Below the pieces are notes generated by a model, which made no database searches, was not told the DNA's origin, and was given only the letters and a program-made list of their open reading frames with translations. The translations under genes were made by a program, and so were the position numbers. This document shows positions 1 to 64,000 of a stretch of 64,000 bases of DNA, piece by piece; position 1 is the first letter of the stretch, and the number at the start of each line of letters is the position of its first letter. The DNA comes from Actinacidiphila cocklensis (GTDB lineage: Bacteria > Actinomycetota > Actinomycetes > Streptomycetales > Streptomycetaceae), in contig NZ_CAJSLV010000053.1 in assembly GCF_907177275.1 (NCBI RefSeq), forward strand, positions 1 through 64,000, in the 5' to 3' direction.

Positions 1-1
1 C

Positions 2-1492
2 GCCGCCACCGCGGGCGGGGCGCCGCCGCCGGCCGGCCCGCCGCCGGGACCCGGCGGCCGCACCCGCCGCTACGCCCCCAGACAGACGCCGCTGCCCGAA
101 CTGGACGCGCAGGCCAGGAAGCTGCTGGTGGCCACGGACGACGCGGTGCGCACCAGCCAGGAGGACGTCGGCTTCGCGGCGGCGCAGTTCGGCGAGACGG
201 CGGCCCAGCCGTTCACCGAGGCGGTCGACTATGCCAAGGGCGAGCTGACCGCGGCCTTCCGGCTGCGGCAGCAGCTCGACGACGCCTTCCCCGTGGACGA
301 CGAGACCCGGCGGCAGATGCTGGACGAGATCCTGTCCCGCTGCACGCAGGCCGACCGGCGGCTCGACGCGGAGTCCGAGTCCTTCGACCGGCTGCGGGCG
401 ATGGAGGCGAACGCCCCGCAGGTACTGGAGCAGGCCGAGGCGAAGGCCACGGCGCTGCCGGGCCGGATCGCGGGCGCCGAGGCGGCGCTCGCGCCGCTGT
501 CCGCCGCCTACGCCGGCTCGGCCGTCGAGCCGGTCGCCGGGCACCCCGCAGAGGCCCGCGACCGGCTGGAGTTCGCCCGGTCCAGCCTCGACCAGGCCAG
601 GGCGGCGATCGGCACCGACCACGGCCGCGCCGCGGTCTTCGTCCGCGCGGCCGAGGGCGCGCTCGGCCAGGCCACCACGCTGGCCGACTCGGTCACCCGC
701 CGCGCCGAGGAGCTCCGCGCCGCCGACGCCGGCCTGCGGGCCGCCCTGACCGGGACCGACGCCGACCTCGCGGAGGCCCGCGGCCTCCTCGGCGCCCCCG
801 CCCCACCGGGCGCGAGCGCACCGGGCCACGGCGATCTGCGGGGGCGGATCGCGCGGGCCGAGGCGGTGGTCGCCGACGTACGGGCGGAGCTGGCCGGCGG
901 GCGCTACGACCCGATCGCGGGGCTGCGGCGGGTGGAGGAGGCGGACGCGGGCCTGGACGAGGCGCTGGCCGGGGCGCGCGAGCAGGAGGTCGGCGAGCGG
1001 CGTGCCCGCGAGCTGCTCGACCAGGCGCTGCTGGCGGCCCGCAGCGAGGTCGCGGCGGCCCATGACGTGATCACCACCCACCGGGGCGCGATCGGCAGCC
1101 AGGCACGTACCCGGCTGGCGGAGGCCGAGCGCCGGCTCCAGCAGGCGGGGGCCGCGGCCCCCGCCGACGCCTTCGCCGCCCTCGCGCACGCCCGGGACGC
1201 CGACCGGCTGGCACGCGAGGCCCAGCGGCTGGCCCGGCAGGACGTCGGCGGCTTCGTCGGGGTCTCCAACGGCGGCCGCCGCGGCGGCCCGGGCATGGGC
1301 GGCATGGGCGGGGCGGTGCTCGGCGGGATCATCCTCGGCGAGCTGTTCGGCAACGGACGCGGTGCCCGCGGCGGCATCGGCAGCCTCGGCGGCAGGCGCG
1401 GCCTGGGGAGCGGCGGTTTCGGGGGCGCCGGCCCCGGCAGCTTCGGCGGCGGCAGGACCCGCGGCCGCATGGGCGGCGGCGGACGCTTCTAG
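2..1492 (+). CDS. TPM-domain membrane protein, 3' part
   Basis: The reading frame is open from the window edge, so the 5' end is missing. The frame enters in a Pro/Gly-rich linker and then gives a long Ala/Glu/Arg-rich helical region typical of the segment after the TPM domain and membrane anchor in Streptomyces TPM proteins; the TPM domain itself should lie upstream. The last 90 or so residues are a Gly/Arg low-complexity tail containing one short hydrophobic patch (GGAVLGGIILGELFG). In relatives this gene precedes a PspA/IM30 gene, as here (66-nt gap). The role is probably envelope-associated, but this is family inference. A GTG at 128 could be read as a start, but the frame continues well upstream in family-like sequence. 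Confidence 0.75.
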   Translation, partial: AATAGGAPPPAGPPPGPGGRTRRYAPRQTPLPELDAQARKLLVATDDAVRTSQEDVGFAAAQFGETAAQPFTEAVDYAKGELTAAFRLRQQLDDAFPVDDETRRQMLDEILSRCTQADRRLDAESESFDRLRAMEANAPQVLEQAEAKATALPGRIAGAEAALAPLSAAYAGSAVEPVAGHPAEARDRLEFARSSLDQARAAIGTDHGRAAVFVRAAEGALGQATTLADSVTRRAEELRAADAGLRAALTGTDADLAEARGLLGAPAPPGASAPGHGDLRGRIARAEAVVADVRAELAGGRYDPIAGLRRVEEADAGLDEALAGAREQEVGERRARELLDQALLAARSEVAAAHDVITTHRGAIGSQARTRLAEAERRLQQAGAAAPADAFAALAHARDADRLAREAQRLARQDVGGFVGVSNGGRRGGPGMGGMGGAVLGGIILGELFGNGRGARGGIGSLGGRRGLGSGGFGGAGPGSFGGGRTRGRMGGGGRF

Positions 1493-1558
1493 CCCCCGCG
1501 ACACACCCCCGCGACACACCCCGACCCCCGCCGTACCCCCACGGCCAGGGAGCGACCG

Positions 1559-1900
1559 ATGACCAGCGGGCAGACCGTCCTCCGCCGGGTGGCGCAGCTC
1601 GCGAAGGCGAACACCAACGCGCTGATCGACCAGGCGGAGGACCCGCAGCTGGCCGCCCGCGCCACGTCCGCCCGGGCGCAGAACCGCATGATGGACGCCG
1701 TCAGGAGCGTCGACGTGCTCGACCCCACCAGCGAGCTGGGCCGCTTCGAGGACGAGGTGCGCCGCGAGGAGGCGCGCGCCAAGGGCAAGGAGGAGCCTGC
1801 CGCTTCGTCGCTCGACGCGCAGTTCGAGTCGCCCGACGCCCTCGGCGACGGCGCCGAGATCGACGCCAGGCTCGCCCGCATCAAGACCGGAGCGGCCTGA
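1559..1900 (+). CDS. PspA/IM30-family protein with internal deletion
   Basis: This 113-residue protein starts like a Streptomyces PspA/IM30 protein (residues 1-29: QTVLRRVAQLAKANTNAL, then DQAEDPQ) and ends like one (residues 36-113: RMMDAVRSVDVLDPTSELG, then RREEAR and SSLDAQFE). The central coiled coil, about 140 residues in normal 250-residue relatives, is absent and the two ends join in frame near residue 30. PspA proteins bind and stabilise stressed membranes through that long helical hairpin, so the product is unlikely to assemble normally. ATG start with GGGAGCG-type ribosome site upstream. It follows the TPM gene in the same direction. It is either a recent in-frame deletion that still reads through or a reduced paralogue. 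Confidence 0.8.
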   Translation: MTSGQTVLRRVAQLAKANTNALIDQAEDPQLAARATSARAQNRMMDAVRSVDVLDPTSELGRFEDEVRREEARAKGKEEPAASSLDAQFESPDALGDGAEIDARLARIKTGAA

Positions 1901-1918
1901 AACGCCCCTCGCCCCGGG

Positions 1919-4483
1919 TCAGAACATGCTCAGCAGTTCGTCCACCGTCGGCGTCGCCACGTGGGACTGCCGTCCGGGCAGGGCGAGTTCGAACCACACC
2001 GTCTTGCCCCGGTGGGTGCGCCTGCTGCCCCAGCTCTCGCTGAGCATCGTGACCAGCTGCAGCCCGCGGCCGCCCTCGTCGGTGTCGCGGGCGCGGCGGC
2101 GGCGCGGCTGGACCAGGGCGCTGTCCCAGACCTCGCACACCAGGGTGCGGTCCAGCAGCAGGCGCAGCCTTATGTCGCCGTAGCCGTGCCGCAGCGCATT
2201 GGTGACCAGCTCGCTGACCAGCAGCTCGGTGGTGTCGACCAGGTCGCCGAGGTCCCAGGCGAGCAGCTGCTCGCGGGCCAGTTCGCGCCCCTTGGCCACG
2301 GAGGTCGGCTGCGGCTTGAGCGTCCAGTCGCCGACCTGGTCGGCGGGCAGGCCGCGGATACGGGCCATCAGCAGCGCGATGTCGTCCTCGCCGTGCGCGG
2401 TGTCCACGGTCGCGAGCACGTGGTCGCAGATGTCCTCCAGCGGCCGCTCCGGGCCGTCGAGGGAGCGCCGGAAGGCGTCAAGCCCTTCGTCCAGCGGGAG
2501 GCTGCGCGACTCGACGAGTCCGTCGGTGTAGAGGGCGAGCAGCGCGCCCTCGGGCAGCTCCACCTCGCTCTCCTCGAACGGCTCGCCGCCGACGCCGAGC
2601 GGTACGCCCCTGGGCAGTTCCAGCAGCAGCGGCGACTCGCCGGGCTCCACGACGACCGGCGGCAGGTGGCCCGCGTTGGCGATCGTGCAGCGCCGGGTGA
2701 CGGCGTCGTAGACGACGTAGACGCACGTGGCGAGGTAGACCTCGGTGAGGTCGGAGTCGCCGCGCTCCTTCGTCCTGCGGGTGCGGCCGGGGGTCGGGGC
2801 GCCCAGGCCGCGTACGACCTCGTCCAGGGCGCTGAGCACCTCGCCCGGCTCCAGGTCGAGCATCGCCAGGGTGCGCACGGCGGTGCGCAGTTCGCCCATC
2901 GCGACGGCGGCGCGCAGGCCGCGGCCCATGACGTCGCCGACGACGAGGGCGGTGCGGTGTCCCGGCAGTTCGATGACGTCGAACCAGTCCCCGCCGACCT
3001 CGGTCTCCATGCTGCCCGGCAGGTAGCGGCAGGCGATGTCCAGGCCCGCGGCCTCCGGGTCGTCGGGCGGCAGCAGGCTGCGCTGGAGGATCAGCGCGCG
3101 CTCGTGCTCGCGGCGGTAGAGGCGGGCGTTGTCGATGAAGATGGCGGCGCGCGCGGCCAGTTCCTCGGCCAGCATCCGGTCCCGCTCGGTGAAGGGCTCG
3201 CTGCCCTTGGCGCGGGAGAACTGCACCAGGCCGAGCACCGTGTCGCGGGCGACCATGGGCACCACCAGCGTGGACTGCACCAGGGCGCCGCCCAGGTCCT
3301 GCCCGCCGTCGCCGTCGAGCACCTGCGGCTGCGCGGTGCGCAGCGCGCGGGCGCTGGCGGAGCTGAAGCGGTAGCGGTGGACGGAGCCGACCGAGACCGG
3401 CCCCGCGTCGGCGGACACGTCGTCGTCGTCACCGGCCATCGCGACGGGCGCGTCGGACACGGAGCTGGCGAAGGCGACCCTGCGCAGCTCGCCGCTGCCG
3501 TCGGTGGTGCCCGACAGCTCCTCGGCGCCGGACAGCAGTGCCTGGTAGAGGTCGACGGACGCCAGGTCGCAGAAGTGCGGCACCGCCACGTCGAGCAGCT
3601 CGCGCGCGGTGGTCTCCAGGTCCAGCGAGGTACCGATCCGCGCGCCCGCCTCGTTGAGCAGCGCCAGGTTGCGCCGGGCGTGCGCGGCCTCGCGCTCCGC
3701 GCGCTGCCGCCCCGTGACGTCCATCGCCAGGCCCGCGACGCCGATCGGCCGGCCGGAGGAGCTGTGCAGGCGGTACAGCGAGATCGACCAGCGGCGCCGG
3801 CCCGGGTCGCCCGGCACGGTGCCGACCAGCGGCATGTCGAGCACCGCGTCGCCGGTCTCCAGCACCTGGCGCAGGGCCGCGGTCAGCCGGTCGGCCTCGA
3901 CCCGGGACAGGAAGTCGTGCGGGCCGCGTCCGCGGTGCTCTTCGGCCGGGCGGCCGAAGACGGTGGCGAAGCGGTCGTTGACCCGGATCAGCCGAAGCCG
4001 GTTGTCGAAGAGCACGAAGCCCATCGGGGACTGCCCGAAGACCGCCTGGGAGGCGGCCAGGTCGGTCTCGATCTGGCGCAGCGTGGCCACATCGACGGCG
4101 ATGCACAGGGCGCCGCGGTCGGCCGGCATCACGTACACCTCGGCCAGGCCCTCGGTACCTGACGCGTCGTTGTACGGCACGAGGCCGGTCCACTCGCGGC
4201 CGTTGAGGATGTCGGCGAGCCGTTCGTGGCCGCGGTCCTGGACATGCGGCGGGGCGAACGCGGCGATGGGGTCGCGGCCGACGGCGTCGTCGGCGGAGAC
4301 GCCGAAGAACTCCGCGGCGCGCTCGCTCCACTGCTCGATACGTCCGTCAGGGCCGAGCGAGAACGACGCGACTCGTATGTAGTCGTAGATGGAGCCGGGC
4401 GGGCTGGACTGCCAGACCGCGGTCTCGGCCGCCGCGTCCGCGTCGTCTCCCGGCGGAACCGCCCCTGCTGGCATGTCGCTCAC
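1919..4483 (-). CDS. PAS/GAF/SpoIIE phosphatase with ATPase domain
   Basis: This is an 854-residue multidomain sensor phosphatase. In order it shows two PAS-like domains (about 35-265), a GAF domain (about 275-470), a PP2C/SpoIIE phosphatase domain with the metal-binding stretch METEVGGDWFDV and GDVMGRGLRAA, and a C-terminal HATPase (RsbW-like) domain with N-box SELVTNALRHG and G-box DEGGRGLQL. Proteins of this class dephosphorylate anti-anti-sigma factors and may phosphorylate them in turn, linking a sensed signal to a partner-switch. No transmembrane segment is seen, so it is likely cytoplasmic. The ATG start is at 4483. A close paralogue lies upstream on the same strand, 253 nt away. Confidence 0.9.
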   Translation of the reverse strand: MSDMPAGAVPPGDDADAAAETAVWQSSPPGSIYDYIRVASFSLGPDGRIEQWSERAAEFFGVSADDAVGRDPIAAFAPPHVQDRGHERLADILNGREWTGLVPYNDASGTEGLAEVYVMPADRGALCIAVDVATLRQIETDLAASQAVFGQSPMGFVLFDNRLRLIRVNDRFATVFGRPAEEHRGRGPHDFLSRVEADRLTAALRQVLETGDAVLDMPLVGTVPGDPGRRRWSISLYRLHSSSGRPIGVAGLAMDVTGRQRAEREAAHARRNLALLNEAGARIGTSLDLETTARELLDVAVPHFCDLASVDLYQALLSGAEELSGTTDGSGELRRVAFASSVSDAPVAMAGDDDDVSADAGPVSVGSVHRYRFSSASARALRTAQPQVLDGDGGQDLGGALVQSTLVVPMVARDTVLGLVQFSRAKGSEPFTERDRMLAEELAARAAIFIDNARLYRREHERALILQRSLLPPDDPEAAGLDIACRYLPGSMETEVGGDWFDVIELPGHRTALVVGDVMGRGLRAAVAMGELRTAVRTLAMLDLEPGEVLSALDEVVRGLGAPTPGRTRRTKERGDSDLTEVYLATCVYVVYDAVTRRCTIANAGHLPPVVVEPGESPLLLELPRGVPLGVGGEPFEESEVELPEGALLALYTDGLVESRSLPLDEGLDAFRRSLDGPERPLEDICDHVLATVDTAHGEDDIALLMARIRGLPADQVGDWTLKPQPTSVAKGRELAREQLLAWDLGDLVDTTELLVSELVTNALRHGYGDIRLRLLLDRTLVCEVWDSALVQPRRRRARDTDEGGRGLQLVTMLSESWGSRRTHRGKTVWFELALPGRQSHVATPTVDELLSMF

Positions 4484-4736
4484 TCGCCCGACCCCTCCAG
4501 CTCAGCACACATGGACCGGTTGGAGCTGAGTATTCAGCATGCGGACCGTCCAGCACACGGTCTTGTCGATCACAGCATCATCTCGGCTCGCGGGGCACGG
4601 GGGCCGTCCCCTGAACACCTCGCTCGCACCTTTCGCTCTCGTCTCTTCGGAATACCCGGCACACGCCCCGCGAATCATTTCGGTGATCACAACGGGGGCG
4701 GTGTGTCGGTGGTCACGGGAGGCCCCGCCTCACGCG

Positions 4737-7319
4737 TCACGGGAGTGCCAGTTCGAACCACACGGTCTTGCCCAGCGGCCCGTGTCTCGTCCCCCAGCGG
4801 CGGCTCGCGCCGGCCACCAGCTGCAGCCCGCGGCCGCCCTCGTCCTCCGCGGTGGCGACCCGCTCGCGCGGCGGGTCGGGCAGCGGGTCCGACACCTCGA
4901 CCAGCAGCGACGTACCGCAGACCATCCGCACCCCGATGGGGCCGTGCGCATAGCGCAGCGAGTTGGTGACCAGCTCGCTGACCAGCAGCACCGTCACGTC
5001 GGTCAGCTCGGGCAGCCCCCAGTCGGCGAGCGCGTCCCGCACCCGGCGGCGGGCCAGCCGTACCGCGCTGGCTTCCGCGGGGAACGTCCAGGACGCGGTG
5101 GAACCGCTCGGCAATGTACCGAGCCGGGCCATCAGCAGGGCCACGTCGTCGGGCTCGCGCCCGGGCTCCATGGCGGCCAGCAGGTCGTCGCAGGCCTCCT
5201 CCAGCGAGTCCAGCGGGCGGCACAACGTGGTGCGCAGGCGCTCCAGGCCGGTGCCGATGTCGTGGCGGCGGGACTCGACCAGGCCGTCGGTGTACAGCAC
5301 GAGGACCGTGCCGTCGGGCACGTCCAGCTCGGTCGTCTCGAAGCGGACGCCGCCCACCCCCAGCGGCACCCCGGGAGGCAGGTCGAGCAGCCGGGCGGCC
5401 TGCCGGCCGGGGCGGTCGCCCGGCTCGACCAGCACCGGTGGCGGGTGCCCGGCCTGTGCGATGGTGCAGCGGCGGGTCGAGGGGTCGTAGACGGCGTAGA
5501 CGGCGGTGGCCATCCAGCCCTCGGCCTGATTCTGCGCGAGGTCGTCGCCCAGCTCGCTGACCCGGCGCAGCAGCTCGTCAGGGGCCATGTCCAGGCCCGC
5601 CAGGGTGCGCACCGCGGTCCGCAGCCGGCCCATGGTCGCCGCCGCGGGCAGGCCGTGGCCCATGACGTCGCCGACGACGAAGCCGACCCGGCCGCCGGCC
5701 AGCGGCAGCACGTCGAACCAGTCGCCGCCGACCTCGGCGACGCTGCTGCCCGGTACGTAGCGGTAGGCCACGTCCACGCCCGGCGCCGCGGGGGTGGAGC
5801 GCGGCAGCAGGGAGCGCTGGAGCATCAGGGCGCCCTCGCGCTCGCGGACGTACAGCCGCGCGTTGTCCAGCGAGGCGCCCGCGCGGTCGGCCAGCTCCAT
5901 GCCGAGCGCCACGTCCTCCTGGTCGAACGCCTCGCGGCCGCCCGCCCGGCTGACCACCAGCAGCCCCAGCACCACGCCGTGCGCGCGCAGCGGCAGCACC
6001 AGCATCGACTGGACGCCGACGGCGAGGGCCGCGCCCGTCTTGGGGTCGTCCGCGGAGGTCATGTTCACCAGTTCCTCGCGCGAACCGAGCAGCTTGGGCC
6101 GCCCGGTGGCCAGCACCTCGCCGAAGGGCGACTTGCGGTCGAAGGACATGGCCTGCCCCGGCCTGATCATCCGCACCACGTCGGGGCTCCAGGTGATCGC
6201 GCCGACACCGGTCTGCCGCATCGGCGTGCTGTCGCTGTACGGGGCGGTGGGCAGCTCGCCGCCCTCGGCCAGCTGGGAGTGCAGGACCACGCCCGAGTAG
6301 TCGCCGAAGGTCGGCACCAGGGAGGCGGCCAGCTCCTCGGCGTTTCTGCGTACGTCGAGCTGGCCGGCGATCCGCGAGCCGACGTCGTTGAGCAGGGCGA
6401 GCCGCCGCCTGGCCCGCTCGGCCCTGGACGCGGCCTCCACGCGCTCGGTCACGTCGATGACGGTCGCGCTGATGCCCAGCACCCGGCCCGCCCGGTCCGC
6501 CAGCCGGTGGTACGACAGCGACCGGTGCCCGTGGCCGCCGGGCGCGGGCGAGACCAGGTCGATCACCGGCCGCCCGGTGACCAGCACGTCCTGTTGGAGC
6601 GCGGTCAGCGACTCGGCGTCCCTGACGTCCAGCACCTCCGCGACGGTGTGGCCGACGTGGTCGGCGACGGAGCGGCCGTTCATCCTGGCCAGGGCCTCGT
6701 TGACGCGGACGTAGCGCAGCTCCTTGTCGAAGATCGCCACGCCCAGCGGGGAGGCGTCGAAGAGCGAGTCGAGCGCGGCCAGGTCGTGCTCCAGCGTCCG
6801 CAGCCGGCTGGTCTCCACCATGGACGCCAGGACGAACGGCCGCCCGTCCCCGTCCACCAGCAGCGACGCCCGCGCCTCGACCTGCACGGTGTGGCCGTCG
6901 CGGTGCAGCAGCGACAGGATGCCGTCCCAGCGCCCGCTGCGCAGCAGCTCCCCGAGGAGCTGCTCGGCGTGCGCCGGCGACGGTACGGGCCGCTGCCCCG
7001 CACTCCGCTGCTCGCCCGGCGCGAAGAGCCCGCCGACCCGCCGCCCGACGATGTGCTCGCCCGCCCACCCGAGCACTTCCTCCGCCAGGGGGCTCCACAG
7101 CAGCACCCGCCCGGAGGTGTCGAGCATGACCACGGCGACCCGCAGGGTGTCCATCAGGGTGCCGGCGGCGGTCCCCCCGACGCCGGTGTCGTCGGGCAGG
7201 CCTGCGGCGTTCTGCCCGTGCGGCTCGTGCGCCTCGTCCTGCTCGCGCGGCTCGTCCGGCGGGGGGTGGTGGTCGGCGGGCGGCTGCGCGGCAGGCGGGG
7301 TGTCGCCGCTGTCGCTCAT
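4737..7319 (-). CDS. PAS/GAF/SpoIIE phosphatase with ATPase domain (paralogue)
   Basis: The architecture matches the neighbouring downstream gene: PAS domains (about 50-310), GAF (about 320-490), SpoIIE/PP2C phosphatase (SVAEVGGDWFDV, GDVMGHGLPAA) and a C-terminal HATPase domain (SELVTNSLRYA, DEGGRGLQL). Residues 5-45 are a Pro/His/Glu-rich unstructured stretch not found in the other copy. I use the ATG at 7319; an in-frame GTG three codons upstream (7328) is an alternative. The two genes look like an old tandem duplication whose sensor halves have diverged more than the catalytic halves. They probably feed different signals into the same kind of anti-sigma switch. Confidence 0.9.
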   Translation of the reverse strand: MSDSGDTPPAAQPPADHHPPPDEPREQDEAHEPHGQNAAGLPDDTGVGGTAAGTLMDTLRVAVVMLDTSGRVLLWSPLAEEVLGWAGEHIVGRRVGGLFAPGEQRSAGQRPVPSPAHAEQLLGELLRSGRWDGILSLLHRDGHTVQVEARASLLVDGDGRPFVLASMVETSRLRTLEHDLAALDSLFDASPLGVAIFDKELRYVRVNEALARMNGRSVADHVGHTVAEVLDVRDAESLTALQQDVLVTGRPVIDLVSPAPGGHGHRSLSYHRLADRAGRVLGISATVIDVTERVEAASRAERARRRLALLNDVGSRIAGQLDVRRNAEELAASLVPTFGDYSGVVLHSQLAEGGELPTAPYSDSTPMRQTGVGAITWSPDVVRMIRPGQAMSFDRKSPFGEVLATGRPKLLGSREELVNMTSADDPKTGAALAVGVQSMLVLPLRAHGVVLGLLVVSRAGGREAFDQEDVALGMELADRAGASLDNARLYVREREGALMLQRSLLPRSTPAAPGVDVAYRYVPGSSVAEVGGDWFDVLPLAGGRVGFVVGDVMGHGLPAAATMGRLRTAVRTLAGLDMAPDELLRRVSELGDDLAQNQAEGWMATAVYAVYDPSTRRCTIAQAGHPPPVLVEPGDRPGRQAARLLDLPPGVPLGVGGVRFETTELDVPDGTVLVLYTDGLVESRRHDIGTGLERLRTTLCRPLDSLEEACDDLLAAMEPGREPDDVALLMARLGTLPSGSTASWTFPAEASAVRLARRRVRDALADWGLPELTDVTVLLVSELVTNSLRYAHGPIGVRMVCGTSLLVEVSDPLPDPPRERVATAEDEGGRGLQLVAGASRRWGTRHGPLGKTVWFELALP

Positions 7320-7484
7320 GCGTCGCACCCCCGGACCGGGTCGGGCCGGTTCCGTCCGGCCTCCTACAGGGATTCATCCCTACTTACCCGATATTCCCCT
7401 ATGCACCCGTTCCCCGCGTCCCCACCGCCGCCGCCCGGAGGAGGCGCCGTTCAGGGCGGCGACCGGACGCCGCCCCAGGCGCCC

Positions 7485-7898
7485 TCAGGACCCTTCGCGG
7501 GACCCGCCGAGCCGGGAAGCCACCCAGTGCACCGCGGGGCGGTCCTGGGGCAGCCAGTCGACGCTGTCGACCTCGCCCTGCCGCAGCCAGCGCAGCTCGT
7601 CGTGGTCCTGGAGCGGCAGCGGGCTGCCCGACACCAGGCGGGCCGTCCACACCTGGAGCACCAGCGCGCCGCCGGCCACCGGCCACTGCCCGGGCACCCG
7701 CTCCAGCGGCTCGACCTCGACGCCCAGCTCCTCGCGCAGCTCGCGCACCAGTGCGCCCGGCGCGGTCTCGCCGGGCTCCAGCTTGCCGCCCGGCAGCTCC
7801 CAGCGCCCGGCAAGGGCCGCGGGGGCGGTACGGCGGGCGGCGAGCAGCCGGCCGCCGGAGAGCACGGCGCCGCCCACCACCAGCCGTGCGGCCGTCAC
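7485..7898 (-). CDS. NUDIX hydrolase (MutT-like)
   Basis: A 137-residue protein with a complete Nudix box, GKLEPGETAPGALVREL followed by REELGV, which matches GX5EX7REUXEEXGU and binds the catalytic Mg2+. Short MutT-like proteins of this kind usually hydrolyse oxidised or non-canonical nucleoside triphosphates; the substrate here is not determined. The start is the GTG at 7898, whose bases overlap the stop of the SPOR gene (GTGA), giving translational coupling. It is the last gene of the rpiB-SPOR-nudix operon. Confidence 0.88.
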   Translation of the reverse strand: MTAARLVVGGAVLSGGRLLAARRTAPAALAGRWELPGGKLEPGETAPGALVRELREELGVEVEPLERVPGQWPVAGGALVLQVWTARLVSGSPLPLQDHDELRWLRQGEVDSVDWLPQDRPAVHWVASRLGGSREGS

Positions 7899-8101
7899 GC
7901 CTGGGCCAGCCGCGGGGCGACGCGCTCGATGACGTAGCGCCGCTCCGGCGCACCCCCCTGCTCCTGGCCGACCTGCCGGCTGCGGCCGTCGAGCTGGTCG
8001 GCGATCCGCTCGGCCTCGGCCCGGGTCGCGTAACGGCCCACGCGGTAGCGGTTGGCCCCGTCGTCCTGGCGTATGAGGACCCATACGAGGTCGGACGTCA
8101 T
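7895..8101 (-). CDS. Small SPOR-like domain protein
   Basis: A 68-residue protein (MTSDLVWVLIRQDDGANRYR start) made of one small alpha/beta unit with the pattern WVLIRQDDGxNRYRVGRYATRAEAERIAD. Streptomyces proteins of this type are annotated as SPOR-domain proteins, a fold that in larger proteins binds denuded peptidoglycan. No signal peptide is present, so peptidoglycan binding is doubtful for this stand-alone version. The ATG at 8101 lies 4 nt after the rpiB stop and the gene overlaps the NUDIX start, so all three are probably one transcript. Confidence 0.75.
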   Translation of the reverse strand: MTSDLVWVLIRQDDGANRYRVGRYATRAEAERIADQLDGRSRQVGQEQGGAPERRYVIERVAPRLAQA

Positions 8102-8105
8102 CAGG

Positions 8106-8651
8106 TCATGCCCTTTCACTTGCACTGACGGCGGACACGCCGGCAGCGGGAGCGTTCTCGGAGGGGGGAGCATTCTGCGCGGAGGGGGCGGACTCGGGCG
8201 AGGGGGCGGACTCGATCGCGCCGAGGTGCGCGATGTTCGCGCGGTCCTCGGCGTCGCGGTCCTGGTCGGCGCCGGCCGCGAACCACGCGTCCAGGATCTC
8301 GGCGAGCAGGCCGCCGGACAGCAGGCGCAGACTCAGCGCCAGCGCGTTCGCGTCGCTCCAGACGCGCGCCCCGCGCGCGGAGTACGCGTCGCCGCAGAGC
8401 GCCGCGCGTACGCCGGGGACCTTGTTGGCCGCCATCGACGCGCCGGCCCCCGTCCAGCAGCAGACGACGGCCTGGTCGGCGGCGCCCGACGCGACGGCGC
8501 GCGCCGCCGCCTCCGCGCTCCAGGCCCAGTCGGCACGGTCGCCGTCGCGGAGCGCGCCGAAGACCTGCACCGTATGCCCGCGCCGGCGCAACTCCTCGAC
8601 CGCCTGCCGGGCGATCGGCTCATCCATGTCCGAGGAAACAGCGATGCGCAT
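8106..8651 (-). CDS. rpiB: RpiB/LacAB-family sugar-phosphate isomerase
   Basis: Residues 1-140 match the RpiB family (ribose-5-phosphate/ribulose-5-phosphate isomerase type B of the pentose phosphate pathway). The start MRIAVSSDMDEPIA, the active-site region VCCWTGAGASMAANKVPGVR with the Cys used as base, and the closing segment GLLAEILDAWF all fit. Two neighbouring Cys replace the usual single one. The last 40 residues are a low-complexity tail with repeated SAP-x-E-N units (PSPESAPSAQNAPPSENAP) not found in classical RpiB. First gene of the operon with the SPOR and NUDIX genes. Exact sugar substrate is inferred from the family only. Confidence 0.85.
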   Translation of the reverse strand: MRIAVSSDMDEPIARQAVEELRRRGHTVQVFGALRDGDRADWAWSAEAAARAVASGAADQAVVCCWTGAGASMAANKVPGVRAALCGDAYSARGARVWSDANALALSLRLLSGGLLAEILDAWFAAGADQDRDAEDRANIAHLGAIESAPSPESAPSAQNAPPSENAPAAGVSAVSASERA

Positions 8652-8752
8652 ATGCCCGACCCTACGCCCGAGGTTCACAGCGCGGGTACGCATTGACACG
8701 AAGAGGCACCGTTTAGGCCAGGCGTTCGACCAGAAGTCGACGGGGTGTCAAC

Positions 8753-9505
8753 TCACCGTACGGGCAGGTGGTACACCGCTCGGTACTTCTCCGCGGGAAT
8801 GATCACGTCGGCGGTCTCCACCGGCAGGCCCGAGGCGTAGTACGTGCGCCGGATCTCGATCACCAGGTGGCCGGGCACCCCGCCGAGCGCCGCGGTCTCC
8901 GCGGCCAGTCCCGGCCGGGCGCCGACCTCCTCGGCCATGTGGTCCACCGTCACGTCGATGGCCGCCATCCTGGCCACCACGCCCTGCCCGCCGACCGGCC
9001 CCTCCTCGGGCAGCAGCACCGGCGTGCGCCCGGTGAGCGCCAGCGGCTCCCACGAGGTGGACAGCAGCGCCGGCTCGCCCTCGGCGCGGAAGACGTAGTG
9101 GGTGCGCATCACCCGCTCGCCCGGCTCGATCCGCAGCCGCTCGGCGACGTCGAGCGTCGCGGTGTCCTGCACGCTGCGCGACTCCCAGCTGCCCTTGCTG
9201 CCCTCGTCCGCCTGCTCCTGCCGGAAGGGCGTGGACGGCCCCGCCGGTCGGTAGCCGCTGCGGACGATCCGGCGGGGCCGCGGGCGCTCGCGGACGTACG
9301 TGCCCGAGCCCGAGCGCCCCTCGACGAAGCCCTCGGCCATCAGCACCTTGCGCGCTTCGAGCGCGACGGTGTCGGAGACGCCGTACTCGGTGCGGATTCT
9401 GGCCTGCGACGGGAGCCGGGCATGCGGGGGGAGCGTGCCGTCGAGGATCTTGCGGCGCAGATCGTCGGCGACGCGCAGGTACGCAGGCTGCTCACCGAAT
9501 GCCAC
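8753..9505 (-). CDS. GntR-family regulator with UTRA domain
   Basis: An N-terminal winged helix (about 5-75: AYLRVADDLRRKILDG, LPSQARIRTEYGVSD, GRSGSGTYV) is followed by a UTRA/HutC effector domain (about 100-248), ending MxxYHLPVR as in many Streptomyces homologues. The GTG at 9505 is chosen because GGGAGGGG lies 5 nt upstream; an upstream TTG at 9520 would place that ribosome site inside the coding region. It is not DasR: the recognition helix and effector domain differ. No clear target is adjacent; single-gene transcription is likely. Confidence 0.88.
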   Translation of the reverse strand: MAFGEQPAYLRVADDLRRKILDGTLPPHARLPSQARIRTEYGVSDTVALEARKVLMAEGFVEGRSGSGTYVRERPRPRRIVRSGYRPAGPSTPFRQEQADEGSKGSWESRSVQDTATLDVAERLRIEPGERVMRTHYVFRAEGEPALLSTSWEPLALTGRTPVLLPEEGPVGGQGVVARMAAIDVTVDHMAEEVGARPGLAAETAALGGVPGHLVIEIRRTYYASGLPVETADVIIPAEKYRAVYHLPVR

Positions 9506-9616
9506 GGGCGCCCCTCCCAAGGGGTTGACTGTCCGCGACAGCTTCGCAACCCTGGGTACTCGACCGCAAGCCCTACCCCAAGCGTCACACTCCGCTCACA
9601 CCCCGCCATCCCCCGT

Positions 9617-10633
9617 TCACACCCCGACGCCGGAGTCCTTGCCGTCGGATTCATCCGTGCCGCCGGAGTCCTGCGCCGGGCTCCCGCCGCTCTTCACCGT
9701 GCCGGTCACCCGGCCGTCGGGCGAGCCGAAGAAGCAGATCACCGAGCGCTCGTGCTTCGCCCAGTTCGCCGCCGGGGGCAGGTAGAAGTAGAGCTTGTCC
9801 GAGGACGGCGGCACCTTGCCGTCGAGGTAGGTGCGGCCGTACTTCACGCAGTTGGTCTGCGCGTCCTGGGTGACGCCGTCCACGCCGGGGTACGGGTCGT
9901 CGGAACCGGACTGGATCTCGTAGACCGCGAAGGCCTCGGCGTCGTGCGCGTCGGCGCAGTCCACCACGTCCACCGTGGTGGAGCGGGTGTCCTTGTCGGA
10001 GCCGAAGTCGGACAGCTTCGCGTCGACCGTGTTGAAGCACTGGCCGGCCTTGAGGTCCACGACCTGGGTGTTGCCGTCGTCGAGCACGCCGGTCGCGGCG
10101 AGGACGATGAGCGCGGCGAGGCCCAGCGTCCACACGCTGGACAGCGTGATCCCGGCGACCGCCATGCCCTTGCCGCGCTCACCGCGCCGCTTGACCTGCT
10201 TGAGCCCGACCAGGCCGAAGATCAGCCCGAGGAAGGGGATGCAGGGCAGCAGGCCGACCACCAGCGCGGCGATCGACATGCCGTTGGTGGTCCGCTCCTG
10301 CGCGTACCAGCCCTGCTGCCCCGGGTACATCGCCGTGCCGGCAGGCGGCGGGTAGCCGTACCCGGGCTGCTGCGGCTGCGCGCCGGGGTACGGCGTCCCG
10401 TACGGCCCGGGGGCGGCGTAGGGGTTCTGCTCCGGCTGCGGCTGCTGGGCGTACGGGTTCTGCTCCGGCTGCTGGGCGTACGGGTTCGCCGGCTGCTGCG
10501 GCTGCGCGTACGGGTTCGCCGGCTGCGGATACGACGGCGGCTGGTACGGCGGGTTGTCCTGGTACGGCGGCTGGCCAGGCGGCGGCACACCGTCTGGCGA
10601 CGGCGGCGGCGGAGGCGGCGGGGGTATGTCCAC
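9617..10633 (-). CDS. DUF4190 / septum-formation-type membrane protein
   Basis: A 338-residue membrane protein. Residues 1-115 are very rich in Pro/Gln/Tyr with repeated NPYAQQ-type units. A DUF4190 module follows with two membrane segments (about 118-140, MSIAALVVGLLPCIPFLGLI, and 158-180, VAGITLSSVWTLGLAALIVL). The C-terminal 150 residues form an extracellular domain of the septum-formation type, with four Cys (CFNTVD, VDCADAHDAEAF, TNCVKYG, VICFFG) that could form two disulfides. The GTG start is at 10633. The function is unknown; homologues are common in Streptomyces and have been linked by domain name only to septation. Confidence 0.82.
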   Translation of the reverse strand: MDIPPPPPPPPSPDGVPPPGQPPYQDNPPYQPPSYPQPANPYAQPQQPANPYAQQPEQNPYAQQPQPEQNPYAAPGPYGTPYPGAQPQQPGYGYPPPAGTAMYPGQQGWYAQERTTNGMSIAALVVGLLPCIPFLGLIFGLVGLKQVKRRGERGKGMAVAGITLSSVWTLGLAALIVLAATGVLDDGNTQVVDLKAGQCFNTVDAKLSDFGSDKDTRSTTVDVVDCADAHDAEAFAVYEIQSGSDDPYPGVDGVTQDAQTNCVKYGRTYLDGKVPPSSDKLYFYLPPAANWAKHERSVICFFGSPDGRVTGTVKSGGSPAQDSGGTDESDGKDSGVGV

Positions 10634-10728
10634 CCGGGGAGTTTACGGTCCACAGGGACGCCCGCCGCGAGGGGCGGCAAGTACCGGGCGGATGCGGGGA
10701 AACGGCGGAAACGGTTCCGCCGTTCCTC

Positions 10729-10765
10729 TTGACCGTTATTGGTCCAGACCAATACTTTCTGCGCC
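10729..10765 (+). promoter_or_regulatory. Chitinase promoter with DasR-type operator
   Basis: TTGACC (10729-10734) and TACTTT (10753-10758) make a -35/-10 pair with an 18-bp spacer. The spacer is filled by ATTGGTCCAGACCAAT (10738-10753), which has perfect 7-bp arms around a CA centre and matches the dre operators bound by the GlcNAc-responsive repressor DasR in Streptomyces. The predicted start of transcription falls on or next to the ATG, so the mRNA may be leaderless; no Shine-Dalgarno is present. Confidence 0.75.
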
Positions 10766-12118
10766 ATGCGTCGACGAATTCTCGGCCGTATGGCCGCCAC
10801 GGCCGCCACACTCTCGCTGGTCGCCGTCCTGCCCGCCGTCACCGGCGGCAGCACAGCGCAGGCCCACGGCGGGCACTCCCCCGCCAAACCCTCCTACAAG
10901 AGCGTCGGCTACTTCACCCAGTGGGGCATCTACGCCCGCAACTACCAGGTGAAGAACGTCCAGACCTCCGGCACCGCAGGCAAACTCACCCACCTCAACT
11001 ACGCGTTCGCCAACATCGGCGCCGACGGCAAGTGCTTCGAGGCCAACGTCGCGGGCGAGGGCGACGCCTGGGCCGACTACCAGCACCCGGTCGACGCTGC
11101 GACCTCCGTCGACGGCACCGCGGACACCGCGGAGCAGCCGCTGGCCGGCAACTTCAACCAGCTGCGCGAACTCAAGGCCAAGAACCCCGGGTTGAAGGTG
11201 CTGATCTCGATCGGCGGCTGGGGCTGGTCCACGAACTTCTCCGACGCGGCCAGAACCCCCGCCTCCCGGCAGGCACTTGTGGACTCCTGCCTGGACATCT
11301 TCATCAAGGGCAACCTCCCGCTGCTCGACGGCAAGGGCGGCCCCGGCTCGGCGGCCGGCCTCTTCGACGGCGTCGACATCGACTGGGAGTGGCCCGGCTC
11401 CTCCGGTGACGTCGACACGGTCTACCGGCCCGAGGACAAGCAGAACTTCACCGCACTGGCGGCGGAGTTCCGCAAGCAGCTCGACGCGTACGGGCGGCAC
11501 ACCCGCAAGCACTACGACCTCAGCGCCTTCCTGCCGGCCGCGCCGGCGAAGATCGACGCCGGGTTCGAGGTGGGGAAGATCTTCAAGTACCTGGACTTCG
11601 GCACCGTCCAGGGCTACGACTTCCACGGGCCGTACGAGGCCGGCACCAACCAGCAGTCCGCGCTGCGCGCGCCGCGCAACTCGCCGGTGGCCGACGACTT
11701 CAGCGACACGCAGGCCATCGGGGACTGGCTGCACCGCGGAGCCCCCGCGCGCCGGCTCGTGCTCGGCGTGCCCTTCTACGGGCAGGGCTGGACCGGCGTC
11801 CCCGACGGCGGCACGGCCGGCCTCTTCCAGCCCTCCACGGGACCCGCGCCGGCCACCTGGCAGGCGGGCAACGAGGACTACCACGCCCTCAAGGCGCTGG
11901 CCGCCTCCGGTGCGTACGCGGTGCACCGCGACACCCGGAACGGTTTCGCGTGGCTCTACGACGGGACGAACTTCTGGACGTACGACGATCCGCAGGTGCT
12001 CGCCGCGAAGACCGCGTACATCCGGGCCGCGCACCTGGGCGGTGCGATGGTCTGGTCCCTCGACGGTGACACGCCCGACGGCGAACTCATCTCCACCCTC
12101 CACCGCGGCCTGGGCTGA
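10766..12118 (+). CDS. Secreted GH18 chitinase
   Basis: A 450-residue secreted enzyme that hydrolyses beta-1,4 links of chitin by substrate-assisted catalysis. A signal peptide (residues 1-33: MRRRILGRM, hydrophobic core LSLVAVLPAVTGG) ends at AQA-HG. The catalytic domain starts VGYFTQWGIYARNY, carries the substrate motif LISIGGW and the DxxDxDxE signature DGVDIDWEWP with Glu as proton donor, plus a chitinase insertion domain near VLGVPFYGQGW. No carbohydrate-binding module or fibronectin domain is present. The ATG at 10766 follows a DasR-type operator and has no ribosome site. An upstream TTG at 10739 lies in the promoter and is rejected. Confidence 0.93.
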   Translation: MRRRILGRMAATAATLSLVAVLPAVTGGSTAQAHGGHSPAKPSYKSVGYFTQWGIYARNYQVKNVQTSGTAGKLTHLNYAFANIGADGKCFEANVAGEGDAWADYQHPVDAATSVDGTADTAEQPLAGNFNQLRELKAKNPGLKVLISIGGWGWSTNFSDAARTPASRQALVDSCLDIFIKGNLPLLDGKGGPGSAAGLFDGVDIDWEWPGSSGDVDTVYRPEDKQNFTALAAEFRKQLDAYGRHTRKHYDLSAFLPAAPAKIDAGFEVGKIFKYLDFGTVQGYDFHGPYEAGTNQQSALRAPRNSPVADDFSDTQAIGDWLHRGAPARRLVLGVPFYGQGWTGVPDGGTAGLFQPSTGPAPATWQAGNEDYHALKALAASGAYAVHRDTRNGFAWLYDGTNFWTYDDPQVLAAKTAYIRAAHLGGAMVWSLDGDTPDGELISTLHRGLG

Positions 12119-12179
12119 CCCCTCCGGGGGCCGGCCGACCGCGGGCCGCGGCAGCCCGCAAGGCGGCCGGACACCGGAC

Positions 12180-12213
12180 GGCGCCCCCGGGGTCGGAGGA
12201 CCCCGGGGGCGCC
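12180..12213. terminator. Bidirectional hairpin terminator
   Basis: Perfect 15-bp inverted repeat (12180-12194 and 12199-12213) around a GGAG loop, between the convergent chitinase and SDR genes. It has no U-tract, which is usual for actinobacterial terminators. Confidence 0.8.
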
Positions 12214-12226
12214 GCCCAGCGGTGCG

Positions 12227-13054
12227 TCACGCGTCGAAGTGCGTCGCCCGCGCCCGCTTCTCCCAGGGCGCGATGTCGTCCCTGACCTGGTCCAGGTGGC
12301 CGAGGACGGCGTCGACGCCGTCGTCGCCCAGCGGGAGCCGCAGCGGGGTGTCGTCCGCCTCGACGGCGGCCAGGATGAGCGCGGCGGCCTTGTCCGGGTC
12401 GCCCGGCTGGCTGCCCTCGCTGCCGGCGGCCATCGCCCGCGTGCCGCCCACCGTCGCGTCGTAGTCGCCGATCTCGGGGCTCGCGGTGAGGTTGGCCAGC
12501 AGGGAGGTGCGGAAGGCGCCGGGCTCCACGATCAGCGTCTTGATGCCGAGCGGCCCCACCTCCTGCGCCAGCGCCTCCGTCATCCCCTCCAGGGCGAACT
12601 TCGTGCCGCTGTAGGCGGAGAAGCCCGAGAAGGACATCTGGCCGCCCATGCTGCTCATCTGGACGATCGCCCCCGACCTGCGGGCCCGCATCGACGGCAG
12701 CACGGCCCGTACGAGTGCGGCCGGGCCGAAGACGTGAACGTCGAACAGCTCGCGCAGCTCCGCGTCGCCGGTCTCCTCGAAGGCCCCGATGTGGCTGCGG
12801 CCCGCGTTGTTGACCAGGACGTCGATCCTGCCGTGCCGGGCGAGCACGTCGGCGACCGCGGCGTCGATCGCGGCGGTGTCGGTGACGTCCAGCGCGAGGG
12901 CCTCCACCTGGTCGGGGTGCGCGGCGACGAGGTCGTCGAGGGCTGCGACCCTGCGGGCGGCACCGACCACCACATCGCCCGCGGCCACCGCCGCCTCGGT
13001 GATCGCCCGCCCGAAACCGCTGTTCGCACCGGTGACCAGCCACACCTTGTTCAT
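12227..13054 (-). CDS. SDR-family oxidoreductase
   Basis: A 275-residue classical short-chain dehydrogenase with the cofactor motif TGANSGFG, the NNAG structural motif (VLVNNAGRSHIG), catalytic Ser in IVQMSSMGG and the YxxxK pair in YSGTK. The residue after the second strand (AARR) suggests NADP(H). The substrate is unknown; this subclass is often annotated as an oxidoreductase of quinones or ketones. It is divergent from a LysR gene with an 88-nt shared region, so the LysR protein is a likely regulator. It ends 13 nt from the shared terminator. Confidence 0.9.
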   Translation of the reverse strand: MNKVWLVTGANSGFGRAITEAAVAAGDVVVGAARRVAALDDLVAAHPDQVEALALDVTDTAAIDAAVADVLARHGRIDVLVNNAGRSHIGAFEETGDAELRELFDVHVFGPAALVRAVLPSMRARRSGAIVQMSSMGGQMSFSGFSAYSGTKFALEGMTEALAQEVGPLGIKTLIVEPGAFRTSLLANLTASPEIGDYDATVGGTRAMAAGSEGSQPGDPDKAAALILAAVEADDTPLRLPLGDDGVDAVLGHLDQVRDDIAPWEKRARATHFDA

Positions 13055-13142
13055 TGTCCGCTCCTCCTGGGGTGTCTCCCGCTTGCGTGACCAACCCTGC
13101 CGCCGACACCGCTTGCCCGTCCAAGACCTAACGTGATAGCCG

Positions 13143-14048
13143 ATGGTTATGGACGTTCACGGTCGGGACCTGCGCTACTTCGTGACGGTCGCCGAGGAGC
13201 TGCACTTCACCCGGGCCGCGGAGCGGCTCTTCGTCTCACAGCCCGCGCTGAGCAAGCAGATCAGAGCGCTGGAAAGGCAGTTGGGCGCCCCGCTCTTCGA
13301 CCGGGACCGGCAGGGCGTCGCGCTGACCGCGGTCGGCACGGCCCTGCTGCCGTACGCGCAGGGGGTGTTGGCCGAGTGGGACCGGGCCTGGTCCGCGGTC
13401 GGCAGCGCCAAGGCCGCGCAGGGCAGCACCCTGATGGTGGGGATGAGCACCAGCCCGGGCCGCGGCGGCCTGCTGCCCGCGGTCCGCTCGCGCTTCACCG
13501 CCGCCCACCCGGAGGCGACCCTCCGGCTGCGGCAGGTCAGTTGGGAGGACCCGACGGCCGGGCTCGCGGACGGCACGAGCGATGTGGCGTACGTGTGGCT
13601 GCCGTTGCCCGACCAGGAGCGCTACGACCTGCTGGTCGTCGCCGAGGAACCGCGGCTGGTCGCGCTGCCCGACGGCCACCGGCTGACGGCCCGCGACAGT
13701 GTCGACTTCGCGGAGCTGCTGGACGAGCCCTTCCTCGCGCTCCCGGCCGCCGCCGGCCCGCTGCGGGACTACTGGCTGGCCACCGACGCCAGGGCGGGCC
13801 GCCCGGCCAGGGTCGGCGCGGAGGTCGCGAGCACAGAGGAGACGTACGAGGCGCTGGTCGCCGGCCTCGGGGTGGTCGTGGTCGCGGCGGGCAACGCCCC
13901 GCTGATCACGCTGGGCGGCGTCACGACCCGGCCGGTGCGCGGCATCAGCCCGAGCCGTTTCGCCCTGGCCTGGCCGCGCGGCACCACCGACCCGCTGACC
14001 CGGGCCTACGCCGCCGCCTGCCGCGAGACCCGCGCGGCGCGGGCCTGA
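13143..14048 (+). CDS. LysR-family transcriptional regulator
   Basis: 301 residues. The N-terminal winged helix is typical (LRYFVTVAEELHFTRAAERL, VSQPALSKQIRALE, LFDRDRQGVALT), followed by a type 2 periplasmic-binding-like effector domain (about 95-295). An ATG six bases downstream (13149) is an alternative start. Divergent to the SDR gene, the classical arrangement for a LysR protein controlling its neighbour. The inducer is unknown. Confidence 0.9.
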   Translation: MVMDVHGRDLRYFVTVAEELHFTRAAERLFVSQPALSKQIRALERQLGAPLFDRDRQGVALTAVGTALLPYAQGVLAEWDRAWSAVGSAKAAQGSTLMVGMSTSPGRGGLLPAVRSRFTAAHPEATLRLRQVSWEDPTAGLADGTSDVAYVWLPLPDQERYDLLVVAEEPRLVALPDGHRLTARDSVDFAELLDEPFLALPAAAGPLRDYWLATDARAGRPARVGAEVASTEETYEALVAGLGVVVVAAGNAPLITLGGVTTRPVRGISPSRFALAWPRGTTDPLTRAYAAACRETRAARA

Positions 14049-14051
14049 CGC

Positions 14052-14546
14052 TCACCCGCCGCCCACGTCCTCGGCACCGTCCTGGACGTCCTCCTCGATA
14101 TCGTCCTCGACCGGCATCCGGCGCCGCTCGCGCCTGGCCCTGCGCTCGGCGGCCTTGGCCTCCTTGGCGGCCCTCTTCTCCGCGGCGGCGGCCTCCTTGG
14201 CGTCGTTGGTGTCGCTGACCAGTTCGCCGACCCAGAAGCGGATGCCCTGCGACCACATGCCGCCGCGGTCGCGGACGTGGAGGAATCCGTCGGCCGTGCG
14301 GTAGATCCGTATCCTGGCGGTGTCGTACGGGTTGTACGCGACGTACTCGTCGACGAGTTGCCCGAGCCGGGCCAGCGCCTCCTGCCGGGTGCCGGTGAAC
14401 TCCTCCAGCACCCGCGGCTCGTGGTGCTCGCGCATCGGCCTCATCTCGTCGATGATCAGCCCCCACCGCACGGCCGCCGTCCCGCCGTCGCTCTCCTCGG
14501 TCACCAACCCGTCCTCCCCTGACGCCAGTTCCGCACTGCCTTCCAT
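14052..14546 (-). CDS. Conserved hypothetical protein with charged tail
   Basis: 164 residues. Residues 25-110 form a compact domain (AAVRWGLIIDEMRPMREHHE, LVDEYVAYNPYDTARIRIYR, GGMWSQGIRFWVGELV) that I recognise only as a Streptomyces-type conserved protein of unknown function. Residues 112-145 are an Ala/Lys/Arg/Glu helix, likely coiled coil, and the last 20 residues are acidic. It starts 13 nt after the stop of the TraB-like gene and is probably its operon partner. Confidence 0.7.
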   Translation of the reverse strand: MEGSAELASGEDGLVTEESDGGTAAVRWGLIIDEMRPMREHHEPRVLEEFTGTRQEALARLGQLVDEYVAYNPYDTARIRIYRTADGFLHVRDRGGMWSQGIRFWVGELVSDTNDAKEAAAAEKRAAKEAKAAERRARRERRRMPVEDDIEEDVQDGAEDVGGG

Positions 14547-14559
14547 GATCCCGGCCCGA

Positions 14560-15261
14560 TCACCGCGGGACGAGTACGGTCAGCCACTCCGCATCGCGCG
14601 GCAGATAGCCGTAGCCCTCCGCGAGGCCGCGCACGATCGCCGGAACGTGCCCGGCACCGTAGACCACCGCGACCCTGATCGGCTCGTGGCGGCGCTCCGC
14701 GTGGATCGTGCCGAGCGCTTCGAGCAGCCGGCGGTCCCTGCGGTCGGTCAGCGCGTGCTCCACCTCGTGGTCGGCCAGCATCTCCGCCCGCAACGTCGGC
14801 GGCAGGTCCTCGACCACGTGGTCCTCGTCGAGGAAGGCGCGCGGCCCGCGCATCGCGAAGACCAGCCCCATCAGCGGCGCCGCGACCATCACCAGGGCGT
14901 ACGTCGTACGCGGCAGCGCCCGCAGGTCGGCCATCGCCTCGGCCGCGGTCACGTCCGGGAACAGCACCGGCACGCCCTCGGGGAGCAGTTCCGCATCGTC
15001 CTGCTCGACCAGGCCGTTGCGCCGCCGGCGGGGCGCGAAACGGTAGGCCAGGGTGAGGGTGCTGACTCCCGCGGACTTGCCCTTGATGCCTTCGAGCACG
15101 ATCAGGTCGCAGTCCCGCAGCCGCCGCCTGACCTGCGCGTAGAAGGTCGGCGAGGCCACGTGCAGCATGGGGAAGACCACGAACTCCAGCGGCGAGCCCT
15201 TGCGGCGCATCGTGAACACCGCGGACCGCACGGCGTATCCGGTCACCTCGACGATCTGCAT
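14560..15261 (-). CDS. TraB/TIKI-like fold protein
   Basis: 233 residues. The segment FPMLHVASPTFYAQVRRRLRDCD followed by IVLEG and the later VVYGAGHVPAIVRGL resemble the two signature regions of the TraB/PrgY/GumN family, and a spaced acidic/His pattern (HEVEHALTDRRDRRLLEAL) fits the same fold. Members are proposed metalloproteases or peptide-signal inhibitors; activity here is not shown. One hydrophobic stretch (ALVMVAAPLMGLVFAM) could be buried or membrane-associated. ATG start at 15261 with a G-rich site upstream. A strong hairpin lies in the divergent region to the SnoaL-like gene. Confidence 0.5.
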   Translation of the reverse strand: MQIVEVTGYAVRSAVFTMRRKGSPLEFVVFPMLHVASPTFYAQVRRRLRDCDLIVLEGIKGKSAGVSTLTLAYRFAPRRRRNGLVEQDDAELLPEGVPVLFPDVTAAEAMADLRALPRTTYALVMVAAPLMGLVFAMRGPRAFLDEDHVVEDLPPTLRAEMLADHEVEHALTDRRDRRLLEALGTIHAERRHEPIRVAVVYGAGHVPAIVRGLAEGYGYLPRDAEWLTVLVPR

Positions 15262-15330
15262 GACGCCCCCCCGAGCCCCTTTGAACGGGAGGACGAGGCC
15301 GGCTGCGGGCGCGGTTCCACGGCCCCCGGA

Positions 15331-15361
15331 GGGCGGCGACAACCGCCGGTTGTCGCCGCCC
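15331..15361. promoter_or_regulatory. 14-bp hairpin in divergent intergenic region
   Basis: GGGCGGCGACAACC (15331-15344), a 3-nt GCC loop and the exact complement (15348-15361). It lies between the divergent TraB-like gene (start 15261) and the SnoaL-like gene (start 15453), so it is more likely an operator or 5' leader structure than a terminator. Confidence 0.45.
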
Positions 15362-15452
15362 GTCCACAAGCTGTTGGACCTGCCGCGGCTGACGGTATTG
15401 GCTGGTCGCACGGGCCGCAGGGCCACCCACCGCCGCACGAGGGAGCACCGCC

Positions 15453-15872
15453 GTGACCGCCGCACCGCTCGACCCGAAGGCCGTCGTCGTCCGCTACGTC
15501 GAGGCCGTGCGCGACGGCGACCTCGCCGTCGTCCGCGACAGCTTCGCCCCCGACGCCACCTGGGACTACCCGGGCAGCCTGCCCATCTCGCGGGTGTGGC
15601 GGGGCCGCGACAGCATCATCGACGACTTCCTCGGCGGCATGGCCGGCCGCCTCATGCCGGGCGCCCCGCTGGTCATCGCCCTGACCAACGTCATCGCCGA
15701 CGGCCCCCAGGTCGTCGCCGAGTGGACCTCGGAGGGCACGACCGCGACCGGCGCCCCCTACAGCAACCGCTGCCTCGGCGTCTTCACCGTCGAGGCCGGC
15801 CGCATCACCGCGATCCGGGAGTACGCCGACACCCACCACGTGGCGGAGGTCCTCTTCCCCGCCGCCCGCTGA
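15453..15872 (+). CDS. SnoaL-like / NTF2-fold protein
   Basis: 139 residues forming one NTF2-like cone: helix VVVRYVEAVRDGDLAVV, then FAPDATWDYPGS, RVWRGRDSIIDDFL, and C-terminal strands WTSEGTTATGAPYSNRCLGVF and RITAIREYADTHHV. This fold serves ketosteroid isomerase-type enzymes, polyketide cyclases and many small hydrolases. The Asp residues of SnoaL-type active sites are only partly matched, so no reaction is assigned. GTG start preceded by GAGGGAG. The MITE-like element begins 30 nt after its stop. Confidence 0.75.
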   Translation: MTAAPLDPKAVVVRYVEAVRDGDLAVVRDSFAPDATWDYPGSLPISRVWRGRDSIIDDFLGGMAGRLMPGAPLVIALTNVIADGPQVVAEWTSEGTTATGAPYSNRCLGVFTVEAGRITAIREYADTHHVAEVLFPAAR

Positions 15873-15901
15873 ACTCCTCGGGCGGGACCTTGCAGGCGCT
15901 A

Positions 15902-16067
15902 AAGGGCTGTCCCGTAATCCGCGGTGGACCAGCGGGCGGCGTCAGATGCGGTGCATCGCAAGGCGAAGGGTCGCCCTCATACCGGGTCGTATTCGGGCGA
16001 GCCCGACAACGCAGCGAGGTGCCGTAGCTGTCGTCGCGCGCCCGCCGGGGATTGCCGGACAGCCCTT
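15902..16067. mobile_element. MITE-like element with 19-bp terminal inverted repeats
   Basis: A 166-bp element bounded by AAGGGCTGTCCCGTAATCC (15902-15920) and its near-complement (16049-16067), 17 of 19 positions matching. It codes for nothing. Similar GGGCTGTCCCGTAA ends are familiar from Streptomyces insertion sequences and intergenic repeats, so it is probably a non-autonomous derivative. Its right end supplies two bases of the stop codon of the LysR-type substrate-domain gene. Confidence 0.7.
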
Positions 16068-16788
16068 AGGTGCGGCGGCGGGGTTTGCCGCGTTTGGCGG
16101 GGCGGGGGGTGGCGCCTCTGGCGGGCTTGGGTTTCGGCTTGGGCTTGGACTTCTGCTGTGCCTCGGGGGCCGGCTGGGAGCGGCCGCGGGTGCTGTTGGG
16201 GGTGCGGCCGCGGACGATGCCGATGAAGTCGTCGACCTGGTCGGTGGTCGCGTCCTCGGGCCAGGACAGGGCGACCTGGGACTGCGGGGCGTCGGTCAGC
16301 GGGCGGTAGGTGAGGTCCCTGCGGTGGTGCAGGCGGGCCAGCGACTGGGGGACGGCCAGCAGGCCCACCCCGGCGGCGACCAGTTCGACCGCGTCCGCCG
16401 TGGTCGCGGGGCGCTCCCGCGCGGGGCGGCCGGGGGGCTGCTCCCAGCCGAGGGTGTCGTCCAGCGGGTGCAGCACGATCTCGTCGGCCAGGTCCGCCGC
16501 GGACACCTCCTCCACCGCCGCCACCAGGTGGTCCTTGGGGACCACGACCACGGTCGTCTCGGTGTAGAGCGGGATCGCGCTGAGGTCGGTCCTGTCGATC
16601 GGCAGCCGGACGAAGCCCGCGTCCGCGCCGCGGGCGCGCAGCAGGCCGGCCGCCTCCTCCGCGGGCACCGGGACGAGGTCGAGCGGGACGCCGGGCAGCC
16701 GCTCCTGCCAGATCCGCACCCACTTGGCGGGCGTCACGCCGGGTACGTAGGCGAGCCGGAAGGGGGAAGGTGCCTGCGAGCCTGTCAC
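16066..16788 (-). CDS. LysR substrate-binding domain protein without HTH
   Basis: 240 residues. Residues 8-200 are a LysR-type effector domain (FRLAYVPGVTPAKWVRIWQE, TETTVVVVPKDHL, VAAGVGLLAVPQSLARL) but no DNA-binding helix precedes it; the protein starts directly in the ligand domain. The C-terminal 40 residues are strongly basic, with a KPKPKPKP run and RGKPRRRT end, which could bind nucleic acid. The divergent partner is a DUF5997 gene, a pairing seen in other actinomycetes. The MITE-like element lies against its stop codon, so a few original C-terminal residues may have been replaced. Confidence 0.8.
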   Translation of the reverse strand: MTGSQAPSPFRLAYVPGVTPAKWVRIWQERLPGVPLDLVPVPAEEAAGLLRARGADAGFVRLPIDRTDLSAIPLYTETTVVVVPKDHLVAAVEEVSAADLADEIVLHPLDDTLGWEQPPGRPARERPATTADAVELVAAGVGLLAVPQSLARLHHRRDLTYRPLTDAPQSQVALSWPEDATTDQVDDFIGIVRGRTPNSTRGRSQPAPEAQQKSKPKPKPKPARGATPRPAKRGKPRRRT

Positions 16789-16846
16789 CCCGCAAGGCTA
16801 TCCGCGATGGTCGGGGGCGCCGCACGCGCTCGTTACCCTTGACCGT

Positions 16847-17242
16847 ATGACGTCGCAGAAGACCACCCAGACGATGAAGCCCGCGACCGCGGCGAAGAAG
16901 CTGGGTGTGTACCTCCAGGCCACCCCCGCGGAGTTCCAGGAGGGTGTCGTCTCCCGCAGCGAGCTGAACGCGCTGCAGACCGACCCTCCCCCGTGGCTCC
17001 AGGACCTGCGCCGTGAAGGCCCGCACCCGCGCCCGGTCGTCGCGGCGAGGCTGGGCGTGTCGATCGCCGGCCTGGCCCGCGGCGGCGTCACCGAGGCGCT
17101 CACGACCGCGCAGATCGACGAGCTGAAGCAGGAGAGCCCGCAGTGGCTGCAGCGGGAGCGCGCCACCCAGGCCGAGGTGCGCAAGGAGGCGGCCCGCGTC
17201 AAGGAGAAGCACGCGGAGCGCGCCGCCGACCAGAACCGCTGA
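16847..17242 (+). CDS. DUF5997 family protein
   Basis: 131 residues, highly charged, all helical. It matches the DUF5997 family, with TMKPATAAKKLGVYLQATPAEF and the repeated motif PPWLQDLRREGPHPRPVVAARLG and SPQWLQRERATQ. The core resembles a small DNA-binding-like helical domain, but no function is known. Divergent from the LysR-like substrate-domain gene with a 58-nt shared region. It converges on the DUF4132 gene with only 21 nt between stops. Confidence 0.82.
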   Translation: MTSQKTTQTMKPATAAKKLGVYLQATPAEFQEGVVSRSELNALQTDPPPWLQDLRREGPHPRPVVAARLGVSIAGLARGGVTEALTTAQIDELKQESPQWLQRERATQAEVRKEAARVKEKHAERAADQNR

Positions 17243-17263
17243 CCCGGACCGCACGCCCGGCGG

Positions 17264-19600
17264 TCAGGCGCCCCGCTTGATCTGGCCGAGGATGCCCGGG
17301 TCGGTGATCCCGCTGTCGCCGGCCAGCAGCAATGCCTTGCTCAGGATCAGCGAGAGCCGCTCGTCCTCGAACGGCAGGAAGACCTCGCCGTCGCTTCTGC
17401 CGCGGGACGCGACGATGCACAGGTAGGCGTCGTCCGGCTCCATCAGGACGTTGGCCGAGCCCAGGTGGATGCGGTACGTGCCCAGGTCGCCGCTGACCAC
17501 CATCCACCGGCCGTCGAACGAGCACCGGTCGGCGATCGCCAGCCGCGGCACGATCCGCCGCAGCGCCTCGCGGCGTACCTCCGCGCTCGCGGTCAGCTCG
17601 CCGAATCCGGCCCGCTGCCAGTACTCGCGCTCCGCGCCGCGGTCGGTCCAGTCGGGGTCGGCGGCTATCGACGTCACGCCGACGAAGAGGTCCACGTCGC
17701 GCATCGCCTCGCTGAAGACCAGCGGCGGTACGTCCGCGAGCGGCGCCTCCCGCCAGCCGCCGGCCGCCCGGCGGTCGAAGCGGACCTGGTCGGTCGTGGC
17801 CAGGTCCTCGTCGCCCGCGGTCGCCAGCGAGTGGGCGAAGCGGACCTGCCACTCCCCCGCGGCCAGCGTGCACACCGCCTCGTCCTGGTCTCCGCCGTCC
17901 CAGAAGCCGAGCAGCCGGCTCGTCCAGCCGCGTGCCCTGAACAGCGCGAACATCCGGCGGTAGTGGACGAGGTGCGCGGCGAAGCGGTGGGAGTAGACGC
18001 CGGTCTCCCGCTCGGCGGGGGTGAGGAGGTAGATCTCGCGGAAGGCCTGCTTGAACGGCTGCCGTATCCGGCGCTCGGTGAGCAGGTCCCGCCAGGCCCG
18101 TACCGTGCCGGGGTCCGAGCGGATGGGGTGCCACAGGCGTACGGAACTGCCGTCGGGCGCGTCCGGAAGCCCGCCGGCGCCGGGCAGGGCGCCCGCCCCC
18201 GGCAGCACGGCCTGCCACTCGCCGGGCGCGACCTCGACCTCCCAGATCAGCCGGCCCACGACGGACCGGGCGAGCGGATGCCCGGCCAGCTCGGTGCGCC
18301 ACCGCCCGTACGGGTGGACGGCGTCGACGGTGAAGCCGGCCTCCAGCGCCCGGGCCAGGGTGCCGAGCTGGACGCCCACGCGTTTGACCAGCTCGCGCAG
18401 CTCCTTGACCAGGCCGCCGTGATCGCGGCGCACGGCCGCGGGTGCGCCGCGCAGCGGGCGGCCGTCCTTGGACCAGGTCAGCACGGCGCCCGAGTCGGTG
18501 ACCGTGACCAGTGCCCGGTGGTCTCCCGCGGTGCGGCGCAGCACACCGTCGGCGTCGAATCCGAGCGTCGGGAGCCGCAGTGCCACGTCGGTCCGCGCGG
18601 CCAGGGCGGCGTCGACCTTCTTGAGCATCCTGTCGAGCGTCTTGGGCACCCCCGCGTGCCGGACGGACGTCCGGACGGTGCGTATCGCGGTGACCAGCTC
18701 CGGCGTCGGATGCTCCTGCGCCGCGCGGACCAGCTCGTACAGCAGGGCCTGGGACGGCAGGGTCTTCGCGGTCGTCGGGGCGACGGTGACGGCGGGCAGC
18801 AGCCGGTCGAGCAGGTCGGGCAGCCACGGCTCGTCGCGCACCAGCGCCACCCGGGCGGCGCAGCCGAGCACGGCGACCTCCCGGTCGGTGTAGGCGCCGT
18901 CCGCCTTGTAGGGGATCCGGCCCGCCTGGATCGCCTCCGCACGCTCGGTGGCCGCCTCCAGCGCGCGCCGGGCGAAGGCGGCGTACGCGGGGATGTCCGC
19001 GATCCTGCGCCACAGGTCCGGCAGCGGCGGCGGCGCACCGTACCCGTCGCGCTCCGCGGCCTCGGACAGCAGCGCCAGCTCGTCCGGGGCGAGCCCCGCG
19101 ACGAGACCGGACTCGTCGACCGCGATGGGGCCGCCGCCGCGGCCGAGCCTTTCCCGGACCTCCCGCAGCGACCCGTCGCCCGCCAGCGCCGCCACCGCGA
19201 GCAGCGCGTACGGCTGGCGCAGGTCGTCCTTCTCCAGCCGGAACGCGACCAGGGCGCGGGACGGCACTGCCAGGTCGGGCCGCGGCCCCGTGCAGCGCAG
19301 CAGCGACGCCACCGCGCGCCCGAGGTCCGCCGCGTCGCGTTCCTCCAGCTGGGCGACCAGGGCGTCGAACATCGCGCGGCACGCCTCGGGCGTGTAGCGC
19401 GCGGGCCGCTCCCGCCCCTCGCCCTCGACCGCGAACCGGACCCGGGTCATCGTTGGCGTCCCCGTGGCACCCACCCGGTAGGCCAGCGGGAGGAGGCTGC
19501 CCAGCTGCACGTCGGAGAGCCGCGGCAGCTCCGCGTACGGGGCGTCGGTCTCGAACTCCGGGTCGGTCAGCGCGCGCGTCAGGCGGGTCACGAGGTCCAT
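17264..19600 (-). CDS. DUF4132 domain protein
   Basis: 778 residues from the ATG at 19600. The C-terminal half carries the DUF4132 hallmark ERRIRQPFKQAFREIYLLTP and further conserved blocks (VHYRRMFALFRARGW, RIHLGSANVLMEP, LSLILSKALLLA), as in the MolR-related family. The N-terminal half is helical repeat sequence, HEAT-like in character (for example RVALVRDEPWLPDLLDRLLP). The biochemical function is unknown. A longer reading frame runs to 19651 but the extra residues are low-complexity and unlike the family. Transcribed alone, converging on DUF5997. Confidence 0.82.
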   Translation of the reverse strand: MDLVTRLTRALTDPEFETDAPYAELPRLSDVQLGSLLPLAYRVGATGTPTMTRVRFAVEGEGRERPARYTPEACRAMFDALVAQLEERDAADLGRAVASLLRCTGPRPDLAVPSRALVAFRLEKDDLRQPYALLAVAALAGDGSLREVRERLGRGGGPIAVDESGLVAGLAPDELALLSEAAERDGYGAPPPLPDLWRRIADIPAYAAFARRALEAATERAEAIQAGRIPYKADGAYTDREVAVLGCAARVALVRDEPWLPDLLDRLLPAVTVAPTTAKTLPSQALLYELVRAAQEHPTPELVTAIRTVRTSVRHAGVPKTLDRMLKKVDAALAARTDVALRLPTLGFDADGVLRRTAGDHRALVTVTDSGAVLTWSKDGRPLRGAPAAVRRDHGGLVKELRELVKRVGVQLGTLARALEAGFTVDAVHPYGRWRTELAGHPLARSVVGRLIWEVEVAPGEWQAVLPGAGALPGAGGLPDAPDGSSVRLWHPIRSDPGTVRAWRDLLTERRIRQPFKQAFREIYLLTPAERETGVYSHRFAAHLVHYRRMFALFRARGWTSRLLGFWDGGDQDEAVCTLAAGEWQVRFAHSLATAGDEDLATTDQVRFDRRAAGGWREAPLADVPPLVFSEAMRDVDLFVGVTSIAADPDWTDRGAEREYWQRAGFGELTASAEVRREALRRIVPRLAIADRCSFDGRWMVVSGDLGTYRIHLGSANVLMEPDDAYLCIVASRGRSDGEVFLPFEDERLSLILSKALLLAGDSGITDPGILGQIKRGA

Positions 19601-19741
19601 CACGCACCCCGCTCGATGTCGTCGTCGATCATGTCCGGATTGTGGCAGCACCCACTGACAGCCGGTCAGTCCGCTTCCGCGCGAGGCGCATTGCGCGCCG
19701 CCGTTGCTGCGGGCCGCAGCCGCCTCACGGTGGCGGTCCGG

Positions 19742-20359
19742 TCATTCCGGCGGGGCGGTGCCCGCCTGCTCGCTCACCATGTAACGGGCGTACCAGTCCG
19801 GCCAGTCGGGGTCCTCCTTGCCGGTGCGCGCCTCGTGCCCGCCGTGGGCGACCGAGGCCCGGCGCATGGCGGAGGCCAGGTCGTCGGCGGAGCTGAAGGC
19901 GGTGGTCGCGGGGTCGAGGCGGCCCGGGAGGCGGTCGGTGATCTCCTGGAGCAGCCAGCCGTTGCCGTCCGGGTCGCTGAAGGACAGGAAGGAGCCGTAG
20001 CTGGTGCCGCTCGGGTCGGGTCCTGCCACGCGGGCGTCGGTGCCGGCGTGGTGGAAGACGCCGCCCGCGTCGTGGAAGATCCCGCTCGGCTCGACGCCGT
20101 GCCGCGCCAGCTCCGCGCGGGCGGACCCGATGTCGTCGACGACCAGGTGCAGCCCGCGGGCGGACCCGGGCGCCTGCTCGGTGACCGCGGTGCCGAAGAT
20201 GACCGACGCGGGCGAGCCCGGCGGCGTCACCTGCACCACCCGGAAGGAGTCGTCGGGGGCGACGTCCGCGTCGAGCCGCCAGCCCAGCCCCGTGTAGAAG
20301 TCCTTGGCCCGGTCCACGTCGGACACCGGCACCACGACGACCTCGAGTTTCATGTCCAT
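19742..20359 (-). CDS. VOC/glyoxalase-family protein
   Basis: 205 residues. Residues 1-135 are a VOC fold with paired beta-alpha-beta-beta-beta units (VVVVPVSDVDRAKDFYTGLG, HLVVDDIGSARAELARHGVE, FLSFSDPDGNGWLLQEI), where Glu of LQEI is the usual metal ligand. The 65-residue tail (FSSADDLASAMRRASVAHG, DPDWPDWYARYMV) is characteristic of a Streptomyces subset. Start at the ATG 20359 because GGAGG sits 8 nt upstream. Follows the SDR gene by 30 nt, so the two are probably co-transcribed and may act on the same small molecule. Confidence 0.82.
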   Translation of the reverse strand: MDMKLEVVVVPVSDVDRAKDFYTGLGWRLDADVAPDDSFRVVQVTPPGSPASVIFGTAVTEQAPGSARGLHLVVDDIGSARAELARHGVEPSGIFHDAGGVFHHAGTDARVAGPDPSGTSYGSFLSFSDPDGNGWLLQEITDRLPGRLDPATTAFSSADDLASAMRRASVAHGGHEARTGKEDPDWPDWYARYMVSEQAGTAPPE

Positions 20360-20389
20360 GGCGTACGCCTCCTGGTTGAGCGGGATGGG

Positions 20390-21142
20390 TCAGTCGCCGA
20401 CGAACTGCTGCCCGCCGTCGATGTCGTAGGTCGCCCCGGTGAGGGCGTCGTTGACCATGAGGTGCACGGCGAGGGCGGCGACGTCCGCGGGCTGGACCAC
20501 CCGGCGGATGGGCAGCGTCCTGCGCAGGTGCTCGCGCCGCGCGTCGAGCTGGTCGCCGAGCAGCGAGGCCGACAGCGGGGTGTCGACGAACCCGGCCGCG
20601 ATGAGGTTGACCCGGACCGGGGCGAGCTCCAGCGCCAGATCGGCGGTCAGCGCGGGCAGCGCCGCGGTGACGGCGCCGATGACGGCCATACCGGCCGCGG
20701 GCCGCCGGCCGCCCGTCCCGCCGACGAGGAGCAGGGTCCCGCCGGGCCTGACCTTCTCGCGGCACGCCCGGGCCACGGCCAGCGTCATCGCGATGCGGCC
20801 GCCGAAGGCCCGCCCGGCGTCGGCCGGGTCCAGCTCGTCCAGCGGCGTGTACGCGGGGGCGCCCGCCGTGACGAGCACGTGGTCGACCTGCCCGGGCAGG
20901 TCCGCGAAGAAGCGTTCGAGGCGGTCGGTGTCGTGCGCGTCGAAGGCCGCCGTGCTCAGCGGCTTCAGCTCGCGGGCCGCCCGCTCCAGGCGCTCGGGGT
21001 TGCGCGCCGCGAGCACCACGTCGCCGCCGGCCGCCCGCACCTGCCGGGCGGTCTCCAGGCCGATGCCCGCGCTGCCCCCGACCACCACGACCGTCTGCCC
21101 GGCCAGTTGCCCGCCGCCTCCGGCGCCCGCCGGCTCGCTCAC
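20390..21142 (-). CDS. SDR-family protein lacking the YxxxK pair
   Basis: 250 residues with the Rossmann cofactor motif VVVVGGSAGIGLETAR and the C-terminal SDR segment VRVNLIAAGFVDTPLSA followed by LTGATYDIDGGQQFVG. Where classical SDRs have the catalytic Tyr-x-x-x-Lys, this protein has GMAVIGAVTAALPALTADLA, with neither Tyr nor Lys; the upstream Ser is replaced in VGGTGGRRP. The NNAG motif is VTAGAPAYT. It may bind NAD(P) without SDR catalysis or use another mechanism. GTG start at 21142. Operon with the VOC gene. Confidence 0.82.
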   Translation of the reverse strand: MSEPAGAGGGGQLAGQTVVVVGGSAGIGLETARQVRAAGGDVVLAARNPERLERAARELKPLSTAAFDAHDTDRLERFFADLPGQVDHVLVTAGAPAYTPLDELDPADAGRAFGGRIAMTLAVARACREKVRPGGTLLLVGGTGGRRPAAGMAVIGAVTAALPALTADLALELAPVRVNLIAAGFVDTPLSASLLGDQLDARREHLRRTLPIRRVVQPADVAALAVHLMVNDALTGATYDIDGGQQFVGD

Positions 21143-21556
21143 CTGTCGTCACCGCCTTCGTGCGATCGCGCGCGGACATCCCGCGGCCACGGTTTTCCCC
21201 TCACGGAAAAGAAATCGCTGGAGGGGGCGGCGGCCGGGAGCGCGGTGTCCTTCGGGGAATACTGCGCTTCAGCGCTCATGCACAACTCCCAACCGGTCGA
21301 CGTGGGGAGTGAATTGCCTATTGCCTATTGCCTATTGCCTTGCCGACGCATCGCGCGGCGCAATTGTGCCGGGCGCATCTGGGCATCGGACCGGCTCCGA
21401 TCTTCAGTGTGTCACCCGATCGGCCGTCGTGCATCCGGCCTGCGCCGACCCCGCGGGCGGGCGCCGCGGGAATGGCGGCGGCAATGCGATATTGCGGGCG
21501 GGAATCCGGACGCCGCACGGTCCGCCGCTGTCCGAGGGCGCTGTTACGGTCCGCCC
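21143..21556. other. Intergenic region, 414 nt
   Basis: No convincing gene on either strand. It separates the divergent SDR and acidic hypothetical genes and must hold both promoters. It includes a heptamer array at 21314-21340 and AT-richer stretches (21190-21215, 21255-21345) relative to the surroundings. Confidence 0.6.
21314..21340. repeat. TTGCCTA heptamer repeat, 3.9 copies
   Basis: Four head-to-tail copies of TTGCCTA, the last lacking its final base, in the noncoding region between divergent genes. Perfect copies suggest recent slippage. Confidence 0.85.
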
Positions 21557-22096
21557 ATGACCGCATCAGATGATCTGCTCCGCCGGATCGAGCAGGACCC
21601 CGCCCTGGCCGCCGCGCTCGCCTGGCCGGGCGACTTCGACATCGAGCGCCGCGACCCCGTCGAGGACGTCGTCCTTCCCACCGGGGAGCCGCTGCAGCCG
21701 ATAGCCGGCTGCGGCGCCGGCGGCACGTACTTCCTGTGCGGGAAGGCCGGTGCGGCCGAGCGGCCGGTGCTCTACGCCGACTCCGAGGGCCAGGCCACGC
21801 TGATCGGCACCGACCTCGTCGAGGCCCTCACGCTCGTCGTGGTGCTGCCCAACTGGCAGGACCTGGCGGCGGGCTTCCCGAGCGACGAGCTCGGCGCGGA
21901 CCTGCGCGACGACAACCCCGACTTCGACGCCGAACGCGACCGCCTGCTGGACGCGCTCGGGCTGGCCCCGGTCGCGGAACAGGAGGCGGCGGACCGGCTG
22001 CTGGCCGTCGCCGCCCGGACGGCCCCCGACTACGTCCCGTACGTCCCCGACGACGACCACCTGCCGTACGGGCTGCTCTTCGGGGACGACGAGTAG
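21557..22096 (+). CDS. Acidic conserved hypothetical protein
   Basis: 179 residues, strongly acidic. It begins MTASDDLLRRIEQDPALAAA and contains IAGCGAGGTYFLCGKAG and VLYADSEGQATLIGTDLVEA, a pattern like immunity or SUKH/SMI1-type proteins that sense or shield partners, but the match is too weak to name the family. It ends YVPYVPDDDHLPYGLLFGDDE. No membrane segment or signal peptide. ATG start at 21557. No co-directional partner within 370 nt. Confidence 0.7.
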   Translation: MTASDDLLRRIEQDPALAAALAWPGDFDIERRDPVEDVVLPTGEPLQPIAGCGAGGTYFLCGKAGAAERPVLYADSEGQATLIGTDLVEALTLVVVLPNWQDLAAGFPSDELGADLRDDNPDFDAERDRLLDALGLAPVAEQEAADRLLAVAARTAPDYVPYVPDDDHLPYGLLFGDDE

Positions 22097-22133
22097 CGGC
22101 ACGGCCTCGGGGGACGGCCCCGGGGGACGGGCC

Positions 22134-22340
22134 TCACACGTCGTCCCCCGGCAGGTTCGCGGCGTGCGTGTCGGTGTCGCCGACGACGTAGTCGAGCAGG
22201 TCGGAGGCCAGGGTCCCGCACCACCCGGTCCGCCATGCCGGCCACGGCGTCCTCGACGGACACCACGCTCCCGACGGGAGCACCCCGCCCCACGCCCTGC
22301 GCCCTGCGGACCGGCACGCCCAGCCCGCCGCCCGCGCCAC
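22134..22340 (-). pseudogene. Frameshifted 3' gene remnant
   Basis: On the minus strand one frame reads GSVVSVEDAVAGMADRVVRD, then after a one-base slip another frame continues LASDLLDYVVGDTDTHAANL and PGDDV to a stop at 22134. The joined text looks like the C-terminal end of a real protein (amphipathic helix then acidic tail), with no start or ribosome site. The parent family is not recognised. Confidence 0.35.
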
Positions 22341-22467
22341 CCGGGCGGCCTACGGCACGGCCTCGGGATGACGGGATGACCGATTGACACGGTGACCCGT
22401 CCCGGACACGATGTCTCGATCGGGTCAGCCTGTGCGCTCCCGGCATCTTCTGGGCAAGGAGTGCGAA

Positions 22468-23049
22468 GTGTCCCGGTCCGTCGAGAACGTACGGGTCCGG
22501 CGGACGCGCAAACTCCTGCGCGACGCCCTCATCGAGCTGATCGAGGAACGCGGCTTCGACCGCCTCACGGTCGGGGAGATCACCGAGCGGGCGATGGTCA
22601 GCCGGGCCGCCTTCTACCGGAACTACCGCGACAAGTTCCACCTGGTGGAACAGGTCTTCGACGACGCGATGGACGCCCTGCTCGGCGCGATCGCCGACGG
22701 CGGCGAGGTGCGGCCCGCGGCCGAGCGGTGGGTGGCGTTCTTCGAGCACATCGACCGCTACCACCGCTTCTACGCGGCGATGCTCGGCAAGAAGGGCAGC
22801 TCCTGGTTCGCGGCGAAGATGCGGGCGTCCCTGGCGGACATGGTCAAGGAGCACCTCCCGGCACCCTCTGCACCCGCTGCACCCGACGGCCTGGCGGCCA
22901 CGGTGCTGGGCGCGATGTTCACCCAGTCCATCACCTGGTGGCTGGAACACGGCCGCCCGTCCCCTCCCCGCGAGATCGCAGCCCAGTCCGCCCACCTGGC
23001 CGGCGCCGTCATCTCAGCGGCCAACACCTGGCCAACGCCTGCGTCTTGA
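22468..23049 (+). CDS. TetR-family regulator
   Basis: 193 residues. N-terminal helix-turn-helix (RRTRKLLRDALIELIEERGF, LTVGEITERAMVSRAAFYRN, YRDKFHLVEQVFDD) and a variable C-terminal ligand/dimer domain. The GTG at 22468 is chosen since AAGGAG sits 6 nt upstream; an ATG at 22411 is in frame but lacks a site. An Ala/Pro run (PAPSAPAAPDG) interrupts the ligand domain. No divergent target gene is intact: the upstream neighbour is a remnant, so its original target may be lost. Confidence 0.88.
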   Translation: MSRSVENVRVRRTRKLLRDALIELIEERGFDRLTVGEITERAMVSRAAFYRNYRDKFHLVEQVFDDAMDALLGAIADGGEVRPAAERWVAFFEHIDRYHRFYAAMLGKKGSSWFAAKMRASLADMVKEHLPAPSAPAAPDGLAATVLGAMFTQSITWWLEHGRPSPPREIAAQSAHLAGAVISAANTWPTPAS

Positions 23050-23124
23050 CCCGCAGACCCCTCACAGCGGCCAGGCGGCCAGCAGGTCGCCCCGCCCTCG
23101 CTCGATCGTTCCGCGCACCGGCCG

Positions 23125-23199
23125 GTCACGGTTCTCACGTCCGACCCCGAGGACCTGACGCTCCTGTGCGGCCCGGGCGTCGAGATCACCAGGGTGTGA
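23125..23199 (+). pseudogene. C-terminal remnant of a PIN-domain (VapC-like) toxin
   Basis: One frame reads RPVTVLTSDPEDLTLLCGPG then VEITRV and stop. The TSDPxDL motif, followed by a short strand ending xVxxV, is the usual end of PIN/VapC nucleases. No upstream PIN sequence (the acidic residues of the active site) is present in the same frame; stops occur just before. Confidence 0.45.
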
Positions 23200-23255
23200 A
23201 CCCCTGACCCGGGGCAGTAGTTTCTTACTGCCCGCAGGAAGGAGAACCCGATCCG

Positions 23256-23621
23256 ATGCTCGTTGCCGTCGACCATGTGCTGCTCGCCGCGCCGCCCGGG
23301 AGTGAGGACGAGCTGCGGAGGTACTACGCAGGGGTCCTGGGGATGACCGAGATCGCCAAGCCGCCCGCGCTCGCCGCCCGGGGCGGGTGCTGGTTCCAGG
23401 CCGGGGCGGTCCAGCTGCATCTGGGGATCGAGGCGGACTTCCGGCCCGCGAAGAAGGCCCACCCGGGGTTGCGGGTCGCCGGGATCGAGGCGTACGCCGC
23501 CCGCGTGGAGGAGCGCGGCGCGCAGGTCGTGTGGGACGACGGGCTGCCGGGCCACCAGCGCTTCTACTCCGAGGACCCGGTGGGCAACCGGCTCGAGTTC
23601 CTGGAGCCGATCGCCCGCTGA
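23256..23621 (+). CDS. VOC/glyoxalase-family protein
   Basis: A 121-residue single-domain VOC protein: AVDHVLLAAPPGSEDELRRY, YAGVLGMTEI, FQAGAVQLHLGIE, then AHPGLRVAGIEAYAARVEER and FYSEDPVGNRLEFLEP. Metal-ligand positions are occupied by His (DHVLL), His (LHLG) and Glu (LEFLEP), so it may be an active lyase, dioxygenase or resistance protein dimer. AGGAAGGAG precedes the ATG. A strong palindromic terminator follows directly. Confidence 0.87.
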   Translation: MLVAVDHVLLAAPPGSEDELRRYYAGVLGMTEIAKPPALAARGGCWFQAGAVQLHLGIEADFRPAKKAHPGLRVAGIEAYAARVEERGAQVVWDDGLPGHQRFYSEDPVGNRLEFLEPIAR

Positions 23622-23624
23622 ACG

Positions 23625-23668
23625 GCCGGCGCGTCCGTCCACCCGGCCGGGTGGACGGACGCGCCGGC
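23625..23668. terminator. 44-bp perfect palindrome
   Basis: Two 22-nt arms (23625-23646 and 23647-23668) are exact complements with no spacer, starting 4 nt after the VOC stop codon. It would form an exceptionally stable hairpin and is probably the transcription end. Confidence 0.75.
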
Positions 23669-23773
23669 ACGGCATGCGGCGTGCGCAGCCCGGTCGGCGG
23701 TGCCGGGCGCCACGCCCCACGAGGACACCTCGGTCAGGGGCGGGGCACGGCGCTCCGGAATCGTTGAACTCGG

Positions 23774-25330
23774 ATGCCACCGCATACCTCTTTTAGGATT
23801 CCGGGGTGGATCCACCCGCTGTCAACCCCGGGGGTACAAGTGCGCCAGTCCGTCGTCGTCTTCGTGCACGGGCTGTTCTCGTCGCCGGACACCTGGGCTC
23901 CGCTGACGGGCGTACTCGGCGCGATCCCCGAGGTCGCGGACGAATTCGACTTCCTCTTCTTCACCTACGCCACGCGTCCCGTGACCTGGAACCCGCTGCG
24001 CCGGATGCCGGACCTCGACACCGTGGCCGACCACCTGCGCGGCCACATCGACGACTTCACCGGCGACTACGAGCGGGTGGTCCTGGTCACGCACAGCCAG
24101 GGCGGCCTGATCGCGCAGCGGTACCTGTCGCGCATGCTGCTGGCCGGCCGGGGCAGGGAACTCGCCCGGATCCGGCGGCTGGTGATGCTGGCTTGCCCCA
24201 ACAACGGCTCCGACCTGTTCCTGCTGGCCCGCAGGGGCCTGATGCCGCTGACCCGCAACCGCCAGGAGCGCGAGCTCAAACCGCTGCAGACCTCGGTCCT
24301 GGAGACGCAGCGCAGGGTCATCGACGGCATCGTCCGCGCGCCGGACATCTCCGCCGACCGGTGCCCGATCCCCATCGTCGCCTACGCCGGTGAGAGCGAC
24401 AACGTGGTGGTGCCCGCCTCGGCGGCCGGGTTCTTCCCGGAGACCGGTGTGCTGCCCGGTGACCACTTCTCCGTCATCAGGCCAGCGGGACCCGACAGCC
24501 GGATCGTGCACGCCGTGCGCAGGGAGCTGGCACGCGCCCTGGCGGAGCCCTTCCCGGCCGAACCGCAGCCCGAGGCCGACATTCCGCACCGCCGCAGGCC
24601 GCCGACCGCGCCCTCCGACGTCCTGACCGAGCGGGAGGTCGTCGGCCCGATCAGCATCCCCACCGGCGGCCGGGACGGGCACGCCACCCAGTTCTTCCTG
24701 CACGGCGGGCCGGTGGAGCAGCTCAAGAACGTGGACGTGGTGGTCTCCTCCGAGAACACCTACCTCCAGCTGTCGCAGTTCTTCAAGCCGTCCACATCCG
24801 GCAGTCTGCGGTGGGCCGCCGCGGAGAAGAGCGAGGGAGGACAGATCCTGCAGGACGTGGCCGGCGACCACCTCGCCGACTGGCTGCGAGCGCAGGGGAG
24901 TTACGGCTTACCGGTGCGCGAGGGAACCGTCGCGCCGACACCGTCGGGTGCTCTCCTGCGGCGGAACGTTCAGCGGATCTACCACGCGGCGATCGCCACC
25001 CCGGTGTCGGGGACGAACAACTACCGCGTCTCCTCCCAGGCCATTCCGCGGGCGGTCCACAACACCTTCGACCTGGCCAGACGGGAACGCCAGGAGCTCG
25101 GCCTCCCCCTGTCGTCCATCTGCTTCCCGCTCTTCGGCGCGGGGCGCGGCGAGATGAGCGTGCTGGCGAGCTTCGAGCTGATCTGGGTGCCGCTGATGAA
25201 CGAGCTGGCCGACGACCCGAGTTGGAGCATCCATTTCGCAACGCGCCGCCGTGCGATCTTCGATCTGCTGCTCAGCCGGCTGCAGGCGAAGAAGCGTGCC
25301 CACGAGCAGGCAGGCCAGGAGCCGGTATGA
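23774..25330 (+). CDS. Alpha/beta hydrolase fused to a macro domain
   Basis: 518 residues. Residues 25-255 are an alpha/beta hydrolase of lipase/PGAP1 type: oxyanion VVVFVHGLFSS, nucleophile motif THSQGG (Ser108), Asp in VAYAGESDNVV and His in PGDHFSVI complete a triad. After a Pro/Arg linker (about 260-300), residues 315-505 resemble a macro domain: VDVVVSSENTYLQLSQF, VAPTPSGALLRR, RIYHAAIATP, IPRAVHNTFDLARRE, ICFPLFGAGRGEM. Macro domains bind or cleave ADP-ribose derivatives. A TTA codon at 24908 suggests bldA dependence. GTG 23840 is an alternative start. The stop overlaps the next start (ATGA), so the RES-domain protein is its coupled partner. Macro-domain assignment is by pattern. Confidence 0.78.
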   Translation: MPPHTSFRIPGWIHPLSTPGVQVRQSVVVFVHGLFSSPDTWAPLTGVLGAIPEVADEFDFLFFTYATRPVTWNPLRRMPDLDTVADHLRGHIDDFTGDYERVVLVTHSQGGLIAQRYLSRMLLAGRGRELARIRRLVMLACPNNGSDLFLLARRGLMPLTRNRQERELKPLQTSVLETQRRVIDGIVRAPDISADRCPIPIVAYAGESDNVVVPASAAGFFPETGVLPGDHFSVIRPAGPDSRIVHAVRRELARALAEPFPAEPQPEADIPHRRRPPTAPSDVLTEREVVGPISIPTGGRDGHATQFFLHGGPVEQLKNVDVVVSSENTYLQLSQFFKPSTSGSLRWAAAEKSEGGQILQDVAGDHLADWLRAQGSYGLPVREGTVAPTPSGALLRRNVQRIYHAAIATPVSGTNNYRVSSQAIPRAVHNTFDLARRERQELGLPLSSICFPLFGAGRGEMSVLASFELIWVPLMNELADDPSWSIHFATRRRAIFDLLLSRLQAKKRAHEQAGQEPV

Positions 25331-26475
25331 CCTTGCCGGAGACGTCCGTTGCTCCTGCCGACGCCGGTACCTCCGGTACGTCCGGCCCTCCGGGCACCGC
25401 CATGGACGTCTGCACCGACCACCTCAGCGAGCCTCGTCTGCGCGAGCGGATCGGCTCGGCGCTCACGTCGGACCGCTGCTCCTTCTGCGGCCGCACCAGC
25501 CGGTCCCTCCCGATAGCGGCGGACCTGCGGGTGCTCGCGTCGGTCGTGATGGAGGCCGTGCAGGAGCGGTACGAGCGGAGATCCCCGTTCCTGAGGGGGC
25601 TTCCCAGCGCCACGGTGGTGGAGGAGGTCTGCTCGGGTGCCATGGAACCCGCGGTCCTACGGGCGGTCCTCGGCCTCGTCGGCACCGGCATGTGGCAGCG
25701 GCGGGGGGAGCACAACCGGAGTGCGGGACCTGTCCTGGAACCGTGGTCGGCCTTCCGGGACCGGATCCGGGACGAGCGGCGGTACACCGTGTTGTCGGAC
25801 TCCGTCGCGACCACCGTCCTGGACACGGTGTCGGCGGTGATCGAGAAGCTGGAGCTGGTCCGTACGCTGCCGGCCGGCCACCAGGTGTGGCGCGGCCGGA
25901 TGCAGACGGACACCTCGGCGCCGGGCTTCGTCGCCGCGACCATCGGATCGGCGCCCCGCGACAAGGCCGCCGCCAACCGGATGAGCCCAGCGGGAGTCCC
26001 GGTCTTCTACGGGTCCGCGGACATCACCACGACCGTCGCGGAGATCTCGGCGCACGACCCCCGGCCCTACGCGGCGGTGGCCGCGTTCGAGTTGATCCGC
26101 CCGGTATCGGTGATCGACCTGTCCGGTGAGCTGTCCCCGCCGAGCCTGTTCGATCCTGAGCACCACGCGCTGCTGGGGCCGGTGGAGTTCATCCGCGCCT
26201 TCTCCGCGGACATGAGCAGACCCGTGCGCCTCGACGGGCGCGACCACTCCGCGTACGTCCCCACCCAGGTCCTCACCGAGTACTTCCGCTGGCTGTCCCC
26301 GCTCCAGGTGGAGGGCATCGTCTTCCGCTCGGCGCAGAACGACGGCGTCAACTACGCGTTGTTCACCGGCCCTGAGGGATGCGTCGACGCCGACGCGGTC
26401 GGCAGCACCGCGATGCTGCGGCTCCAGCCGGACACCGAACTGGTCGTCCGGCGGATCGGCGGCCCGAGGTACTGA
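25327..26475 (+). CDS. HEPN/RES-type NAD-targeting toxin-like protein
   Basis: 382 residues. The N-terminal part has CTDHLSEPRLRERI with CSFCGR (zinc-like Cys/His set) and a helical region to about 180, as in HEPN/RES N-terminal domains. Residues 183-378 are a RES domain with its three signature residues: Arg189 in HQVWRGR, Glu239 in TTTVAEIS and Ser335 in GIVFRSAQN. RES toxins degrade NAD+ or ADP-ribosylate targets. It is translationally coupled to the hydrolase-macro protein by an ATGA overlap. No Xre/RES antitoxin of the usual type is adjacent, so the macro protein may play the protective or processing role. Function inferred from family residues. Confidence 0.8.
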   Translation: MTLPETSVAPADAGTSGTSGPPGTAMDVCTDHLSEPRLRERIGSALTSDRCSFCGRTSRSLPIAADLRVLASVVMEAVQERYERRSPFLRGLPSATVVEEVCSGAMEPAVLRAVLGLVGTGMWQRRGEHNRSAGPVLEPWSAFRDRIRDERRYTVLSDSVATTVLDTVSAVIEKLELVRTLPAGHQVWRGRMQTDTSAPGFVAATIGSAPRDKAAANRMSPAGVPVFYGSADITTTVAEISAHDPRPYAAVAAFELIRPVSVIDLSGELSPPSLFDPEHHALLGPVEFIRAFSADMSRPVRLDGRDHSAYVPTQVLTEYFRWLSPLQVEGIVFRSAQNDGVNYALFTGPEGCVDADAVGSTAMLRLQPDTELVVRRIGGPRY

Positions 26476-26497
26476 CGCCCGCGCCCACCGCGGGGCG

Positions 26498-27124
26498 TCA
26501 TGCCTGCGCGGGCCGTTCCGGCTCCCAGCCGGGGGCCGGGGCCTCGTCGAGCAGCGGGCGGAGGGCGCCGAGCACCGCGCCGACGCATACGTCACGCAAC
26601 TGGGTGCGGGTGCAGGTCTCGTGGGCGAGCCAGTCGACACAGAGGACCTGGACGAAGACCAGCCAGCTCTTCAGGACGCCGGACACCGCCTCACGGGCGC
26701 CCTCGTCGGCGAGCGGGAGGACGCCGAGCAGCCGCTCGCGGAGCGCGTCCAGCTCGTTCGCCATGATCGTCTGGATCACGGGGTCGCCCGCGAGGACCCG
26801 GTTGGCTGCCAGGACGGCGTTGCGGTTGGCGGTGAAGTAGTCGAGGTGGACGTCCATGCCCTGGACGAGCTGCTCCACCAGGGAGTCGGCCGGATCGAGC
26901 CGCGTCTCGGCGAGCAGCCGGTCGGCCGCCTCCTGGTAGACCGCGGCGAACAGCGCGTGCTTGCTGGGGAAGTGGCGGTAGAGCAGGGCGCGGGAGACTC
27001 CGGCCTCCTCCGCGACCTCCTCCATCAGCACGTCGGCGTACGGGCGGGCCGCGAACAGCCGGGCTCCCACCCCGAGGAGCTGGGCGTGGCGGTCGGCGGG
27101 GGTGAGCCGCTTGCGGGGAGGCAC
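26498..27124 (-). CDS. TetR-family regulator
   Basis: 208 residues with a TetR helix-turn-helix (RHAQLLGVGARLFAARPYAD, VLMEEVAEEAGVSRALLYRH, FPSKHALFAAVYQE) and an all-helical ligand domain. GTG start at 27124. Divergent from the DUF4345 gene; the shared 88 nt carry two copies of a 17-bp operator, so it most likely represses itself and that membrane-protein gene. Confidence 0.9.
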   Translation of the reverse strand: MPPRKRLTPADRHAQLLGVGARLFAARPYADVLMEEVAEEAGVSRALLYRHFPSKHALFAAVYQEAADRLLAETRLDPADSLVEQLVQGMDVHLDYFTANRNAVLAANRVLAGDPVIQTIMANELDALRERLLGVLPLADEGAREAVSGVLKSWLVFVQVLCVDWLAHETCTRTQLRDVCVGAVLGALRPLLDEAPAPGWEPERPAQA

Positions 27125-27134
27125 CCCACCAGCC

Positions 27135-27186
27135 TAGTTGACATCCGTCTACTAGCGCACCCACCCTGATAGACACGTGTCAACTA
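27135..27186. promoter_or_regulatory. Twin TetR-type operators
   Basis: TAGTTGACATCCGTCTA (27135-27151) and TAGACACGTGTCAACTA (27170-27186) are inverted copies, 14 of 17 positions matching when one is flipped. The second holds the exact palindrome GACACGTGTC. Centres are 35 bp apart, in the divergent region of the TetR and DUF4345 genes. Confidence 0.7.
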
Positions 27187-27212
27187 AGCCGCCAGCGACG
27201 CCCGGAGGAATC

Positions 27213-27653
27213 ATGGCCAGGACTCTGCGCACCCTCACTCTGCTGATGGGCTGGGCCTGCGTGGTGATCGGCGCCTACCACGTGCTGCTGGGCAACGCGG
27301 CCATCCCCGGCGCCGGTTCGGCCGGCACGACGATCGACAGCTGGGGCCGCTTCATGGGCGCGAGCTTCACCGGCTACGGGCTGGCGTGGCTGTGGGCCGC
27401 GCGACAGCGGCCCGTCCCGGCTCGGGCGGTGCGCTGGCTGGCCGGCGTCTTCCTGCTGGGCGGCGCGGGACGGCTGCTCTCGCTCGCCGAGCACGGCCGG
27501 CCGCAGTGGTTCCAGATGGCGCTGACCGCGATCGAACTCACCCTGCCCCCGGTCTTCTTCTGGCTGGCCGGTGCGCAGGCGCGAGCGGAGCGAGCCGACG
27601 CGGCATACAGGGGCGCCGTCACGCGGCACGCCGGGCGCCGGACGGCACCGTGA
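27213..27653 (+). CDS. DUF4345 membrane protein
   Basis: A 146-residue integral membrane protein with about four hydrophobic segments (LTLLMGWACVVIGAYHVLLG, FMGASFTGYGLAWLWAA, WLAGVFLLGGAGRLLSL, MALTAIELTLPPVFFWLAG) and a short basic tail. Matches DUF4345 in size and topology. GGAGGA precedes the ATG at 27213 by 3 nt, tight but the only purine site. Its divergent TetR neighbour and twin operators suggest inducible expression. Transport or binding role unknown. Confidence 0.82.
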   Translation: MARTLRTLTLLMGWACVVIGAYHVLLGNAAIPGAGSAGTTIDSWGRFMGASFTGYGLAWLWAARQRPVPARAVRWLAGVFLLGGAGRLLSLAEHGRPQWFQMALTAIELTLPPVFFWLAGAQARAERADAAYRGAVTRHAGRRTAP

Positions 27654-27994
27654 CCGACGCGTGTGCGGGTTCCCGACCCCCCCGTACCAGCGTGTGATCG
27701 GCACATGATCGGCTGGCGAGTCGGGAACCCTGCCGGCAGACCGGCGGGCGGACGTGGAGCCGCCCCGTCCCTCTCACCTCCGGGTGCGGTGCCAGGTGGG
27801 AGGTGACGTGCCGCCGGTGCCTTGAGCAGGATGTCAGGCGACCCGCGCCGCCGTGTTGGCACTGCGTCGACACCCTCTTGTCTTTGCGTCCACTGCATAT
27901 GAGCCGGGGACGACCACTGGCGGCCCGCCGAGAACCAGCCGCTGGGAAAGAATGTGCGGACAGAGCGGACAGAGCGGGGAGCGAGGGGTGGAGC
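27654..27994. other. Intergenic region with two inverted repeats
   Basis: No gene seen. GGGTTCCCGAC (27667-27677) and its exact complement (27720-27730) lie 42 nt apart, and TCACCTCC (27774-27781) pairs with GGAGGTGA (27799-27806). The first is a possible terminator for DUF4345; the second may be an operator for the AraC gene. Confidence 0.5.
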
Positions 27995-28990
27995 GTGCGA
28001 GGGGATGAGGGTGTGCCGGCGAGGGAGCGCTTCGAGCACTGGCGGGAACTGCTCGGGAAGAGCCGGGCCAGCGAGGTGACCAGCGCCCATGCCGACGACT
28101 TCCAGGTGGAGGCACGGCACCTGGAGTTGGGGTCGGCGACTCTGCTCAAAACCTCCTTCCCGTCGGCGCGGTTCCGTCGCACAGCCGGCATGGCGCGGCG
28201 GTCGGATCCAGGTGTCTACCACCTGACACTGCTTCTGGGCGGGGCGATGGCACTGACCCACGGGACAGGGCCTGCGAAGATGTTCCGGCCGGGTGATCTG
28301 CATATCGTCGACAGCGCACAGCCGTTCGACCTGCGCGCGTTCGGCGCCGGTGGCGCCGGCCGGGGCGGACCGGGGGTCGAAGCGGTGGGGGTCGACCTCC
28401 CGGCGTCGATGCTGTCCCTGCCCGAACACCGGCTCCGCGGCATCCTGGGCCGCGGGTTCTCGGGGCGGGAAGGCATGGGCGCCGTACTGTCGGAATTCCT
28501 CGTCAGCCTGGATCGGCAGGCTGCGGCCCTCGGGCTCGACGAGGCGGCTCGACTGGGCACGGTCGTGGCCGACCTGGTGACCGCCTGGCTGACCCGTGAA
28601 CTCGACTGCGAGGCCGCAGCGCCGGACCACGCCCGGCAGCGGGCCACGATGGAAAGCATCCGGGCGTTCATCCGGCGGAATCTGCACGACCCCGACCTGT
28701 CGCCACCGGTGATCGCCGCCGCGCACCACCTCTCGGTCAGCTACCTGCACCGTCTCTTCGCCCAGCAGTCGCATGGCGAGACGGTCGCCGCCTGGATCCG
28801 CGCGCAACGCCTGGAACGGGCACGCCGCGACCTCGCGGACCCCGCGCTGCGCACGATGCCGATCCACATGGTCGCCGTGCGCTGGGGCATCCCCAGCGCT
28901 TCGGACTTCAGCCGGTCCTTCCGCGCCGCGTACGGCCTCTCGCCGAGAGAGCACCGGAACTGTGCCCCAGCCGCGCGCGCGGCCCCGTAG
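27995..28990 (+). CDS. AraC-family regulator with AraC-binding-like domain
   Basis: 331 residues. The N-terminal cupin-like sensor (about 5-190, from RERFEHWRELLG to the FRPGDLHIVDSAQPFDLRAF region) is followed by a double helix-turn-helix (about 215-325: FIRRNLHDPDLSPPVIAAAH, RAQRLERARRDLADPALRTM, FSRSFRAAYGLSPREHRN). GTG 27995 is chosen as GAGGGG lies 6 nt upstream and the family starts a few residues before the ERFxxW motif; GTG 28013 and ATG 27899 are alternatives. No obvious target next to it. Confidence 0.82.
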   Translation: MRGDEGVPARERFEHWRELLGKSRASEVTSAHADDFQVEARHLELGSATLLKTSFPSARFRRTAGMARRSDPGVYHLTLLLGGAMALTHGTGPAKMFRPGDLHIVDSAQPFDLRAFGAGGAGRGGPGVEAVGVDLPASMLSLPEHRLRGILGRGFSGREGMGAVLSEFLVSLDRQAAALGLDEAARLGTVVADLVTAWLTRELDCEAAAPDHARQRATMESIRAFIRRNLHDPDLSPPVIAAAHHLSVSYLHRLFAQQSHGETVAAWIRAQRLERARRDLADPALRTMPIHMVAVRWGIPSASDFSRSFRAAYGLSPREHRNCAPAARAAP

Positions 28991-29135
28991 CGGCGCCACG
29001 CCCGTACGAGGTCCCCGTGCCCCCAGCGCGCGGTGAGCGGCAGATCGCCGGTCACCCCACAGCGCCCCGTTCCCGCGGCGCGCTCGGCCGATCCCCCTCC
29101 GAGGGCGCGGTCGGCGGGGAGGCGGGAGCTGGACA

Positions 29136-29160
29136 GATATACCGGCGGCCGATATATATA
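29136..29160. promoter_or_regulatory. AT-rich direct repeats upstream of padR
   Basis: GATATA at 29136 and again at 29151 (15-bp period), the second extending into TATATATA up to the PadR start. In such GC-rich DNA this is probably the promoter -10 region and/or the autoregulatory operator. Confidence 0.5.
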
Positions 29161-29166
29161 GGCGGC

Positions 29167-29538
29167 ATGAGTCAGCTCAAGGGTGCGCGAAAGCCCCTAC
29201 AGGAACCGACGGTTATGCTCCTCATCGCTCTCGCCGACGAGCCCCGGCACGGCTACGCGCTGATCCAGGAGGTCGCGCAGATCTCCGACGGCAGGGTCAA
29301 GCTGCGGGCGGGAACCCTGTACGGCGCATTGGACCGCCTGCTGCAGCAGGGTGTCGTCTGCGTGGAGCGCGAGGAGGTCGTGGACGGTCGCGCGCGACGG
29401 GTCTACGCGCTCACCGAGCAGGGACGCGAGGAACTGTCCGCCGAAGCCGCTCGCCTGCGGGCGGTCGCCCTTGAGGCGGAGCGCCGGATGACCGCGAAGG
29501 GGCTTCCCGGGGTGCGGGTCGCGGGGGTGACGGCATGA
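29167..29538 (+). CDS. PadR-family regulator
   Basis: 123 residues. PadR winged helix: EPTVMLLIALADEPRHGYAL, IQEVAQISDGRVKLRAGTLY, GALDRLLQQGVV, RRVYALTEQGREEL, then one dimerisation helix. ATG at 29167. The stop overlaps the start of the membrane protein (ATGA), a common arrangement where PadR and a membrane protein or transporter are translated together. Probably autoregulated through the AT-rich repeats upstream. Confidence 0.9.
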   Translation: MSQLKGARKPLQEPTVMLLIALADEPRHGYALIQEVAQISDGRVKLRAGTLYGALDRLLQQGVVCVEREEVVDGRARRVYALTEQGREELSAEAARLRAVALEAERRMTAKGLPGVRVAGVTA

Positions 29539-30437
29539 CGGCGCGGGCGATAGAGCTGGCGCTGCGCGCCTATCCGACGGGCTACCGGGAGCTGCACGGT
29601 GCCGAGTTGGCGGCCACCGCCGACCAGGTGGGCGAGGCCGAGGGCGGGCTGGCCGTCCTGCAGGAAGCCTCGGCCCTCGCCGCGCACGGACTGCGCGTAC
29701 GCCTGCGGATCAGCCCGGACCGCCCACTGGGCAGAGCCCTGAACCGGGGTGCGCCGCTGGCGGTCGCGGTCGACACAGCTGTACGCCTGGGCATCCTGGT
29801 CACGCTGCTGCGGACCCTGACCCCGATGCTCTCCTGGGAGCAGTTGCAGCAGCAGTTCGCACTCTGGCCGGCGATCACCGCCATCGGCCTGTCCCTGCTC
29901 GCACTGACCGGCCTGGCGCTCGGGCGCTGGCAATTGGCCCGGCTCCTGTCGGTCGCCGCCTGCGGGGTCGCCGCCGTCGCAGCGGTGCTGACCCAGCTCT
30001 ACGCCGACTCCCACGGCGGCGGGTCGGACCTGTGGGCCTCGAACTTCGTGCCCCTGGCGGGCACCGTGCTCTCCACGCTGCTTCTCCTCGCGGCACCGCT
30101 GAGCCTGGAGGTCACCAACGGCCGGAGGGCGGGCGCCATCGTTCTCCTTGCCGTGGGCACACTGGCACTGGAGACCCTGCTCTTCGACCAGGCACGGTTC
30201 ATCCTGACGGCCGTTCTCCTGCTCGGCGTGGCCCTGCTCTCCAGCAGCAGCTACCGCCGCAACGCAGTCGTCGTGGTGCTGGCACTGCTGCCCGCCACCC
30301 TGTATCCGCTGTACGACTTCGCCCAAGGCGCAGGGATCCACGGGCCGCAGTTCCAGGTGGGCATGGCCGCCGCGCTCGCGGTCGCCGGCGCCGGACTGCT
30401 CAGGACACGTCGCCGCACCGCCGGAACCGCCGGCTGA
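29535..30437 (+). CDS. Multi-pass membrane protein coupled to PadR
   Basis: 300 residues. A cytoplasmic N-terminal part of about 75 residues (RAYPTGYRELHGAELAATAD, a motif often found at the start of PadR-linked membrane proteins) is followed by about eight hydrophobic segments (AVDTAVRLGILVTLLRTL through MAAALAVAGAGLLRT). Not an ABC permease or MFS by any motif I can see. Ends with RRRTAGTAG. A strong hairpin follows. Function unknown; the PadR protein may control it in response to membrane-active compounds. Confidence 0.8.
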   Translation: MTARAIELALRAYPTGYRELHGAELAATADQVGEAEGGLAVLQEASALAAHGLRVRLRISPDRPLGRALNRGAPLAVAVDTAVRLGILVTLLRTLTPMLSWEQLQQQFALWPAITAIGLSLLALTGLALGRWQLARLLSVAACGVAAVAAVLTQLYADSHGGGSDLWASNFVPLAGTVLSTLLLLAAPLSLEVTNGRRAGAIVLLAVGTLALETLLFDQARFILTAVLLLGVALLSSSSYRRNAVVVVLALLPATLYPLYDFAQGAGIHGPQFQVGMAAALAVAGAGLLRTRRRTAGTAG

Positions 30438-30461
30438 CCGGCCACCGCCGCAGCGCGACGC

Positions 30462-30497
30462 AGGAAGGGCTCCACCGCAGACGGTGGAGCCCTTCCT
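30462..30497. terminator. 16-bp hairpin terminator
   Basis: AGGAAGGGCTCCACCG (30462-30477) and its exact complement (30482-30497) around a CAGA loop, 25 nt after the membrane-protein stop. It marks the end of chromosomal genes just before the island repeats. Confidence 0.85.
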
Positions 30498-30533
30498 ACG
30501 CGGCGTGGCTCCGACGGTGTTTTACGGGTGCCC

Positions 30534-30542
30534 TGCGGACTG
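30534..30542. repeat. Single TGCGGACTG box (left island end)
   Basis: TGCGGACTG in the context GTTTTACGGGTGCCC-box, which resembles the downstream part of the 97-bp repeat that begins 31 bases later. Probably a truncated copy. Confidence 0.6.
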
Positions 30543-30572
30543 GTCGGGCGGGCGCAGGCAGCAAAAGACGTG

Positions 30573-30669
30573 GCGCCGATCACGGCTCTGACCAGGTATT
30601 TCTGTGCTGGCGTGCGTTGGCTGCCGACGGGGGTTTACGGGCGTCCTGCGGACTGTCTGCGGACTGGCC
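30573..30669. repeat. Dispersed repeat, copy R1 with paired boxes
   Basis: A 97-nt sequence that aligns without gaps to 31651-31747 (83 of 97 positions equal). It contains GGCTCTGACCAGGTATTTC, GACGGGGGTTTACGGGC and two TGCGGACTG boxes (30647, 30658) whose starts are 11 bp apart, one helical turn. A third, shorter copy lies at 37171-37249. No protein is encoded. Confidence 0.85.
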
Positions 30670-30704
30670 GATCGAGGGCGAGGCGGACGTTCGACGGAGG
30701 ACGA

Positions 30705-30959
30705 TCAGTAGTGGTAGCGGGCGGCGAGGATGATGACCTCTTCGTCCGTGACGAGGTAGACGAGGCGGTGCTCGTCATCGATCCGCCGCGACCAGGCGCC
30801 GGCCAGGTGATACTTCAGCGGCTCGGGCTTGCCGATTCCCGTGAAGGGATCACGCTTGACGTCCTCGATGAGCTTGTTGATCCGGGCGAGCATCTTGCGG
30901 TCGTTCTTGAGCCAGGACGTGTAGTCCTCCCAGCCCTGGTCCTCGAACACGAGCCTCAC
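30705..30959 (-). CDS. yoeB: YoeB/Txe-family mRNA interferase toxin
   Basis: 84 residues, the family's usual length. Matches YoeB throughout: [40 protein letters not shown], then [20 protein letters not shown] and the ending ARYHY. The catalytic Glu/Arg/His set (KPEPL, WSRRI, C-terminal RYHY) is intact, so it should be an active ribosome-dependent mRNase. Its ATG overlaps the antitoxin stop (4 nt). A toxin-antitoxin pair at the left edge of the island is likely to stabilise it. Confidence 0.93.
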
Positions 30960-31237
30960 GCAGCGCCCTGCCCCGCATCCGCCGCGTCAGGGTCGATCAA
31001 CTCACGCTCGGAGAGATTGATGCGACCGAGAGCGTTCTCGTAGGCCTTGAGGAGGCGGCGGGCATTCGCAGGCGAGCGCAGAAGGTAAGAGCCCTCACGC
31101 AGGGCAGCGTAGTCCTCAGCGGAGACGAGCACGGCATTCCCGTGCTTGGAGACGATCTCGATGGCCTCGTGATCGTCGTTGACCTTCTTGATGAGCGGGA
31201 ACAGATCCTTGCGGGCCTCGCTCGCGGTGATGGACAT
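30956..31237 (-). CDS. yefM: YefM/Phd-family antitoxin
   Basis: 93 residues. N-terminal Phd/YefM DNA-binding fold ([59 protein letters not shown]) and a C-terminal disordered toxin-binding arm ending in an acidic stretch. ATG at 31237. A GTAC-core palindrome sits just upstream, the known kind of YefM autorepression site. It precedes and overlaps yoeB, the standard order. Confidence 0.92.
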
Positions 31238-31255
31238 GACAGGAACCCCTTCGCC

Positions 31256-31281
31256 GAGTGGTACTGAATAACGTACCACTC
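31256..31281. promoter_or_regulatory. YefM operator
   Basis: GAGTGGTAC (31256-31264), 8-nt spacer TGAATAAC, then the exact complement GTACCACTC (31273-31281). It has the GTAC cores typical of YefM sites, starts 19 bp upstream of the antitoxin ATG, and the AT-rich spacer may be the -10 region. Confidence 0.8.
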
Positions 31282-31865
31282 TCGGGGTCAGCCGAGCAGA
31301 GGGAACGGATTGGACAGCACCGCAGAGAATCCAGTACCGAGTCAGCACGCGAACGACTGGGCGTTCTGTCCGGGGAGGTTGTGAGGCAGCTGCCGAGCGC
31401 CGGCCAGGGCGACGTCATTCAGAGTGCGCATGCCACGCCTCGGTCGTGACCCCATGGACATTCACCCAGCGATCCCTTCACTCAGCGCGCGCCCCGGTAT
31501 CGGCCACGGCGCCAGGCGAATCTGAAATTTTGCGGACCGCTGCGGACTGCAAGGCAGCACAAATCGCTTCCCCGCAGGTCAGGGCACCCATAGGTACTCG
31601 ATCACACGTTGAAGCGGAACGTATCCGCGCCGAACCTGACCTGCGACGGAGCGCCGATCATGGCTCTGACCAGGTATTTCGAGGTTGGATAGCGTTGGTC
31701 CCCGACGGGGGTTTACGGGCATCGTGCGGACTGTCTGCGGACCGGCCAGGCACACCGAAACGCGGCAGATGCGGCGCCACGACCATAGCCCTCGTCACGA
31801 AGACTTCACCCGCCGAGCCCTGCTGAACTGGACCGAGAACCCCGGACCGATCCCTAGGCTCTGCG
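31282..31865. other. Intergenic region of the island, repeats only
   Basis: No gene with codon bias or a ribosome site was found on either strand. It holds a pair of boxes, TGCGGACCG (31531) and TGCGGACTG (31541), and the R2 repeat (31651-31747). Base composition is lower in GC than the flanks (for example TGAAATTTTGCGG near 31523). Confidence 0.6.
31651..31747. repeat. Dispersed repeat, copy R2 with paired boxes
   Basis: 97 nt, aligning without gaps to R1 with 14 differences. Boxes TGCGGACTG (31725) and TGCGGACCG (31736), again 11 bp apart. It lies 119 nt from the 3' end of the ATPase gene, and R3 lies about 150 nt past the end of the kinase gene, so the pair brackets the three-gene cassette. 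Confidence 0.85.
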
Positions 31866-33803
31866 TCACCCAGAGGAGTCGGAGTCACCGCCACCGACCG
31901 CACCACCCAGCACACGCTGAAGCCTGCGCGCTTCATCGGCCAGGCGCAGAGTGACGGTCTCGCTGCCGTACCCCTCACTCGTGAGATGGTCGGCGAGTGT
32001 CTCCAAGAGGCTGACGGCGGAGCGCACCCGCGCCCCAACGCTTTCGCCATCCCCCGCGTGTGCGAGTTCCCGCCCGTGCAGTGCCGACAAGGCAAGTCTC
32101 GTGTCCTCACGCACGCTCCCCGGCAGTCCTGATCGCGCGACGTGGCGAAGCAAGCGCCGTATTACACGGTCGACCTCCTCGAAGAGGAGGACACGGCGGT
32201 CGACGGTGAACCCTGCGTCCGTCACGGTGACGTTACGAAGGAAGCTGGTGTGTGTGCCGCTCGATACGAATGCCGGCACGGCCAAGTCAGCCACCGATGC
32301 TCCTGCCATCGCGCCCTCCCCGCAGTTCAACGCAGGCTGGAAGCAGGGGTGAACGTGCAGATCGTCCTCGTACAGCTGGACAGGTAACGACGTGGAACCT
32401 GCGTACACGATGCCGTCACCACGCCTCACGCCGAGGAACCCGATGGCGAAGAGGGCCGCCACCACAGCGTGCGGGGTGAGGTGCTCTGTGTAGTCGGAGT
32501 ACGCCTCGTGCAGATCTGCATGGATCGCGGCGAAGCGTGCGCCGAATGCCTCCCGGGGTATCCGGTGGTCGCCGTTCTCAAACAGGGCGAAAACTTGGCG
32601 AAGAAACGGGAATCCGACGTTGTACTCCCTGGCAAGGTCCTCCAGCTTCCATTGGGAGAAGCGCTTGGTCGCGGCTAGGACGTCGGACTCGCGCACCGTG
32701 GCGTGACCGCGTTCCCAGGCGACGTCACGGCAGAGGGTGAGGAACTGGATGGCGTCGCGCGGACGGGGCAGGCTGTGACGTTCGAGATAGTCAGCGGTCG
32801 GCTCTCCGCGGATGGCGGTGGGGAAGACATCACCCCACAGCTGCTCGTGGGTGAGCTGTCGCCCTAGAGAGAGGGACGCGCGGGCGAGCGCCAAGTCGCG
32901 CAGGGCCTGTGAGGTCCAGGCGATATGCATCTCCTCGCCGCGGAACTTGTCACCATCGGCGAAGTTGAGGGTGTCATAGATGTCGGAGCGGATGAACAGA
33001 ACGCAGCGCACGGACGTTTCATAGATCCTTGCGAGGTGCTTGGATGCCAGGAGCAACCCTGTGACGAGTGCATGACTGTCGGGGTCCGCCTGCCACACCA
33101 GCTCCAGCTGGTCGACAAGGATGAGCAGAGGCGGGTGCCCAGCGATATCACAATCCAGCGCGCCTTGAGCTGCCCGGACGCCAGCTTCGAGCGCCTCGAG
33201 CTGACGCATCGCATGGGCGCCCTCCGAGCCGGGCCCCGCTGTGCCATGGCCGGTCTGCACGCCGGCCTCAAACCCGAACATCTTCAGAGACAGCGTCGCC
33301 GACTGCAGACGACTCGTGCCACGCATGAGCTGGTCCGTGAGGCGCGCTTCGTGCTCCTCGCCGTTCGTCCGCAGGAACTCGCGCAGCGCACGGACAGGCG
33401 CGGGCTGGCGCAACGACCGGCTGTGCCGTGCCCGGGCATGCTCAACGACGTAACGAGCGGCCTGTACGGCGAACAGATAACGCCAGATCAGCGACTTGGC
33501 GGTGTCCGACGTGATGCCTTGCAGGTCGAACCGGCGAATCTCATCGCCCGCGGCACTGTCCGGCATGATCTCGGCTGTTGGACCTGGGTACAGGCCTCCG
33601 TTGGCGAGTTGTGCGCAGATAGCGCTCTTACCCGAGCCCTTTCGGCCGATGACCAGCGACTTGCGCCCGTGGAGTGCCGCTTCATAGGCGAGGGTACGTT
33701 GGAACCCCTGCCGCAACAGGCCGTCGGCGAAATCGTGCTCGGCGTCGTCGCGCCCGAAGAAGAGATCACGCACCGGCTGGTGCAGTTGATCCATGTTGTC
33801 CAC
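31866..33803 (-). CDS. P-loop ATPase, STAND/KAP-like (Sll1717 type)
   Basis: 645 residues. Walker A GRKGSGKS (53-60) follows an N-terminal FFGRDDAEHDF motif like the opening GRxxE motif of STAND ATPases; Walker B is LLILVDQLE (about 226-234) and a sensor-like strand VRCVLFIRSDIYD follows. After the ATPase core comes a helical/winged region (about 300-430) and a C-terminal region with no recognised domain (430-645). It resembles the P-loop ATPase Sll1717 group, found in defence neighbourhoods. Divergent from the coiled-coil membrane protein and kinase genes, sharing a 203-nt region. Probably a sensor or energy-dependent assembly factor of the cassette; this is inference. Confidence 0.78.
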   Translation of the reverse strand: MDNMDQLHQPVRDLFFGRDDAEHDFADGLLRQGFQRTLAYEAALHGRKSLVIGRKGSGKSAICAQLANGGLYPGPTAEIMPDSAAGDEIRRFDLQGITSDTAKSLIWRYLFAVQAARYVVEHARARHSRSLRQPAPVRALREFLRTNGEEHEARLTDQLMRGTSRLQSATLSLKMFGFEAGVQTGHGTAGPGSEGAHAMRQLEALEAGVRAAQGALDCDIAGHPPLLILVDQLELVWQADPDSHALVTGLLLASKHLARIYETSVRCVLFIRSDIYDTLNFADGDKFRGEEMHIAWTSQALRDLALARASLSLGRQLTHEQLWGDVFPTAIRGEPTADYLERHSLPRPRDAIQFLTLCRDVAWERGHATVRESDVLAATKRFSQWKLEDLAREYNVGFPFLRQVFALFENGDHRIPREAFGARFAAIHADLHEAYSDYTEHLTPHAVVAALFAIGFLGVRRGDGIVYAGSTSLPVQLYEDDLHVHPCFQPALNCGEGAMAGASVADLAVPAFVSSGTHTSFLRNVTVTDAGFTVDRRVLLFEEVDRVIRRLLRHVARSGLPGSVREDTRLALSALHGRELAHAGDGESVGARVRSAVSLLETLADHLTSEGYGSETVTLRLADEARRLQRVLGGAVGGGDSDSSG

Positions 33804-34006
33804 GGCTCCTCCTGTGTCGCTGGCGCCCAGGGGGGTGCCTCAGCAGGCCTAGCGGGTACGGATTCGAGTCAACAGCAGCCTCAGATTAGCCGTTCAGGAT
33901 CCGGGCGACGGGGGCGTACACATAATGAGCAAGACGGACACGAGACTCATGTGATGCCGGGTGAAAAGCCTCGGCGACGGACGACACATCCAAGCCGGGG
34001 GCTGAA

Positions 34007-35821
34007 GTGGGCGAGTACGACGACCAGGAGACGCCGCTAGGTGACGTCACAGGAGCGTTACGGCGGTTGGACAGTGATGTCGATGCCTTGGGGATGCGGG
34101 TCGAGACGGTGCAGAGCAACGTCACTGCGCTACGGGGCGAGCTGCGGACCATGGCCTCCGAACTCGGTAACGTTTCGCACACCATCGACCGGGTCGAGGA
34201 CTCAGTAGGCCAACTTGGCCGAAACCTAGCGGAGTTTACCGATAGGTACGCCAGGGACCAGGTCCGAGCACGCGCCGAGGCAGAGCTGGCCCGACTGACG
34301 ACTGAGTGGCACGCACGGTTCGAACAGCGCAGGCAGACCCGCGCCCTAGCCCACGGACTTGTCCACGCGCTGACCAAAGACGCTCTAGAGAAAGGGATGG
34401 TGGACAAAGACCTAGTGGCCGCATGCGCCCAGGAACGCATGCTCATGGACCGCGGCTTCTGGCTGGGTCCGGCCGTGGTAGCTCTCGCGGCCCGCCACCT
34501 CGACAAGGCGCCCCAGATGCACCGCGCCCGGGCTCAGGCATACTCCATCGACCAAGCCCGTGCCAACCTCTTCTTCACCTTGACCTGTACCCGGCTGGGC
34601 GAGCAAGACGAAGCCGCCCGATGGATGGACCGCTATCTGCAGTCTCTCGATCCCTACGCCCTGGATGAGGACTTCCACGTCGTGCTCGACGCCGTCGCTT
34701 GCAATGAGCTGGGAACAGAAGCACATGCGTACACCCGGCATGCGATGCGCCAGTGGCTGAGTCGTCTCGATTTGGCACAGGCAGCCACGCTCGAGACCCA
34801 AGTCGCGCGTCACATGCGCGACTTGAGTAAGGAGCTGCCAGCCAAGGCATATCAGGAGCTAAGCAGCGTATGCGCCGATGACTGGAGTGTCCTACGTAGC
34901 GGCTGGGAGTTGGCGACCATACCGAAGGCCACGCTCGCCCATCTCCGCCGCGCTTTTCCCGGGGACCTCGATGGCGGTCCGGCAGGACATGCCGACAGTG
35001 CTCTCGACGCACTCATTGACCGACATGACGCTGACGAGGCAGAGCTCGCGTCACGCATCCGATACCTCGAACTCGTCGTTGAGCGCAACGGCGATGAGGA
35101 GGCAGCGCACCAGGACCACACTGCCCAGCGGAACGCCGCAAAACCGGTGAACCTCCGGACACTGCTGGTGAACGCGGTTTTCGTGCCGGACGCCGTGCGC
35201 CTGGGAGAAGAGGCACGCTTGTTGGCACTCCGCGCGGTGTGGCCTCACGTGCTAAATACGTCCAATTCCTATGCGCAACGCTCCGCGTCCTTGCTCCCCT
35301 TGCAGATCGATGTCGCCTGGGGCGAGTGGAATCGTCCTCTGGCCGCCGACCCGGCCGTGACCTTGCCAGAACAGCAACTAGTCAGCGAAGTGGTGGGGTT
35401 GCTAGAACACCGCACCCGCCAAAAGATCGAGTCCGTCCAGCTCAATCGATTCCGGTTCGTCGCCGACGCTGTGGTGGCTGTTGCAGGCACGATCGTGGCG
35501 TTCATCGCGCCACAGGGACCGCTGCGGGTCACCGCTGCCATCCTCGGAATCGGCGCCGTCATTCTCGCGATCCACGAGTGGCGGCGAGTTCCCGCGCGCA
35601 AGCAGGAACTCAGCCGTGAAGGTCGGGACAGCGCCCTGACCGCCGCAACCGTCCTAAGTGGGGCGCTGACCCAGCGCGTCACCTTCTTCACGGCCTGGCG
35701 TGCGAACCTCGAAGCCGTTCCCCAGTTGGCAGCCTGGGCGAATCAGGCGTGGCGCAGTGAGGCGGGCGCGATAGAAGAAGCCGTTTGGAAAGGACACGGC
35801 ACCAAGAGGGAGAACGAATAG
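34007..35821 (+). CDS. Coiled-coil protein with C-terminal membrane hairpin
   Basis: 604 residues, family not recognised. Residues 14-105 are predicted coiled coil (heptads in LDSDVDALGMRVETVQSNVT and LGNVSHTIDRVEDSVGQLG). Residues 115-450 are helical, with stretches like TPR or ARM repeats (ARANLFFTLTCTRLGEQDEA). Two membrane segments (about 484-500 VADAVVAVAGTIVAFIA and 507-522 VTAAILGIGAVILAI) with a short PQGPLR turn follow, then an 80-residue cytoplasmic tail. GTG start at 34007. Codon 18 is TTA (34058), so translation should need the bldA tRNA. Its stop shares one base with the kinase start. The design (oligomeric sensor plus membrane hairpin) would suit an effector that disturbs or signals from the membrane. 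Confidence 0.75.
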   Translation: MGEYDDQETPLGDVTGALRRLDSDVDALGMRVETVQSNVTALRGELRTMASELGNVSHTIDRVEDSVGQLGRNLAEFTDRYARDQVRARAEAELARLTTEWHARFEQRRQTRALAHGLVHALTKDALEKGMVDKDLVAACAQERMLMDRGFWLGPAVVALAARHLDKAPQMHRARAQAYSIDQARANLFFTLTCTRLGEQDEAARWMDRYLQSLDPYALDEDFHVVLDAVACNELGTEAHAYTRHAMRQWLSRLDLAQAATLETQVARHMRDLSKELPAKAYQELSSVCADDWSVLRSGWELATIPKATLAHLRRAFPGDLDGGPAGHADSALDALIDRHDADEAELASRIRYLELVVERNGDEEAAHQDHTAQRNAAKPVNLRTLLVNAVFVPDAVRLGEEARLLALRAVWPHVLNTSNSYAQRSASLLPLQIDVAWGEWNRPLAADPAVTLPEQQLVSEVVGLLEHRTRQKIESVQLNRFRFVADAVVAVAGTIVAFIAPQGPLRVTAAILGIGAVILAIHEWRRVPARKQELSREGRDSALTAATVLSGALTQRVTFFTAWRANLEAVPQLAAWANQAWRSEAGAIEEAVWKGHGTKRENE

Positions 35822-37017
35822 TGACGCAGCCACGCGAGGGCCGCCGTTTTGTCGGTCTGGGCGACCGCTTCGAACTGGTCGACCACATCGGTAGTGGCGG
35901 ATTCGGAGATGTATGGCGCGCGCGTGACCAAGTACTCAGCCGCGAAGTAGCCCTAAAATTCCTGGCCCTGGACCGGCTGGCCGGATCGCGGCCTAGTTCA
36001 GAGCGCATCTCGCAGATACGCGACCGGTTCTCACGCGAGAGCCTGATTGCCGCCAAAGTCGACAGCCCCTACGTAGCCAGAATTTACGACTGTTACATGG
36101 TGGACGACAATCCGTTCCTCGTCATGGAGTACGTGGACGGTGAGCCGTTGAGCGCTCATGTAGGCGTCACCCCTCTGCCCCTGGCGCGTACTTGTCGTTG
36201 GACCAGTCAGATTGCCCAGGGCCTCGCAACTGCTCACGACCAGAACGTCGTCCACCGTGACATCAAACCCGGCAATGTACTCATTCGGGAGGCGGACAGC
36301 GACGTACGCATCGTCGACTTCGGCCTATCCCGCTTCGTCGATGCTACTGAGACACGCAGCGCGGCTGGCACACCTCTGTACATGTCACCGGAGCGGTGCC
36401 GCGCCGAGCCTGGTGACGAACGTAGTGATCTGTACTCACTTGGGTGCGTGATGTACGAGATGGTCACCGGATGGCCCCCCTTCGGCGACGCCCGCGCCGA
36501 TCCAGTCGCGCTCGCCCAGGCTCACCAGAACAAGGCCCCCGCACCGCCCCAGGCGCAGGTATCAGGAGTGCCGCCGGCACTCGAAAGACTGATCATGGCG
36601 CTACTCGCCAAGGATCCCCGACAGCGGCCCCACAACGCGCGCGCGGTCGTCCACTCGATCAAAGAGCTCGAACGGGATCTCGATGCCTCCGGAGCGGAAC
36701 GGCGTGCTGACGGACCTGCAGCGAACCCAGGCGCACCCGCCTCCGACAGCGGCTTCGCGGATCAACTGACCTCCGCCGAACTCACCGTACGGCGCCTCAT
36801 CCGGAAGCACGGCCCGGACCATACTCTGGTGGTCACGGCACGCATGGAGCTGGCCGACCTGACTGGTCACAGCGGCGACGTACGCGGAGCCGCCGTGCTG
36901 TACGACCGGCTCGGTCGAGACTGCAGCTCCTGGTTCGGTCCGGCACATAGCCGAACGTTGGACGCCTTTGAAGGGATGGCTCGGTGGGTCAGTGCCCGAA
37001 GCGAGGAAAACCGGTAG
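35821..37017 (+). CDS. Ser/Thr protein kinase with C-terminal TPR-like segment
   Basis: 398 residues. Hanks-type kinase: Gly loop GSGGFGDVW (24-32), Lys46 in VALKF, catalytic HRDIKPGN (145-152), DFG (166-168), SPE (189-191) and the Asp of RSDLYSLGCVMYEM. All catalytic residues are present. There is no transmembrane segment or PASTA domain, unlike housekeeping Pkn kinases; residues 315-390 form a TPR-like pair (LTVRRLIRKHGPDHTLVVTA, VLYDRLGRDCSSWFGPAHS). GTG start shares a base with the previous stop (TAGTG), so it is coupled to the membrane coiled-coil protein, a likely substrate or anchor. The ATPase gene is divergent. Confidence 0.88.
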   Translation: MTQPREGRRFVGLGDRFELVDHIGSGGFGDVWRARDQVLSREVALKFLALDRLAGSRPSSERISQIRDRFSRESLIAAKVDSPYVARIYDCYMVDDNPFLVMEYVDGEPLSAHVGVTPLPLARTCRWTSQIAQGLATAHDQNVVHRDIKPGNVLIREADSDVRIVDFGLSRFVDATETRSAAGTPLYMSPERCRAEPGDERSDLYSLGCVMYEMVTGWPPFGDARADPVALAQAHQNKAPAPPQAQVSGVPPALERLIMALLAKDPRQRPHNARAVVHSIKELERDLDASGAERRADGPAANPGAPASDSGFADQLTSAELTVRRLIRKHGPDHTLVVTARMELADLTGHSGDVRGAAVLYDRLGRDCSSWFGPAHSRTLDAFEGMARWVSARSEENR

Positions 37018-37358
37018 AGGATCCCCGTGACGAGCAGGTGTGCAAATATTGGGCAGGTTTGCGCCTTGGCTGCGCGCAGCAGACACCAGGCATTGTCCGC
37101 ACCAGCGGCCAAACGCATATACAGTGTGCATTTGTGTGCGGTGCCCAAGGAGTTCCGCGCATCGAGCCTCCTGAGCAGGCATTTCGCGCTTACTGGCGTT
37201 GGCCTCCGACGGCCATTTTCGACTGTCCCGCGGACTGTTTGCGGACTGGCAGGGCCAGCTCAGAAGCTAGGCGAGCACGCCGATGACGACCCGCACGAAA
37301 TCTCGACTACGCCCCACCGACGCCGCGTAACAACGAGTGTCCGAGATCACGGGGAACT
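37018..37358. other. Intergenic region between cassette and helicase
   Basis: No gene. Convergent ends of the kinase and helicase genes. It contains the R3 repeat (37171-37249) and little else that can be recognised. Confidence 0.6.
37171..37249. repeat. Dispersed repeat, copy R3 with paired boxes
   Basis: About 78 nt that align to R1 (30588-30666) with one gap: CTGAGCAGGCATTTC against CTGACCAGGTATTTC, GGCGTTGGC, CCGACGG, then boxes CGCGGACTG (37229) and TGCGGACTG (37240), 11 bp apart. It is more diverged than R2 but in the same orientation. Confidence 0.7.
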
Positions 37359-40300
37359 TCAGGTGGCCCGCAGGCGCAAAGTGAGCCGGTCGTCAGTGAG
37401 GGTGGCGTCAAAATCGATGCCACTGTCGATGATCGTGAGGACATCGAGATACGCGTCAGCCGGGATGATAGCGACGGTGTCTTGGTTTACGTCGGCGGTC
37501 AGGGACGATGGCTGAGGGCCGGCGGCGAACCGCAACTGGGCGGGGAGGCCGTCGGCGACTGTTACCCCGGTGGTAGTGACACGCAAGGAGGTATGTCTGG
37601 CGTCGAGCAGGCTGCCAATCATGCTGGGGCGACGGTTGCGGACGTATTCCAGCAGGTCGTTGATCTCATAGGAGGTGGCGGAAAATTCCCGGCGCCAGCC
37701 GTCAATGTGAAGGTCGGTCAGCCAGGCGCGCAATTCGTCGACGCCGATGTTCCGATCGTTAGCCGAGTGGCCGATCTGGTGGGCGAGGCGGCGGGAGGTG
37801 ACGCCAGCGTTTAGCAGGGCCAAGGCCTGTGCGGTGTCGACGCCGTGGCGAAGGTGCCAGCCGACGGTGGCGGGCAGCCTGATCTCGGCCCGGGCTTGTT
37901 CCAGGCGGGTGTTGATGAGATTGGTCAGCGCACCGAGCGTCCAGGCAAGATAGTGTTCGAAGGTGACGCTGATGTTGCTAACCGTCTGTTCCAAAGCCCA
38001 TTCGCGAGACAGGTCTGGCAGCCAGGCGTCGGCGAGGTCAGGGATGGTCGTGCCACCGGTCCATCCGGTGATCGCCGCGGCGATGTCTACGTGGTGGCGA
38101 GTGCTGGTGGCGGTCCGCTTCTCGGTAAAAGTCCACGCCTCCTTGGCTTCCGGGAAAGTCAACAGAACCTCGTACACGCCGTATTGGGCGAAGAAGTCCA
38201 GTGTGCGCTGGAGTGGCCAATCGTCGGGAAACATGCCAGCCAGAACCTCCGCCCAGATGCCCTCATAAGCCGGCGCGGTGGCGGCGGGGTCTCGCAGGAG
38301 GGCTTGGGTGAGGGCTTCGGCGATCGAATCCAGGGTGCGGGCTGTACCGATGCTGGTGCCCGGATTGGTCCAGCGCCGCCGGGCGGCCGGTTCGATGGCC
38401 TCGTACTGTTCGGCGACCTTTGCTGCCAGATGCAGCCAGCGGTCTTTGAGATCGGGTGGCAGCTGCCGCATGGCCAGCAGCCGCTCGACGGCGGCCATCG
38501 GCTCGATGGCCGTGAGGGTAGGAACGCGGGAGAGCGCGTCTAGGGTGAACCACACGTAGGAGGCGAAGTTCGCAGCGTGGTTCTCCGCAAGCTTGAAGAT
38601 GGCATCGGCAGTGTCGGCAATCAGCTGTTCGGCGGCGGCGAGGTCGGTCAGGGCGTCGTCGGTGCCGAGCGCGGACAGCACCTGCAGGCGGTCCGCACTA
38701 GGTTCGAGCAGGGCAAAGTCCGGGGAGTGCGGGTCGCGGTGGCGAGTGAGCAGGATCCAGCCTTCGCTTTCACGTCCGGCCCGACCGGCACGGCCAACGG
38801 CGTTGAGTAGTTGCGCTGGTCCCATTTGCGGCTGGCCGGACCAGGTACGTGGCAGACCGTCATCGACCTCACTGTTGATGATGACGGAGCGCACCGGCAG
38901 ATTGACGCCGTCGGTGAGGGTGCTGGTACAGCACAGTGCTTTGAGCTGGTCACTGCGCAGGGCGTCTTCGACGGCGTGCAGGACTTCGGCGGGCAGTTGG
39001 GCGTGGTGGTAGGCGACACCGTGTCGGGCGCAGTCCACGATCGGGTGATCGGCGCCGAGAGTGTCGGCGAGGAAGTCGGCCAGCGGGGCCGCAGGCGGAA
39101 ATTCGGGCAGGAGGGTGGCGATGGCCTGGGCGGTGTTGCGCGTGGCAACACGGGAGGTGCAGACCACCAAGACACTGCCGGAGCGGGAAAGGTGGGCAGC
39201 CCCAAACGCGAACAGGGCGTAGTTCGTCACTGATGAGGCCTGCTTGCCGGTGGTGTCACCCGGGAACTTCTCACGGTAGATCCGCTGGCCAAGCGGCTGG
39301 TCACGCCGAGTGGCCATATGAAAGGTCTTGCCGGTCGAGGTCGGGCGGACGCTGATACGCAGGCCCATCGGCAGGACTGCCTCGGTGTTGCGGGTCCGGT
39401 TCGCGCGCGGCGGAAGTTCGGTCCGGGTGAGCTGGGCAGTGAACCTTATCGGGCTCAGTAGGCCGTGCAACCGACGGGGCCCGCGCCACTGTGAGGTGAA
39501 CACGACGTCCTCGGCAGGCTGGCTGGGATCGAGCCAGCCTGCGAGCTCAGCGTGGTTGCCGACTGCGGCAGACAGCAGTACCAGTCGAGGTGGGCTCGGA
39601 TGAGCCTGGCAGAAAGCCAGCAGTCCTTCGAGAAGGAAGCCGCGCTCGGTGTGCTGCATGTGATGAGCTTCGTCGACCACAATCAGGCCCACCTCCTCCA
39701 GCGCCGCATTCGCGTCCTGCCGCAGGGCGTGCATCAGCCGCTCGGGGGTGAGGATCTCCACGTCTGCGTTGCTGGCTGCGGCCTGGGCGCCGAGCGCGGG
39801 GAAGTCGGGCTGGTCGTCGCCGAGTTTACGGCCCAGCACCCGTAGCCGGGAGCGAAGGGCCTGGCGCATCTCCCGGCCCAGGCTGCGCAGCGGAGAGACA
39901 TACAGCACCCGACCGGCGCCAGCAGCCAGATGGGCGCAGATGATTAGCTGCGCCATGAGCGTTTTGCCGGCGCTGGTCGGCACGCTGATCAGCAGCCGGG
40001 AGGTGGCCGGGTCCAGCGGGCGGGACTGCCGGAGCAGTTCCCGCTGCGGTGGCCACAGCGTCATCACGGGAGGGTCGGACAGGGCGAAAGCGTGGGCGAG
40101 TGCTGGCGGGGTATCGGGAGGCAGCAGCCGTTGGAGACTGCCCTCGGCCAGGTCGTCCAGGAGTTCCAGCAGATGGGCAGCGACCCAGCGGGCGGAGCGG
40201 TCCGCCAGGCCAGCGCCGCCGGTGACCACGTCGGACAGATGGGCCCGGGCGGTCTCCAATGCTTCGGGGTCGGCACGAGTAAGAAACAGCGTCAGGTTGT

Positions 40301-41003
40301 GAACCGCCTCAATGACTGCCTGCGCCGGGCCGTACATGCTCTCTCGTAGATCGGTTACGCCGGCCAGTCGCTGCAGGTCGGCCAACTGCCGTCGCCACAC
40401 GCGCACCACCCGGGTCAGCCTGCGTCGCTGCAAGCCCAAGAATGCCACCCCGGCCTCAACGGCGAGCGTGTCCAGGTGAGAGGCCAAGGACTCCTCGGTG
40501 ACGAGGAGTGGGTCGACCTGTCGGAAGACCGCGGCAGCGTTCGGGTCCTGCTCGCATCGCCGGTAGCCCACCTGGGCGCCGAACGCCAGTGACAGACGGC
40601 GGGCTCGAACCTCATCGGGATCGTGCGGAGGGCCCGTGGTTTCCGTTTCCGTCGTCTCCGCCAGGTCTTCGTCTTCGCCGGTCCGGTCGTCCTCGTTCCC
40701 TTCGGTGGTGTCGAGACGGTTGCGGCTGTCGTCCAGAGCGAGTTCAAGGATGTGGGCACTGACGGCGAAGGCGTGTCGGCGCCGGACTGGGTCATACAGG
40801 TCGGTGCCCTCAAGTGCGGCAGCGATGCCGTGTAGGTACCAGGCAGTCCCTAGCAGTTGGTCCGGGACACCAGCCTCGGCCCTGATAGCACTGACCTCAA
40901 CCTCTGCAATCAGTGCGGCGAGTTCATCTGGGGACGGCAGCACGCCGGCCTCGTGCACACCGAGCGCGATCGCAAGGATTTCGGGGTTTATAGTGCGGTC
41001 CAC
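37359..41003 (-). CDS. SF2 DEAH helicase, HamB-like
   Basis: 1214 residues. Ski2/Brr2-type SF2 helicase core: motif I VPTSAGKT (341-348), motif Ia YVSPLRSLGREM, motif II VDEAHH (443-448), motif III SAA (478-480), a CTSTLTDGVNLPVRSVIINS segment (692-711) and motif VI NAVGRAGRAGRE (734-745). A 300-residue helical N-terminal region and a 450-residue C-terminal region flank it. The gene starts (GTG 41003) 16 nt inside the end of the nuclease-like gene. A nuclease-like protein plus long Ski2-like helicase is the Hachiman (HamA/HamB) layout, in which the helicase senses or translocates on DNA and releases the nuclease. Antiphage function is inferred. Confidence 0.82.
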   Translation of the reverse strand: MDRTINPEILAIALGVHEAGVLPSPDELAALIAEVEVSAIRAEAGVPDQLLGTAWYLHGIAAALEGTDLYDPVRRRHAFAVSAHILELALDDSRNRLDTTEGNEDDRTGEDEDLAETTETETTGPPHDPDEVRARRLSLAFGAQVGYRRCEQDPNAAAVFRQVDPLLVTEESLASHLDTLAVEAGVAFLGLQRRRLTRVVRVWRRQLADLQRLAGVTDLRESMYGPAQAVIEAVHNLTLFLTRADPEALETARAHLSDVVTGGAGLADRSARWVAAHLLELLDDLAEGSLQRLLPPDTPPALAHAFALSDPPVMTLWPPQRELLRQSRPLDPATSRLLISVPTSAGKTLMAQLIICAHLAAGAGRVLYVSPLRSLGREMRQALRSRLRVLGRKLGDDQPDFPALGAQAAASNADVEILTPERLMHALRQDANAALEEVGLIVVDEAHHMQHTERGFLLEGLLAFCQAHPSPPRLVLLSAAVGNHAELAGWLDPSQPAEDVVFTSQWRGPRRLHGLLSPIRFTAQLTRTELPPRANRTRNTEAVLPMGLRISVRPTSTGKTFHMATRRDQPLGQRIYREKFPGDTTGKQASSVTNYALFAFGAAHLSRSGSVLVVCTSRVATRNTAQAIATLLPEFPPAAPLADFLADTLGADHPIVDCARHGVAYHHAQLPAEVLHAVEDALRSDQLKALCCTSTLTDGVNLPVRSVIINSEVDDGLPRTWSGQPQMGPAQLLNAVGRAGRAGRESEGWILLTRHRDPHSPDFALLEPSADRLQVLSALGTDDALTDLAAAEQLIADTADAIFKLAENHAANFASYVWFTLDALSRVPTLTAIEPMAAVERLLAMRQLPPDLKDRWLHLAAKVAEQYEAIEPAARRRWTNPGTSIGTARTLDSIAEALTQALLRDPAATAPAYEGIWAEVLAGMFPDDWPLQRTLDFFAQYGVYEVLLTFPEAKEAWTFTEKRTATSTRHHVDIAAAITGWTGGTTIPDLADAWLPDLSREWALEQTVSNISVTFEHYLAWTLGALTNLINTRLEQARAEIRLPATVGWHLRHGVDTAQALALLNAGVTSRRLAHQIGHSANDRNIGVDELRAWLTDLHIDGWRREFSATSYEINDLLEYVRNRRPSMIGSLLDARHTSLRVTTTGVTVADGLPAQLRFAAGPQPSSLTADVNQDTVAIIPADAYLDVLTIIDSGIDFDATLTDDRLTLRLRAT

Positions 41004-41914
41004 ACCAGTTCCTGAACTTGCCGGGCGAAATCGGGGAAATCATCGATAGCCACGATCAGGCCTTCGAGTTGACCATCGTGCCGTAGGTGCGGAATGCGCT
41101 CGTGAGACGTTGTGAAGGCGCGCTGTTTGGGAGCCGCGGACGCGTTGGTGGCCACGCTCACCCCAGCACCGCTGCTGGGATGCCCCTCCAGCCACAGATC
41201 GGCCAGCTCGCTGACAAATGTACCGACGTCGCCAGAGACTTCCCGGTCTGCCCAGGCGATCTGTGAGATCACGTAGTTGATGCCGCTCTCCGATAGTTGA
41301 TCCCAGGCACCGCGGACCGTGTCGGTGACCGAATCATCCTTCCCGGTGTATTTCTTCATTTCCCAAAGTCGGAAGAGGAGTTCCGGTCCGGTGCCTGAAC
41401 GTGAGCGGTAGATCACCAGACCGTCTCCGCCGGAGTCGTTGACGTTGTCCTTGGGTGGAGTCAGGTACTCCCGTGCCCGTGCGGCCGTATCCGGGCTCTC
41501 CAACGCCAGTAGATACCAGAGCCATTCGCCTACATGACCAGGTACTCCGTGATGCGGCTTGGCCGCCGGATCGGTCTGTGGCTTGAATACCGGTTCCGCA
41601 AAAGCTGTCACCAACTGCCGAAGCTGCCCATTCAACGGAGCACCGCCCAGTGTGGCCGTCCTCCAGGAGTCGAATGCGTGTGTCACCTTGCCGCACCGCT
41701 GCCGCATCAACGCCTCAGCGATGATCCATGCCACCGCCCCGCGCTCGGAGTCCGTATGCCCACCGATAGACACTAGCTCCCAAGGGCATCGCTGGCCGAT
41801 TCCCCGGCTGGTCCGAGTCACAAACGCCGACACACGCCTTCCCCGGGCTGCCGCGAACTGCTCCGCTACCACTGCCGGAACCCGGCCTCGTGAAGCGGGA
41901 ACGGCTATCGACAT
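40988..41914 (-). CDS. HamA-like PD-(D/E)XK nuclease-type protein
   Basis: 308 residues. The active-site pattern of a PD-(D/E)XK nuclease is visible: Glu130 in GHVGEWLWYL, Asp164 in SGGDGLVIY and Glu185-x-Lys187 in FRLWEMKKY. That spacing and the GxxGE helix recall DUF1837/HamA of Hachiman, though overall similarity cannot be judged by eye. The N-terminal part (WELVSIGGHTDSERGAVAW) is unassigned. Overlaps the helicase start by 16 nt, so the two are expressed together. A different nuclease-helicase defence family is the main alternative. Confidence 0.65.
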   Translation of the reverse strand: MSIAVPASRGRVPAVVAEQFAAARGRRVSAFVTRTSRGIGQRCPWELVSIGGHTDSERGAVAWIIAEALMRQRCGKVTHAFDSWRTATLGGAPLNGQLRQLVTAFAEPVFKPQTDPAAKPHHGVPGHVGEWLWYLLALESPDTAARAREYLTPPKDNVNDSGGDGLVIYRSRSGTGPELLFRLWEMKKYTGKDDSVTDTVRGAWDQLSESGINYVISQIAWADREVSGDVGTFVSELADLWLEGHPSSGAGVSVATNASAAPKQRAFTTSHERIPHLRHDGQLEGLIVAIDDFPDFARQVQELVWTAL

Positions 41915-42066
41915 GCGTACGCTCCGCTTCCACCCGTCACCGGCGAGCCCCCGTGTCGAACAACATCTGGCCGTCCAAGCTTAATGCGGGAACCTTCCCC
42001 TTCGCCCGGAATCTCCATACTCACCGGGTTACCGCCCCTACCTCCCGACGAGGTAGAGGCGAGACC

Positions 42067-43071
42067 TCAACCTTCCACCGCCGGATCCGGTACGCAGGAG
42101 TGGAGGATGGCGGTGCGGGCCGCCCATGCCAGGGCACTTTGGGCGCGGAGGGAGAGGCCGAGGCGGTTCCAGTGGAAGATCACGTGGTAGCTGAGGACTT
42201 GGCGCAATCCCCGGTCCAGCGATCCAAGTTGTACTGCCTCTGCGAGTGAGCGGCCCGCTTGGTGGAAGGCAGCCACCCACTCGGTAACCCGGGTCAAGGG
42301 GCCGCCCGGGTTCAGCAGGGAGTTGGTGTCGGCCAGGAGCAGGAGCCGGATCTCCGCTGCTCTCGCATCCAGGGTTTCGCGGGGGATGTCCGTGATGCTG
42401 GAGCGGTGTTCGGCGGTGATGACGTGGTGCCAGACGTCGCCCTGTTCGTACCATTCGAGGCCGGCGGCGCGCATCAGGGTCGTGCACAGGAGGACGGACA
42501 GCTCGCGGGAGCCGAGGGGTAGGGCCTCGCGGAAGGGCAGTTGCTGGATCTCGCGGCTGTCGGCGACGAACAGCGCGTGGGCGCCCGTCATGCTCGCGGG
42601 GCCGCCGAAGGCGGCCGTCTCCGGTTCGTAGATGCCCGGCCACCATCGGTGAATGTGGCCTTCGGTGACGAGGTGGTCGAGGGCGTCTCCGATGGGCGTC
42701 ATGGTTTCGGACCGGGGGTGGCGGTGGAGGCGCAGGCGCCAGCAAGGGTGTTTCCGGGTGTACCACCAGCCGTCGAGGGTGCCGTCAGCTTCTCCTGCTC
42801 GTAGCAGCGGCAGTACGTGGGTAGTGAAGGTGCGGTCGGCGTTCGCCCAGTCGGTGAAGTGGATATAGGCGTGCCACCACTCGTGCTGTGCCGCATGGTC
42901 GGTGAGGGCTTCGCGGCCTGCTTGTTGAAAGGCCCGCAGGGCGTCGGAGAGGTTCACCGGGTCCATCCCAGCCTCCGCGGCGGCTTCGGCGAGCGGGCGG
43001 CCGGAGAGCACGGCGAGGACGGTGCGTTCGGTCGTGCCCGGTTCGGGCTGGATCAGTTGATCAGGAGACAT
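42067..43071 (-). CDS. SpaB_C-type lanthipeptide/thiopeptide biosynthesis protein
   Basis: 334 residues. The N-terminal 60 residues form a small helical part, then a SpaB_C (lantibiotic dehydratase elimination) domain: HEWWHAYIHFTDWANADRTF, WWYTRKHPCWRLRLHRHP, GIYEPETAAFGG and ALFVADSREI correspond to the conserved blocks of the glutamate-elimination domain. It is the stand-alone protein usually called thiopeptide-type bacteriocin biosynthesis protein and a regular member of FxLD clusters. ATG 43071 overlaps the LanC gene by 19 nt. Since the LanB here already carries a SpaB_C region, this is a second copy of that function. Confidence 0.85.
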   Translation of the reverse strand: MSPDQLIQPEPGTTERTVLAVLSGRPLAEAAAEAGMDPVNLSDALRAFQQAGREALTDHAAQHEWWHAYIHFTDWANADRTFTTHVLPLLRAGEADGTLDGWWYTRKHPCWRLRLHRHPRSETMTPIGDALDHLVTEGHIHRWWPGIYEPETAAFGGPASMTGAHALFVADSREIQQLPFREALPLGSRELSVLLCTTLMRAAGLEWYEQGDVWHHVITAEHRSSITDIPRETLDARAAEIRLLLLADTNSLLNPGGPLTRVTEWVAAFHQAGRSLAEAVQLGSLDRGLRQVLSYHVIFHWNRLGLSLRAQSALAWAARTAILHSCVPDPAVEG

Positions 43072-44285
43072 GCGTCCCATCCGGTGCTCGGGGGCTGCTG
43101 GGTGGCGAGAGTGGACAGGGCGAGCGCGGTACCTGCGGCGCCGTTCAGCAACCCGGGCGCCGCTGTGGGCTCGTACCGGGTGTGGCCGAGGAGAGCGTCC
43201 CCCAGCGTGGGAAGTAGTCCGCGCAGGCGGGGGTCGCTGGCGTCTGCGGCGGCGCGAGCGGCGATCTGGTAGATGCCCGCCCAGCCGTGGCACAGGCCGG
43301 TGTCCGTGATTTTGGCCAGTTGCGCGGGGTCGCTCAGGGCGAGGTACAGGGCGTCTTCGTAAAGCGCTTGGAGGTCGGTGTCGCGCAGTGCGATGCCGGC
43401 GAGTTGGCCCGCCCGCGCGATACCGGGGGTTCCGTAGCACCAGCTCGGCCTCGCGGCGTGGGGGCGGTGCGGGTGGCGCTGTTCGAGGTCTCGGCGGGAG
43501 AGGTGTTCGGGCCACCATGGGCCGGTCTCGGTGTCCCGGCGCCAGGTGTCGAGGTGCTCGCAGATGGTCCGGATCGCATCTCGGTGGCCGTTGACTTCGA
43601 TGCCGTGTCGTAGCGCCTGGGCGAGCAGGAGGAGTGGGCCGGTGATGCCGTGGGCGGCTCCGAGGTTGGCGTGGCCGCCGGGGAAGCGTGGGGAGTGGCC
43701 TCGTCGCGGATCGTGCGCGACCCACCAGCCGGGCAGGCCGCCAGCGCCCGGCGCGAGTGGGCGTGTCAGCGCGACGAGGTAGCGGAGGATGCGGTCGAGG
43801 GCTACGTCTTCGGGGCTGGTGCGCAGCAGGTAGGCGCCAATGCCGGTCAGGCCGTAGAAGAGGTCGTACTCAGCGAAGGTCGGCAGGTCGCCACGGTGGA
43901 TGCGGGCCCGGGCGGCGTCGATACGGCGGTGGGCGAGCGTCAGGATGTGCTGGTGCACGGTGTGCCGGGCTTGGCCGTAGAGGTGGTCGAACTCGGGCGG
44001 TGGGGTGCTGAGGAGGAAGCCGATGGCCGGTACGCCGAGGAAGAGGCCGGTGGTGTCGGCGGCGCTGACCTGGCCGGAGACTGCGGCGCTGATCCAGCGG
44101 TGGGCGGTGCTCCAGGGCTGTGCGTGGCTGCGTGCGGCCTCGATGTGGAGCAGGGCGGTGCCGGCTACGCCGTCGGCGAGGGACTGTACGGCCCAGGGCT
44201 CGGCCGGGTGAGGGGGCGCGGGCTCAGTCAAGTGGCGGGCGACGTGGAGCACCGTCTCGGCGGCGCTGGTGGTAACCGCGGTCAT
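43053..44285 (-). CDS. LanC-like lanthionine cyclase
   Basis: 410 residues. Double alpha-barrel LanC family; zinc ligands are seen in PSWCYGTPG (Cys) and GLCHGWAG (Cys-His), together with GLPGWWVAHD and GGHANLGAAHGITGPLLLLA. It should add Cys thiols to dehydrated Ser/Thr of the precursor to make lanthionine rings. The ATG at 44285 overlaps the LanB stop (ATGA), and its own 3' end overlaps the SpaB_C gene, so the three are tightly coupled. Confidence 0.9.
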   Translation of the reverse strand: MTAVTTSAAETVLHVARHLTEPAPPHPAEPWAVQSLADGVAGTALLHIEAARSHAQPWSTAHRWISAAVSGQVSAADTTGLFLGVPAIGFLLSTPPPEFDHLYGQARHTVHQHILTLAHRRIDAARARIHRGDLPTFAEYDLFYGLTGIGAYLLRTSPEDVALDRILRYLVALTRPLAPGAGGLPGWWVAHDPRRGHSPRFPGGHANLGAAHGITGPLLLLAQALRHGIEVNGHRDAIRTICEHLDTWRRDTETGPWWPEHLSRRDLEQRHPHRPHAARPSWCYGTPGIARAGQLAGIALRDTDLQALYEDALYLALSDPAQLAKITDTGLCHGWAGIYQIAARAAADASDPRLRGLLPTLGDALLGHTRYEPTAAPGLLNGAAGTALALSTLATQQPPSTGWDACLLIN

Positions 44286-47200
44286 CGGACTGCCTTCTGC
44301 TGGCGCAGGGCCGCCGTGCGAGCGAGGCGGAGGGTGACGGCCTCGGCGGTGGGGTCTACGACCAGCGCACGGACGTGGTGCTGGTGTAGCAGCGACCGGG
44401 CGGCCCGGAGCGGATCGGCGCCCGCCAGGCGGAGTCGGTAGGCGTCGAGGGCGGCGGCGCGGGCCTTCCAAGCCTGGGTGACGGCGTCATCCTCGGGCAG
44501 TACGCCCAAGGCGGCCCGGCCGCCAGGGGCGGTGAGGTCGAGTACCTGTTCGCGTAGGTGGGGGTCCAGGCGGCCGGTGACCTGCGGCAACCGCTGGATG
44601 AGCCAGTCCGTGCCTTCCGCCTCGGAGGGGGCGAGGTGCTGGACAAGGTCGAGGGCGCTGGCGGCTGCGAGGGCCTGCGGGGTGACGGTGTCGTTCTGGC
44701 CGGTGAACCGAATCTGTGCGACGGCGGCGGCGGAGTCGGCGGCGAAGACCTGATGTGCGGCGTCCATCGCGTCGCCGTGCCCGAACCGGCCGGTCTGCGG
44801 CCGATAGTCGGCCAGCGTCAGGCCAGCTGCAAGGCCAGTGCGGTGGAGAGTGCCGGTCCAGTCGTGGACGCACTCGGCCGCCACAGCGTAGGTGCCGGGC
44901 GCCAGGTGGAACACGAGGTCGAGATACTGGTCGGCGTCCGGCCGGGCGGTCTCACGGTGGCGGGTGAACCACCACAGCGAGGCGGTATCGCCGAGCGCGG
45001 CGAGCAGGGTGGGAAGGTGCTGGGTCAGGATCTCGTCGTAGCGGGCGGGGTGGGCGTGCAGGCGTGCGTACAGCACGTTGCCGGCGCCGGACAGGTGAAG
45101 TCGCGGCGGCTCGGCGCCATACGCGAGTGAACCGTGAGGGCCGTCCTCGGCGGTCGGGGCCGGCCCGGTGCGGTGGAGGGCGATCCATACTTCGTGGGCG
45201 CGGCCGATCCACCCGTGTGCGTCGGCGGCGGGCGCCTCGCGTAATTCCAGGCGCCGGTTCTGGTCGAGCTGGGTTCGCAGCAGGCGGCGGTGGACCGGAT
45301 GTCTCAGGTCCACCGGGAGGCGCTGGTCGTGCTCGATCATGCTCACCGCGTCGGGCACGCGCAGCCGGGTACGCCAGGTGTCGAACGCCCCATCCCACGA
45401 ATCCTGCTCGGAAGCGCGGCCGGGCAGCTCGTCGGCGGTGAGCAGCCAGCGTGCGGGGGCCAGGATGGTGCGGCGGTAGCGCACGCGGGGCAGGTAGGGC
45501 AGGTGGGCTGCGGCTCCGAAGTCGAACGGTTTGTAGGCGGCGTAGCGGGCGCCGGCGACCTCGGCGAGGAATCGGGCCGGCGCCGGAGTCTGTGTGGCGG
45601 CTTCCAGAGCGTGTAGGACTCGCACGTCCACGCGGTGCCCGGTGGAGCGCCGGATTAGGTAGAAGTGGCGGGCGTCGGCGGTGACGGCGATGTCGTCGAG
45701 GTCGATTGTCTTGCCGTCGGCGGCCGGGTGCTCGCCTACGGCGATGACGTGGGGCAGCAGGCGGGGTGTGCGGGTGACGTTCTCGGTGCGGCGTTTGCGG
45801 GGCGGGAAGCTGAGTTGGGCGGTGAGCGCGTCGGGGTCGGTGTGGTAGCCGTCAGCCAGGACTTCATGGTGGTCGGGCGCCAGCAGGTGGGCGAACCGGC
45901 CGGCCATGCTGCTGCCCGGCCGGGGCACGGCGGTGATCGCCACCTGGAAGGCGCCGCGGGTAAGGGCCGTGGTGGAGGGTGCGTGGATCTCGAAGGCGGC
46001 TTCGACGCGAGGGACGAAGTGCGGCTCGGTGGCGGCGGCGTCCGCGAGAGTGTCGATCACCTTGTCGGTGAGGACGAGTTCGCTTCCGCCGTCCATCAGG
46101 GCGTCTTGCAGCAGCGCGAGCAGGACCTGGTCTCGATCGGTGAGGAGCTTGGGCGGGCGACCGCGTTCCGAGCCGAGGTATCCGGCCGGCAGCCCGAGCC
46201 CGCTGTCGGAGATCAGCTCCATGACGGGCACGTGCGCGCCGACGCCGTACCGGGCGCGGAAGCGGCGGTGGTAGTCGCGCCAGTGCTGGTAGCCGTAGGG
46301 CTGCGAGGTGGTCCGGTACAGCGCCGTGACGGCGGCCTGCACCTCATCCAGCACGGCCGCGGGTATCTGCGCCTCGCAGTCGAGCCCGGTGTCGATGATC
46401 AAGGGCGTCGGAGTCGCCGGGGAGATCACGCACATCTTCGGGAAGAGGCGGTCCAGCACGGCGGTGGCCGAGGCCGGCTGGTGGGCGGCGATCTCGTCGC
46501 GTACGTCGAACAGCGCGGTGACCAGGTCGTGGAGATCGGGGATGGTGTCCGCGTCGTGCCGTTCCAGCTCGGCGCACAGGTGGCCGAAGGCGTCCATGGT
46601 GGTCATCGGCGCCCACAGACTCGACAGGAGGATCTGCTGGCCGACCAGGTCGCGCAGGAGCCGGTCGATCTGGCCGACTGTGGCCTGCGGGAAGAGCGTG
46701 TGCAGGTGGGAGCGCAGGTCGTCGTAGGTGATCGGCTCGCGGGCGGCGGCCACTGCTGCGGCCACCGGCCGGGCGTTGTGGACGGATATCTCGATCGGGG
46801 CCATGAGCTGGGCGTAGGCGTCGGCCGGGGCTCCGACGGCGACGAGGCGGTTACCGCGCTCGCGGGCGGTGTTGTTGGCCACCAGCGGCAAACGACGCAG
46901 CAGTTCCGGGCTGGAGTGGAGGCGTCCGATGATGTCGGCGACCCATTCGGCGTCGGCACGCAGCAGCACATGATGCCTCTCGCGCCACTGAATACGAGCG
47001 GTGTCCCCGACGGCCACCGCGGCGGTGCCGGCGAACAGGCCGAGAGGGGTGGAGCGGTTCTGCCACCGCAGCAGGTAGGAGATCGTGGACAGCGCCGTAC
47101 GCCGTACCTGCCGGGGACGAGTCTCCTGTCCGCCGGCTACGGCTTCGACGGCTGCCGAGAGCACGGGGGTTGCCGCGCGCAGGGCGTCGCGGAACGCCTC

Positions 47201-47350
47201 CTGCTGCCAAATGCGGTCCAGCCACATGCGGGTTTCTGCCGCGTCGTCCAGGTCGAGCATGCGGGGCAGGTCAGCGACGCCGGGGCTGGTGCTGGCTCGC
47301 AGTAACGCGGGTCCCTGCCACCGGTAAGTGACGGCCGCTCGGGGGGCCAT
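44282..47350 (-). CDS. LanB-type lanthipeptide dehydratase
   Basis: 1022 residues. The N-terminal glutamylation domain is typical of class I LanB (RTALSTISYLLRWQNRSTPL, GLFAGTAAVAVGD, PVMELISDSGLGLPAGYL, PRGA-like TRGAFQVAITAV); the C-terminal part (about 730-1000) is SpaB_C-like (AHEVWIALHRTG, LYARLHAHPARYDEI, DYRPQTGRFG, QVFAADSAAAVAQI). It uses glutamyl-tRNA to activate and dehydrate Ser/Thr of the precursor. ATG at 47350. A longer open frame upstream runs over the precursor gene and is not real. Operon partner of LanC. Confidence 0.9.
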   Translation of the reverse strand: MAPRAAVTYRWQGPALLRASTSPGVADLPRMLDLDDAAETRMWLDRIWQQEAFRDALRAATPVLSAAVEAVAGGQETRPRQVRRTALSTISYLLRWQNRSTPLGLFAGTAAVAVGDTARIQWRERHHVLLRADAEWVADIIGRLHSSPELLRRLPLVANNTARERGNRLVAVGAPADAYAQLMAPIEISVHNARPVAAAVAAAREPITYDDLRSHLHTLFPQATVGQIDRLLRDLVGQQILLSSLWAPMTTMDAFGHLCAELERHDADTIPDLHDLVTALFDVRDEIAAHQPASATAVLDRLFPKMCVISPATPTPLIIDTGLDCEAQIPAAVLDEVQAAVTALYRTTSQPYGYQHWRDYHRRFRARYGVGAHVPVMELISDSGLGLPAGYLGSERGRPPKLLTDRDQVLLALLQDALMDGGSELVLTDKVIDTLADAAATEPHFVPRVEAAFEIHAPSTTALTRGAFQVAITAVPRPGSSMAGRFAHLLAPDHHEVLADGYHTDPDALTAQLSFPPRKRRTENVTRTPRLLPHVIAVGEHPAADGKTIDLDDIAVTADARHFYLIRRSTGHRVDVRVLHALEAATQTPAPARFLAEVAGARYAAYKPFDFGAAAHLPYLPRVRYRRTILAPARWLLTADELPGRASEQDSWDGAFDTWRTRLRVPDAVSMIEHDQRLPVDLRHPVHRRLLRTQLDQNRRLELREAPAADAHGWIGRAHEVWIALHRTGPAPTAEDGPHGSLAYGAEPPRLHLSGAGNVLYARLHAHPARYDEILTQHLPTLLAALGDTASLWWFTRHRETARPDADQYLDLVFHLAPGTYAVAAECVHDWTGTLHRTGLAAGLTLADYRPQTGRFGHGDAMDAAHQVFAADSAAAVAQIRFTGQNDTVTPQALAAASALDLVQHLAPSEAEGTDWLIQRLPQVTGRLDPHLREQVLDLTAPGGRAALGVLPEDDAVTQAWKARAAALDAYRLRLAGADPLRAARSLLHQHHVRALVVDPTAEAVTLRLARTAALRQQKAVR

Positions 47351-47439
47351 GAGGTGTTCCCTTCCGGTACGGGCGCGCGGGCGGGGGCCGGTGGGCCGGG
47401 CGTGCGTCCGGCCCACCGGGTGAGGGGAGGTGCCTGGGA

Positions 47440-47625
47440 TCAGGCGGGGTCCTCCACGAAGGAGCTGCACGCGGAGGCGCCGCCTGAGCAGGTGCTGCCG
47501 CAGCCGTCGCCGGTGGCGCACTGGAGCTTGCCGAACGGGTGCGCGGCGAGGACGACCCTTACGTCGAGGGGCGCGAAGTCGTCGTCCAGGAGTGCCTGCG
47601 CAGGGGTCAGGGTGGCGTTGGTCAT
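47440..47625 (-). CDS. FxLD-family class I lanthipeptide precursor
   Basis: 61 residues. The leader (1-28 or so) carries DDDFAPLDVRVV, a version of the FxLD motif with one extra residue between F and LD. The core has four Cys (36, 42, 46, 53) and seven Ser/Thr available for rings: CATGDGCGSTCSGGASACSS. The TGDGC segment with Asp40 matches the conserved Asp that PIMT-like enzymes of these clusters modify. GGAAGG lies upstream of the ATG. It sits between the methyltransferase and LanB genes in the same direction. No protease gene is in the cluster, so leader removal must be by an outside enzyme. Confidence 0.9.
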   Translation of the reverse strand: MTNATLTPAQALLDDDFAPLDVRVVLAAHPFGKLQCATGDGCGSTCSGGASACSSFVEDPA

Positions 47626-47675
47626 GGTGGTGCCCTTCCTTCCGTTGGGGATGGTGCAGGAACCCTGGGCCGCAG

Positions 47676-48908
47676 CTACTGCCGGGCGGGCCAGGAGAGC
47701 GAGATCCGGCTGTGGACCTTGTCGATGACCCGGTCGCCGGGGATCTGGTCATCGGGGGTGCCGGCCGGATAGACCCGGATGACCGGGCTGGGGCCGCCGC
47801 GGTATTTGCCGGCCCAGTCGCGCAGGTGCGCGGCGATGGTCTCGGCGAACGCGGCGGCGTCGGGGCCGAGGGCGTGCACGCCGAACTCGACGTGCTTGTC
47901 GTCCTCACTGCGGCGGGTGGTGAGGTAGGCGAAGGTGCGGCCCTGGTCGTCCACGGCAGCCAGGGCGAAGCTCTTGTTGGCCGGGGCGACGACGCCGGAG
48001 TCAAGGTCGGGGTCCACAGCCATCACGCAGAAGCCCGGCAGCCTGATGGCCAGGTGCATCTGGAGGGTGTCCAGCAGCTCTCTGACGCCGATCGTCACCC
48101 CGGTCCACAGCTCGACCCGCGGGAAAGTGACGGCGTTGTCGAGCAGGCTCGGATCGGAGGGCAGACCGTCGTCGAACCGCAGCCCGATCTCGGGGGTGCC
48201 GTTGACCAGCAGCAAATCCTCTTTGTGGGCGGTGGAGCCCTGCATCGGAACGAAGCCGCAGATTCTCGCGGACTCGCTCTCCATGTGGTCGCCGACGCGG
48301 ACGAAGGCGATGGACCGGGTCAGGCCGCGCATTCGCAACGGCACCACCAGGTGACCGCCGGGCTTGAGCTGATCGGTCCAGGCCGACGGGATGTCCCAGG
48401 CGCCGACGGTCACCAGCACGACATCGACCTTCCCCAACCCGGGGATCGGTTCGGCGGCGTCGGCCGTAAGGACGGTGACGCGGCCGTAACCGTGCTCGTC
48501 CAGCAGTCGGCTCGCGCGGTCGGTGACGACGGGGTCGATGTCCACCGTAGTGACCTCGCCGTCCTCACCGACGAGTTCGGCGAGGTAGGCCGCGTTCAGC
48601 CCGCCAGAACCGATCTCCAGCACCCGCATTCCGGGGCGGACCTTGGCCTGCTCCAGCATCAGTGCCTGGATCTGCGGCGCCGACACGGAGCTGAGCTGGA
48701 CGCCGTACTGGTCGGTCTTGGTGATCACCGCCGCGTAGGGCTCGTACGCCTTCTCCAGGGACGCCTCAGGAGTGAACTCGTGGCGGGGAATCGCCCGCAT
48801 CACGGCTTCGACCTCGGGCGAGGTGATCCAGCCCTCGGCACGGAGGGTGTCCACGACGTTGTTCCGCAGGCGGGTGGCCTCGTCGGGCTCGACGGTCATA
48901 TCGGTCAT
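47676..48908 (-). CDS. PIMT-like methyltransferase, FxLD system
   Basis: 410 residues. Residues 1-215 resemble protein L-isoaspartate O-methyltransferase: VMRAIPRHEFTPEASLEKAY, QLSSVSAPQIQALMLEQ, SAM motif VRPGMRVLEIGSGGLNAAY with DIDP, and LVVPLRMRG. A C-terminal 190-residue extension is typical of the FxLD-associated group. Such enzymes methylate an Asp in the cyclised peptide, leading through a succinimide to isoaspartate or a stable imide. I use the ATG at 48908; 48899 is possible. Upstream of the precursor gene in the same operon. Confidence 0.9.
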   Translation of the reverse strand: MTDMTVEPDEATRLRNNVVDTLRAEGWITSPEVEAVMRAIPRHEFTPEASLEKAYEPYAAVITKTDQYGVQLSSVSAPQIQALMLEQAKVRPGMRVLEIGSGGLNAAYLAELVGEDGEVTTVDIDPVVTDRASRLLDEHGYGRVTVLTADAAEPIPGLGKVDVVLVTVGAWDIPSAWTDQLKPGGHLVVPLRMRGLTRSIAFVRVGDHMESESARICGFVPMQGSTAHKEDLLLVNGTPEIGLRFDDGLPSDPSLLDNAVTFPRVELWTGVTIGVRELLDTLQMHLAIRLPGFCVMAVDPDLDSGVVAPANKSFALAAVDDQGRTFAYLTTRRSEDDKHVEFGVHALGPDAAAFAETIAAHLRDWAGKYRGGPSPVIRVYPAGTPDDQIPGDRVIDKVHSRISLSWPARQ

Positions 48909-48951
48909 CAGGGGAAGTTCCTTCACTCTCGCGTGTACGTCGGGTGCTCGG

Positions 48952-49551
48952 TCAACCGCGGACAGTGCCAATCGGCGCGGAGGCTATCGACGCGCCGGCA
49001 GGCTCATCGACGACGTGGTTCGCGCGTCCGACCTGGCGAGCGGTCCAGTCATTGCGGGCTGCTTCGAGGATCGGAGTGACGTCCTTTTCAATGTGGTCGG
49101 CTTGCGCGCGGAGTTGAGCTGTGAGCCTGGTGAGGTCCTCGGGCGTGAGGTGGTTCAACCACAAATCGTTCACCACGAGGACGTTGGCGTACGGAGTCCG
49201 CTCCTGCAGGTCCTCTCTGTACGGGTAGCAGGCGATGTGGCCGTCGAAGAGGCTCTCTTCCACGGCCAGGCTGGCGCCGTCAGCGTGAGCGGGGTTGTGG
49301 ATGCGCATCCTCTGCCCGTCGAAGGGTCGCCAGTCCGCGAGGTCGATCAGCTTGACGGAGAGCTCTTCCAGCGGCACGTCCGATTCGCTCGGTTCCTCGT
49401 CCGCCCAGGGCGGCAGGTACCCGGTGAGGGTGACTCTGCCCGTCGTGCTGATGGACCAGGTGCCGCCCCGCGAGGTGGCCCCTGCTGCGGACGGTTGCTG
49501 TGCGAGTGGTACTCCGTTGACCGGTTCCAATACCGCCGAGGTGGTGGTCAA
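48952..49551 (-). CDS. DUF6907-like protein
   Basis: 199 residues. Central beta-rich domain: TWSISTTGRVTLTGYLPPWA, then VKLIDLADWRPFDGQRMRIH, HADGASLAVEESLFDGHIAC and a C-terminal helix. It resembles DUF6907, common near actinobacterial RiPP clusters and plasmid genes; no activity known. The TTG at 49551 is taken as start because AAGGAG lies 8 nt before it and no ATG/GTG fits. Upstream of the methyltransferase in the same direction. Confidence 0.7.
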   Translation of the reverse strand: MTTTSAVLEPVNGVPLAQQPSAAGATSRGGTWSISTTGRVTLTGYLPPWADEEPSESDVPLEELSVKLIDLADWRPFDGQRMRIHNPAHADGASLAVEESLFDGHIACYPYREDLQERTPYANVLVVNDLWLNHLTPEDLTRLTAQLRAQADHIEKDVTPILEAARNDWTARQVGRANHVVDEPAGASIASAPIGTVRG

Positions 49552-49580
49552 GACTCGATCTCCTTCGCTGAGGTGGGAAG

Positions 49581-50003
49581 TCAAGAGGACGCGACGGGCA
49601 TAGCGGTGAGTCGGTGGCTGTGGACACCCGGGTGGAGGGCGAACTCGCAGCAGGCATCGCGTGAATCGGGATCGATGAATGAGCAATCCGGTCGGATGTC
49701 CAGCGCTGCAACAGGAGTGCCGCCGGCCCAGCGAGTCCAGATGGCACCGGTGGCCACGCCGTCGAGGTCCAGTACGAGGGCGAAATGGTCCCCATCGCCG
49801 TGAACTTGAAGGTGGCACCACAAGTCCCTCTCCACATCTGCCTCGTCCGCCGATCCGTACGGTGCCGCGATGCGAAGAGCCTCCTGGACGAGGTACTCCG
49901 GGAGCCGGGCGGGCCGACCACAGACGGGGAACAGCGTCTTCGCGTTCGTCATTGCGGGCTGCTCTCGGCGTGGATACGAGGCGGGATTGGCCTGCACCGT
50001 CAT
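49581..50003 (-). CDS. Hypothetical protein of the lanthipeptide region
   Basis: 140 residues. Contains YLVQEALRIAAPYGSADEAD, DGDHFALVLDLDGVATGAIW and DPDSRDACCEFALHPGVHSH; family not recognised. ATG at 50003 shares its A with the last base of the preceding stop codon (TGATG), so it is coupled to the ATP-binding protein gene. An internal ATG at 49952 is an alternative. No signal peptide or membrane segment. Confidence 0.6.
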   Translation of the reverse strand: MTVQANPASYPRREQPAMTNAKTLFPVCGRPARLPEYLVQEALRIAAPYGSADEADVERDLWCHLQVHGDGDHFALVLDLDGVATGAIWTRWAGGTPVAALDIRPDCSFIDPDSRDACCEFALHPGVHSHRLTAMPVASS

Positions 50004-50488
50004 CAGCGCGCCTCCGCGACAAGCAACGTGCACCACGTGGTCGTGCCGTCTGCGCTCACTCCCCAGTCGTCGGCTATCGCGGCGACGAGGAAGAGGCCAC
50101 GGCCGGTTTCGCTCGCGTCATCGACGACGCTCAAGCGCGGGCGGCGGCTGGAACCGTCGTTCACCGCGATCAACACCCCCTGCTGGGTGATCACGAGGCG
50201 GAACGCGACCTCGCCGTCCTCGCCGTACCGCAGGGCGTTGGTGACCAGTTCGCTGACTAGCAGTTGGACATCGTCCATGAGCGGGTCCAGGCCCCAGGCG
50301 CGCAACTTGGCGGCACTGATGCGGCGAAGGCGTCCAACCCACTGGCCGTCGACGTCCCTTTCGAGAGCGCCGTACGTCGCGGATCCGACGGAGACCCGCA
50401 CCGCGAATTCGTCGCAGACCGGCTCGGCGAGCCTCGGGATGGGACCCGTAGGCGTGGTCTCCGTCGCGGCGTACGCGGTCTTGATCAT
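50003..50488 (-). CDS. ATP-binding protein (RsbW-like HATPase)
   Basis: 161 residues. A single GHKL ATPase domain: N-box VSELVTNALRYGEDG, G1 box LIAVNDGSSRRPRL and G2 DDASETGRGLFLVAAIADDW. Small proteins of this type act as anti-sigma kinases or regulatory ATPases and are frequent beside XRE/DUF397 genes in Streptomyces. ATG at 50488 overlaps the small upstream gene. Transcribed toward the lanthipeptide genes. Confidence 0.88.
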   Translation of the reverse strand: MIKTAYAATETTPTGPIPRLAEPVCDEFAVRVSVGSATYGALERDVDGQWVGRLRRISAAKLRAWGLDPLMDDVQLLVSELVTNALRYGEDGEVAFRLVITQQGVLIAVNDGSSRRPRLSVVDDASETGRGLFLVAAIADDWGVSADGTTTWCTLLVAEAR

Positions 50489-50685
50489 GAAGCCAGCCCC
50501 CCTCGTCGGGCGATGGCGGGCCTCGGCGTCGGCGCCGCAGCGCGACAGAGCGCGACGACGCCTGCGCCCGCAACATCCATGCCGACAGTGGTTGGCCCGG
50601 CGGGTCGTTCGAACAAGATCGCGGTCTGCAGCCGTTTGACGCGGCCGTTGGGCGTGGCTCGTCGGACCACTTTCGTGACTCTCAC
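50485..50685 (-). CDS. Small basic hypothetical protein
   Basis: 66 residues, GTG start, overlapping the ATP-binding gene by 4 nt (ATGA). The N-terminal half is basic (RVTKVVRRATPNGRVKRLQ) and the middle hydrophobic (GMDVAGAGVVALCRAAAP). GAGGTGAAC lies upstream of the start. It is the first gene of the minus-strand run; it could be a real coupled peptide or a leader frame. Confidence 0.45.
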   Translation of the reverse strand: MRVTKVVRRATPNGRVKRLQTAILFERPAGPTTVGMDVAGAGVVALCRAAAPTPRPAIARRGGLAS

Positions 50686-50800
50686 TGGCCGTTCACCTCA
50701 CGGGCGCGGCCCTGATGACGCAGCCTGCACGGCGAAGGCCTCACACAACGAGGCAGGTTCGGCATGAGGTTTCCCCACTCGGTTTCGATGAACGGTGTCT

Positions 50801-50863
50801 GTGAGTAGCGTTACGCTCACGCCGCTTCGCCACCATGACCGTTGGGGATTACCGAGGCGGTAA
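50801..50863. promoter_or_regulatory. Candidate operators upstream of XRE gene
   Basis: AGCGTTACGCT (50807-50817, exact arms) inside the larger imperfect dyad GTGAG...CTCAC (50801-50820), and TTACCGAGGCGGTAA (50849-50863, 6-bp arms). Both lie in the divergent region between the small gene and the XRE regulator. Confidence 0.5.
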
Positions 50864-50916
50864 CACCGCTGTCCCAGCCTGATAGCCGGGATGCCGCACA
50901 CCTCCGGAGGCGGCTC

Positions 50917-52350
50917 GTGAACGCCACACCGATTTCCACGGACGTCCTGACCAGGACCGATATGCGTCAGGCGTTGGCCGAACACGACTTCGCCGAGGCA
51001 TTCAGGCTTCTGAAGAAGCATGGTGGCCTGTCCCAGAACCGCATCGCATTGGCGTGCGGATTAACCCCCGGCAAGGTGTCGACCATCATGAACGGGCAGA
51101 CGCGCGTCGTCTCGTACGACGTGCTGTGCCGCATCGCCGACGGCCTGCACATCCCCGGCAAGCTCATCGGCCTCGCCACCCGTCCCTGGGAAACGGAGGA
51201 GGCCGAACCGGCCCGCCCCGAAACTCCCGAGGTGACAGCCCGCATGGACACTCCGTGGCAGAACGGCGCAACTGTCGAGCTGGCGGACCAACTCACCCGC
51301 GTCGACCTCACCATGGACCGACGCGCACTCGCCCGAGCGATCGCAGCCACGGTGATGACCGGACCGCTTCTGCTCGACTCGCTGGAAGGCTGGATGCTGC
51401 CCGGGGAGACAGGATCCCGCCGAAACCGCCCCGGCCGGTTGGGGATGCGCGACGTCGAGCAGCTTGAGGAGACAGCAAAGGCGTTCCGCACCTGGAACCA
51501 CAAGTACGGCGGTGGACTGCGGCGCCGGGCGGTCCTTGGCCAGCTGCAGGAGGTGACCGCGCTCCTCCACGAACACCAAGCACCACTCGTTGAGCAGCGG
51601 TTGTACGCGGTGCTGGCGCAGCTGGCCGGTACCGCCGCTGGCATGGCGTGGGATGCGGGGCTGCAACGACGAGCGCAGGACTACTACCGGCTCAGCTTGC
51701 GATCGGCCCACGCCGCAGGCGACCGTCTCTGGGGCGCCAACACCTTGGCCGGCATGGCTCGCCAGTTGCTCTACGCGGCCCGCCCGACAGACGCCCTGGA
51801 ACTCGTCCGCTTCGCGCAGGAGGGTGTCCGTGACGAGGCCGGACCGCGACTCCGTGCGATGCTCCACACGCGAGAGGCATGGGCCTTGGCCGCACTCGGC
51901 AGAACCGCAGCGTTCAACCGGGCCACCGAACAAGCCCGCCACGCACTTGCCGATGGCGGTCTCGATGAGCCCTACTGGATTGGGTACTTCGACGAAGCGG
52001 AACTGGCAGGCGTCACCGGCGGTCGCTACCTGGAACTCGCCCGGCGCGATCCTCGGCTCCACGCCGGACATGCCGAGGAACAGATCCGTACTGCACTCAC
52101 CCGTCGAGGACCGGAGGCCGGCAGATCACACGCGTTGGACCGCCTTGGTCTGGCCGAGGTCTACTTCCTCTCCGGCGATCTCGCCGCGGCCGTCGCCGAG
52201 ACCCACGCAGCCTGCGATGTCGCCGAGCGTGTCCATTCCGGACGCGTGCGAGAAGGCATGGCCGAGCTGTACGCCTACACGGTGGGTCACAGAACTTCAG
52301 CTCCCGTACGGGAAGCGCGCGCTAGGCTCCGCGAGCAACTCTCCGACTGA
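50917..52350 (+). CDS. XRE-family regulator with TPR-like repeats
   Basis: 477 residues. N-terminal helix-turn-helix (about 20-85: FAEAFRLLKKHGGLSQNRIA, GLTPGKVSTIMNGQTRVVSY) and a long helical C-terminal part with TPR-like units (AQDYYRLSLRSAHAAGDRLW, DALELVRFAQEGV, LGLAEVYFLSGDLAAAVAET). GTG at 50917 has GGAGG 6 nt upstream. Such regulators usually sit beside RiPP or DUF397 genes in Streptomyces, and the lanthipeptide operon is divergent, so it is the likely cluster regulator. The SLOG-like gene follows 11 nt later. Confidence 0.88.
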   Translation: MNATPISTDVLTRTDMRQALAEHDFAEAFRLLKKHGGLSQNRIALACGLTPGKVSTIMNGQTRVVSYDVLCRIADGLHIPGKLIGLATRPWETEEAEPARPETPEVTARMDTPWQNGATVELADQLTRVDLTMDRRALARAIAATVMTGPLLLDSLEGWMLPGETGSRRNRPGRLGMRDVEQLEETAKAFRTWNHKYGGGLRRRAVLGQLQEVTALLHEHQAPLVEQRLYAVLAQLAGTAAGMAWDAGLQRRAQDYYRLSLRSAHAAGDRLWGANTLAGMARQLLYAARPTDALELVRFAQEGVRDEAGPRLRAMLHTREAWALAALGRTAAFNRATEQARHALADGGLDEPYWIGYFDEAELAGVTGGRYLELARRDPRLHAGHAEEQIRTALTRRGPEAGRSHALDRLGLAEVYFLSGDLAAAVAETHAACDVAERVHSGRVREGMAELYAYTVGHRTSAPVREARARLREQLSD

Positions 52351-52361
52351 CAAGGAACGCT

Positions 52362-52853
52362 GTGACCATCCTCGCTGTAACCGGCCACATGGACCTCACC
52401 GACGCTTCCGTTCCCCTGGTCAGGGCGGCCCTTGACGGGTTGGTGCGTGACGTGGCGGACGGGGAACTGGTCGGCGTCTCCTGCATCGCCGCCGGCTCGG
52501 ACTCCTTGTTCGCAGAAGCCGTCCTGGACGCCGGCGGAAGCCTCGTCGCCGTAATCCCTTCCCGCGACTACCGCGAGACGAAGGTCAAGGCTGCACACGC
52601 CGCGCAATTCGACCGGCTCCTGGCCGCAGCCACCGAGGTGGTGGTGATGGACCATGCCACTGCCGGTCGGGAAGCGTACGAAGCCGCCAACAGCGAACTG
52701 CTACGCCGGGCCGACCGGCTCGTGGCCGTCTGGAACGGCATGCCGCCGGGCACCAAAGGCGGCGGCACCGCCGACGTCGTCGAGGAGGCCCGCGCCCTCG
52801 GCCTCACTATCGAGGTCGTGTGGCCGACGGGCGCTGGGCGTCGCACCGGGTGA
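52362..52853 (+). CDS. SLOG-like Rossmannoid protein
   Basis: 163 residues. The pattern TILAVTGHMDLTDASVPLVR, GVSCIAAGSDSLFAEAVLDA, VAVIPSRDYRE and RRADRLVAVWNGMPPGTKG matches the SLOG (SMF/LOG) nucleotide-binding fold, in which GxGGT-like loops hold NAD- or ADP-ribose-type ligands. Members often act as ligand sensors in defence and TIR/SLOG systems. GTG start, AAGGA upstream, 11 nt after the XRE stop, so one transcript. Shares an operon with the XRE regulator, and the integrase remnant follows. Confidence 0.7.
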   Translation: MTILAVTGHMDLTDASVPLVRAALDGLVRDVADGELVGVSCIAAGSDSLFAEAVLDAGGSLVAVIPSRDYRETKVKAAHAAQFDRLLAAATEVVVMDHATAGREAYEAANSELLRRADRLVAVWNGMPPGTKGGGTADVVEEARALGLTIEVVWPTGAGRRTG

Positions 52854-52869
52854 TCTCGTCCCAGAATCG

Positions 52870-53574
52870 TCTTCAATACCGTCAACGCCGTCTTCCGGGC
52901 CGCTGTCCGTGATCGCATGATCCCGCACAACCCATGCAACGACGCGAAGCTCCCCTCCGTCCCCCGAAAGCGCGTGGTGCCCCTGGCGGTGGAACAGGTC
53001 CGTGCGCTCTCCGAGCAAATACCGGGTCGCGACAAGGCCCTGGTGCTGCTGGGCGCCGCCACGGGCTGCGGCCCGGCGAGCTCTTCGGGCTCCAGCTCCG
53101 CCACGCGGACCTGCTGCACGCGACCGTCACGGTCGAGCAGCAGATCCAGCAGACAGCCAAGCACGGGGTCTATGTCGGACCGCCGAAGACGGCCCGCTCC
53201 CACCACACGGTCCCGCTGCCGAAAATGGCAGTCGCCGCGCTCAAGACCCACTTGCGGGACTTCCCCGTCGACGGCGCCGAGGGGGCTGGCTCTTCACGGC
53301 GCCCCAGGGCGGACCCATCGTCTACACCCACTTCATGGACCACGCCTGGCGGCCATCGTGCGCCAAGGCCGGTGTCCCGAAGGGCACGGGCCCCGGGCCG
53401 CCGTCGACAAGGCCTACGCAGACCGCCCCGACGAGCGACGCGGCAGCCACCGAAGCGGCGCAGCCACTCCCCCGCGCTGACCATGCGTCAGCACGGTTGC
53501 GGACCGGGTGCGGACCGCTGAGGCCGCGCACTCCCTCCGCCGCAGGTCAGACGGGCTACCACCCGCTCAGCTAG
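52870..53574 (+). pseudogene. Decayed tyrosine integrase
   Basis: Fragments in three frames read VFNTVNAVFRAAVRDRMIPH (core-binding end), RKRVVPLAVEQVRALSEQIP, then GLRPGELFGLQLRHADLLHA and GPPKTARSHHTVPLP, then WLFTAPQGGPIVYTHFMDHA and WRPSCAKAGVPKGTG, and finally AAVDKAYADRPDERRG. These follow the order of a Streptomyces-type integrase. At least two frameshifts are present, the N-terminal part is missing, and the stretch that should hold HxLRH, LGH and the catalytic Tyr is deleted between KGTG and AAVDKAY. It cannot be active. It abuts the ychF gene and marks the right edge of the island. Confidence 0.85.
53498..53517. repeat. Paired TGCGGACCG boxes at right island end
   Basis: TGCGGACCG at 53498 and 53509, 11 bp apart as in R1, R2 and R3, overlapping the 3' end of the integrase remnant. 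Confidence 0.8.
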
Positions 53575-54659
53575 ACGTTGAAGCGGAATTCCACCACGTC
53601 GCCGTCCTGCATCACGTAGTCCTTGCCCTCCATGCGGGCCTTGCCCTTGGCGCGGGCCTCGGGGACGGAGCCGGTGGCGACCAGGTCGGCGAAGGAGATG
53701 ACCTCGGCCTTGATGAAGCCCTTCTGGAAGTCCGTGTGGATGACGCCGGCCGCTTCGGGGGCGGTGGCGCCGCGCTTGATCGTCCAGGCGCGGGATTCCT
53801 TGGGGCCGGCGGTCAGGTAGGTCTGCAGGCCCAGGGTCTCGAAGCCGACGCGGGCCAGGGTGGCGAGGCCCGGTTCCTGCTGGCCGACGGACTGGAGCAG
53901 CTCCAGCGCCTCGGCGTCGTCGAGTTCCGCCAGGTCGCATTCGAGCTTGGCGTTGAGGAAGATCGCCTCGGCGGGGGCGACCAGGGCGCGCTGCTCGTCC
54001 TTGAAGGCCTCGTCGGTGAGCTCGTCCTCGTCGACGTTGAAGACGTAGAGGAAGGGCTTGGTGGTGAGCAGGTGCAGCTCGTGCAGCAGGGTGCCCTGCT
54101 CGGTGCCCTTGGTGATGCCGTGTGAGAAGAGGGTGTCGCCGGCGGCCAGGATGGCCTGCGCGGCCTCGGTCGCGGCCAGGACCGCGACCTTCTCCTTCTG
54201 CAGCCTGGCTTCCTTCGTCAGCCGCGGGATGGCCTTCTCGACGGACTGGAGGTCGGCGAGGATCAGCTCGGTGTTGATGGTCTCGATGTCGTCCTTGGGC
54301 GAGACCTTGCCGTCCACGTGGACCACGTTCTCGTCCTTGAAGGCCCGGATGACCTGGCAGATCGCGTCGGACTCGCGGATGTTCGCGAGGAACTTGTTGC
54401 CCAGGCCCTCGCCCTCGGAGGCGCCGCGGACGATGCCGGCGATGTCGACGAAGTCGACGGTGGCGGGCAGGACGCGGGCCGAGCTGAAGATCTCGGCGAG
54501 CGTGTCGAGCCGGGCGTCGGGGACGCCCACCACGCCGACGTTGGGCTCGATCGTGGCGAACGGGTAGTTGGCCGCGAGCACGTCGTTCTTGGTCAGGGCG
54601 TTGAAGAGCGTCGACTTGCCGACATTCGGCAGACCGACGATTCCGATGGTGAGCGACAC
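53571..54659 (-). CDS. ychF: Redox-regulated ATPase/GTPase YchF (OLA1 family)
   Basis: 362 residues, the family's normal length. G1 GLPNVGKSTLFNALT, G3-type DFVDIAGIVRGASEGEGLGN, the NVDEDE-type nucleotide specificity loop and the C-terminal TGS domain (KGFIKAEVISFADLVATGS, MQDGDVVEFRFNV). It is a ribosome-associated ATPase of the Obg group. GTG start at 54659. First core gene beyond the island; the stop lies against the integrase remnant, so integration happened just 3' of ychF. Confidence 0.95.
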   Translation of the reverse strand: MSLTIGIVGLPNVGKSTLFNALTKNDVLAANYPFATIEPNVGVVGVPDARLDTLAEIFSSARVLPATVDFVDIAGIVRGASEGEGLGNKFLANIRESDAICQVIRAFKDENVVHVDGKVSPKDDIETINTELILADLQSVEKAIPRLTKEARLQKEKVAVLAATEAAQAILAAGDTLFSHGITKGTEQGTLLHELHLLTTKPFLYVFNVDEDELTDEAFKDEQRALVAPAEAIFLNAKLECDLAELDDAEALELLQSVGQQEPGLATLARVGFETLGLQTYLTAGPKESRAWTIKRGATAPEAAGVIHTDFQKGFIKAEVISFADLVATGSVPEARAKGKARMEGKDYVMQDGDVVEFRFNV

Positions 54660-54834
54660 GTGGCGACTTCCCGTAGCTTCCCGTAACGAGGCAGGCGTCC
54701 GCAGCCGGATGCCGTCCGCCAGTCTACGGGGCCGCGGCGCGCGGCCCGGCCCGGCTTCGAACACGGGCGCCCAGCCGGGCGAATGTCCGGGTCCGCTGCA
54801 CGGATTCCCGACCCGCTGCGCCTACGTTGGGTGA

Positions 54835-55377
54835 GTGGACCAACACAGTGCGCGAGCAACGCAGGGAGCGCCGGTGACCGGCCCGGGCAAGATCGCCGCC
54901 CCGGCCAAGCCCGCGCACCCGCTGACCGCACTGGTCCGCCGGCTGCGTGCCGTCCAGCGGCCCAGGCCCCGGCTGACGGGCCTGGGCACCGGTGTGCTGG
55001 TCACCCTCGTGACGGTGCTGGCCGGCACCGTCGACGCGATGCTCTTCGACGGCCCCGGCACCTTCTTCGGCGTCGTCTTCGTCGCGGTGAGCGTGACCGC
55101 GGCGGTCTACGTACGCCCCTACGACCTGGTGGCGGCCCCCGTGTCGGCGCCGATCGCCTTCGCGCTGGGGATCGGGCTGACCGCCGACAGCGGGGGCGGC
55201 GGTCTGGTCGGGCACCTGCTCGGGCTGTTCACCGGTCTCGCCCTGATGACCGGCTGGCTCTACACCGGCACCGTGGCGGCCGCGCTGATCGTCGCGGTCA
55301 GAGCTTTGCTGCTGCCATCGCGGCGCCGACGATCCCGGCGTTGTTCTGCAGCTCGGCGGGGACGATCTCCGCGTTGA
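54835..55377 (+). CDS. DUF6542 membrane protein
   Basis: 180 residues from the GTG at 54835. After a 45-residue Pro/Arg-rich cytoplasmic start, three to four membrane segments follow (LGTGVLVTLVTVLAGTV, FFGVVFVAVSVTAAVYV, APIAFALGIGLTA, LLGLFTGLALMTGWLY) and a basic tail. It matches the DUF6542 type found upstream of ppgK in Streptomyces. Its last 80 nt overlap the ppgK 3' end in antisense. Function unknown. Confidence 0.75.
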   Translation: MDQHSARATQGAPVTGPGKIAAPAKPAHPLTALVRRLRAVQRPRPRLTGLGTGVLVTLVTVLAGTVDAMLFDGPGTFFGVVFVAVSVTAAVYVRPYDLVAAPVSAPIAFALGIGLTADSGGGGLVGHLLGLFTGLALMTGWLYTGTVAAALIVAVRALLLPSRRRRSRRCSAARRGRSPR

Positions 55378-56041
55378 GCCCGTGGCCCCGCAGGTACGGC
55401 AGGAACTTGTCGGCCTTGCGGCTGATGCCGCCGCCCAGCACGAACAGGTCCGGCGAGAACAGCATCTCGACGTGCTCCAGGTACTTGCGCAGCCGGTGCG
55501 CCCAGTGCTCCCAGCTCAGGTCCTCGTCCTCACGGGCCTTGACCGAGGCGCGCTTCTCCGCGTCGTGGCCGTGCAGCTCCAGGTGACCCAGCTCGGTGTT
55601 CGGCAGCAGGCGGCCGTCGACGAAGACGGCGCTGCCTATGCCCGTGCCGAGCGTCAGCACGACGACCGTGCCGCCGCGGCCGCGCCCGGCGCCGAAGGTC
55701 ATCTCGGCGACGCCCGCGGCGTCCGCGTCGTTCAGCACCACCACGGGCAGCCCGAGGCGCTCGCTGAGCGCCTTGCGGGCGTCCACGCCGATCCAGCCGG
55801 GGTCCACGTTGGCCGCGGTCCTGGTCACGCCGTCCATGACGACGCCGGGGAAGGTCACCCCGAGCGGCCCTGACCAGCCGAAGTGCGAGACGACGTCCTG
55901 GACGCCGTCCATCACCGCGTCCGGCGTCGCCGGGTGCGGGGTCAGCACCTTGTAGCGATCGTCCGTCAGATCGCCCCTGTCGAGGTCGACGGGGGCGCCC
56001 TTGATGCCCGTACCGCCGATGTCCACACCGAACACGTTCAT
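55298..56041 (-). CDS. ppgK: Polyphosphate glucokinase, ROK family
   Basis: 247 residues. Phosphate-binding DIGGTGIKGAPVDLD, catalytic LNDADAAGVAE, TLGTGIGSAVFVDGRLLPN and the PpgK-specific HLELHGHDAEKRASVKARED. It phosphorylates glucose with polyphosphate (and ATP). Short length and this motif separate it from ATP-only ROK glucokinases. ATG at 56041. 3' end overlaps the DUF6542 gene tail-to-tail; ispH lies upstream on the same strand but 73 nt away. Confidence 0.93.
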   Translation of the reverse strand: MNVFGVDIGGTGIKGAPVDLDRGDLTDDRYKVLTPHPATPDAVMDGVQDVVSHFGWSGPLGVTFPGVVMDGVTRTAANVDPGWIGVDARKALSERLGLPVVVLNDADAAGVAEMTFGAGRGRGGTVVVLTLGTGIGSAVFVDGRLLPNTELGHLELHGHDAEKRASVKAREDEDLSWEHWAHRLRKYLEHVEMLFSPDLFVLGGGISRKADKFLPYLRGHGLNAEIVPAELQNNAGIVGAAMAAAKL

Positions 56042-56114
56042 GACCTCCAGGCTAGAGGCGGGCCGTAGGCCTCACCTCTCGTAGCTCCCCCCCATGGGAG
56101 GCGCGTGGAAAAAC

Positions 56115-57110
56115 TCACCCCTTGGCCGATTCCCCCGCGGCGGCCTCCGCACGCAGATCCCGGCGCAGTTCCTTGGGCAGCGAGAACTGGATGGACTCCT
56201 GGGCCGAGGTGACAACCCGGACGTCCGCGTACCCGCGCACCGCCAGCCACTCCAGTACCTGGTCGACGAGGATCTCCGGCACCGAGGCGCCCGAGGTGAC
56301 ACCGACGGTGGCGACGCCCTCCAGCCAGCCGTCCTCGCACTCGTCGGCGAAGTCCACCAGGTACGACGCGCCCGCGCCGGCCTGCAGGGCGACCTCGACC
56401 AGCCGGATCGCGTTCGACGAGTTGCGCGAGCCGACCACGATGACCAGGTCGGCCTCCGCGGCGATCTGCTTGACCGCGACCTGCCGGTTCTGGGTGGCGT
56501 AGCAGATGTCGTCGCTGGGCGGCGAGAGCAGGTTGGGGAAGCGCTCCTTGAGCGCGTCGACCGTCTCCATCGTCTCGTCCACCGACAGCGTCGTCTGGGA
56601 CAGCCAGACGACCTTCGACTCGTCGCGCACGGTCAGGTCGGCGACGTCCTTGGGGCCGTCGACGAGGTGGGTGCGCTCGGGCGCCTCACCCATCGTGCCG
56701 ATGACCTCCTCATGGCCCTCGTGGCCGATGAGCAGGATGTCGTAGTCGTCGTTGGCGTACCGGACGGCTTCCTTGTGGACCTTGGTCACCAGCGGGCATG
56801 TCGCGTCGATCGAGGCGAGCTTGCGCCGGTCGGCCTCCTCGTGGACGACCGGGGCGACACCGTGCGCGGAGAAGATCACGATCGCGTTCTCGGGGACCTC
56901 GGCCGTCTCGTCGACGAAAACCGCGCCCTTCTTCTCCAGCGTCTGCACGACGTACTTGTTGTGCACGATCTGCTTGCGGACGTAGACCGGGGCGCCGTAC
57001 TGCTCCAGCGCCTTCTCGACGGTGATCACCGCACGGTCCACGCCCGCGCAGTACCCGCGGGGGGCGGCGAGCAGGACACGGCGGCTGGCTTCGGTCGTCA
57101 TGCGGTCCAT
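56115..57110 (-). CDS. ispH: 4-hydroxy-3-methylbut-2-enyl diphosphate reductase
   Basis: 331 residues. Last step of the MEP isoprenoid pathway, making IPP and DMAPP. The three cluster-binding Cys are in [23 protein letters not shown] and [11 protein letters not shown]; the [10 protein letters not shown] and [13 protein letters not shown] motifs are intact. ATG at 57110; another ATG at 57101 is possible. Neither has a good ribosome site. Confidence 0.96.
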
Positions 57111-57209
57111 CGTACGGTGGGCGCCCCGCGGGCACGGGAGCGGTCGGGGGTACGCCGGGGGGCGTGCGGGAGCCGGCGCCGGACGGTCGGCAAGCCGGCG
57201 CCGGCAGGG

Positions 57210-58271
57210 CTACGAGCTGGCGCCGATGAGCTGGACGTCGCCGCCGAGCTGCACGGGACGGCCGGCCGCGGGCACCGAGATCACGTTGAGGCCGGCGTAG
57301 CGGCTGCGGACGCCGTTCTGGTCGCCGTGCAGGTAGGCCGTGGTGTTGCCGCCGGGCACGACGGAGCACGTCTCGGGGCGGGTGGAGAACTCCAGCTCGA
57401 CGTAGTAGGAGGTCGAGGCCACCAGCGCGCCGCCGTCCGCGGTCTTGACCGCGTAGGTGTCGGGGTACTTGATGTAGGCGCTGTCCCACTTGGTGCCGGC
57501 GTCCTCGAAGTCGGTGCGCAGGCAGTTCTTGTAGGCGCCCCAGTGGTCGTTCCGCGTCGTGTACTCCTTGACCGCGTCCCGCCTGACGGCGGAGTCGGCG
57601 AGCACGGCGCCGGCCTTCCTGCCGCCCGAGACCCGCAGGTCGTTGACCGCCGAGCCGAGCGCGGAGAGCTTGGTGCCGCCGACGGTGGCGTCGGGGGCCA
57701 CGACGACGGCGGCGCCGTCCGCGGCCTTGGCGACGGCGGGCACGGCGCCGGTGAAGTTGTCGGCGAGGACCATCTTCCAGTGGCCGCCGGTCTGCTGCTG
57801 GAAGACCATCAGCTGGCGGTCGCCCTTGTCGAAGTTCCCGCCGCTGACCTCGGCGTCGACCATGAACCACGAGCCGGTGTCGGGGATGTGGAACCGCCGG
57901 TCCACGTACGTGAAGGGCTTGCGGTAGTCGGCCTGCACCTTGGCCGAGTACTTCGGGAACTGCTTGTACTGCGCCAGGCTCTGCTGGTAGAGCGCGCCGC
58001 CCTCGACAGTGCCGAGCTTCGGGCCGTCCTGGGTGGCGTTGGCGGCGTTGTTGACCTTCTCGTAGCCGTCCAGGACGGCGCCGGCCTGGGCCGCGGTGAC
58101 GATCGGCGCCGCGGTCTTCCCGTCCTTGCCGTCCTTGCCGTCCTTGCCCGGCGCGGTGGACGCGGACGAGGACGCGGCCGGCTTGTCGCCGCCGTCCCCG
58201 CCGCCGCAGCCGGCCGCCAGCAGGCCGGTGGCGGCGAGGCCGACGGCTATGGTCACGATGCGCCTGTTCAT
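57210..58271 (-). CDS. Secreted lipoprotein
   Basis: 353 residues. Lipoprotein signal peptide with lipobox LLAAGC (Cys at about 22), then a Ser/Ala linker and a GKDGKDGKDGK run. The exported domain (about 55-353) carries paired Cys (NCLRTDF, PETCSVV) and is of the type conserved beside ispH and xseA in Streptomyces; no enzymatic motif. GGGGGAACGACC precedes the ATG at 58271. Divergent from xseA, 112 nt apart. Confidence 0.85.
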   Translation of the reverse strand: MNRRIVTIAVGLAATGLLAAGCGGGDGGDKPAASSSASTAPGKDGKDGKDGKTAAPIVTAAQAGAVLDGYEKVNNAANATQDGPKLGTVEGGALYQQSLAQYKQFPKYSAKVQADYRKPFTYVDRRFHIPDTGSWFMVDAEVSGGNFDKGDRQLMVFQQQTGGHWKMVLADNFTGAVPAVAKAADGAAVVVAPDATVGGTKLSALGSAVNDLRVSGGRKAGAVLADSAVRRDAVKEYTTRNDHWGAYKNCLRTDFEDAGTKWDSAYIKYPDTYAVKTADGGALVASTSYYVELEFSTRPETCSVVPGGNTTAYLHGDQNGVRSRYAGLNVISVPAAGRPVQLGGDVQLIGASS

Positions 58272-58383
58272 GGTCGTTCCCCCGGAAGATTTGGTACGGG
58301 CGTCGTAGCTTGTACGACTGTAGTGAAGGCGGCCCGCACCGTTGCCCCCGGGGTGTGTCGGACGTCGCCGGTAGGGTCGGGGA

Positions 58384-59613
58384 ATGGCTCTCAGCACCTC
58401 GGCGGACTCGCCGATCCCGGTCGGCGAGGTGTCCCGGCTGATCGGCGGATGGATCGACCGGCTCGGCGCCGTGTGGGTCGAGGGGCAGATCACCCAGCTG
58501 TCCCGGCGGCCGGGCGCCGGGGTGGTCTTCCTGACGCTGCGCGACACCTCGCACGACATCTCGCTCAGCGTGACGTGCTTCCGCGGCGTCTTCGACCAGG
58601 TCGCGGACGTGGTCGGGGAGGGCGCGCGGGTGGTGCTGCACGCGAAGCCGGAGTGGTACGGCCCGCGGGGCAGCCTGTCGCTGCGCGCGGTGGAGATCCG
58701 CCCGGTGGGCGTGGGCGAACTGCTGGTGCGGCTGGAGCGGTTGAAGAAGCAGCTCACCGGCGAGGGCCTCTTCGCGCTGGACCGCAAGCGCCCGCTGCCC
58801 TTCCTGCCGCAGCTGATCGGCCTGGTCACCGGACGCGCCTCGGCGGCCGAGCGGGACGTGCGGGAGAACGCCCGGCTGCGCTGGCCTGCCGTGCGCTTCG
58901 AGGTGCGCAACGTGCCCGTGCAGGGTGCGAACGCGGTGCCGCAGGTCATCGAGGCGGTAAGGGAGCTGGACGCGCACCCGGAGGTCGACGTGATCATCGT
59001 GGCGCGGGGCGGCGGCAGCGTCGAGGACCTGCTGCCGTTCTCCGACGAGCAGCTGGTGCGTACGGTCGCGGACTGCGTCACGCCGGTCGTCTCGGCGATC
59101 GGGCACGAGCCGGACTCGCCGCTGCTCGACCTGGTGGCCGACCTGCGCGCGTCCACCCCCACCGACGCCGCCAAACGGGTCGTGCCGGACGTGCGCGAGG
59201 AGCTGGCCAAGGTGCAGCTGGTCAGCGACCGGGCGCTGCGGGTGGTCCGCGGGCTGCTGGACCGGGAGGAGCGCGGCCTCGAAGCGGCGCTGAGCCGGCC
59301 CTCGATGGCGTCGCCGCAGCGGATGGTCGACGAGCGGGCCGCGGAGGTGGCCGACCGCCTCGACCGGGGCCGCCGCTCGCTGCGGCACGCGCTGGACCGG
59401 GCGGACGCCGACCTGTCGCACACCCTGGCGCGGGTGGTGGCGCTGTCCCCCGCGGCGACGCTGCGGCGCGGCTACGCGGTGCTCCAGCGGGCGGACGGCG
59501 CGGCGGTACGGGACCCGGCCGAGGTCGCGGCGGGCGAGGAGCTGCGGGCGCGGGTCGCGGCGGGCGACTTCACCGTACGGGTCTCCGACGGCGGGCAGGC
59601 CGCAGGAGGGTGA
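58384..59613 (+). CDS. xseA: Exodeoxyribonuclease VII large subunit
   Basis: 409 residues. N-terminal OB-fold ([40 protein letters not shown]) and catalytic core with [49 protein letters not shown] and [22 protein letters not shown]-type motif. Degrades single-stranded DNA together with the small subunit, in repair and recombination. The coiled-coil region for XseB binding follows (about 270-380). ATG start. xseB is 64 nt downstream. Confidence 0.95.
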
Positions 59614-59677
59614 GCCGGGCGGCGGCCGCAGCGGGAGGGTGGCGGGGGCTGTCGGTGGGCGCCCCTAGGCTGGCCGC

Positions 59678-59941
59678 ATGGCAGCAGACCAGGAGACCAC
59701 CACCGCCGCGCTGGGTTACGAGCAGGCCCGCGACGAGCTGATCGACGTCGTGCGCCGGCTGGAGGCGGGCGGCGCCACGCTGGAGGAGTCGCTCGCGCTG
59801 TGGGAGCGCGGCGAGGAACTGGCCAAGGTGTGCCGGCGCTGGCTGGAGGGCGCCCGCGAGCGGCTGAACGCGGCGCTGGCGGCGGAGGACGAGGCGGCGG
59901 ACGGGCCGGCGGCAGAGGACGCGGACGGCACGGAGGCGTAG
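59678..59941 (+). CDS. xseB: Exodeoxyribonuclease VII small subunit
   Basis: 87 residues. The XseB pattern [40 protein letters not shown] and [12 protein letters not shown] is complete, followed by an acidic tail. It binds the coiled coil of XseA. ATG at 59678, same direction as xseA. Confidence 0.95.
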
Positions 59942-60000
59942 TCGCGGCTGGGGTCGCAGGAGCGCCTGGGGCGTGAAATCCCAGGTCAGGGGCTCGCACC

Positions 60001-60018
60001 CTGTGACCAGGGTCACAG
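60001..60018. promoter_or_regulatory. CRP-type palindrome
   Basis: CTGTGACCAGGGTCACAG, a perfect 8-bp-arm palindrome around AG. It satisfies TGTGA-N6-TCACA and the GTG-N6-GNCAC form described for Streptomyces Crp. It lies 100 bp upstream of the reductase gene and 60 bp after xseB. A second dyad, GAACGCGG-GAGA-CCGCGTTC (60067-60086), follows. Confidence 0.65.
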
Positions 60019-60117
60019 TTGAACGCGGAATGGTTGAGAGTTCACCCAGGTTGGCTGAGGTGTTCCGAACGCGGGAGACCGCGTTCAGCTCGTTCCGACT
60101 CCCCCCAGAGGTATCCG

Positions 60118-60711
60118 ATGACGCTCGCACTCGACCCCGCCGCCCAGGACCTCCTCTTCCGCGAGGCCCGCACCGCGAACACCTTCACCGCAGAGCCCGT
60201 GACCGATGAGCAGATCCAGGCGGTCTACGACCTGGTCAAGTACGCCCCCACCGCCTTCAACCAGCAGCCGCTGCGCGTCGTCCTGGTCCGCTCCACAGAG
60301 GGCCGCGAGCGCCTGGTGCAGCACATGTCCGAGGGCAACCAGCCGAAGACCTCGACCGCCCCGCTGGTGGCGATCCTGGCCGCGGACAACGAGTTCCACG
60401 AGGAACTCCCCACCCAGTTCCCGGTCTTCCCGCAGGCCAAGGACGTCTTCTTCGCCGAGCGCCCGGTGCGTGAGAAGTCGGCCGCGCTCAACGCGGCCCT
60501 CCAGGTCGGCTACTTCATCATCGGCGTGCGCGCGGCGGGCCTGGCGGCCGGCCCGATGACGGGCTTCGACGCCGACGGCATCAACAAGGAGTTCTTCGCG
60601 GACGGCGAGCACTCGGTGCTGGCCGTGGTCAACATCGGCCGGCCCGGCGACAACGCCTGGTACCCGCGCAACCCGCGGCTGTCCTACGACGAGGTCGTCA
60701 CGACCGTCTGA
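60118..60711 (+). CDS. Malonic semialdehyde reductase / nitroreductase-fold (RutE/HadB type)
   Basis: 197 residues. Nitroreductase-like FMN fold of the RutE/HadB group: ARTANTFTAEPVTDEQIQAV, VKYAPTAFNQQPLRVVLVRS, ALNAALQVGYFIIGVRAAGL, GFDADGINKEFFADG, VNIGRPGDNAWYPRNPR. It probably reduces malonic semialdehyde or a related small aldehyde with FMN and NAD(P)H. ATG at 60118, with CAGAGG upstream. A CRP-type palindrome and a second dyad precede it. Confidence 0.87.
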   Translation: MTLALDPAAQDLLFREARTANTFTAEPVTDEQIQAVYDLVKYAPTAFNQQPLRVVLVRSTEGRERLVQHMSEGNQPKTSTAPLVAILAADNEFHEELPTQFPVFPQAKDVFFAERPVREKSAALNAALQVGYFIIGVRAAGLAAGPMTGFDADGINKEFFADGEHSVLAVVNIGRPGDNAWYPRNPRLSYDEVVTTV

Positions 60712-60719
60712 CGCGACCC

Positions 60720-60739
60720 GGCCGGCCGCGAGGCCGGCC
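60720..60739. terminator. Hairpin between convergent genes
   Basis: GGCCGGCC (60720-60727), GCGA loop, GGCCGGCC (60732-60739), between the reductase and DUF4245 genes. Confidence 0.65.
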
Positions 60740-60744
60740 CGGGC

Positions 60745-61302
60745 TCACTGGCCGCTGCGCTCCCTGAGCGCGGCGGCCATCTGCGTGAGCTGGCTGTCGG
60801 GACCGGTACCGAGCACGATCGTGGTCGCGCCCTGGTCCTTGCGCACCAGCGCGGTGTACCGCTTGCCGGTCCAGCGCTCCCAGACCTGCCCGCCCGCGGT
60901 GACCGTACGGCTGCCGTCGCGGTGCGCGCCCAGCGTGACCTCGGCGATGAAGGGGTCGGCGGGGCCGTTGCTCTGCTCGATGGCAACGTACTGCTGCTCG
61001 GGGTCCACGAAGCCGAGGTGCCAGCTGACCTTGTGCGGGTCGGCGCCGTTGTAGGTGACCGAGGTGGCACGCCACTGGGCACTCAGGCCCTCGGGGCCGG
61101 CGACCTTGAACGGCGCGTCCCGCCTGGCCTGGCCCAGTTCCACCGAGTAGGTGATCGGCTTGACCGGGTCGGCCTTGGAGTCGTGCGGGACAAAGATGTA
61201 GATGACGGCGACGACGACGCTGAGCACCATCAAGGACAGGACGAGGTCCCTCACCGTCTTGTTGCCACGCTTGTCTGCTGCCACGCCCCTATCGTCCCCC
61301 AT
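60745..61302 (-). CDS. DUF4245 membrane-anchored protein
   Basis: 185 residues. One N-terminal membrane segment (about 18-38: VRDLVLSLMVLSVVVAVIYI) and an extracytoplasmic domain matching DUF4245 (VKPITYSVELGQARRDAPFK, SWHLGFVDPEQQYVAIEQS, TVTAGGQVWERWTGKRYTAL). ATG at 61302; a GTG at 61284 is an alternative. Its usual neighbour is glpX, as here (divergent, 154 nt). Function unknown. Confidence 0.85.
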   Translation of the reverse strand: MGDDRGVAADKRGNKTVRDLVLSLMVLSVVVAVIYIFVPHDSKADPVKPITYSVELGQARRDAPFKVAGPEGLSAQWRATSVTYNGADPHKVSWHLGFVDPEQQYVAIEQSNGPADPFIAEVTLGAHRDGSRTVTAGGQVWERWTGKRYTALVRKDQGATTIVLGTGPDSQLTQMAAALRERSGQ

Positions 61303-61456
61303 GCCCCGCCATGCCCCGACCGCCGGGTCCCTCACGGCCGGCGACTCCCGGCCGTTGTGCGCTCATGTGACAAGCACCCTGCTCATATTCGCAGGAACCC
61401 GATAGGGTCGCAGCACCCTCATATCCGGCCGTCCTCGTACAGAAAGGTGCGCTGCG

Positions 61457-62488
61457 ATGACCGAACAACACCTGCCCCCCGCCCTCGAAGTGAGCCCCGA
61501 AGCACCCGACCGCAACCTGGCCCTCGAACTGGTCCGGGTCACCGAAGCCGCCGCGATGGCCGCCGGGCGGTGGGTCGGGCGCGGCGACAAGAACGGCGCC
61601 GACGGCGCCGCCGTCAAGGCGATGCGGACCCTGGTGCACACCGTGTCGATGAACGGCGTGGTCGTGATCGGCGAAGGCGAGAAGGACGAAGCGCCGATGC
61701 TCTTCAACGGCGAGCGGATCGGCGACGGCACAGGGCCCGAGTGCGATGTCGCCGTGGACCCGGTCGACGGCACGACGCTGACCGCCAAGGGCATGCCGAA
61801 CGCGGTCTCGGTGCTCGCAGTCGCCGACCGCGGCACGATGTTCGACCCGTCGGCGGTCTTCTACATGGACAAGCTGGTCGCCGGCCCGGAGGCGGCGGAG
61901 GTCGTCGACATCACCGCGCCGCCGTCGGTGAACATCCGCCGGGTGGCCAAGGCCAAGGGCAGCGCGCCCGAGGACGTCACGGTCGTGGTGCTCGACCGTC
62001 CGCGGCACGACACCATCGTGCGGGAGATCAGGGAGACCGGCGCCCGGATCAAGTTCATCGCCGACGGCGACGTGGCCGGCGCGATCATGGCGGTACGCGA
62101 AGGGACCGGCGTCGACCTGCTGCTCGGTATCGGCGGCACGCCGGAGGGCATCATCGCGGCCTGCGCGGTCACCTGCTTGGGCGGCACGATCCAGGGCAGG
62201 CTGTGGCCGAAGGACGACGAGGAAAGGCAGCGGGCATTGGACGCCGGGCACGACCTGGACAAGGTACTGGAGACCAAGGACCTGGTCAGCGGTGACAACG
62301 TCTTCTTCGTGGCGACGGGCGTCACCGACGGGGAGCTGCTGCGCGGGGTGCGCTACCGGCGCGAGACGGCGACGACGTCGTCACTGGTGATGCGCTCCAA
62401 GTCCGGCACGATCCGGCAGATCGACTCCGAGCACCGGCTGTCCAAGCTGCGGGCGTACAGCGCGATCGACTTCGACCGGGCGCGCTGA
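61457..62488 (+). CDS. glpX: Fructose-1,6-bisphosphatase, class II
   Basis: 343 residues. GlpX family: metal and substrate residues in [51 protein letters not shown] and [15 protein letters not shown]. Converts fructose-1,6-bisphosphate to fructose-6-phosphate in gluconeogenesis; the only class expected in most actinomycetes. AGAAAGG precedes the ATG. Ends against the WhiB gene (convergent). Confidence 0.95.
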
Positions 62489-62595
62489 CCCCGCCCGGCA
62501 CCACCGCACCTCCTGCCCGGACCGGACCGCCCCGAGCGCGCGCCGGGCGGGCAGGACGTGTGCGGATACCTTCGCGGCGGCGTGTGAGCCGGCCG

Positions 62596-62949
62596 TCAGC
62601 CCGCGACGGCTATCCCGGCCGCGGGGCGCTGCAGTTCGACCTCGCGGCGCCGCCTGCGGGCCAGCACCACGCGTCGTTCCGCCGCGGTCATGCCGCCCCA
62701 CACGCCGTACGGCTCCGGCTGGAGCAGCGCGTGCTCGCGGCATTCGAGCATCACCGGGCAGCGGGCGCAGACCCGCTTTGCCGCCTCCTCCCGAGCCAGC
62801 CTTGCGGCGGTGGGCTCCTTCGACGGCGCGAAGAACAGCCCCGCCTCGTCGCTGCGGCATGCCGCCTCCGAGTGCCAGGGCCCGCCCAAGTCACGCGGGT
62901 GACCCGGTGGAGTGGCGGGGTCCATGACGGGCTCGATCGGTTGAAGCAC
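62596..62949 (-). CDS. wblI: WhiB-family iron-sulfur regulator
   Basis: 117 residues. Four cluster Cys: ACRSD (31), then VCARCP (CxxC) and LECR, with the conserved turn GVWGG in LQPEPYGVWGGMTAAERR and a basic C-terminal DNA-contact region (VVLARRRRREVEL). The GTG at 62949 is supported by AGGAG 6 nt upstream. The symbol is suggested by my memory that the WhiB paralogue next to glpX in S. coelicolor carries this name; treat it as a synteny-based guess. Partner is expected to be a sigma factor. Confidence 0.85.
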   Translation of the reverse strand: MLQPIEPVMDPATPPGHPRDLGGPWHSEAACRSDEAGLFFAPSKEPTAARLAREEAAKRVCARCPVMLECREHALLQPEPYGVWGGMTAAERRVVLARRRRREVELQRPAAGIAVAG

Positions 62950-63427
62950 GGGAAACTCCTGACGACGGCTCGTGGTATGCCACGCTGGCCCGCGCCGACT
63001 GCTCCCCGTGCGCAGCGTGCGGCGGCGGCAGCGCGGCGGCGTGTCCCGTTCCCCTACCCGCTGTACGCGACTTCATGCGCACCGTGTTCACGCCTGATCA
63101 CTCACGGATACCTGCGCTGACCTGGGCTTGGCGTGAACACGCAGCATGGGTGGCGCACACACGCACCATGCGCGTACCCGCGCCCCAGGCTCCCCACACC
63201 TCCCCCTTTCGCGGCGGGCGGCCCACCAGGGCACGACCACCCACCACCGGGCCGGTGGTCCCGAGCGAAGGGGAGTGGGGGCACCCCCGGGCGAAGCTCC
63301 GGGGAGGACCGAACGCCCCTTTCGGACGGTGCCGACGTGCAGCCCGTCGACGGCTCGGCGCGCAGTTCCCCGCGCCCCCGAAGCGCGCCCTCCCGGGCGG
63401 AGGGGCGTAACGCCCTGAGGCCGGGGG
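62950..63427. other. Intergenic region, 478 nt
   Basis: No gene with supporting features. It holds the WhiB promoter side and, at 63243-63259, the palindrome ACCACCGG-G-CCGGTGGT. Around 63270-63306 lies a GGGGGCACCCCCGGG...CTCCGGGG stretch like the hairpin-forming intergenic repeats common in Streptomyces. Confidence 0.55.
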
Positions 63428-64000
63428 CTACTTCTTCGTCCAGTCCTTGACCTTCTTGCCGCGCTTGGCCTTCGCCTCCACGCCGCCCCAGAAGGCGACG
63501 CCGTCGATCCGGACGACCGGGGCGCCCGGGTCGGTGGACTCGTAGGCCTTGATGTCGGAGCCGCCCATGATGCCGATCACGCCGCCGCCGCGCAGCGTCA
63601 CGTTCTCCGGCAGCTTGACGCTCACGCCGCCCATCACGGCGGTGCAGTGGATGACCAGCTCCGGCGCGGTGAACGTGGCCTCGGACAGGTCGATCTCGAC
63701 GCCGCCCAGGATCGCCACCGCGGTGATCTTGTGCCCGACGCGCCAGCGGCCCTTGCGCTCGGCGCCGCCGAGGATGCCGACCAGGTTCGGGTTCTCGCCG
63801 CTGCCGTCGCCCGCGTAGCCGCGGGGGGCCGGCGCCGGGGACTCCACGCGCCCCTGCGGCAGGTCGCGCACCAGAGGCTCCAACTCGCCCAGCGTCTTGG
63901 CCGCGTAGACACGGTCGAGCCGCTCGGAGTGCTCGCCCGAGTCGAGCCGGCCCTCGGCCAGCGCCTCGCGCAGGATGTCGGCGATCCGGTCCCGGTCGGC
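63428..64000 (-). CDS. DUF1707 / cell-wall-active-antibiotic-response-like protein, partial
   Basis: 191 codons are visible; the start lies beyond the window. The first visible part, ADRDRIADILREALAEGRLD and RLDRVYAAKTLGELEPLVRD, is a DUF1707 domain. The rest is a right-handed beta repeat region (VGILGGAERKGRWRVGHKIT, AVAILGGVEIDLSEATF, CTAVMGGVSVKLPENV, GGVIGIMGGSDIKAYES) like the LiaF/DUF2154 family that responds to envelope stress. No membrane segment in the visible part. Confidence 0.85.
   Translation of the reverse strand, partial: ADRDRIADILREALAEGRLDSGEHSERLDRVYAAKTLGELEPLVRDLPQGRVESPAPAPRGYAGDGSGENPNLVGILGGAERKGRWRVGHKITAVAILGGVEIDLSEATFTAPELVIHCTAVMGGVSVKLPENVTLRGGGVIGIMGGSDIKAYESTDPGAPVVRIDGVAFWGGVEAKAKRGKKVKDWTKK

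Follow-up and report, generated by a model that had tools for sequence, protein, structure and literature searches.

The analysed stretch of DNA, a window of 64,000 nucleotides from Actinacidiphila cocklensis, carries five collinear genes on the minus strand at positions 42067-48908, in the order methyltransferase, precursor, LanB, LanC and separate SpaB_C protein. Presence and order of these genes were claimed in a preliminary description of the window and were borne out by matches to curated models. The first gene (47676..48908) encodes a LanSA-type (PIMT-like) O-methyltransferase of 410 aa with a PCMT domain, which was the sole match over the cut-off of TIGR04364 (methyltran_FxLD) in this genome (558.5 bits, cut-off of 320, 394/394 positions). 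The precursor gene (47440..47625) encodes 61 aa with the leader motif FAPLD and a core with TGDGC (TIGR04363, 55.6 bits, cut-off of 30). The full-length LanB of 1022 aa (44282..47350) matched Lant_dehydr_N with 689 bits and, as described before, possesses a SpaB_C region of its own (Lant_dehydr_C, 96 bits). The LanC cyclase of 410 aa (43053..44285; LANC_like, 141 bits) shows the zinc-ligand motifs W-C-Y-G and C-H-G, and the separate SpaB_C protein of 334 aa (42067..43071) matched Lant_dehydr_C with 95.5 bits and TIGR03891 with 205 bits. LanB and LanC genes overlap by 4 bp, and LanC and SpaB_C genes by 19 bp, a pattern as in a coupled operon. Since the precursor and the methyltransferase exceeded the curated cut-offs and the LanB and LanC genes were present, the assignment to the FxLD class I lanthipeptides, with a predicted product of this type, is supported.

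The preliminary description had extended the cluster to 49551, which is too far, and the cluster ends at 48908. Positions 48952-49554 hold a DUF6907 gene; its product and the next small ORF were discarded as cluster members because homologues lay near only 6/83 and 3/83, respectively, of the related clusters of the LanB clade introduced below. Further along, the cluster is flanked by genes for an RsbW-like ATPase (50003-50488, minus strand), homologues of which occurred near 24/83 clade clusters, and an NsdA-family regulator (50842-52350, plus strand), with a 95% identical NsdA-like protein in the related locus L038. On the other side, the cluster is adjoined by the gene for a DEAD-box helicase of 1214 aa (37359-41003, minus strand), which matched the defence-helicase models PDC-M23B (225 bits) and HamB (194 bits). 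It is overlapped by the gene for a protein of 308 aa that matched none of the families (40988-41914, minus strand), and the two possibly form a Hachiman-like or PDC-M23 defence pair.

Precursor core and predicted Asp methylation

In the precursor, FAPLD occupies residues 17-21, and the core contains, as had been stated, four Cys (36, 42, 46 and 53) and Asp40 in TGDGC (codon at 47506..47508, minus strand). Asp40 did not vary among the 55 distinct precursors of the clade, nor among the sampled precursors of other FxLD types, and T38, C42, G43, C46 and C53 were likewise invariant across the 55. Position 45 was T in 51 and S in 4 of them, position 51 (Ser in the window) was S or T in all, and position 55 was S in 46 and T in 9. 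The reading of FAPLD as one residue longer than FxLD was correct, but its oddness was not: the extra Pro is a subclade form common to 23 of the 55 distinct precursors, so that it was rejected as a peculiarity of the window cluster.

By analogy to CoiA1 and OlvA, the likely rings are T38-C42 plus the overlapping pair T45-C53 and C46-S55. C36 was conserved in 50/55 precursors. Between T7 and C36 of the window precursor, no Ser or Thr is available as its ring partner, a role filled by an upstream Ser in OlvA. Position 55 aligns with CoiA1 Thr57, a mapping inferred from spacing, and this site is Thr in 31/32 coi-type cores. CoiSA is thought to turn CoiA1 Thr57 into (E)-Dhb, the added syn-lyase in coi thereby setting the geometry of one Thr. 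At a Ser, syn- and anti-elimination yield the same Dha, and it is therefore unlikely that the syn-lyase was kept for the geometry of this site. The methyltransferase resembles OlvSA and CoiSA, and its expected target is Asp40. Homology and the invariance of this residue agree with the earlier proposal of an enzyme type whose methylation of Asp leads to aspartimide or isoAsp, here as a prediction.

Lyase-site residues of LanB and the separate SpaB_C protein

NisB positions were mapped by a profile of 20 LanBs aligned to NisB. NisB R784, R786, E823, R826 and H961 correspond to D811, V813, Q852, R855 and H989 of the window LanB. Thus, three of the five lyase residues of the canonical bifunctional LanBs (NisB, MibB and CoiB) are lost, namely both Arg of the Glu gamma-carboxylate site and the E823 equivalent, and the two residues acting at the alpha-carbon (R855 and H989) are kept. 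In the MadB paper, the equivalents of R786, R826 and H961 are given as essential elimination residues. D811-L812-V813 (44912..44920, minus strand) lies at NisB R784-L-R786 in the profile alignment, and no conserved replacement residues were found at positions 811 and 813 in the clade. An alignment slip was rejected as the cause, since the two groups of LanBs can both be aligned at the neighbouring D-Q-H/Y-L anchor; in 78 of the 83 LanBs without both Arg, no Arg or Lys occurs anywhere in the Q-H-L-x-L-x stretch. An insertion loop at about residues 801-804 (44938..44949, minus strand) carries R803 in the window and has Arg in 64/83 and His in 7/83 clade LanBs; it is a possible stand-in for the lost Arg pair. 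The lyase domain as such (residues 745-1022; 44285..45118, minus strand) is predicted to be well folded (pLDDT of 94.5; TM of 0.80 to MibB). The equivalents of all six glutamylation residues (NisB R83, R87, T89, D121, D299 and R464) are present, and those of R83, R87, T89 and R464 were conserved in 147/147 LanBs.

The preliminary description had assumed that the SpaB_C region of LanB works. The absence of the Arg pair and of the Glu823 equivalent argues against this, and the separate protein may therefore be the main or only lyase. By architecture, the window LanB is not a split LanB as known for SapT, pinensin and thiopeptides, as it carries a full-length Lant_dehydr_C domain, although it may work like one.

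Syn-glutamyl lyases were defined from work on coi and SapT, in which syn-elimination of glutamyl-Thr was established as the job of such second SpaB_C proteins (PMC9486935, PMC9011353, PMC9890492). In their signature, both gamma-carboxylate Arg are kept, Lys stands at the canonical Tyr position, NisB Arg826 is replaced by a hydrophobic residue, and the aligned catalytic His is absent. SptBb makes (E)-Dhb, and the variant K46A of CoiSA(ED) leaves glutamylated intermediates. The separate protein of the window shows the motifs W-W-Y-T-R-K107-H-P-C-W-R112-L-R114 and Y-E-P-E-T-A-A154-F-G-G, i.e., the residues of the SptBb/CoiSA type with Lys at the Tyr position, the Arg pair and Ala at Arg826. K107 (codon at 42751..42753, minus strand), at the position of a Lys with a published role in these lyases, was invariant together with R112, R114 and A154 in an alignment of 48 sequences, and Lys/Arg/Arg/Ala were found in 105/108 stand-alone proteins readable at these sites. 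The AlphaFold model (pLDDT of 92.3) matched the lyase domains of MibB, MadB and NisB as well as pyridine synthases by fold, whereas a phmmer search against PDB sequences gave no match. Since proteins with the full signature are syn-lyases experimentally, the separate protein is predicted to be a syn-glutamyl lyase making (E)-Dhb from Thr. The earlier suggestion that it has a different job from LanB is thus upheld in outline, but not as an open question, as that job is already published. Residues 1-62 of the protein form a predicted helical N-terminal extension with a weak HTH_28 match just below the cut-off. This extension, mostly absent from fused lyases, might bind the leader peptide or LanB.

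Distribution and evolution of LanBs lacking the Arg pair

Relatives were collected from 249 genomes of the same family, wider fetches and a scan of named genomes. They were found in Streptomyces, Actinacidiphila, Actinomadura, Amycolatopsis, Saccharothrix, Lentzea, Frankia, Nonomuraea, Catenulispora, Nocardiopsis and others. The order methyltransferase-precursor-LanB-LanC-separate lyase was identical in most of them, and this operon is present in dozens of Actinomycetota. As this five-gene order recurs in several families at 45-80% LanB identity, the arrangement is not due to chance. In the non-redundant set of 147 LanBs, 83 lacked both Arg, and 82 of these also lacked E823; the share of 83/147 is not a natural frequency, because the counts come from sampled genomes and the scan of named genomes was seeded with clade LanBs. 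The other 64 LanBs had R784 in 64, R786 in 62 and E823 in 63 cases. LanBs without the pair occurred in Streptomycetaceae, Pseudonocardiaceae, Streptosporangiaceae, Thermomonosporaceae, Frankiaceae, Nocardiopsidaceae, Catenulisporaceae and Micromonosporaceae.

A tree was calculated from the glutamylation domain alone (103 rows and 668 columns, none of them from the lyase domain) by a quick search without bootstrap, and here the 49 Arg-less representatives formed one clade (SH-aLRT of 100) explained by a single change. The separate lyase accompanied every Arg-less LanB in intact clusters. Three clade LanBs without it were found (L117, L146 and L152), but were set aside since LanC was broken or missing in each; two of them, L117 and L146, are located close to a contig end, and assembly gaps may explain missing genes in some clusters. 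LanBs that keep the Arg pair were accompanied by a fused syn-lyase (coi-like), a stand-alone one or none (olv-like). Because the Arg-less LanBs go back to a single change, the double Arg loss and its co-occurrence with the separate lyase count as one evolutionary event.

More independent evidence is provided by losses within the clade. Nine clade LanBs (L040, L044, L112, L119, L122, L125, L126, L134 and L151), representing about six lineages, later lost the equivalent of R826 and/or H961, four of them both, and the residues of the separate lyase were unchanged beside all nine. Such losses were found in 0/62 Arg-keeping LanBs (Fisher p = 0.010, not corrected for relatedness). In L044, L119, L125 and L126, all five lyase residues are lost, with LanB still full-length and the clusters complete. 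About 90% of the clade, the window LanB among them, have kept the R826 and H961 equivalents, and this suggests that the LanB lyase domain is still under some constraint. At N-domain identities of at least 0.5, the ratio of lyase to N-domain divergence was about 1.1 in the clade as compared to 0.75-0.82 in other LanBs; in the most distant bin, at an identity of 0.4, both groups diverged alike.

Some loci departed from the common arrangement. In L098 and L118, a stretch of 19 kb holds both a cluster of the clade type and a fused lyase-methyltransferase of the coi type, so that the two FxLD types can be neighbours. Decayed clusters comprised L053, where only the C-terminal part of LanB is left beside LanC and the lyase, and precursor and methyltransferase are missing; L197 and L199, with the lyase kept beside LanC fragments; and L051, with LanB split over two frames. 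L173 and L182 encode LanB relatives in which the R786 and H961 equivalents are missing and R784 is kept; no LanC, methyltransferase or lyase was found nearby, and another LanB-dependent pathway may be what they serve in. Descent of the SapT-type split transferase from this LanB clade was not supported: blastp with LanB queries gave no match in the four loci L208-L211, which carry a more distant SpaB_C protein with Leu at the Arg826 position.

Predicted pathway, alternatives and relation to known systems

From the observed gene content, conservation, residue losses and phylogenetic pattern, and from the predicted folds, we infer all catalytic steps given here as well as the ring pattern and stereochemistry. 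The N-terminal domain of LanB would load glutamate from Glu-tRNA onto Ser and Thr of the core. Its C-terminal lyase domain, unable to bind the glutamyl gamma-carboxylate by the known means, would be a largely disabled relic or scaffold, and the separate syn-glutamyl lyase would take off most or all glutamates. By this route, Thr38 and Thr45 would become (E)-Dhb and be closed by LanC to D-allo-L-MeLan, and a Ser such as Ser55 would be converted via Dha to Lan. The methyltransferase would then methylate Asp40 within the first ring, leading to aspartimide and, on hydrolysis, mainly isoAsp. The product would belong to the FxLD family of class I lanthipeptides and contain aspartimide/isoAsp. For the window, we consider this pathway, with LanB as glutamyl transferase, elimination mostly or entirely by the separate syn-lyase, D-allo-L-MeLan at Thr38 and Thr45 and methylated Asp40, to be somewhat better than an even bet. 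For the whole Arg-less clade, the chances seem evenly balanced that it consists of hidden split dehydratases, with a dead LanB lyase domain and all eliminations done by the separate syn-lyase. CoiC is known to have failed at cyclisation with all three Dhb in the (E) form, so that the window LanC would have to differ from it, as SptC does. Lyases were also reported to tolerate other leaving groups, which counts against a disabled LanB lyase domain.

The LanB lyase domain may instead have been retooled, such that R803 and adjacent residues of the new loop hold the glutamate. It would then carry out anti-elimination at some residues, with syn-elimination by the separate lyase at others, and the product would mix (Z)- and (E)-derived rings. 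Coi offers a precedent for such a division, R855 and H989 are kept in a domain predicted to be well folded, and the loop carries Arg or, less often, His in most of the clade; but the R784, R786 and E823 equivalents were all lost together, the loop Arg is not universal, and the four LanBs without all five residues sit in complete clusters, so that we regard this possibility as rather doubtful. That the domain handles a different acyl group or another peptide reaction rather than glutamate elimination would fit the loss of exactly those residues that read the glutamyl carboxylate, the retention of the alpha-carbon residues, and a fold common to pyridine synthases. It is nonetheless improbable, since the separate lyase keeps its Arg pair and glutamate is thus still the leaving group, conserved substitutes are lacking at 811 and 813, and several lineages lost the remaining catalytic residues. 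Non-elimination chemistry by the separate SpaB_C protein, e.g., a pyridine-synthase-like cycloaddition, was raised as a possibility in PMC7268733, and the fold does resemble TbtD/PbtD. This appears very improbable here, given the full syn-lyase signature, the experimental lyase activity of CoiSA(ED) and SptBb with the same signature, and the fact that the clade would otherwise have no recognisable lyase.

Among known systems, coi of Streptomyces coelicolor A3(2) (PMC9486935, PMC9011353) shares with the window an FxLD-type precursor, a full-length LanB, LanC, an Asp O-methyltransferase and an extra syn-glutamyl lyase. However, the syn-lyase is fused to the methyltransferase in coi and encoded by a separate gene in the window, CoiB keeps the canonical lyase residues whereas in the window LanB both E823 and the Arg pair are gone, and the CoiA1 Thr57 site is Ser in the window precursor. 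The olv system of Streptomyces olivaceus (OlvA/B/C/SA) is alike in the Asp in T-x-D-G-C, the kind of methyltransferase, the Cys before the first ring and the Ser near the C-terminus, but has no second lyase, and the olv-like LanBs sampled keep HLRLR. In SapT biosynthesis (spt; PMC9011353, PMC9890492), glutamylation and syn-elimination are likewise found on two polypeptides, with D-allo-L-MeLan as the expected outcome here, too; unlike the window LanB, SptBa/SptBb are a true split with no leftover lyase domain, and the enzymes described include no Asp methyltransferase. Stand-alone syn-lyases beside full-length LanBs, the same arrangement as in the window, were noted earlier by Sarksian and van der Donk 2022. 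There, all full-length LanBs were predicted to perform anti-elimination, in contrast to what the lack of the Glu-binding Arg pair suggests for the clade LanBs.

Thus, cluster type, methyltransferase chemistry and syn-lyases are already known, and the new part appears to be the loss of substrate-binding residues from the LanB lyase site across one clade. A literature search in the main texts of freely readable papers turned up no account of LanBs forming a clade devoid of the Glu-binding Arg pair, which is to be read as 'not found' and not as 'shown new'. The clade can serve to test the importance of individual lyase residues, and it provides a natural example of how a domain loses its function once this has passed to a related protein. 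It also offers a sequence rule by which presence or absence of HLRLR in LanB would predict the stereochemistry of the product. If the Arg-less LanBs are hidden split dehydratases, every Thr-derived ring would be formed from (E)-Dhb and have the rare D-allo-L configuration, combined with isoAsp, and D-allo-L-MeLan peptides would occur far more widely than is apparent from SapT and coi.
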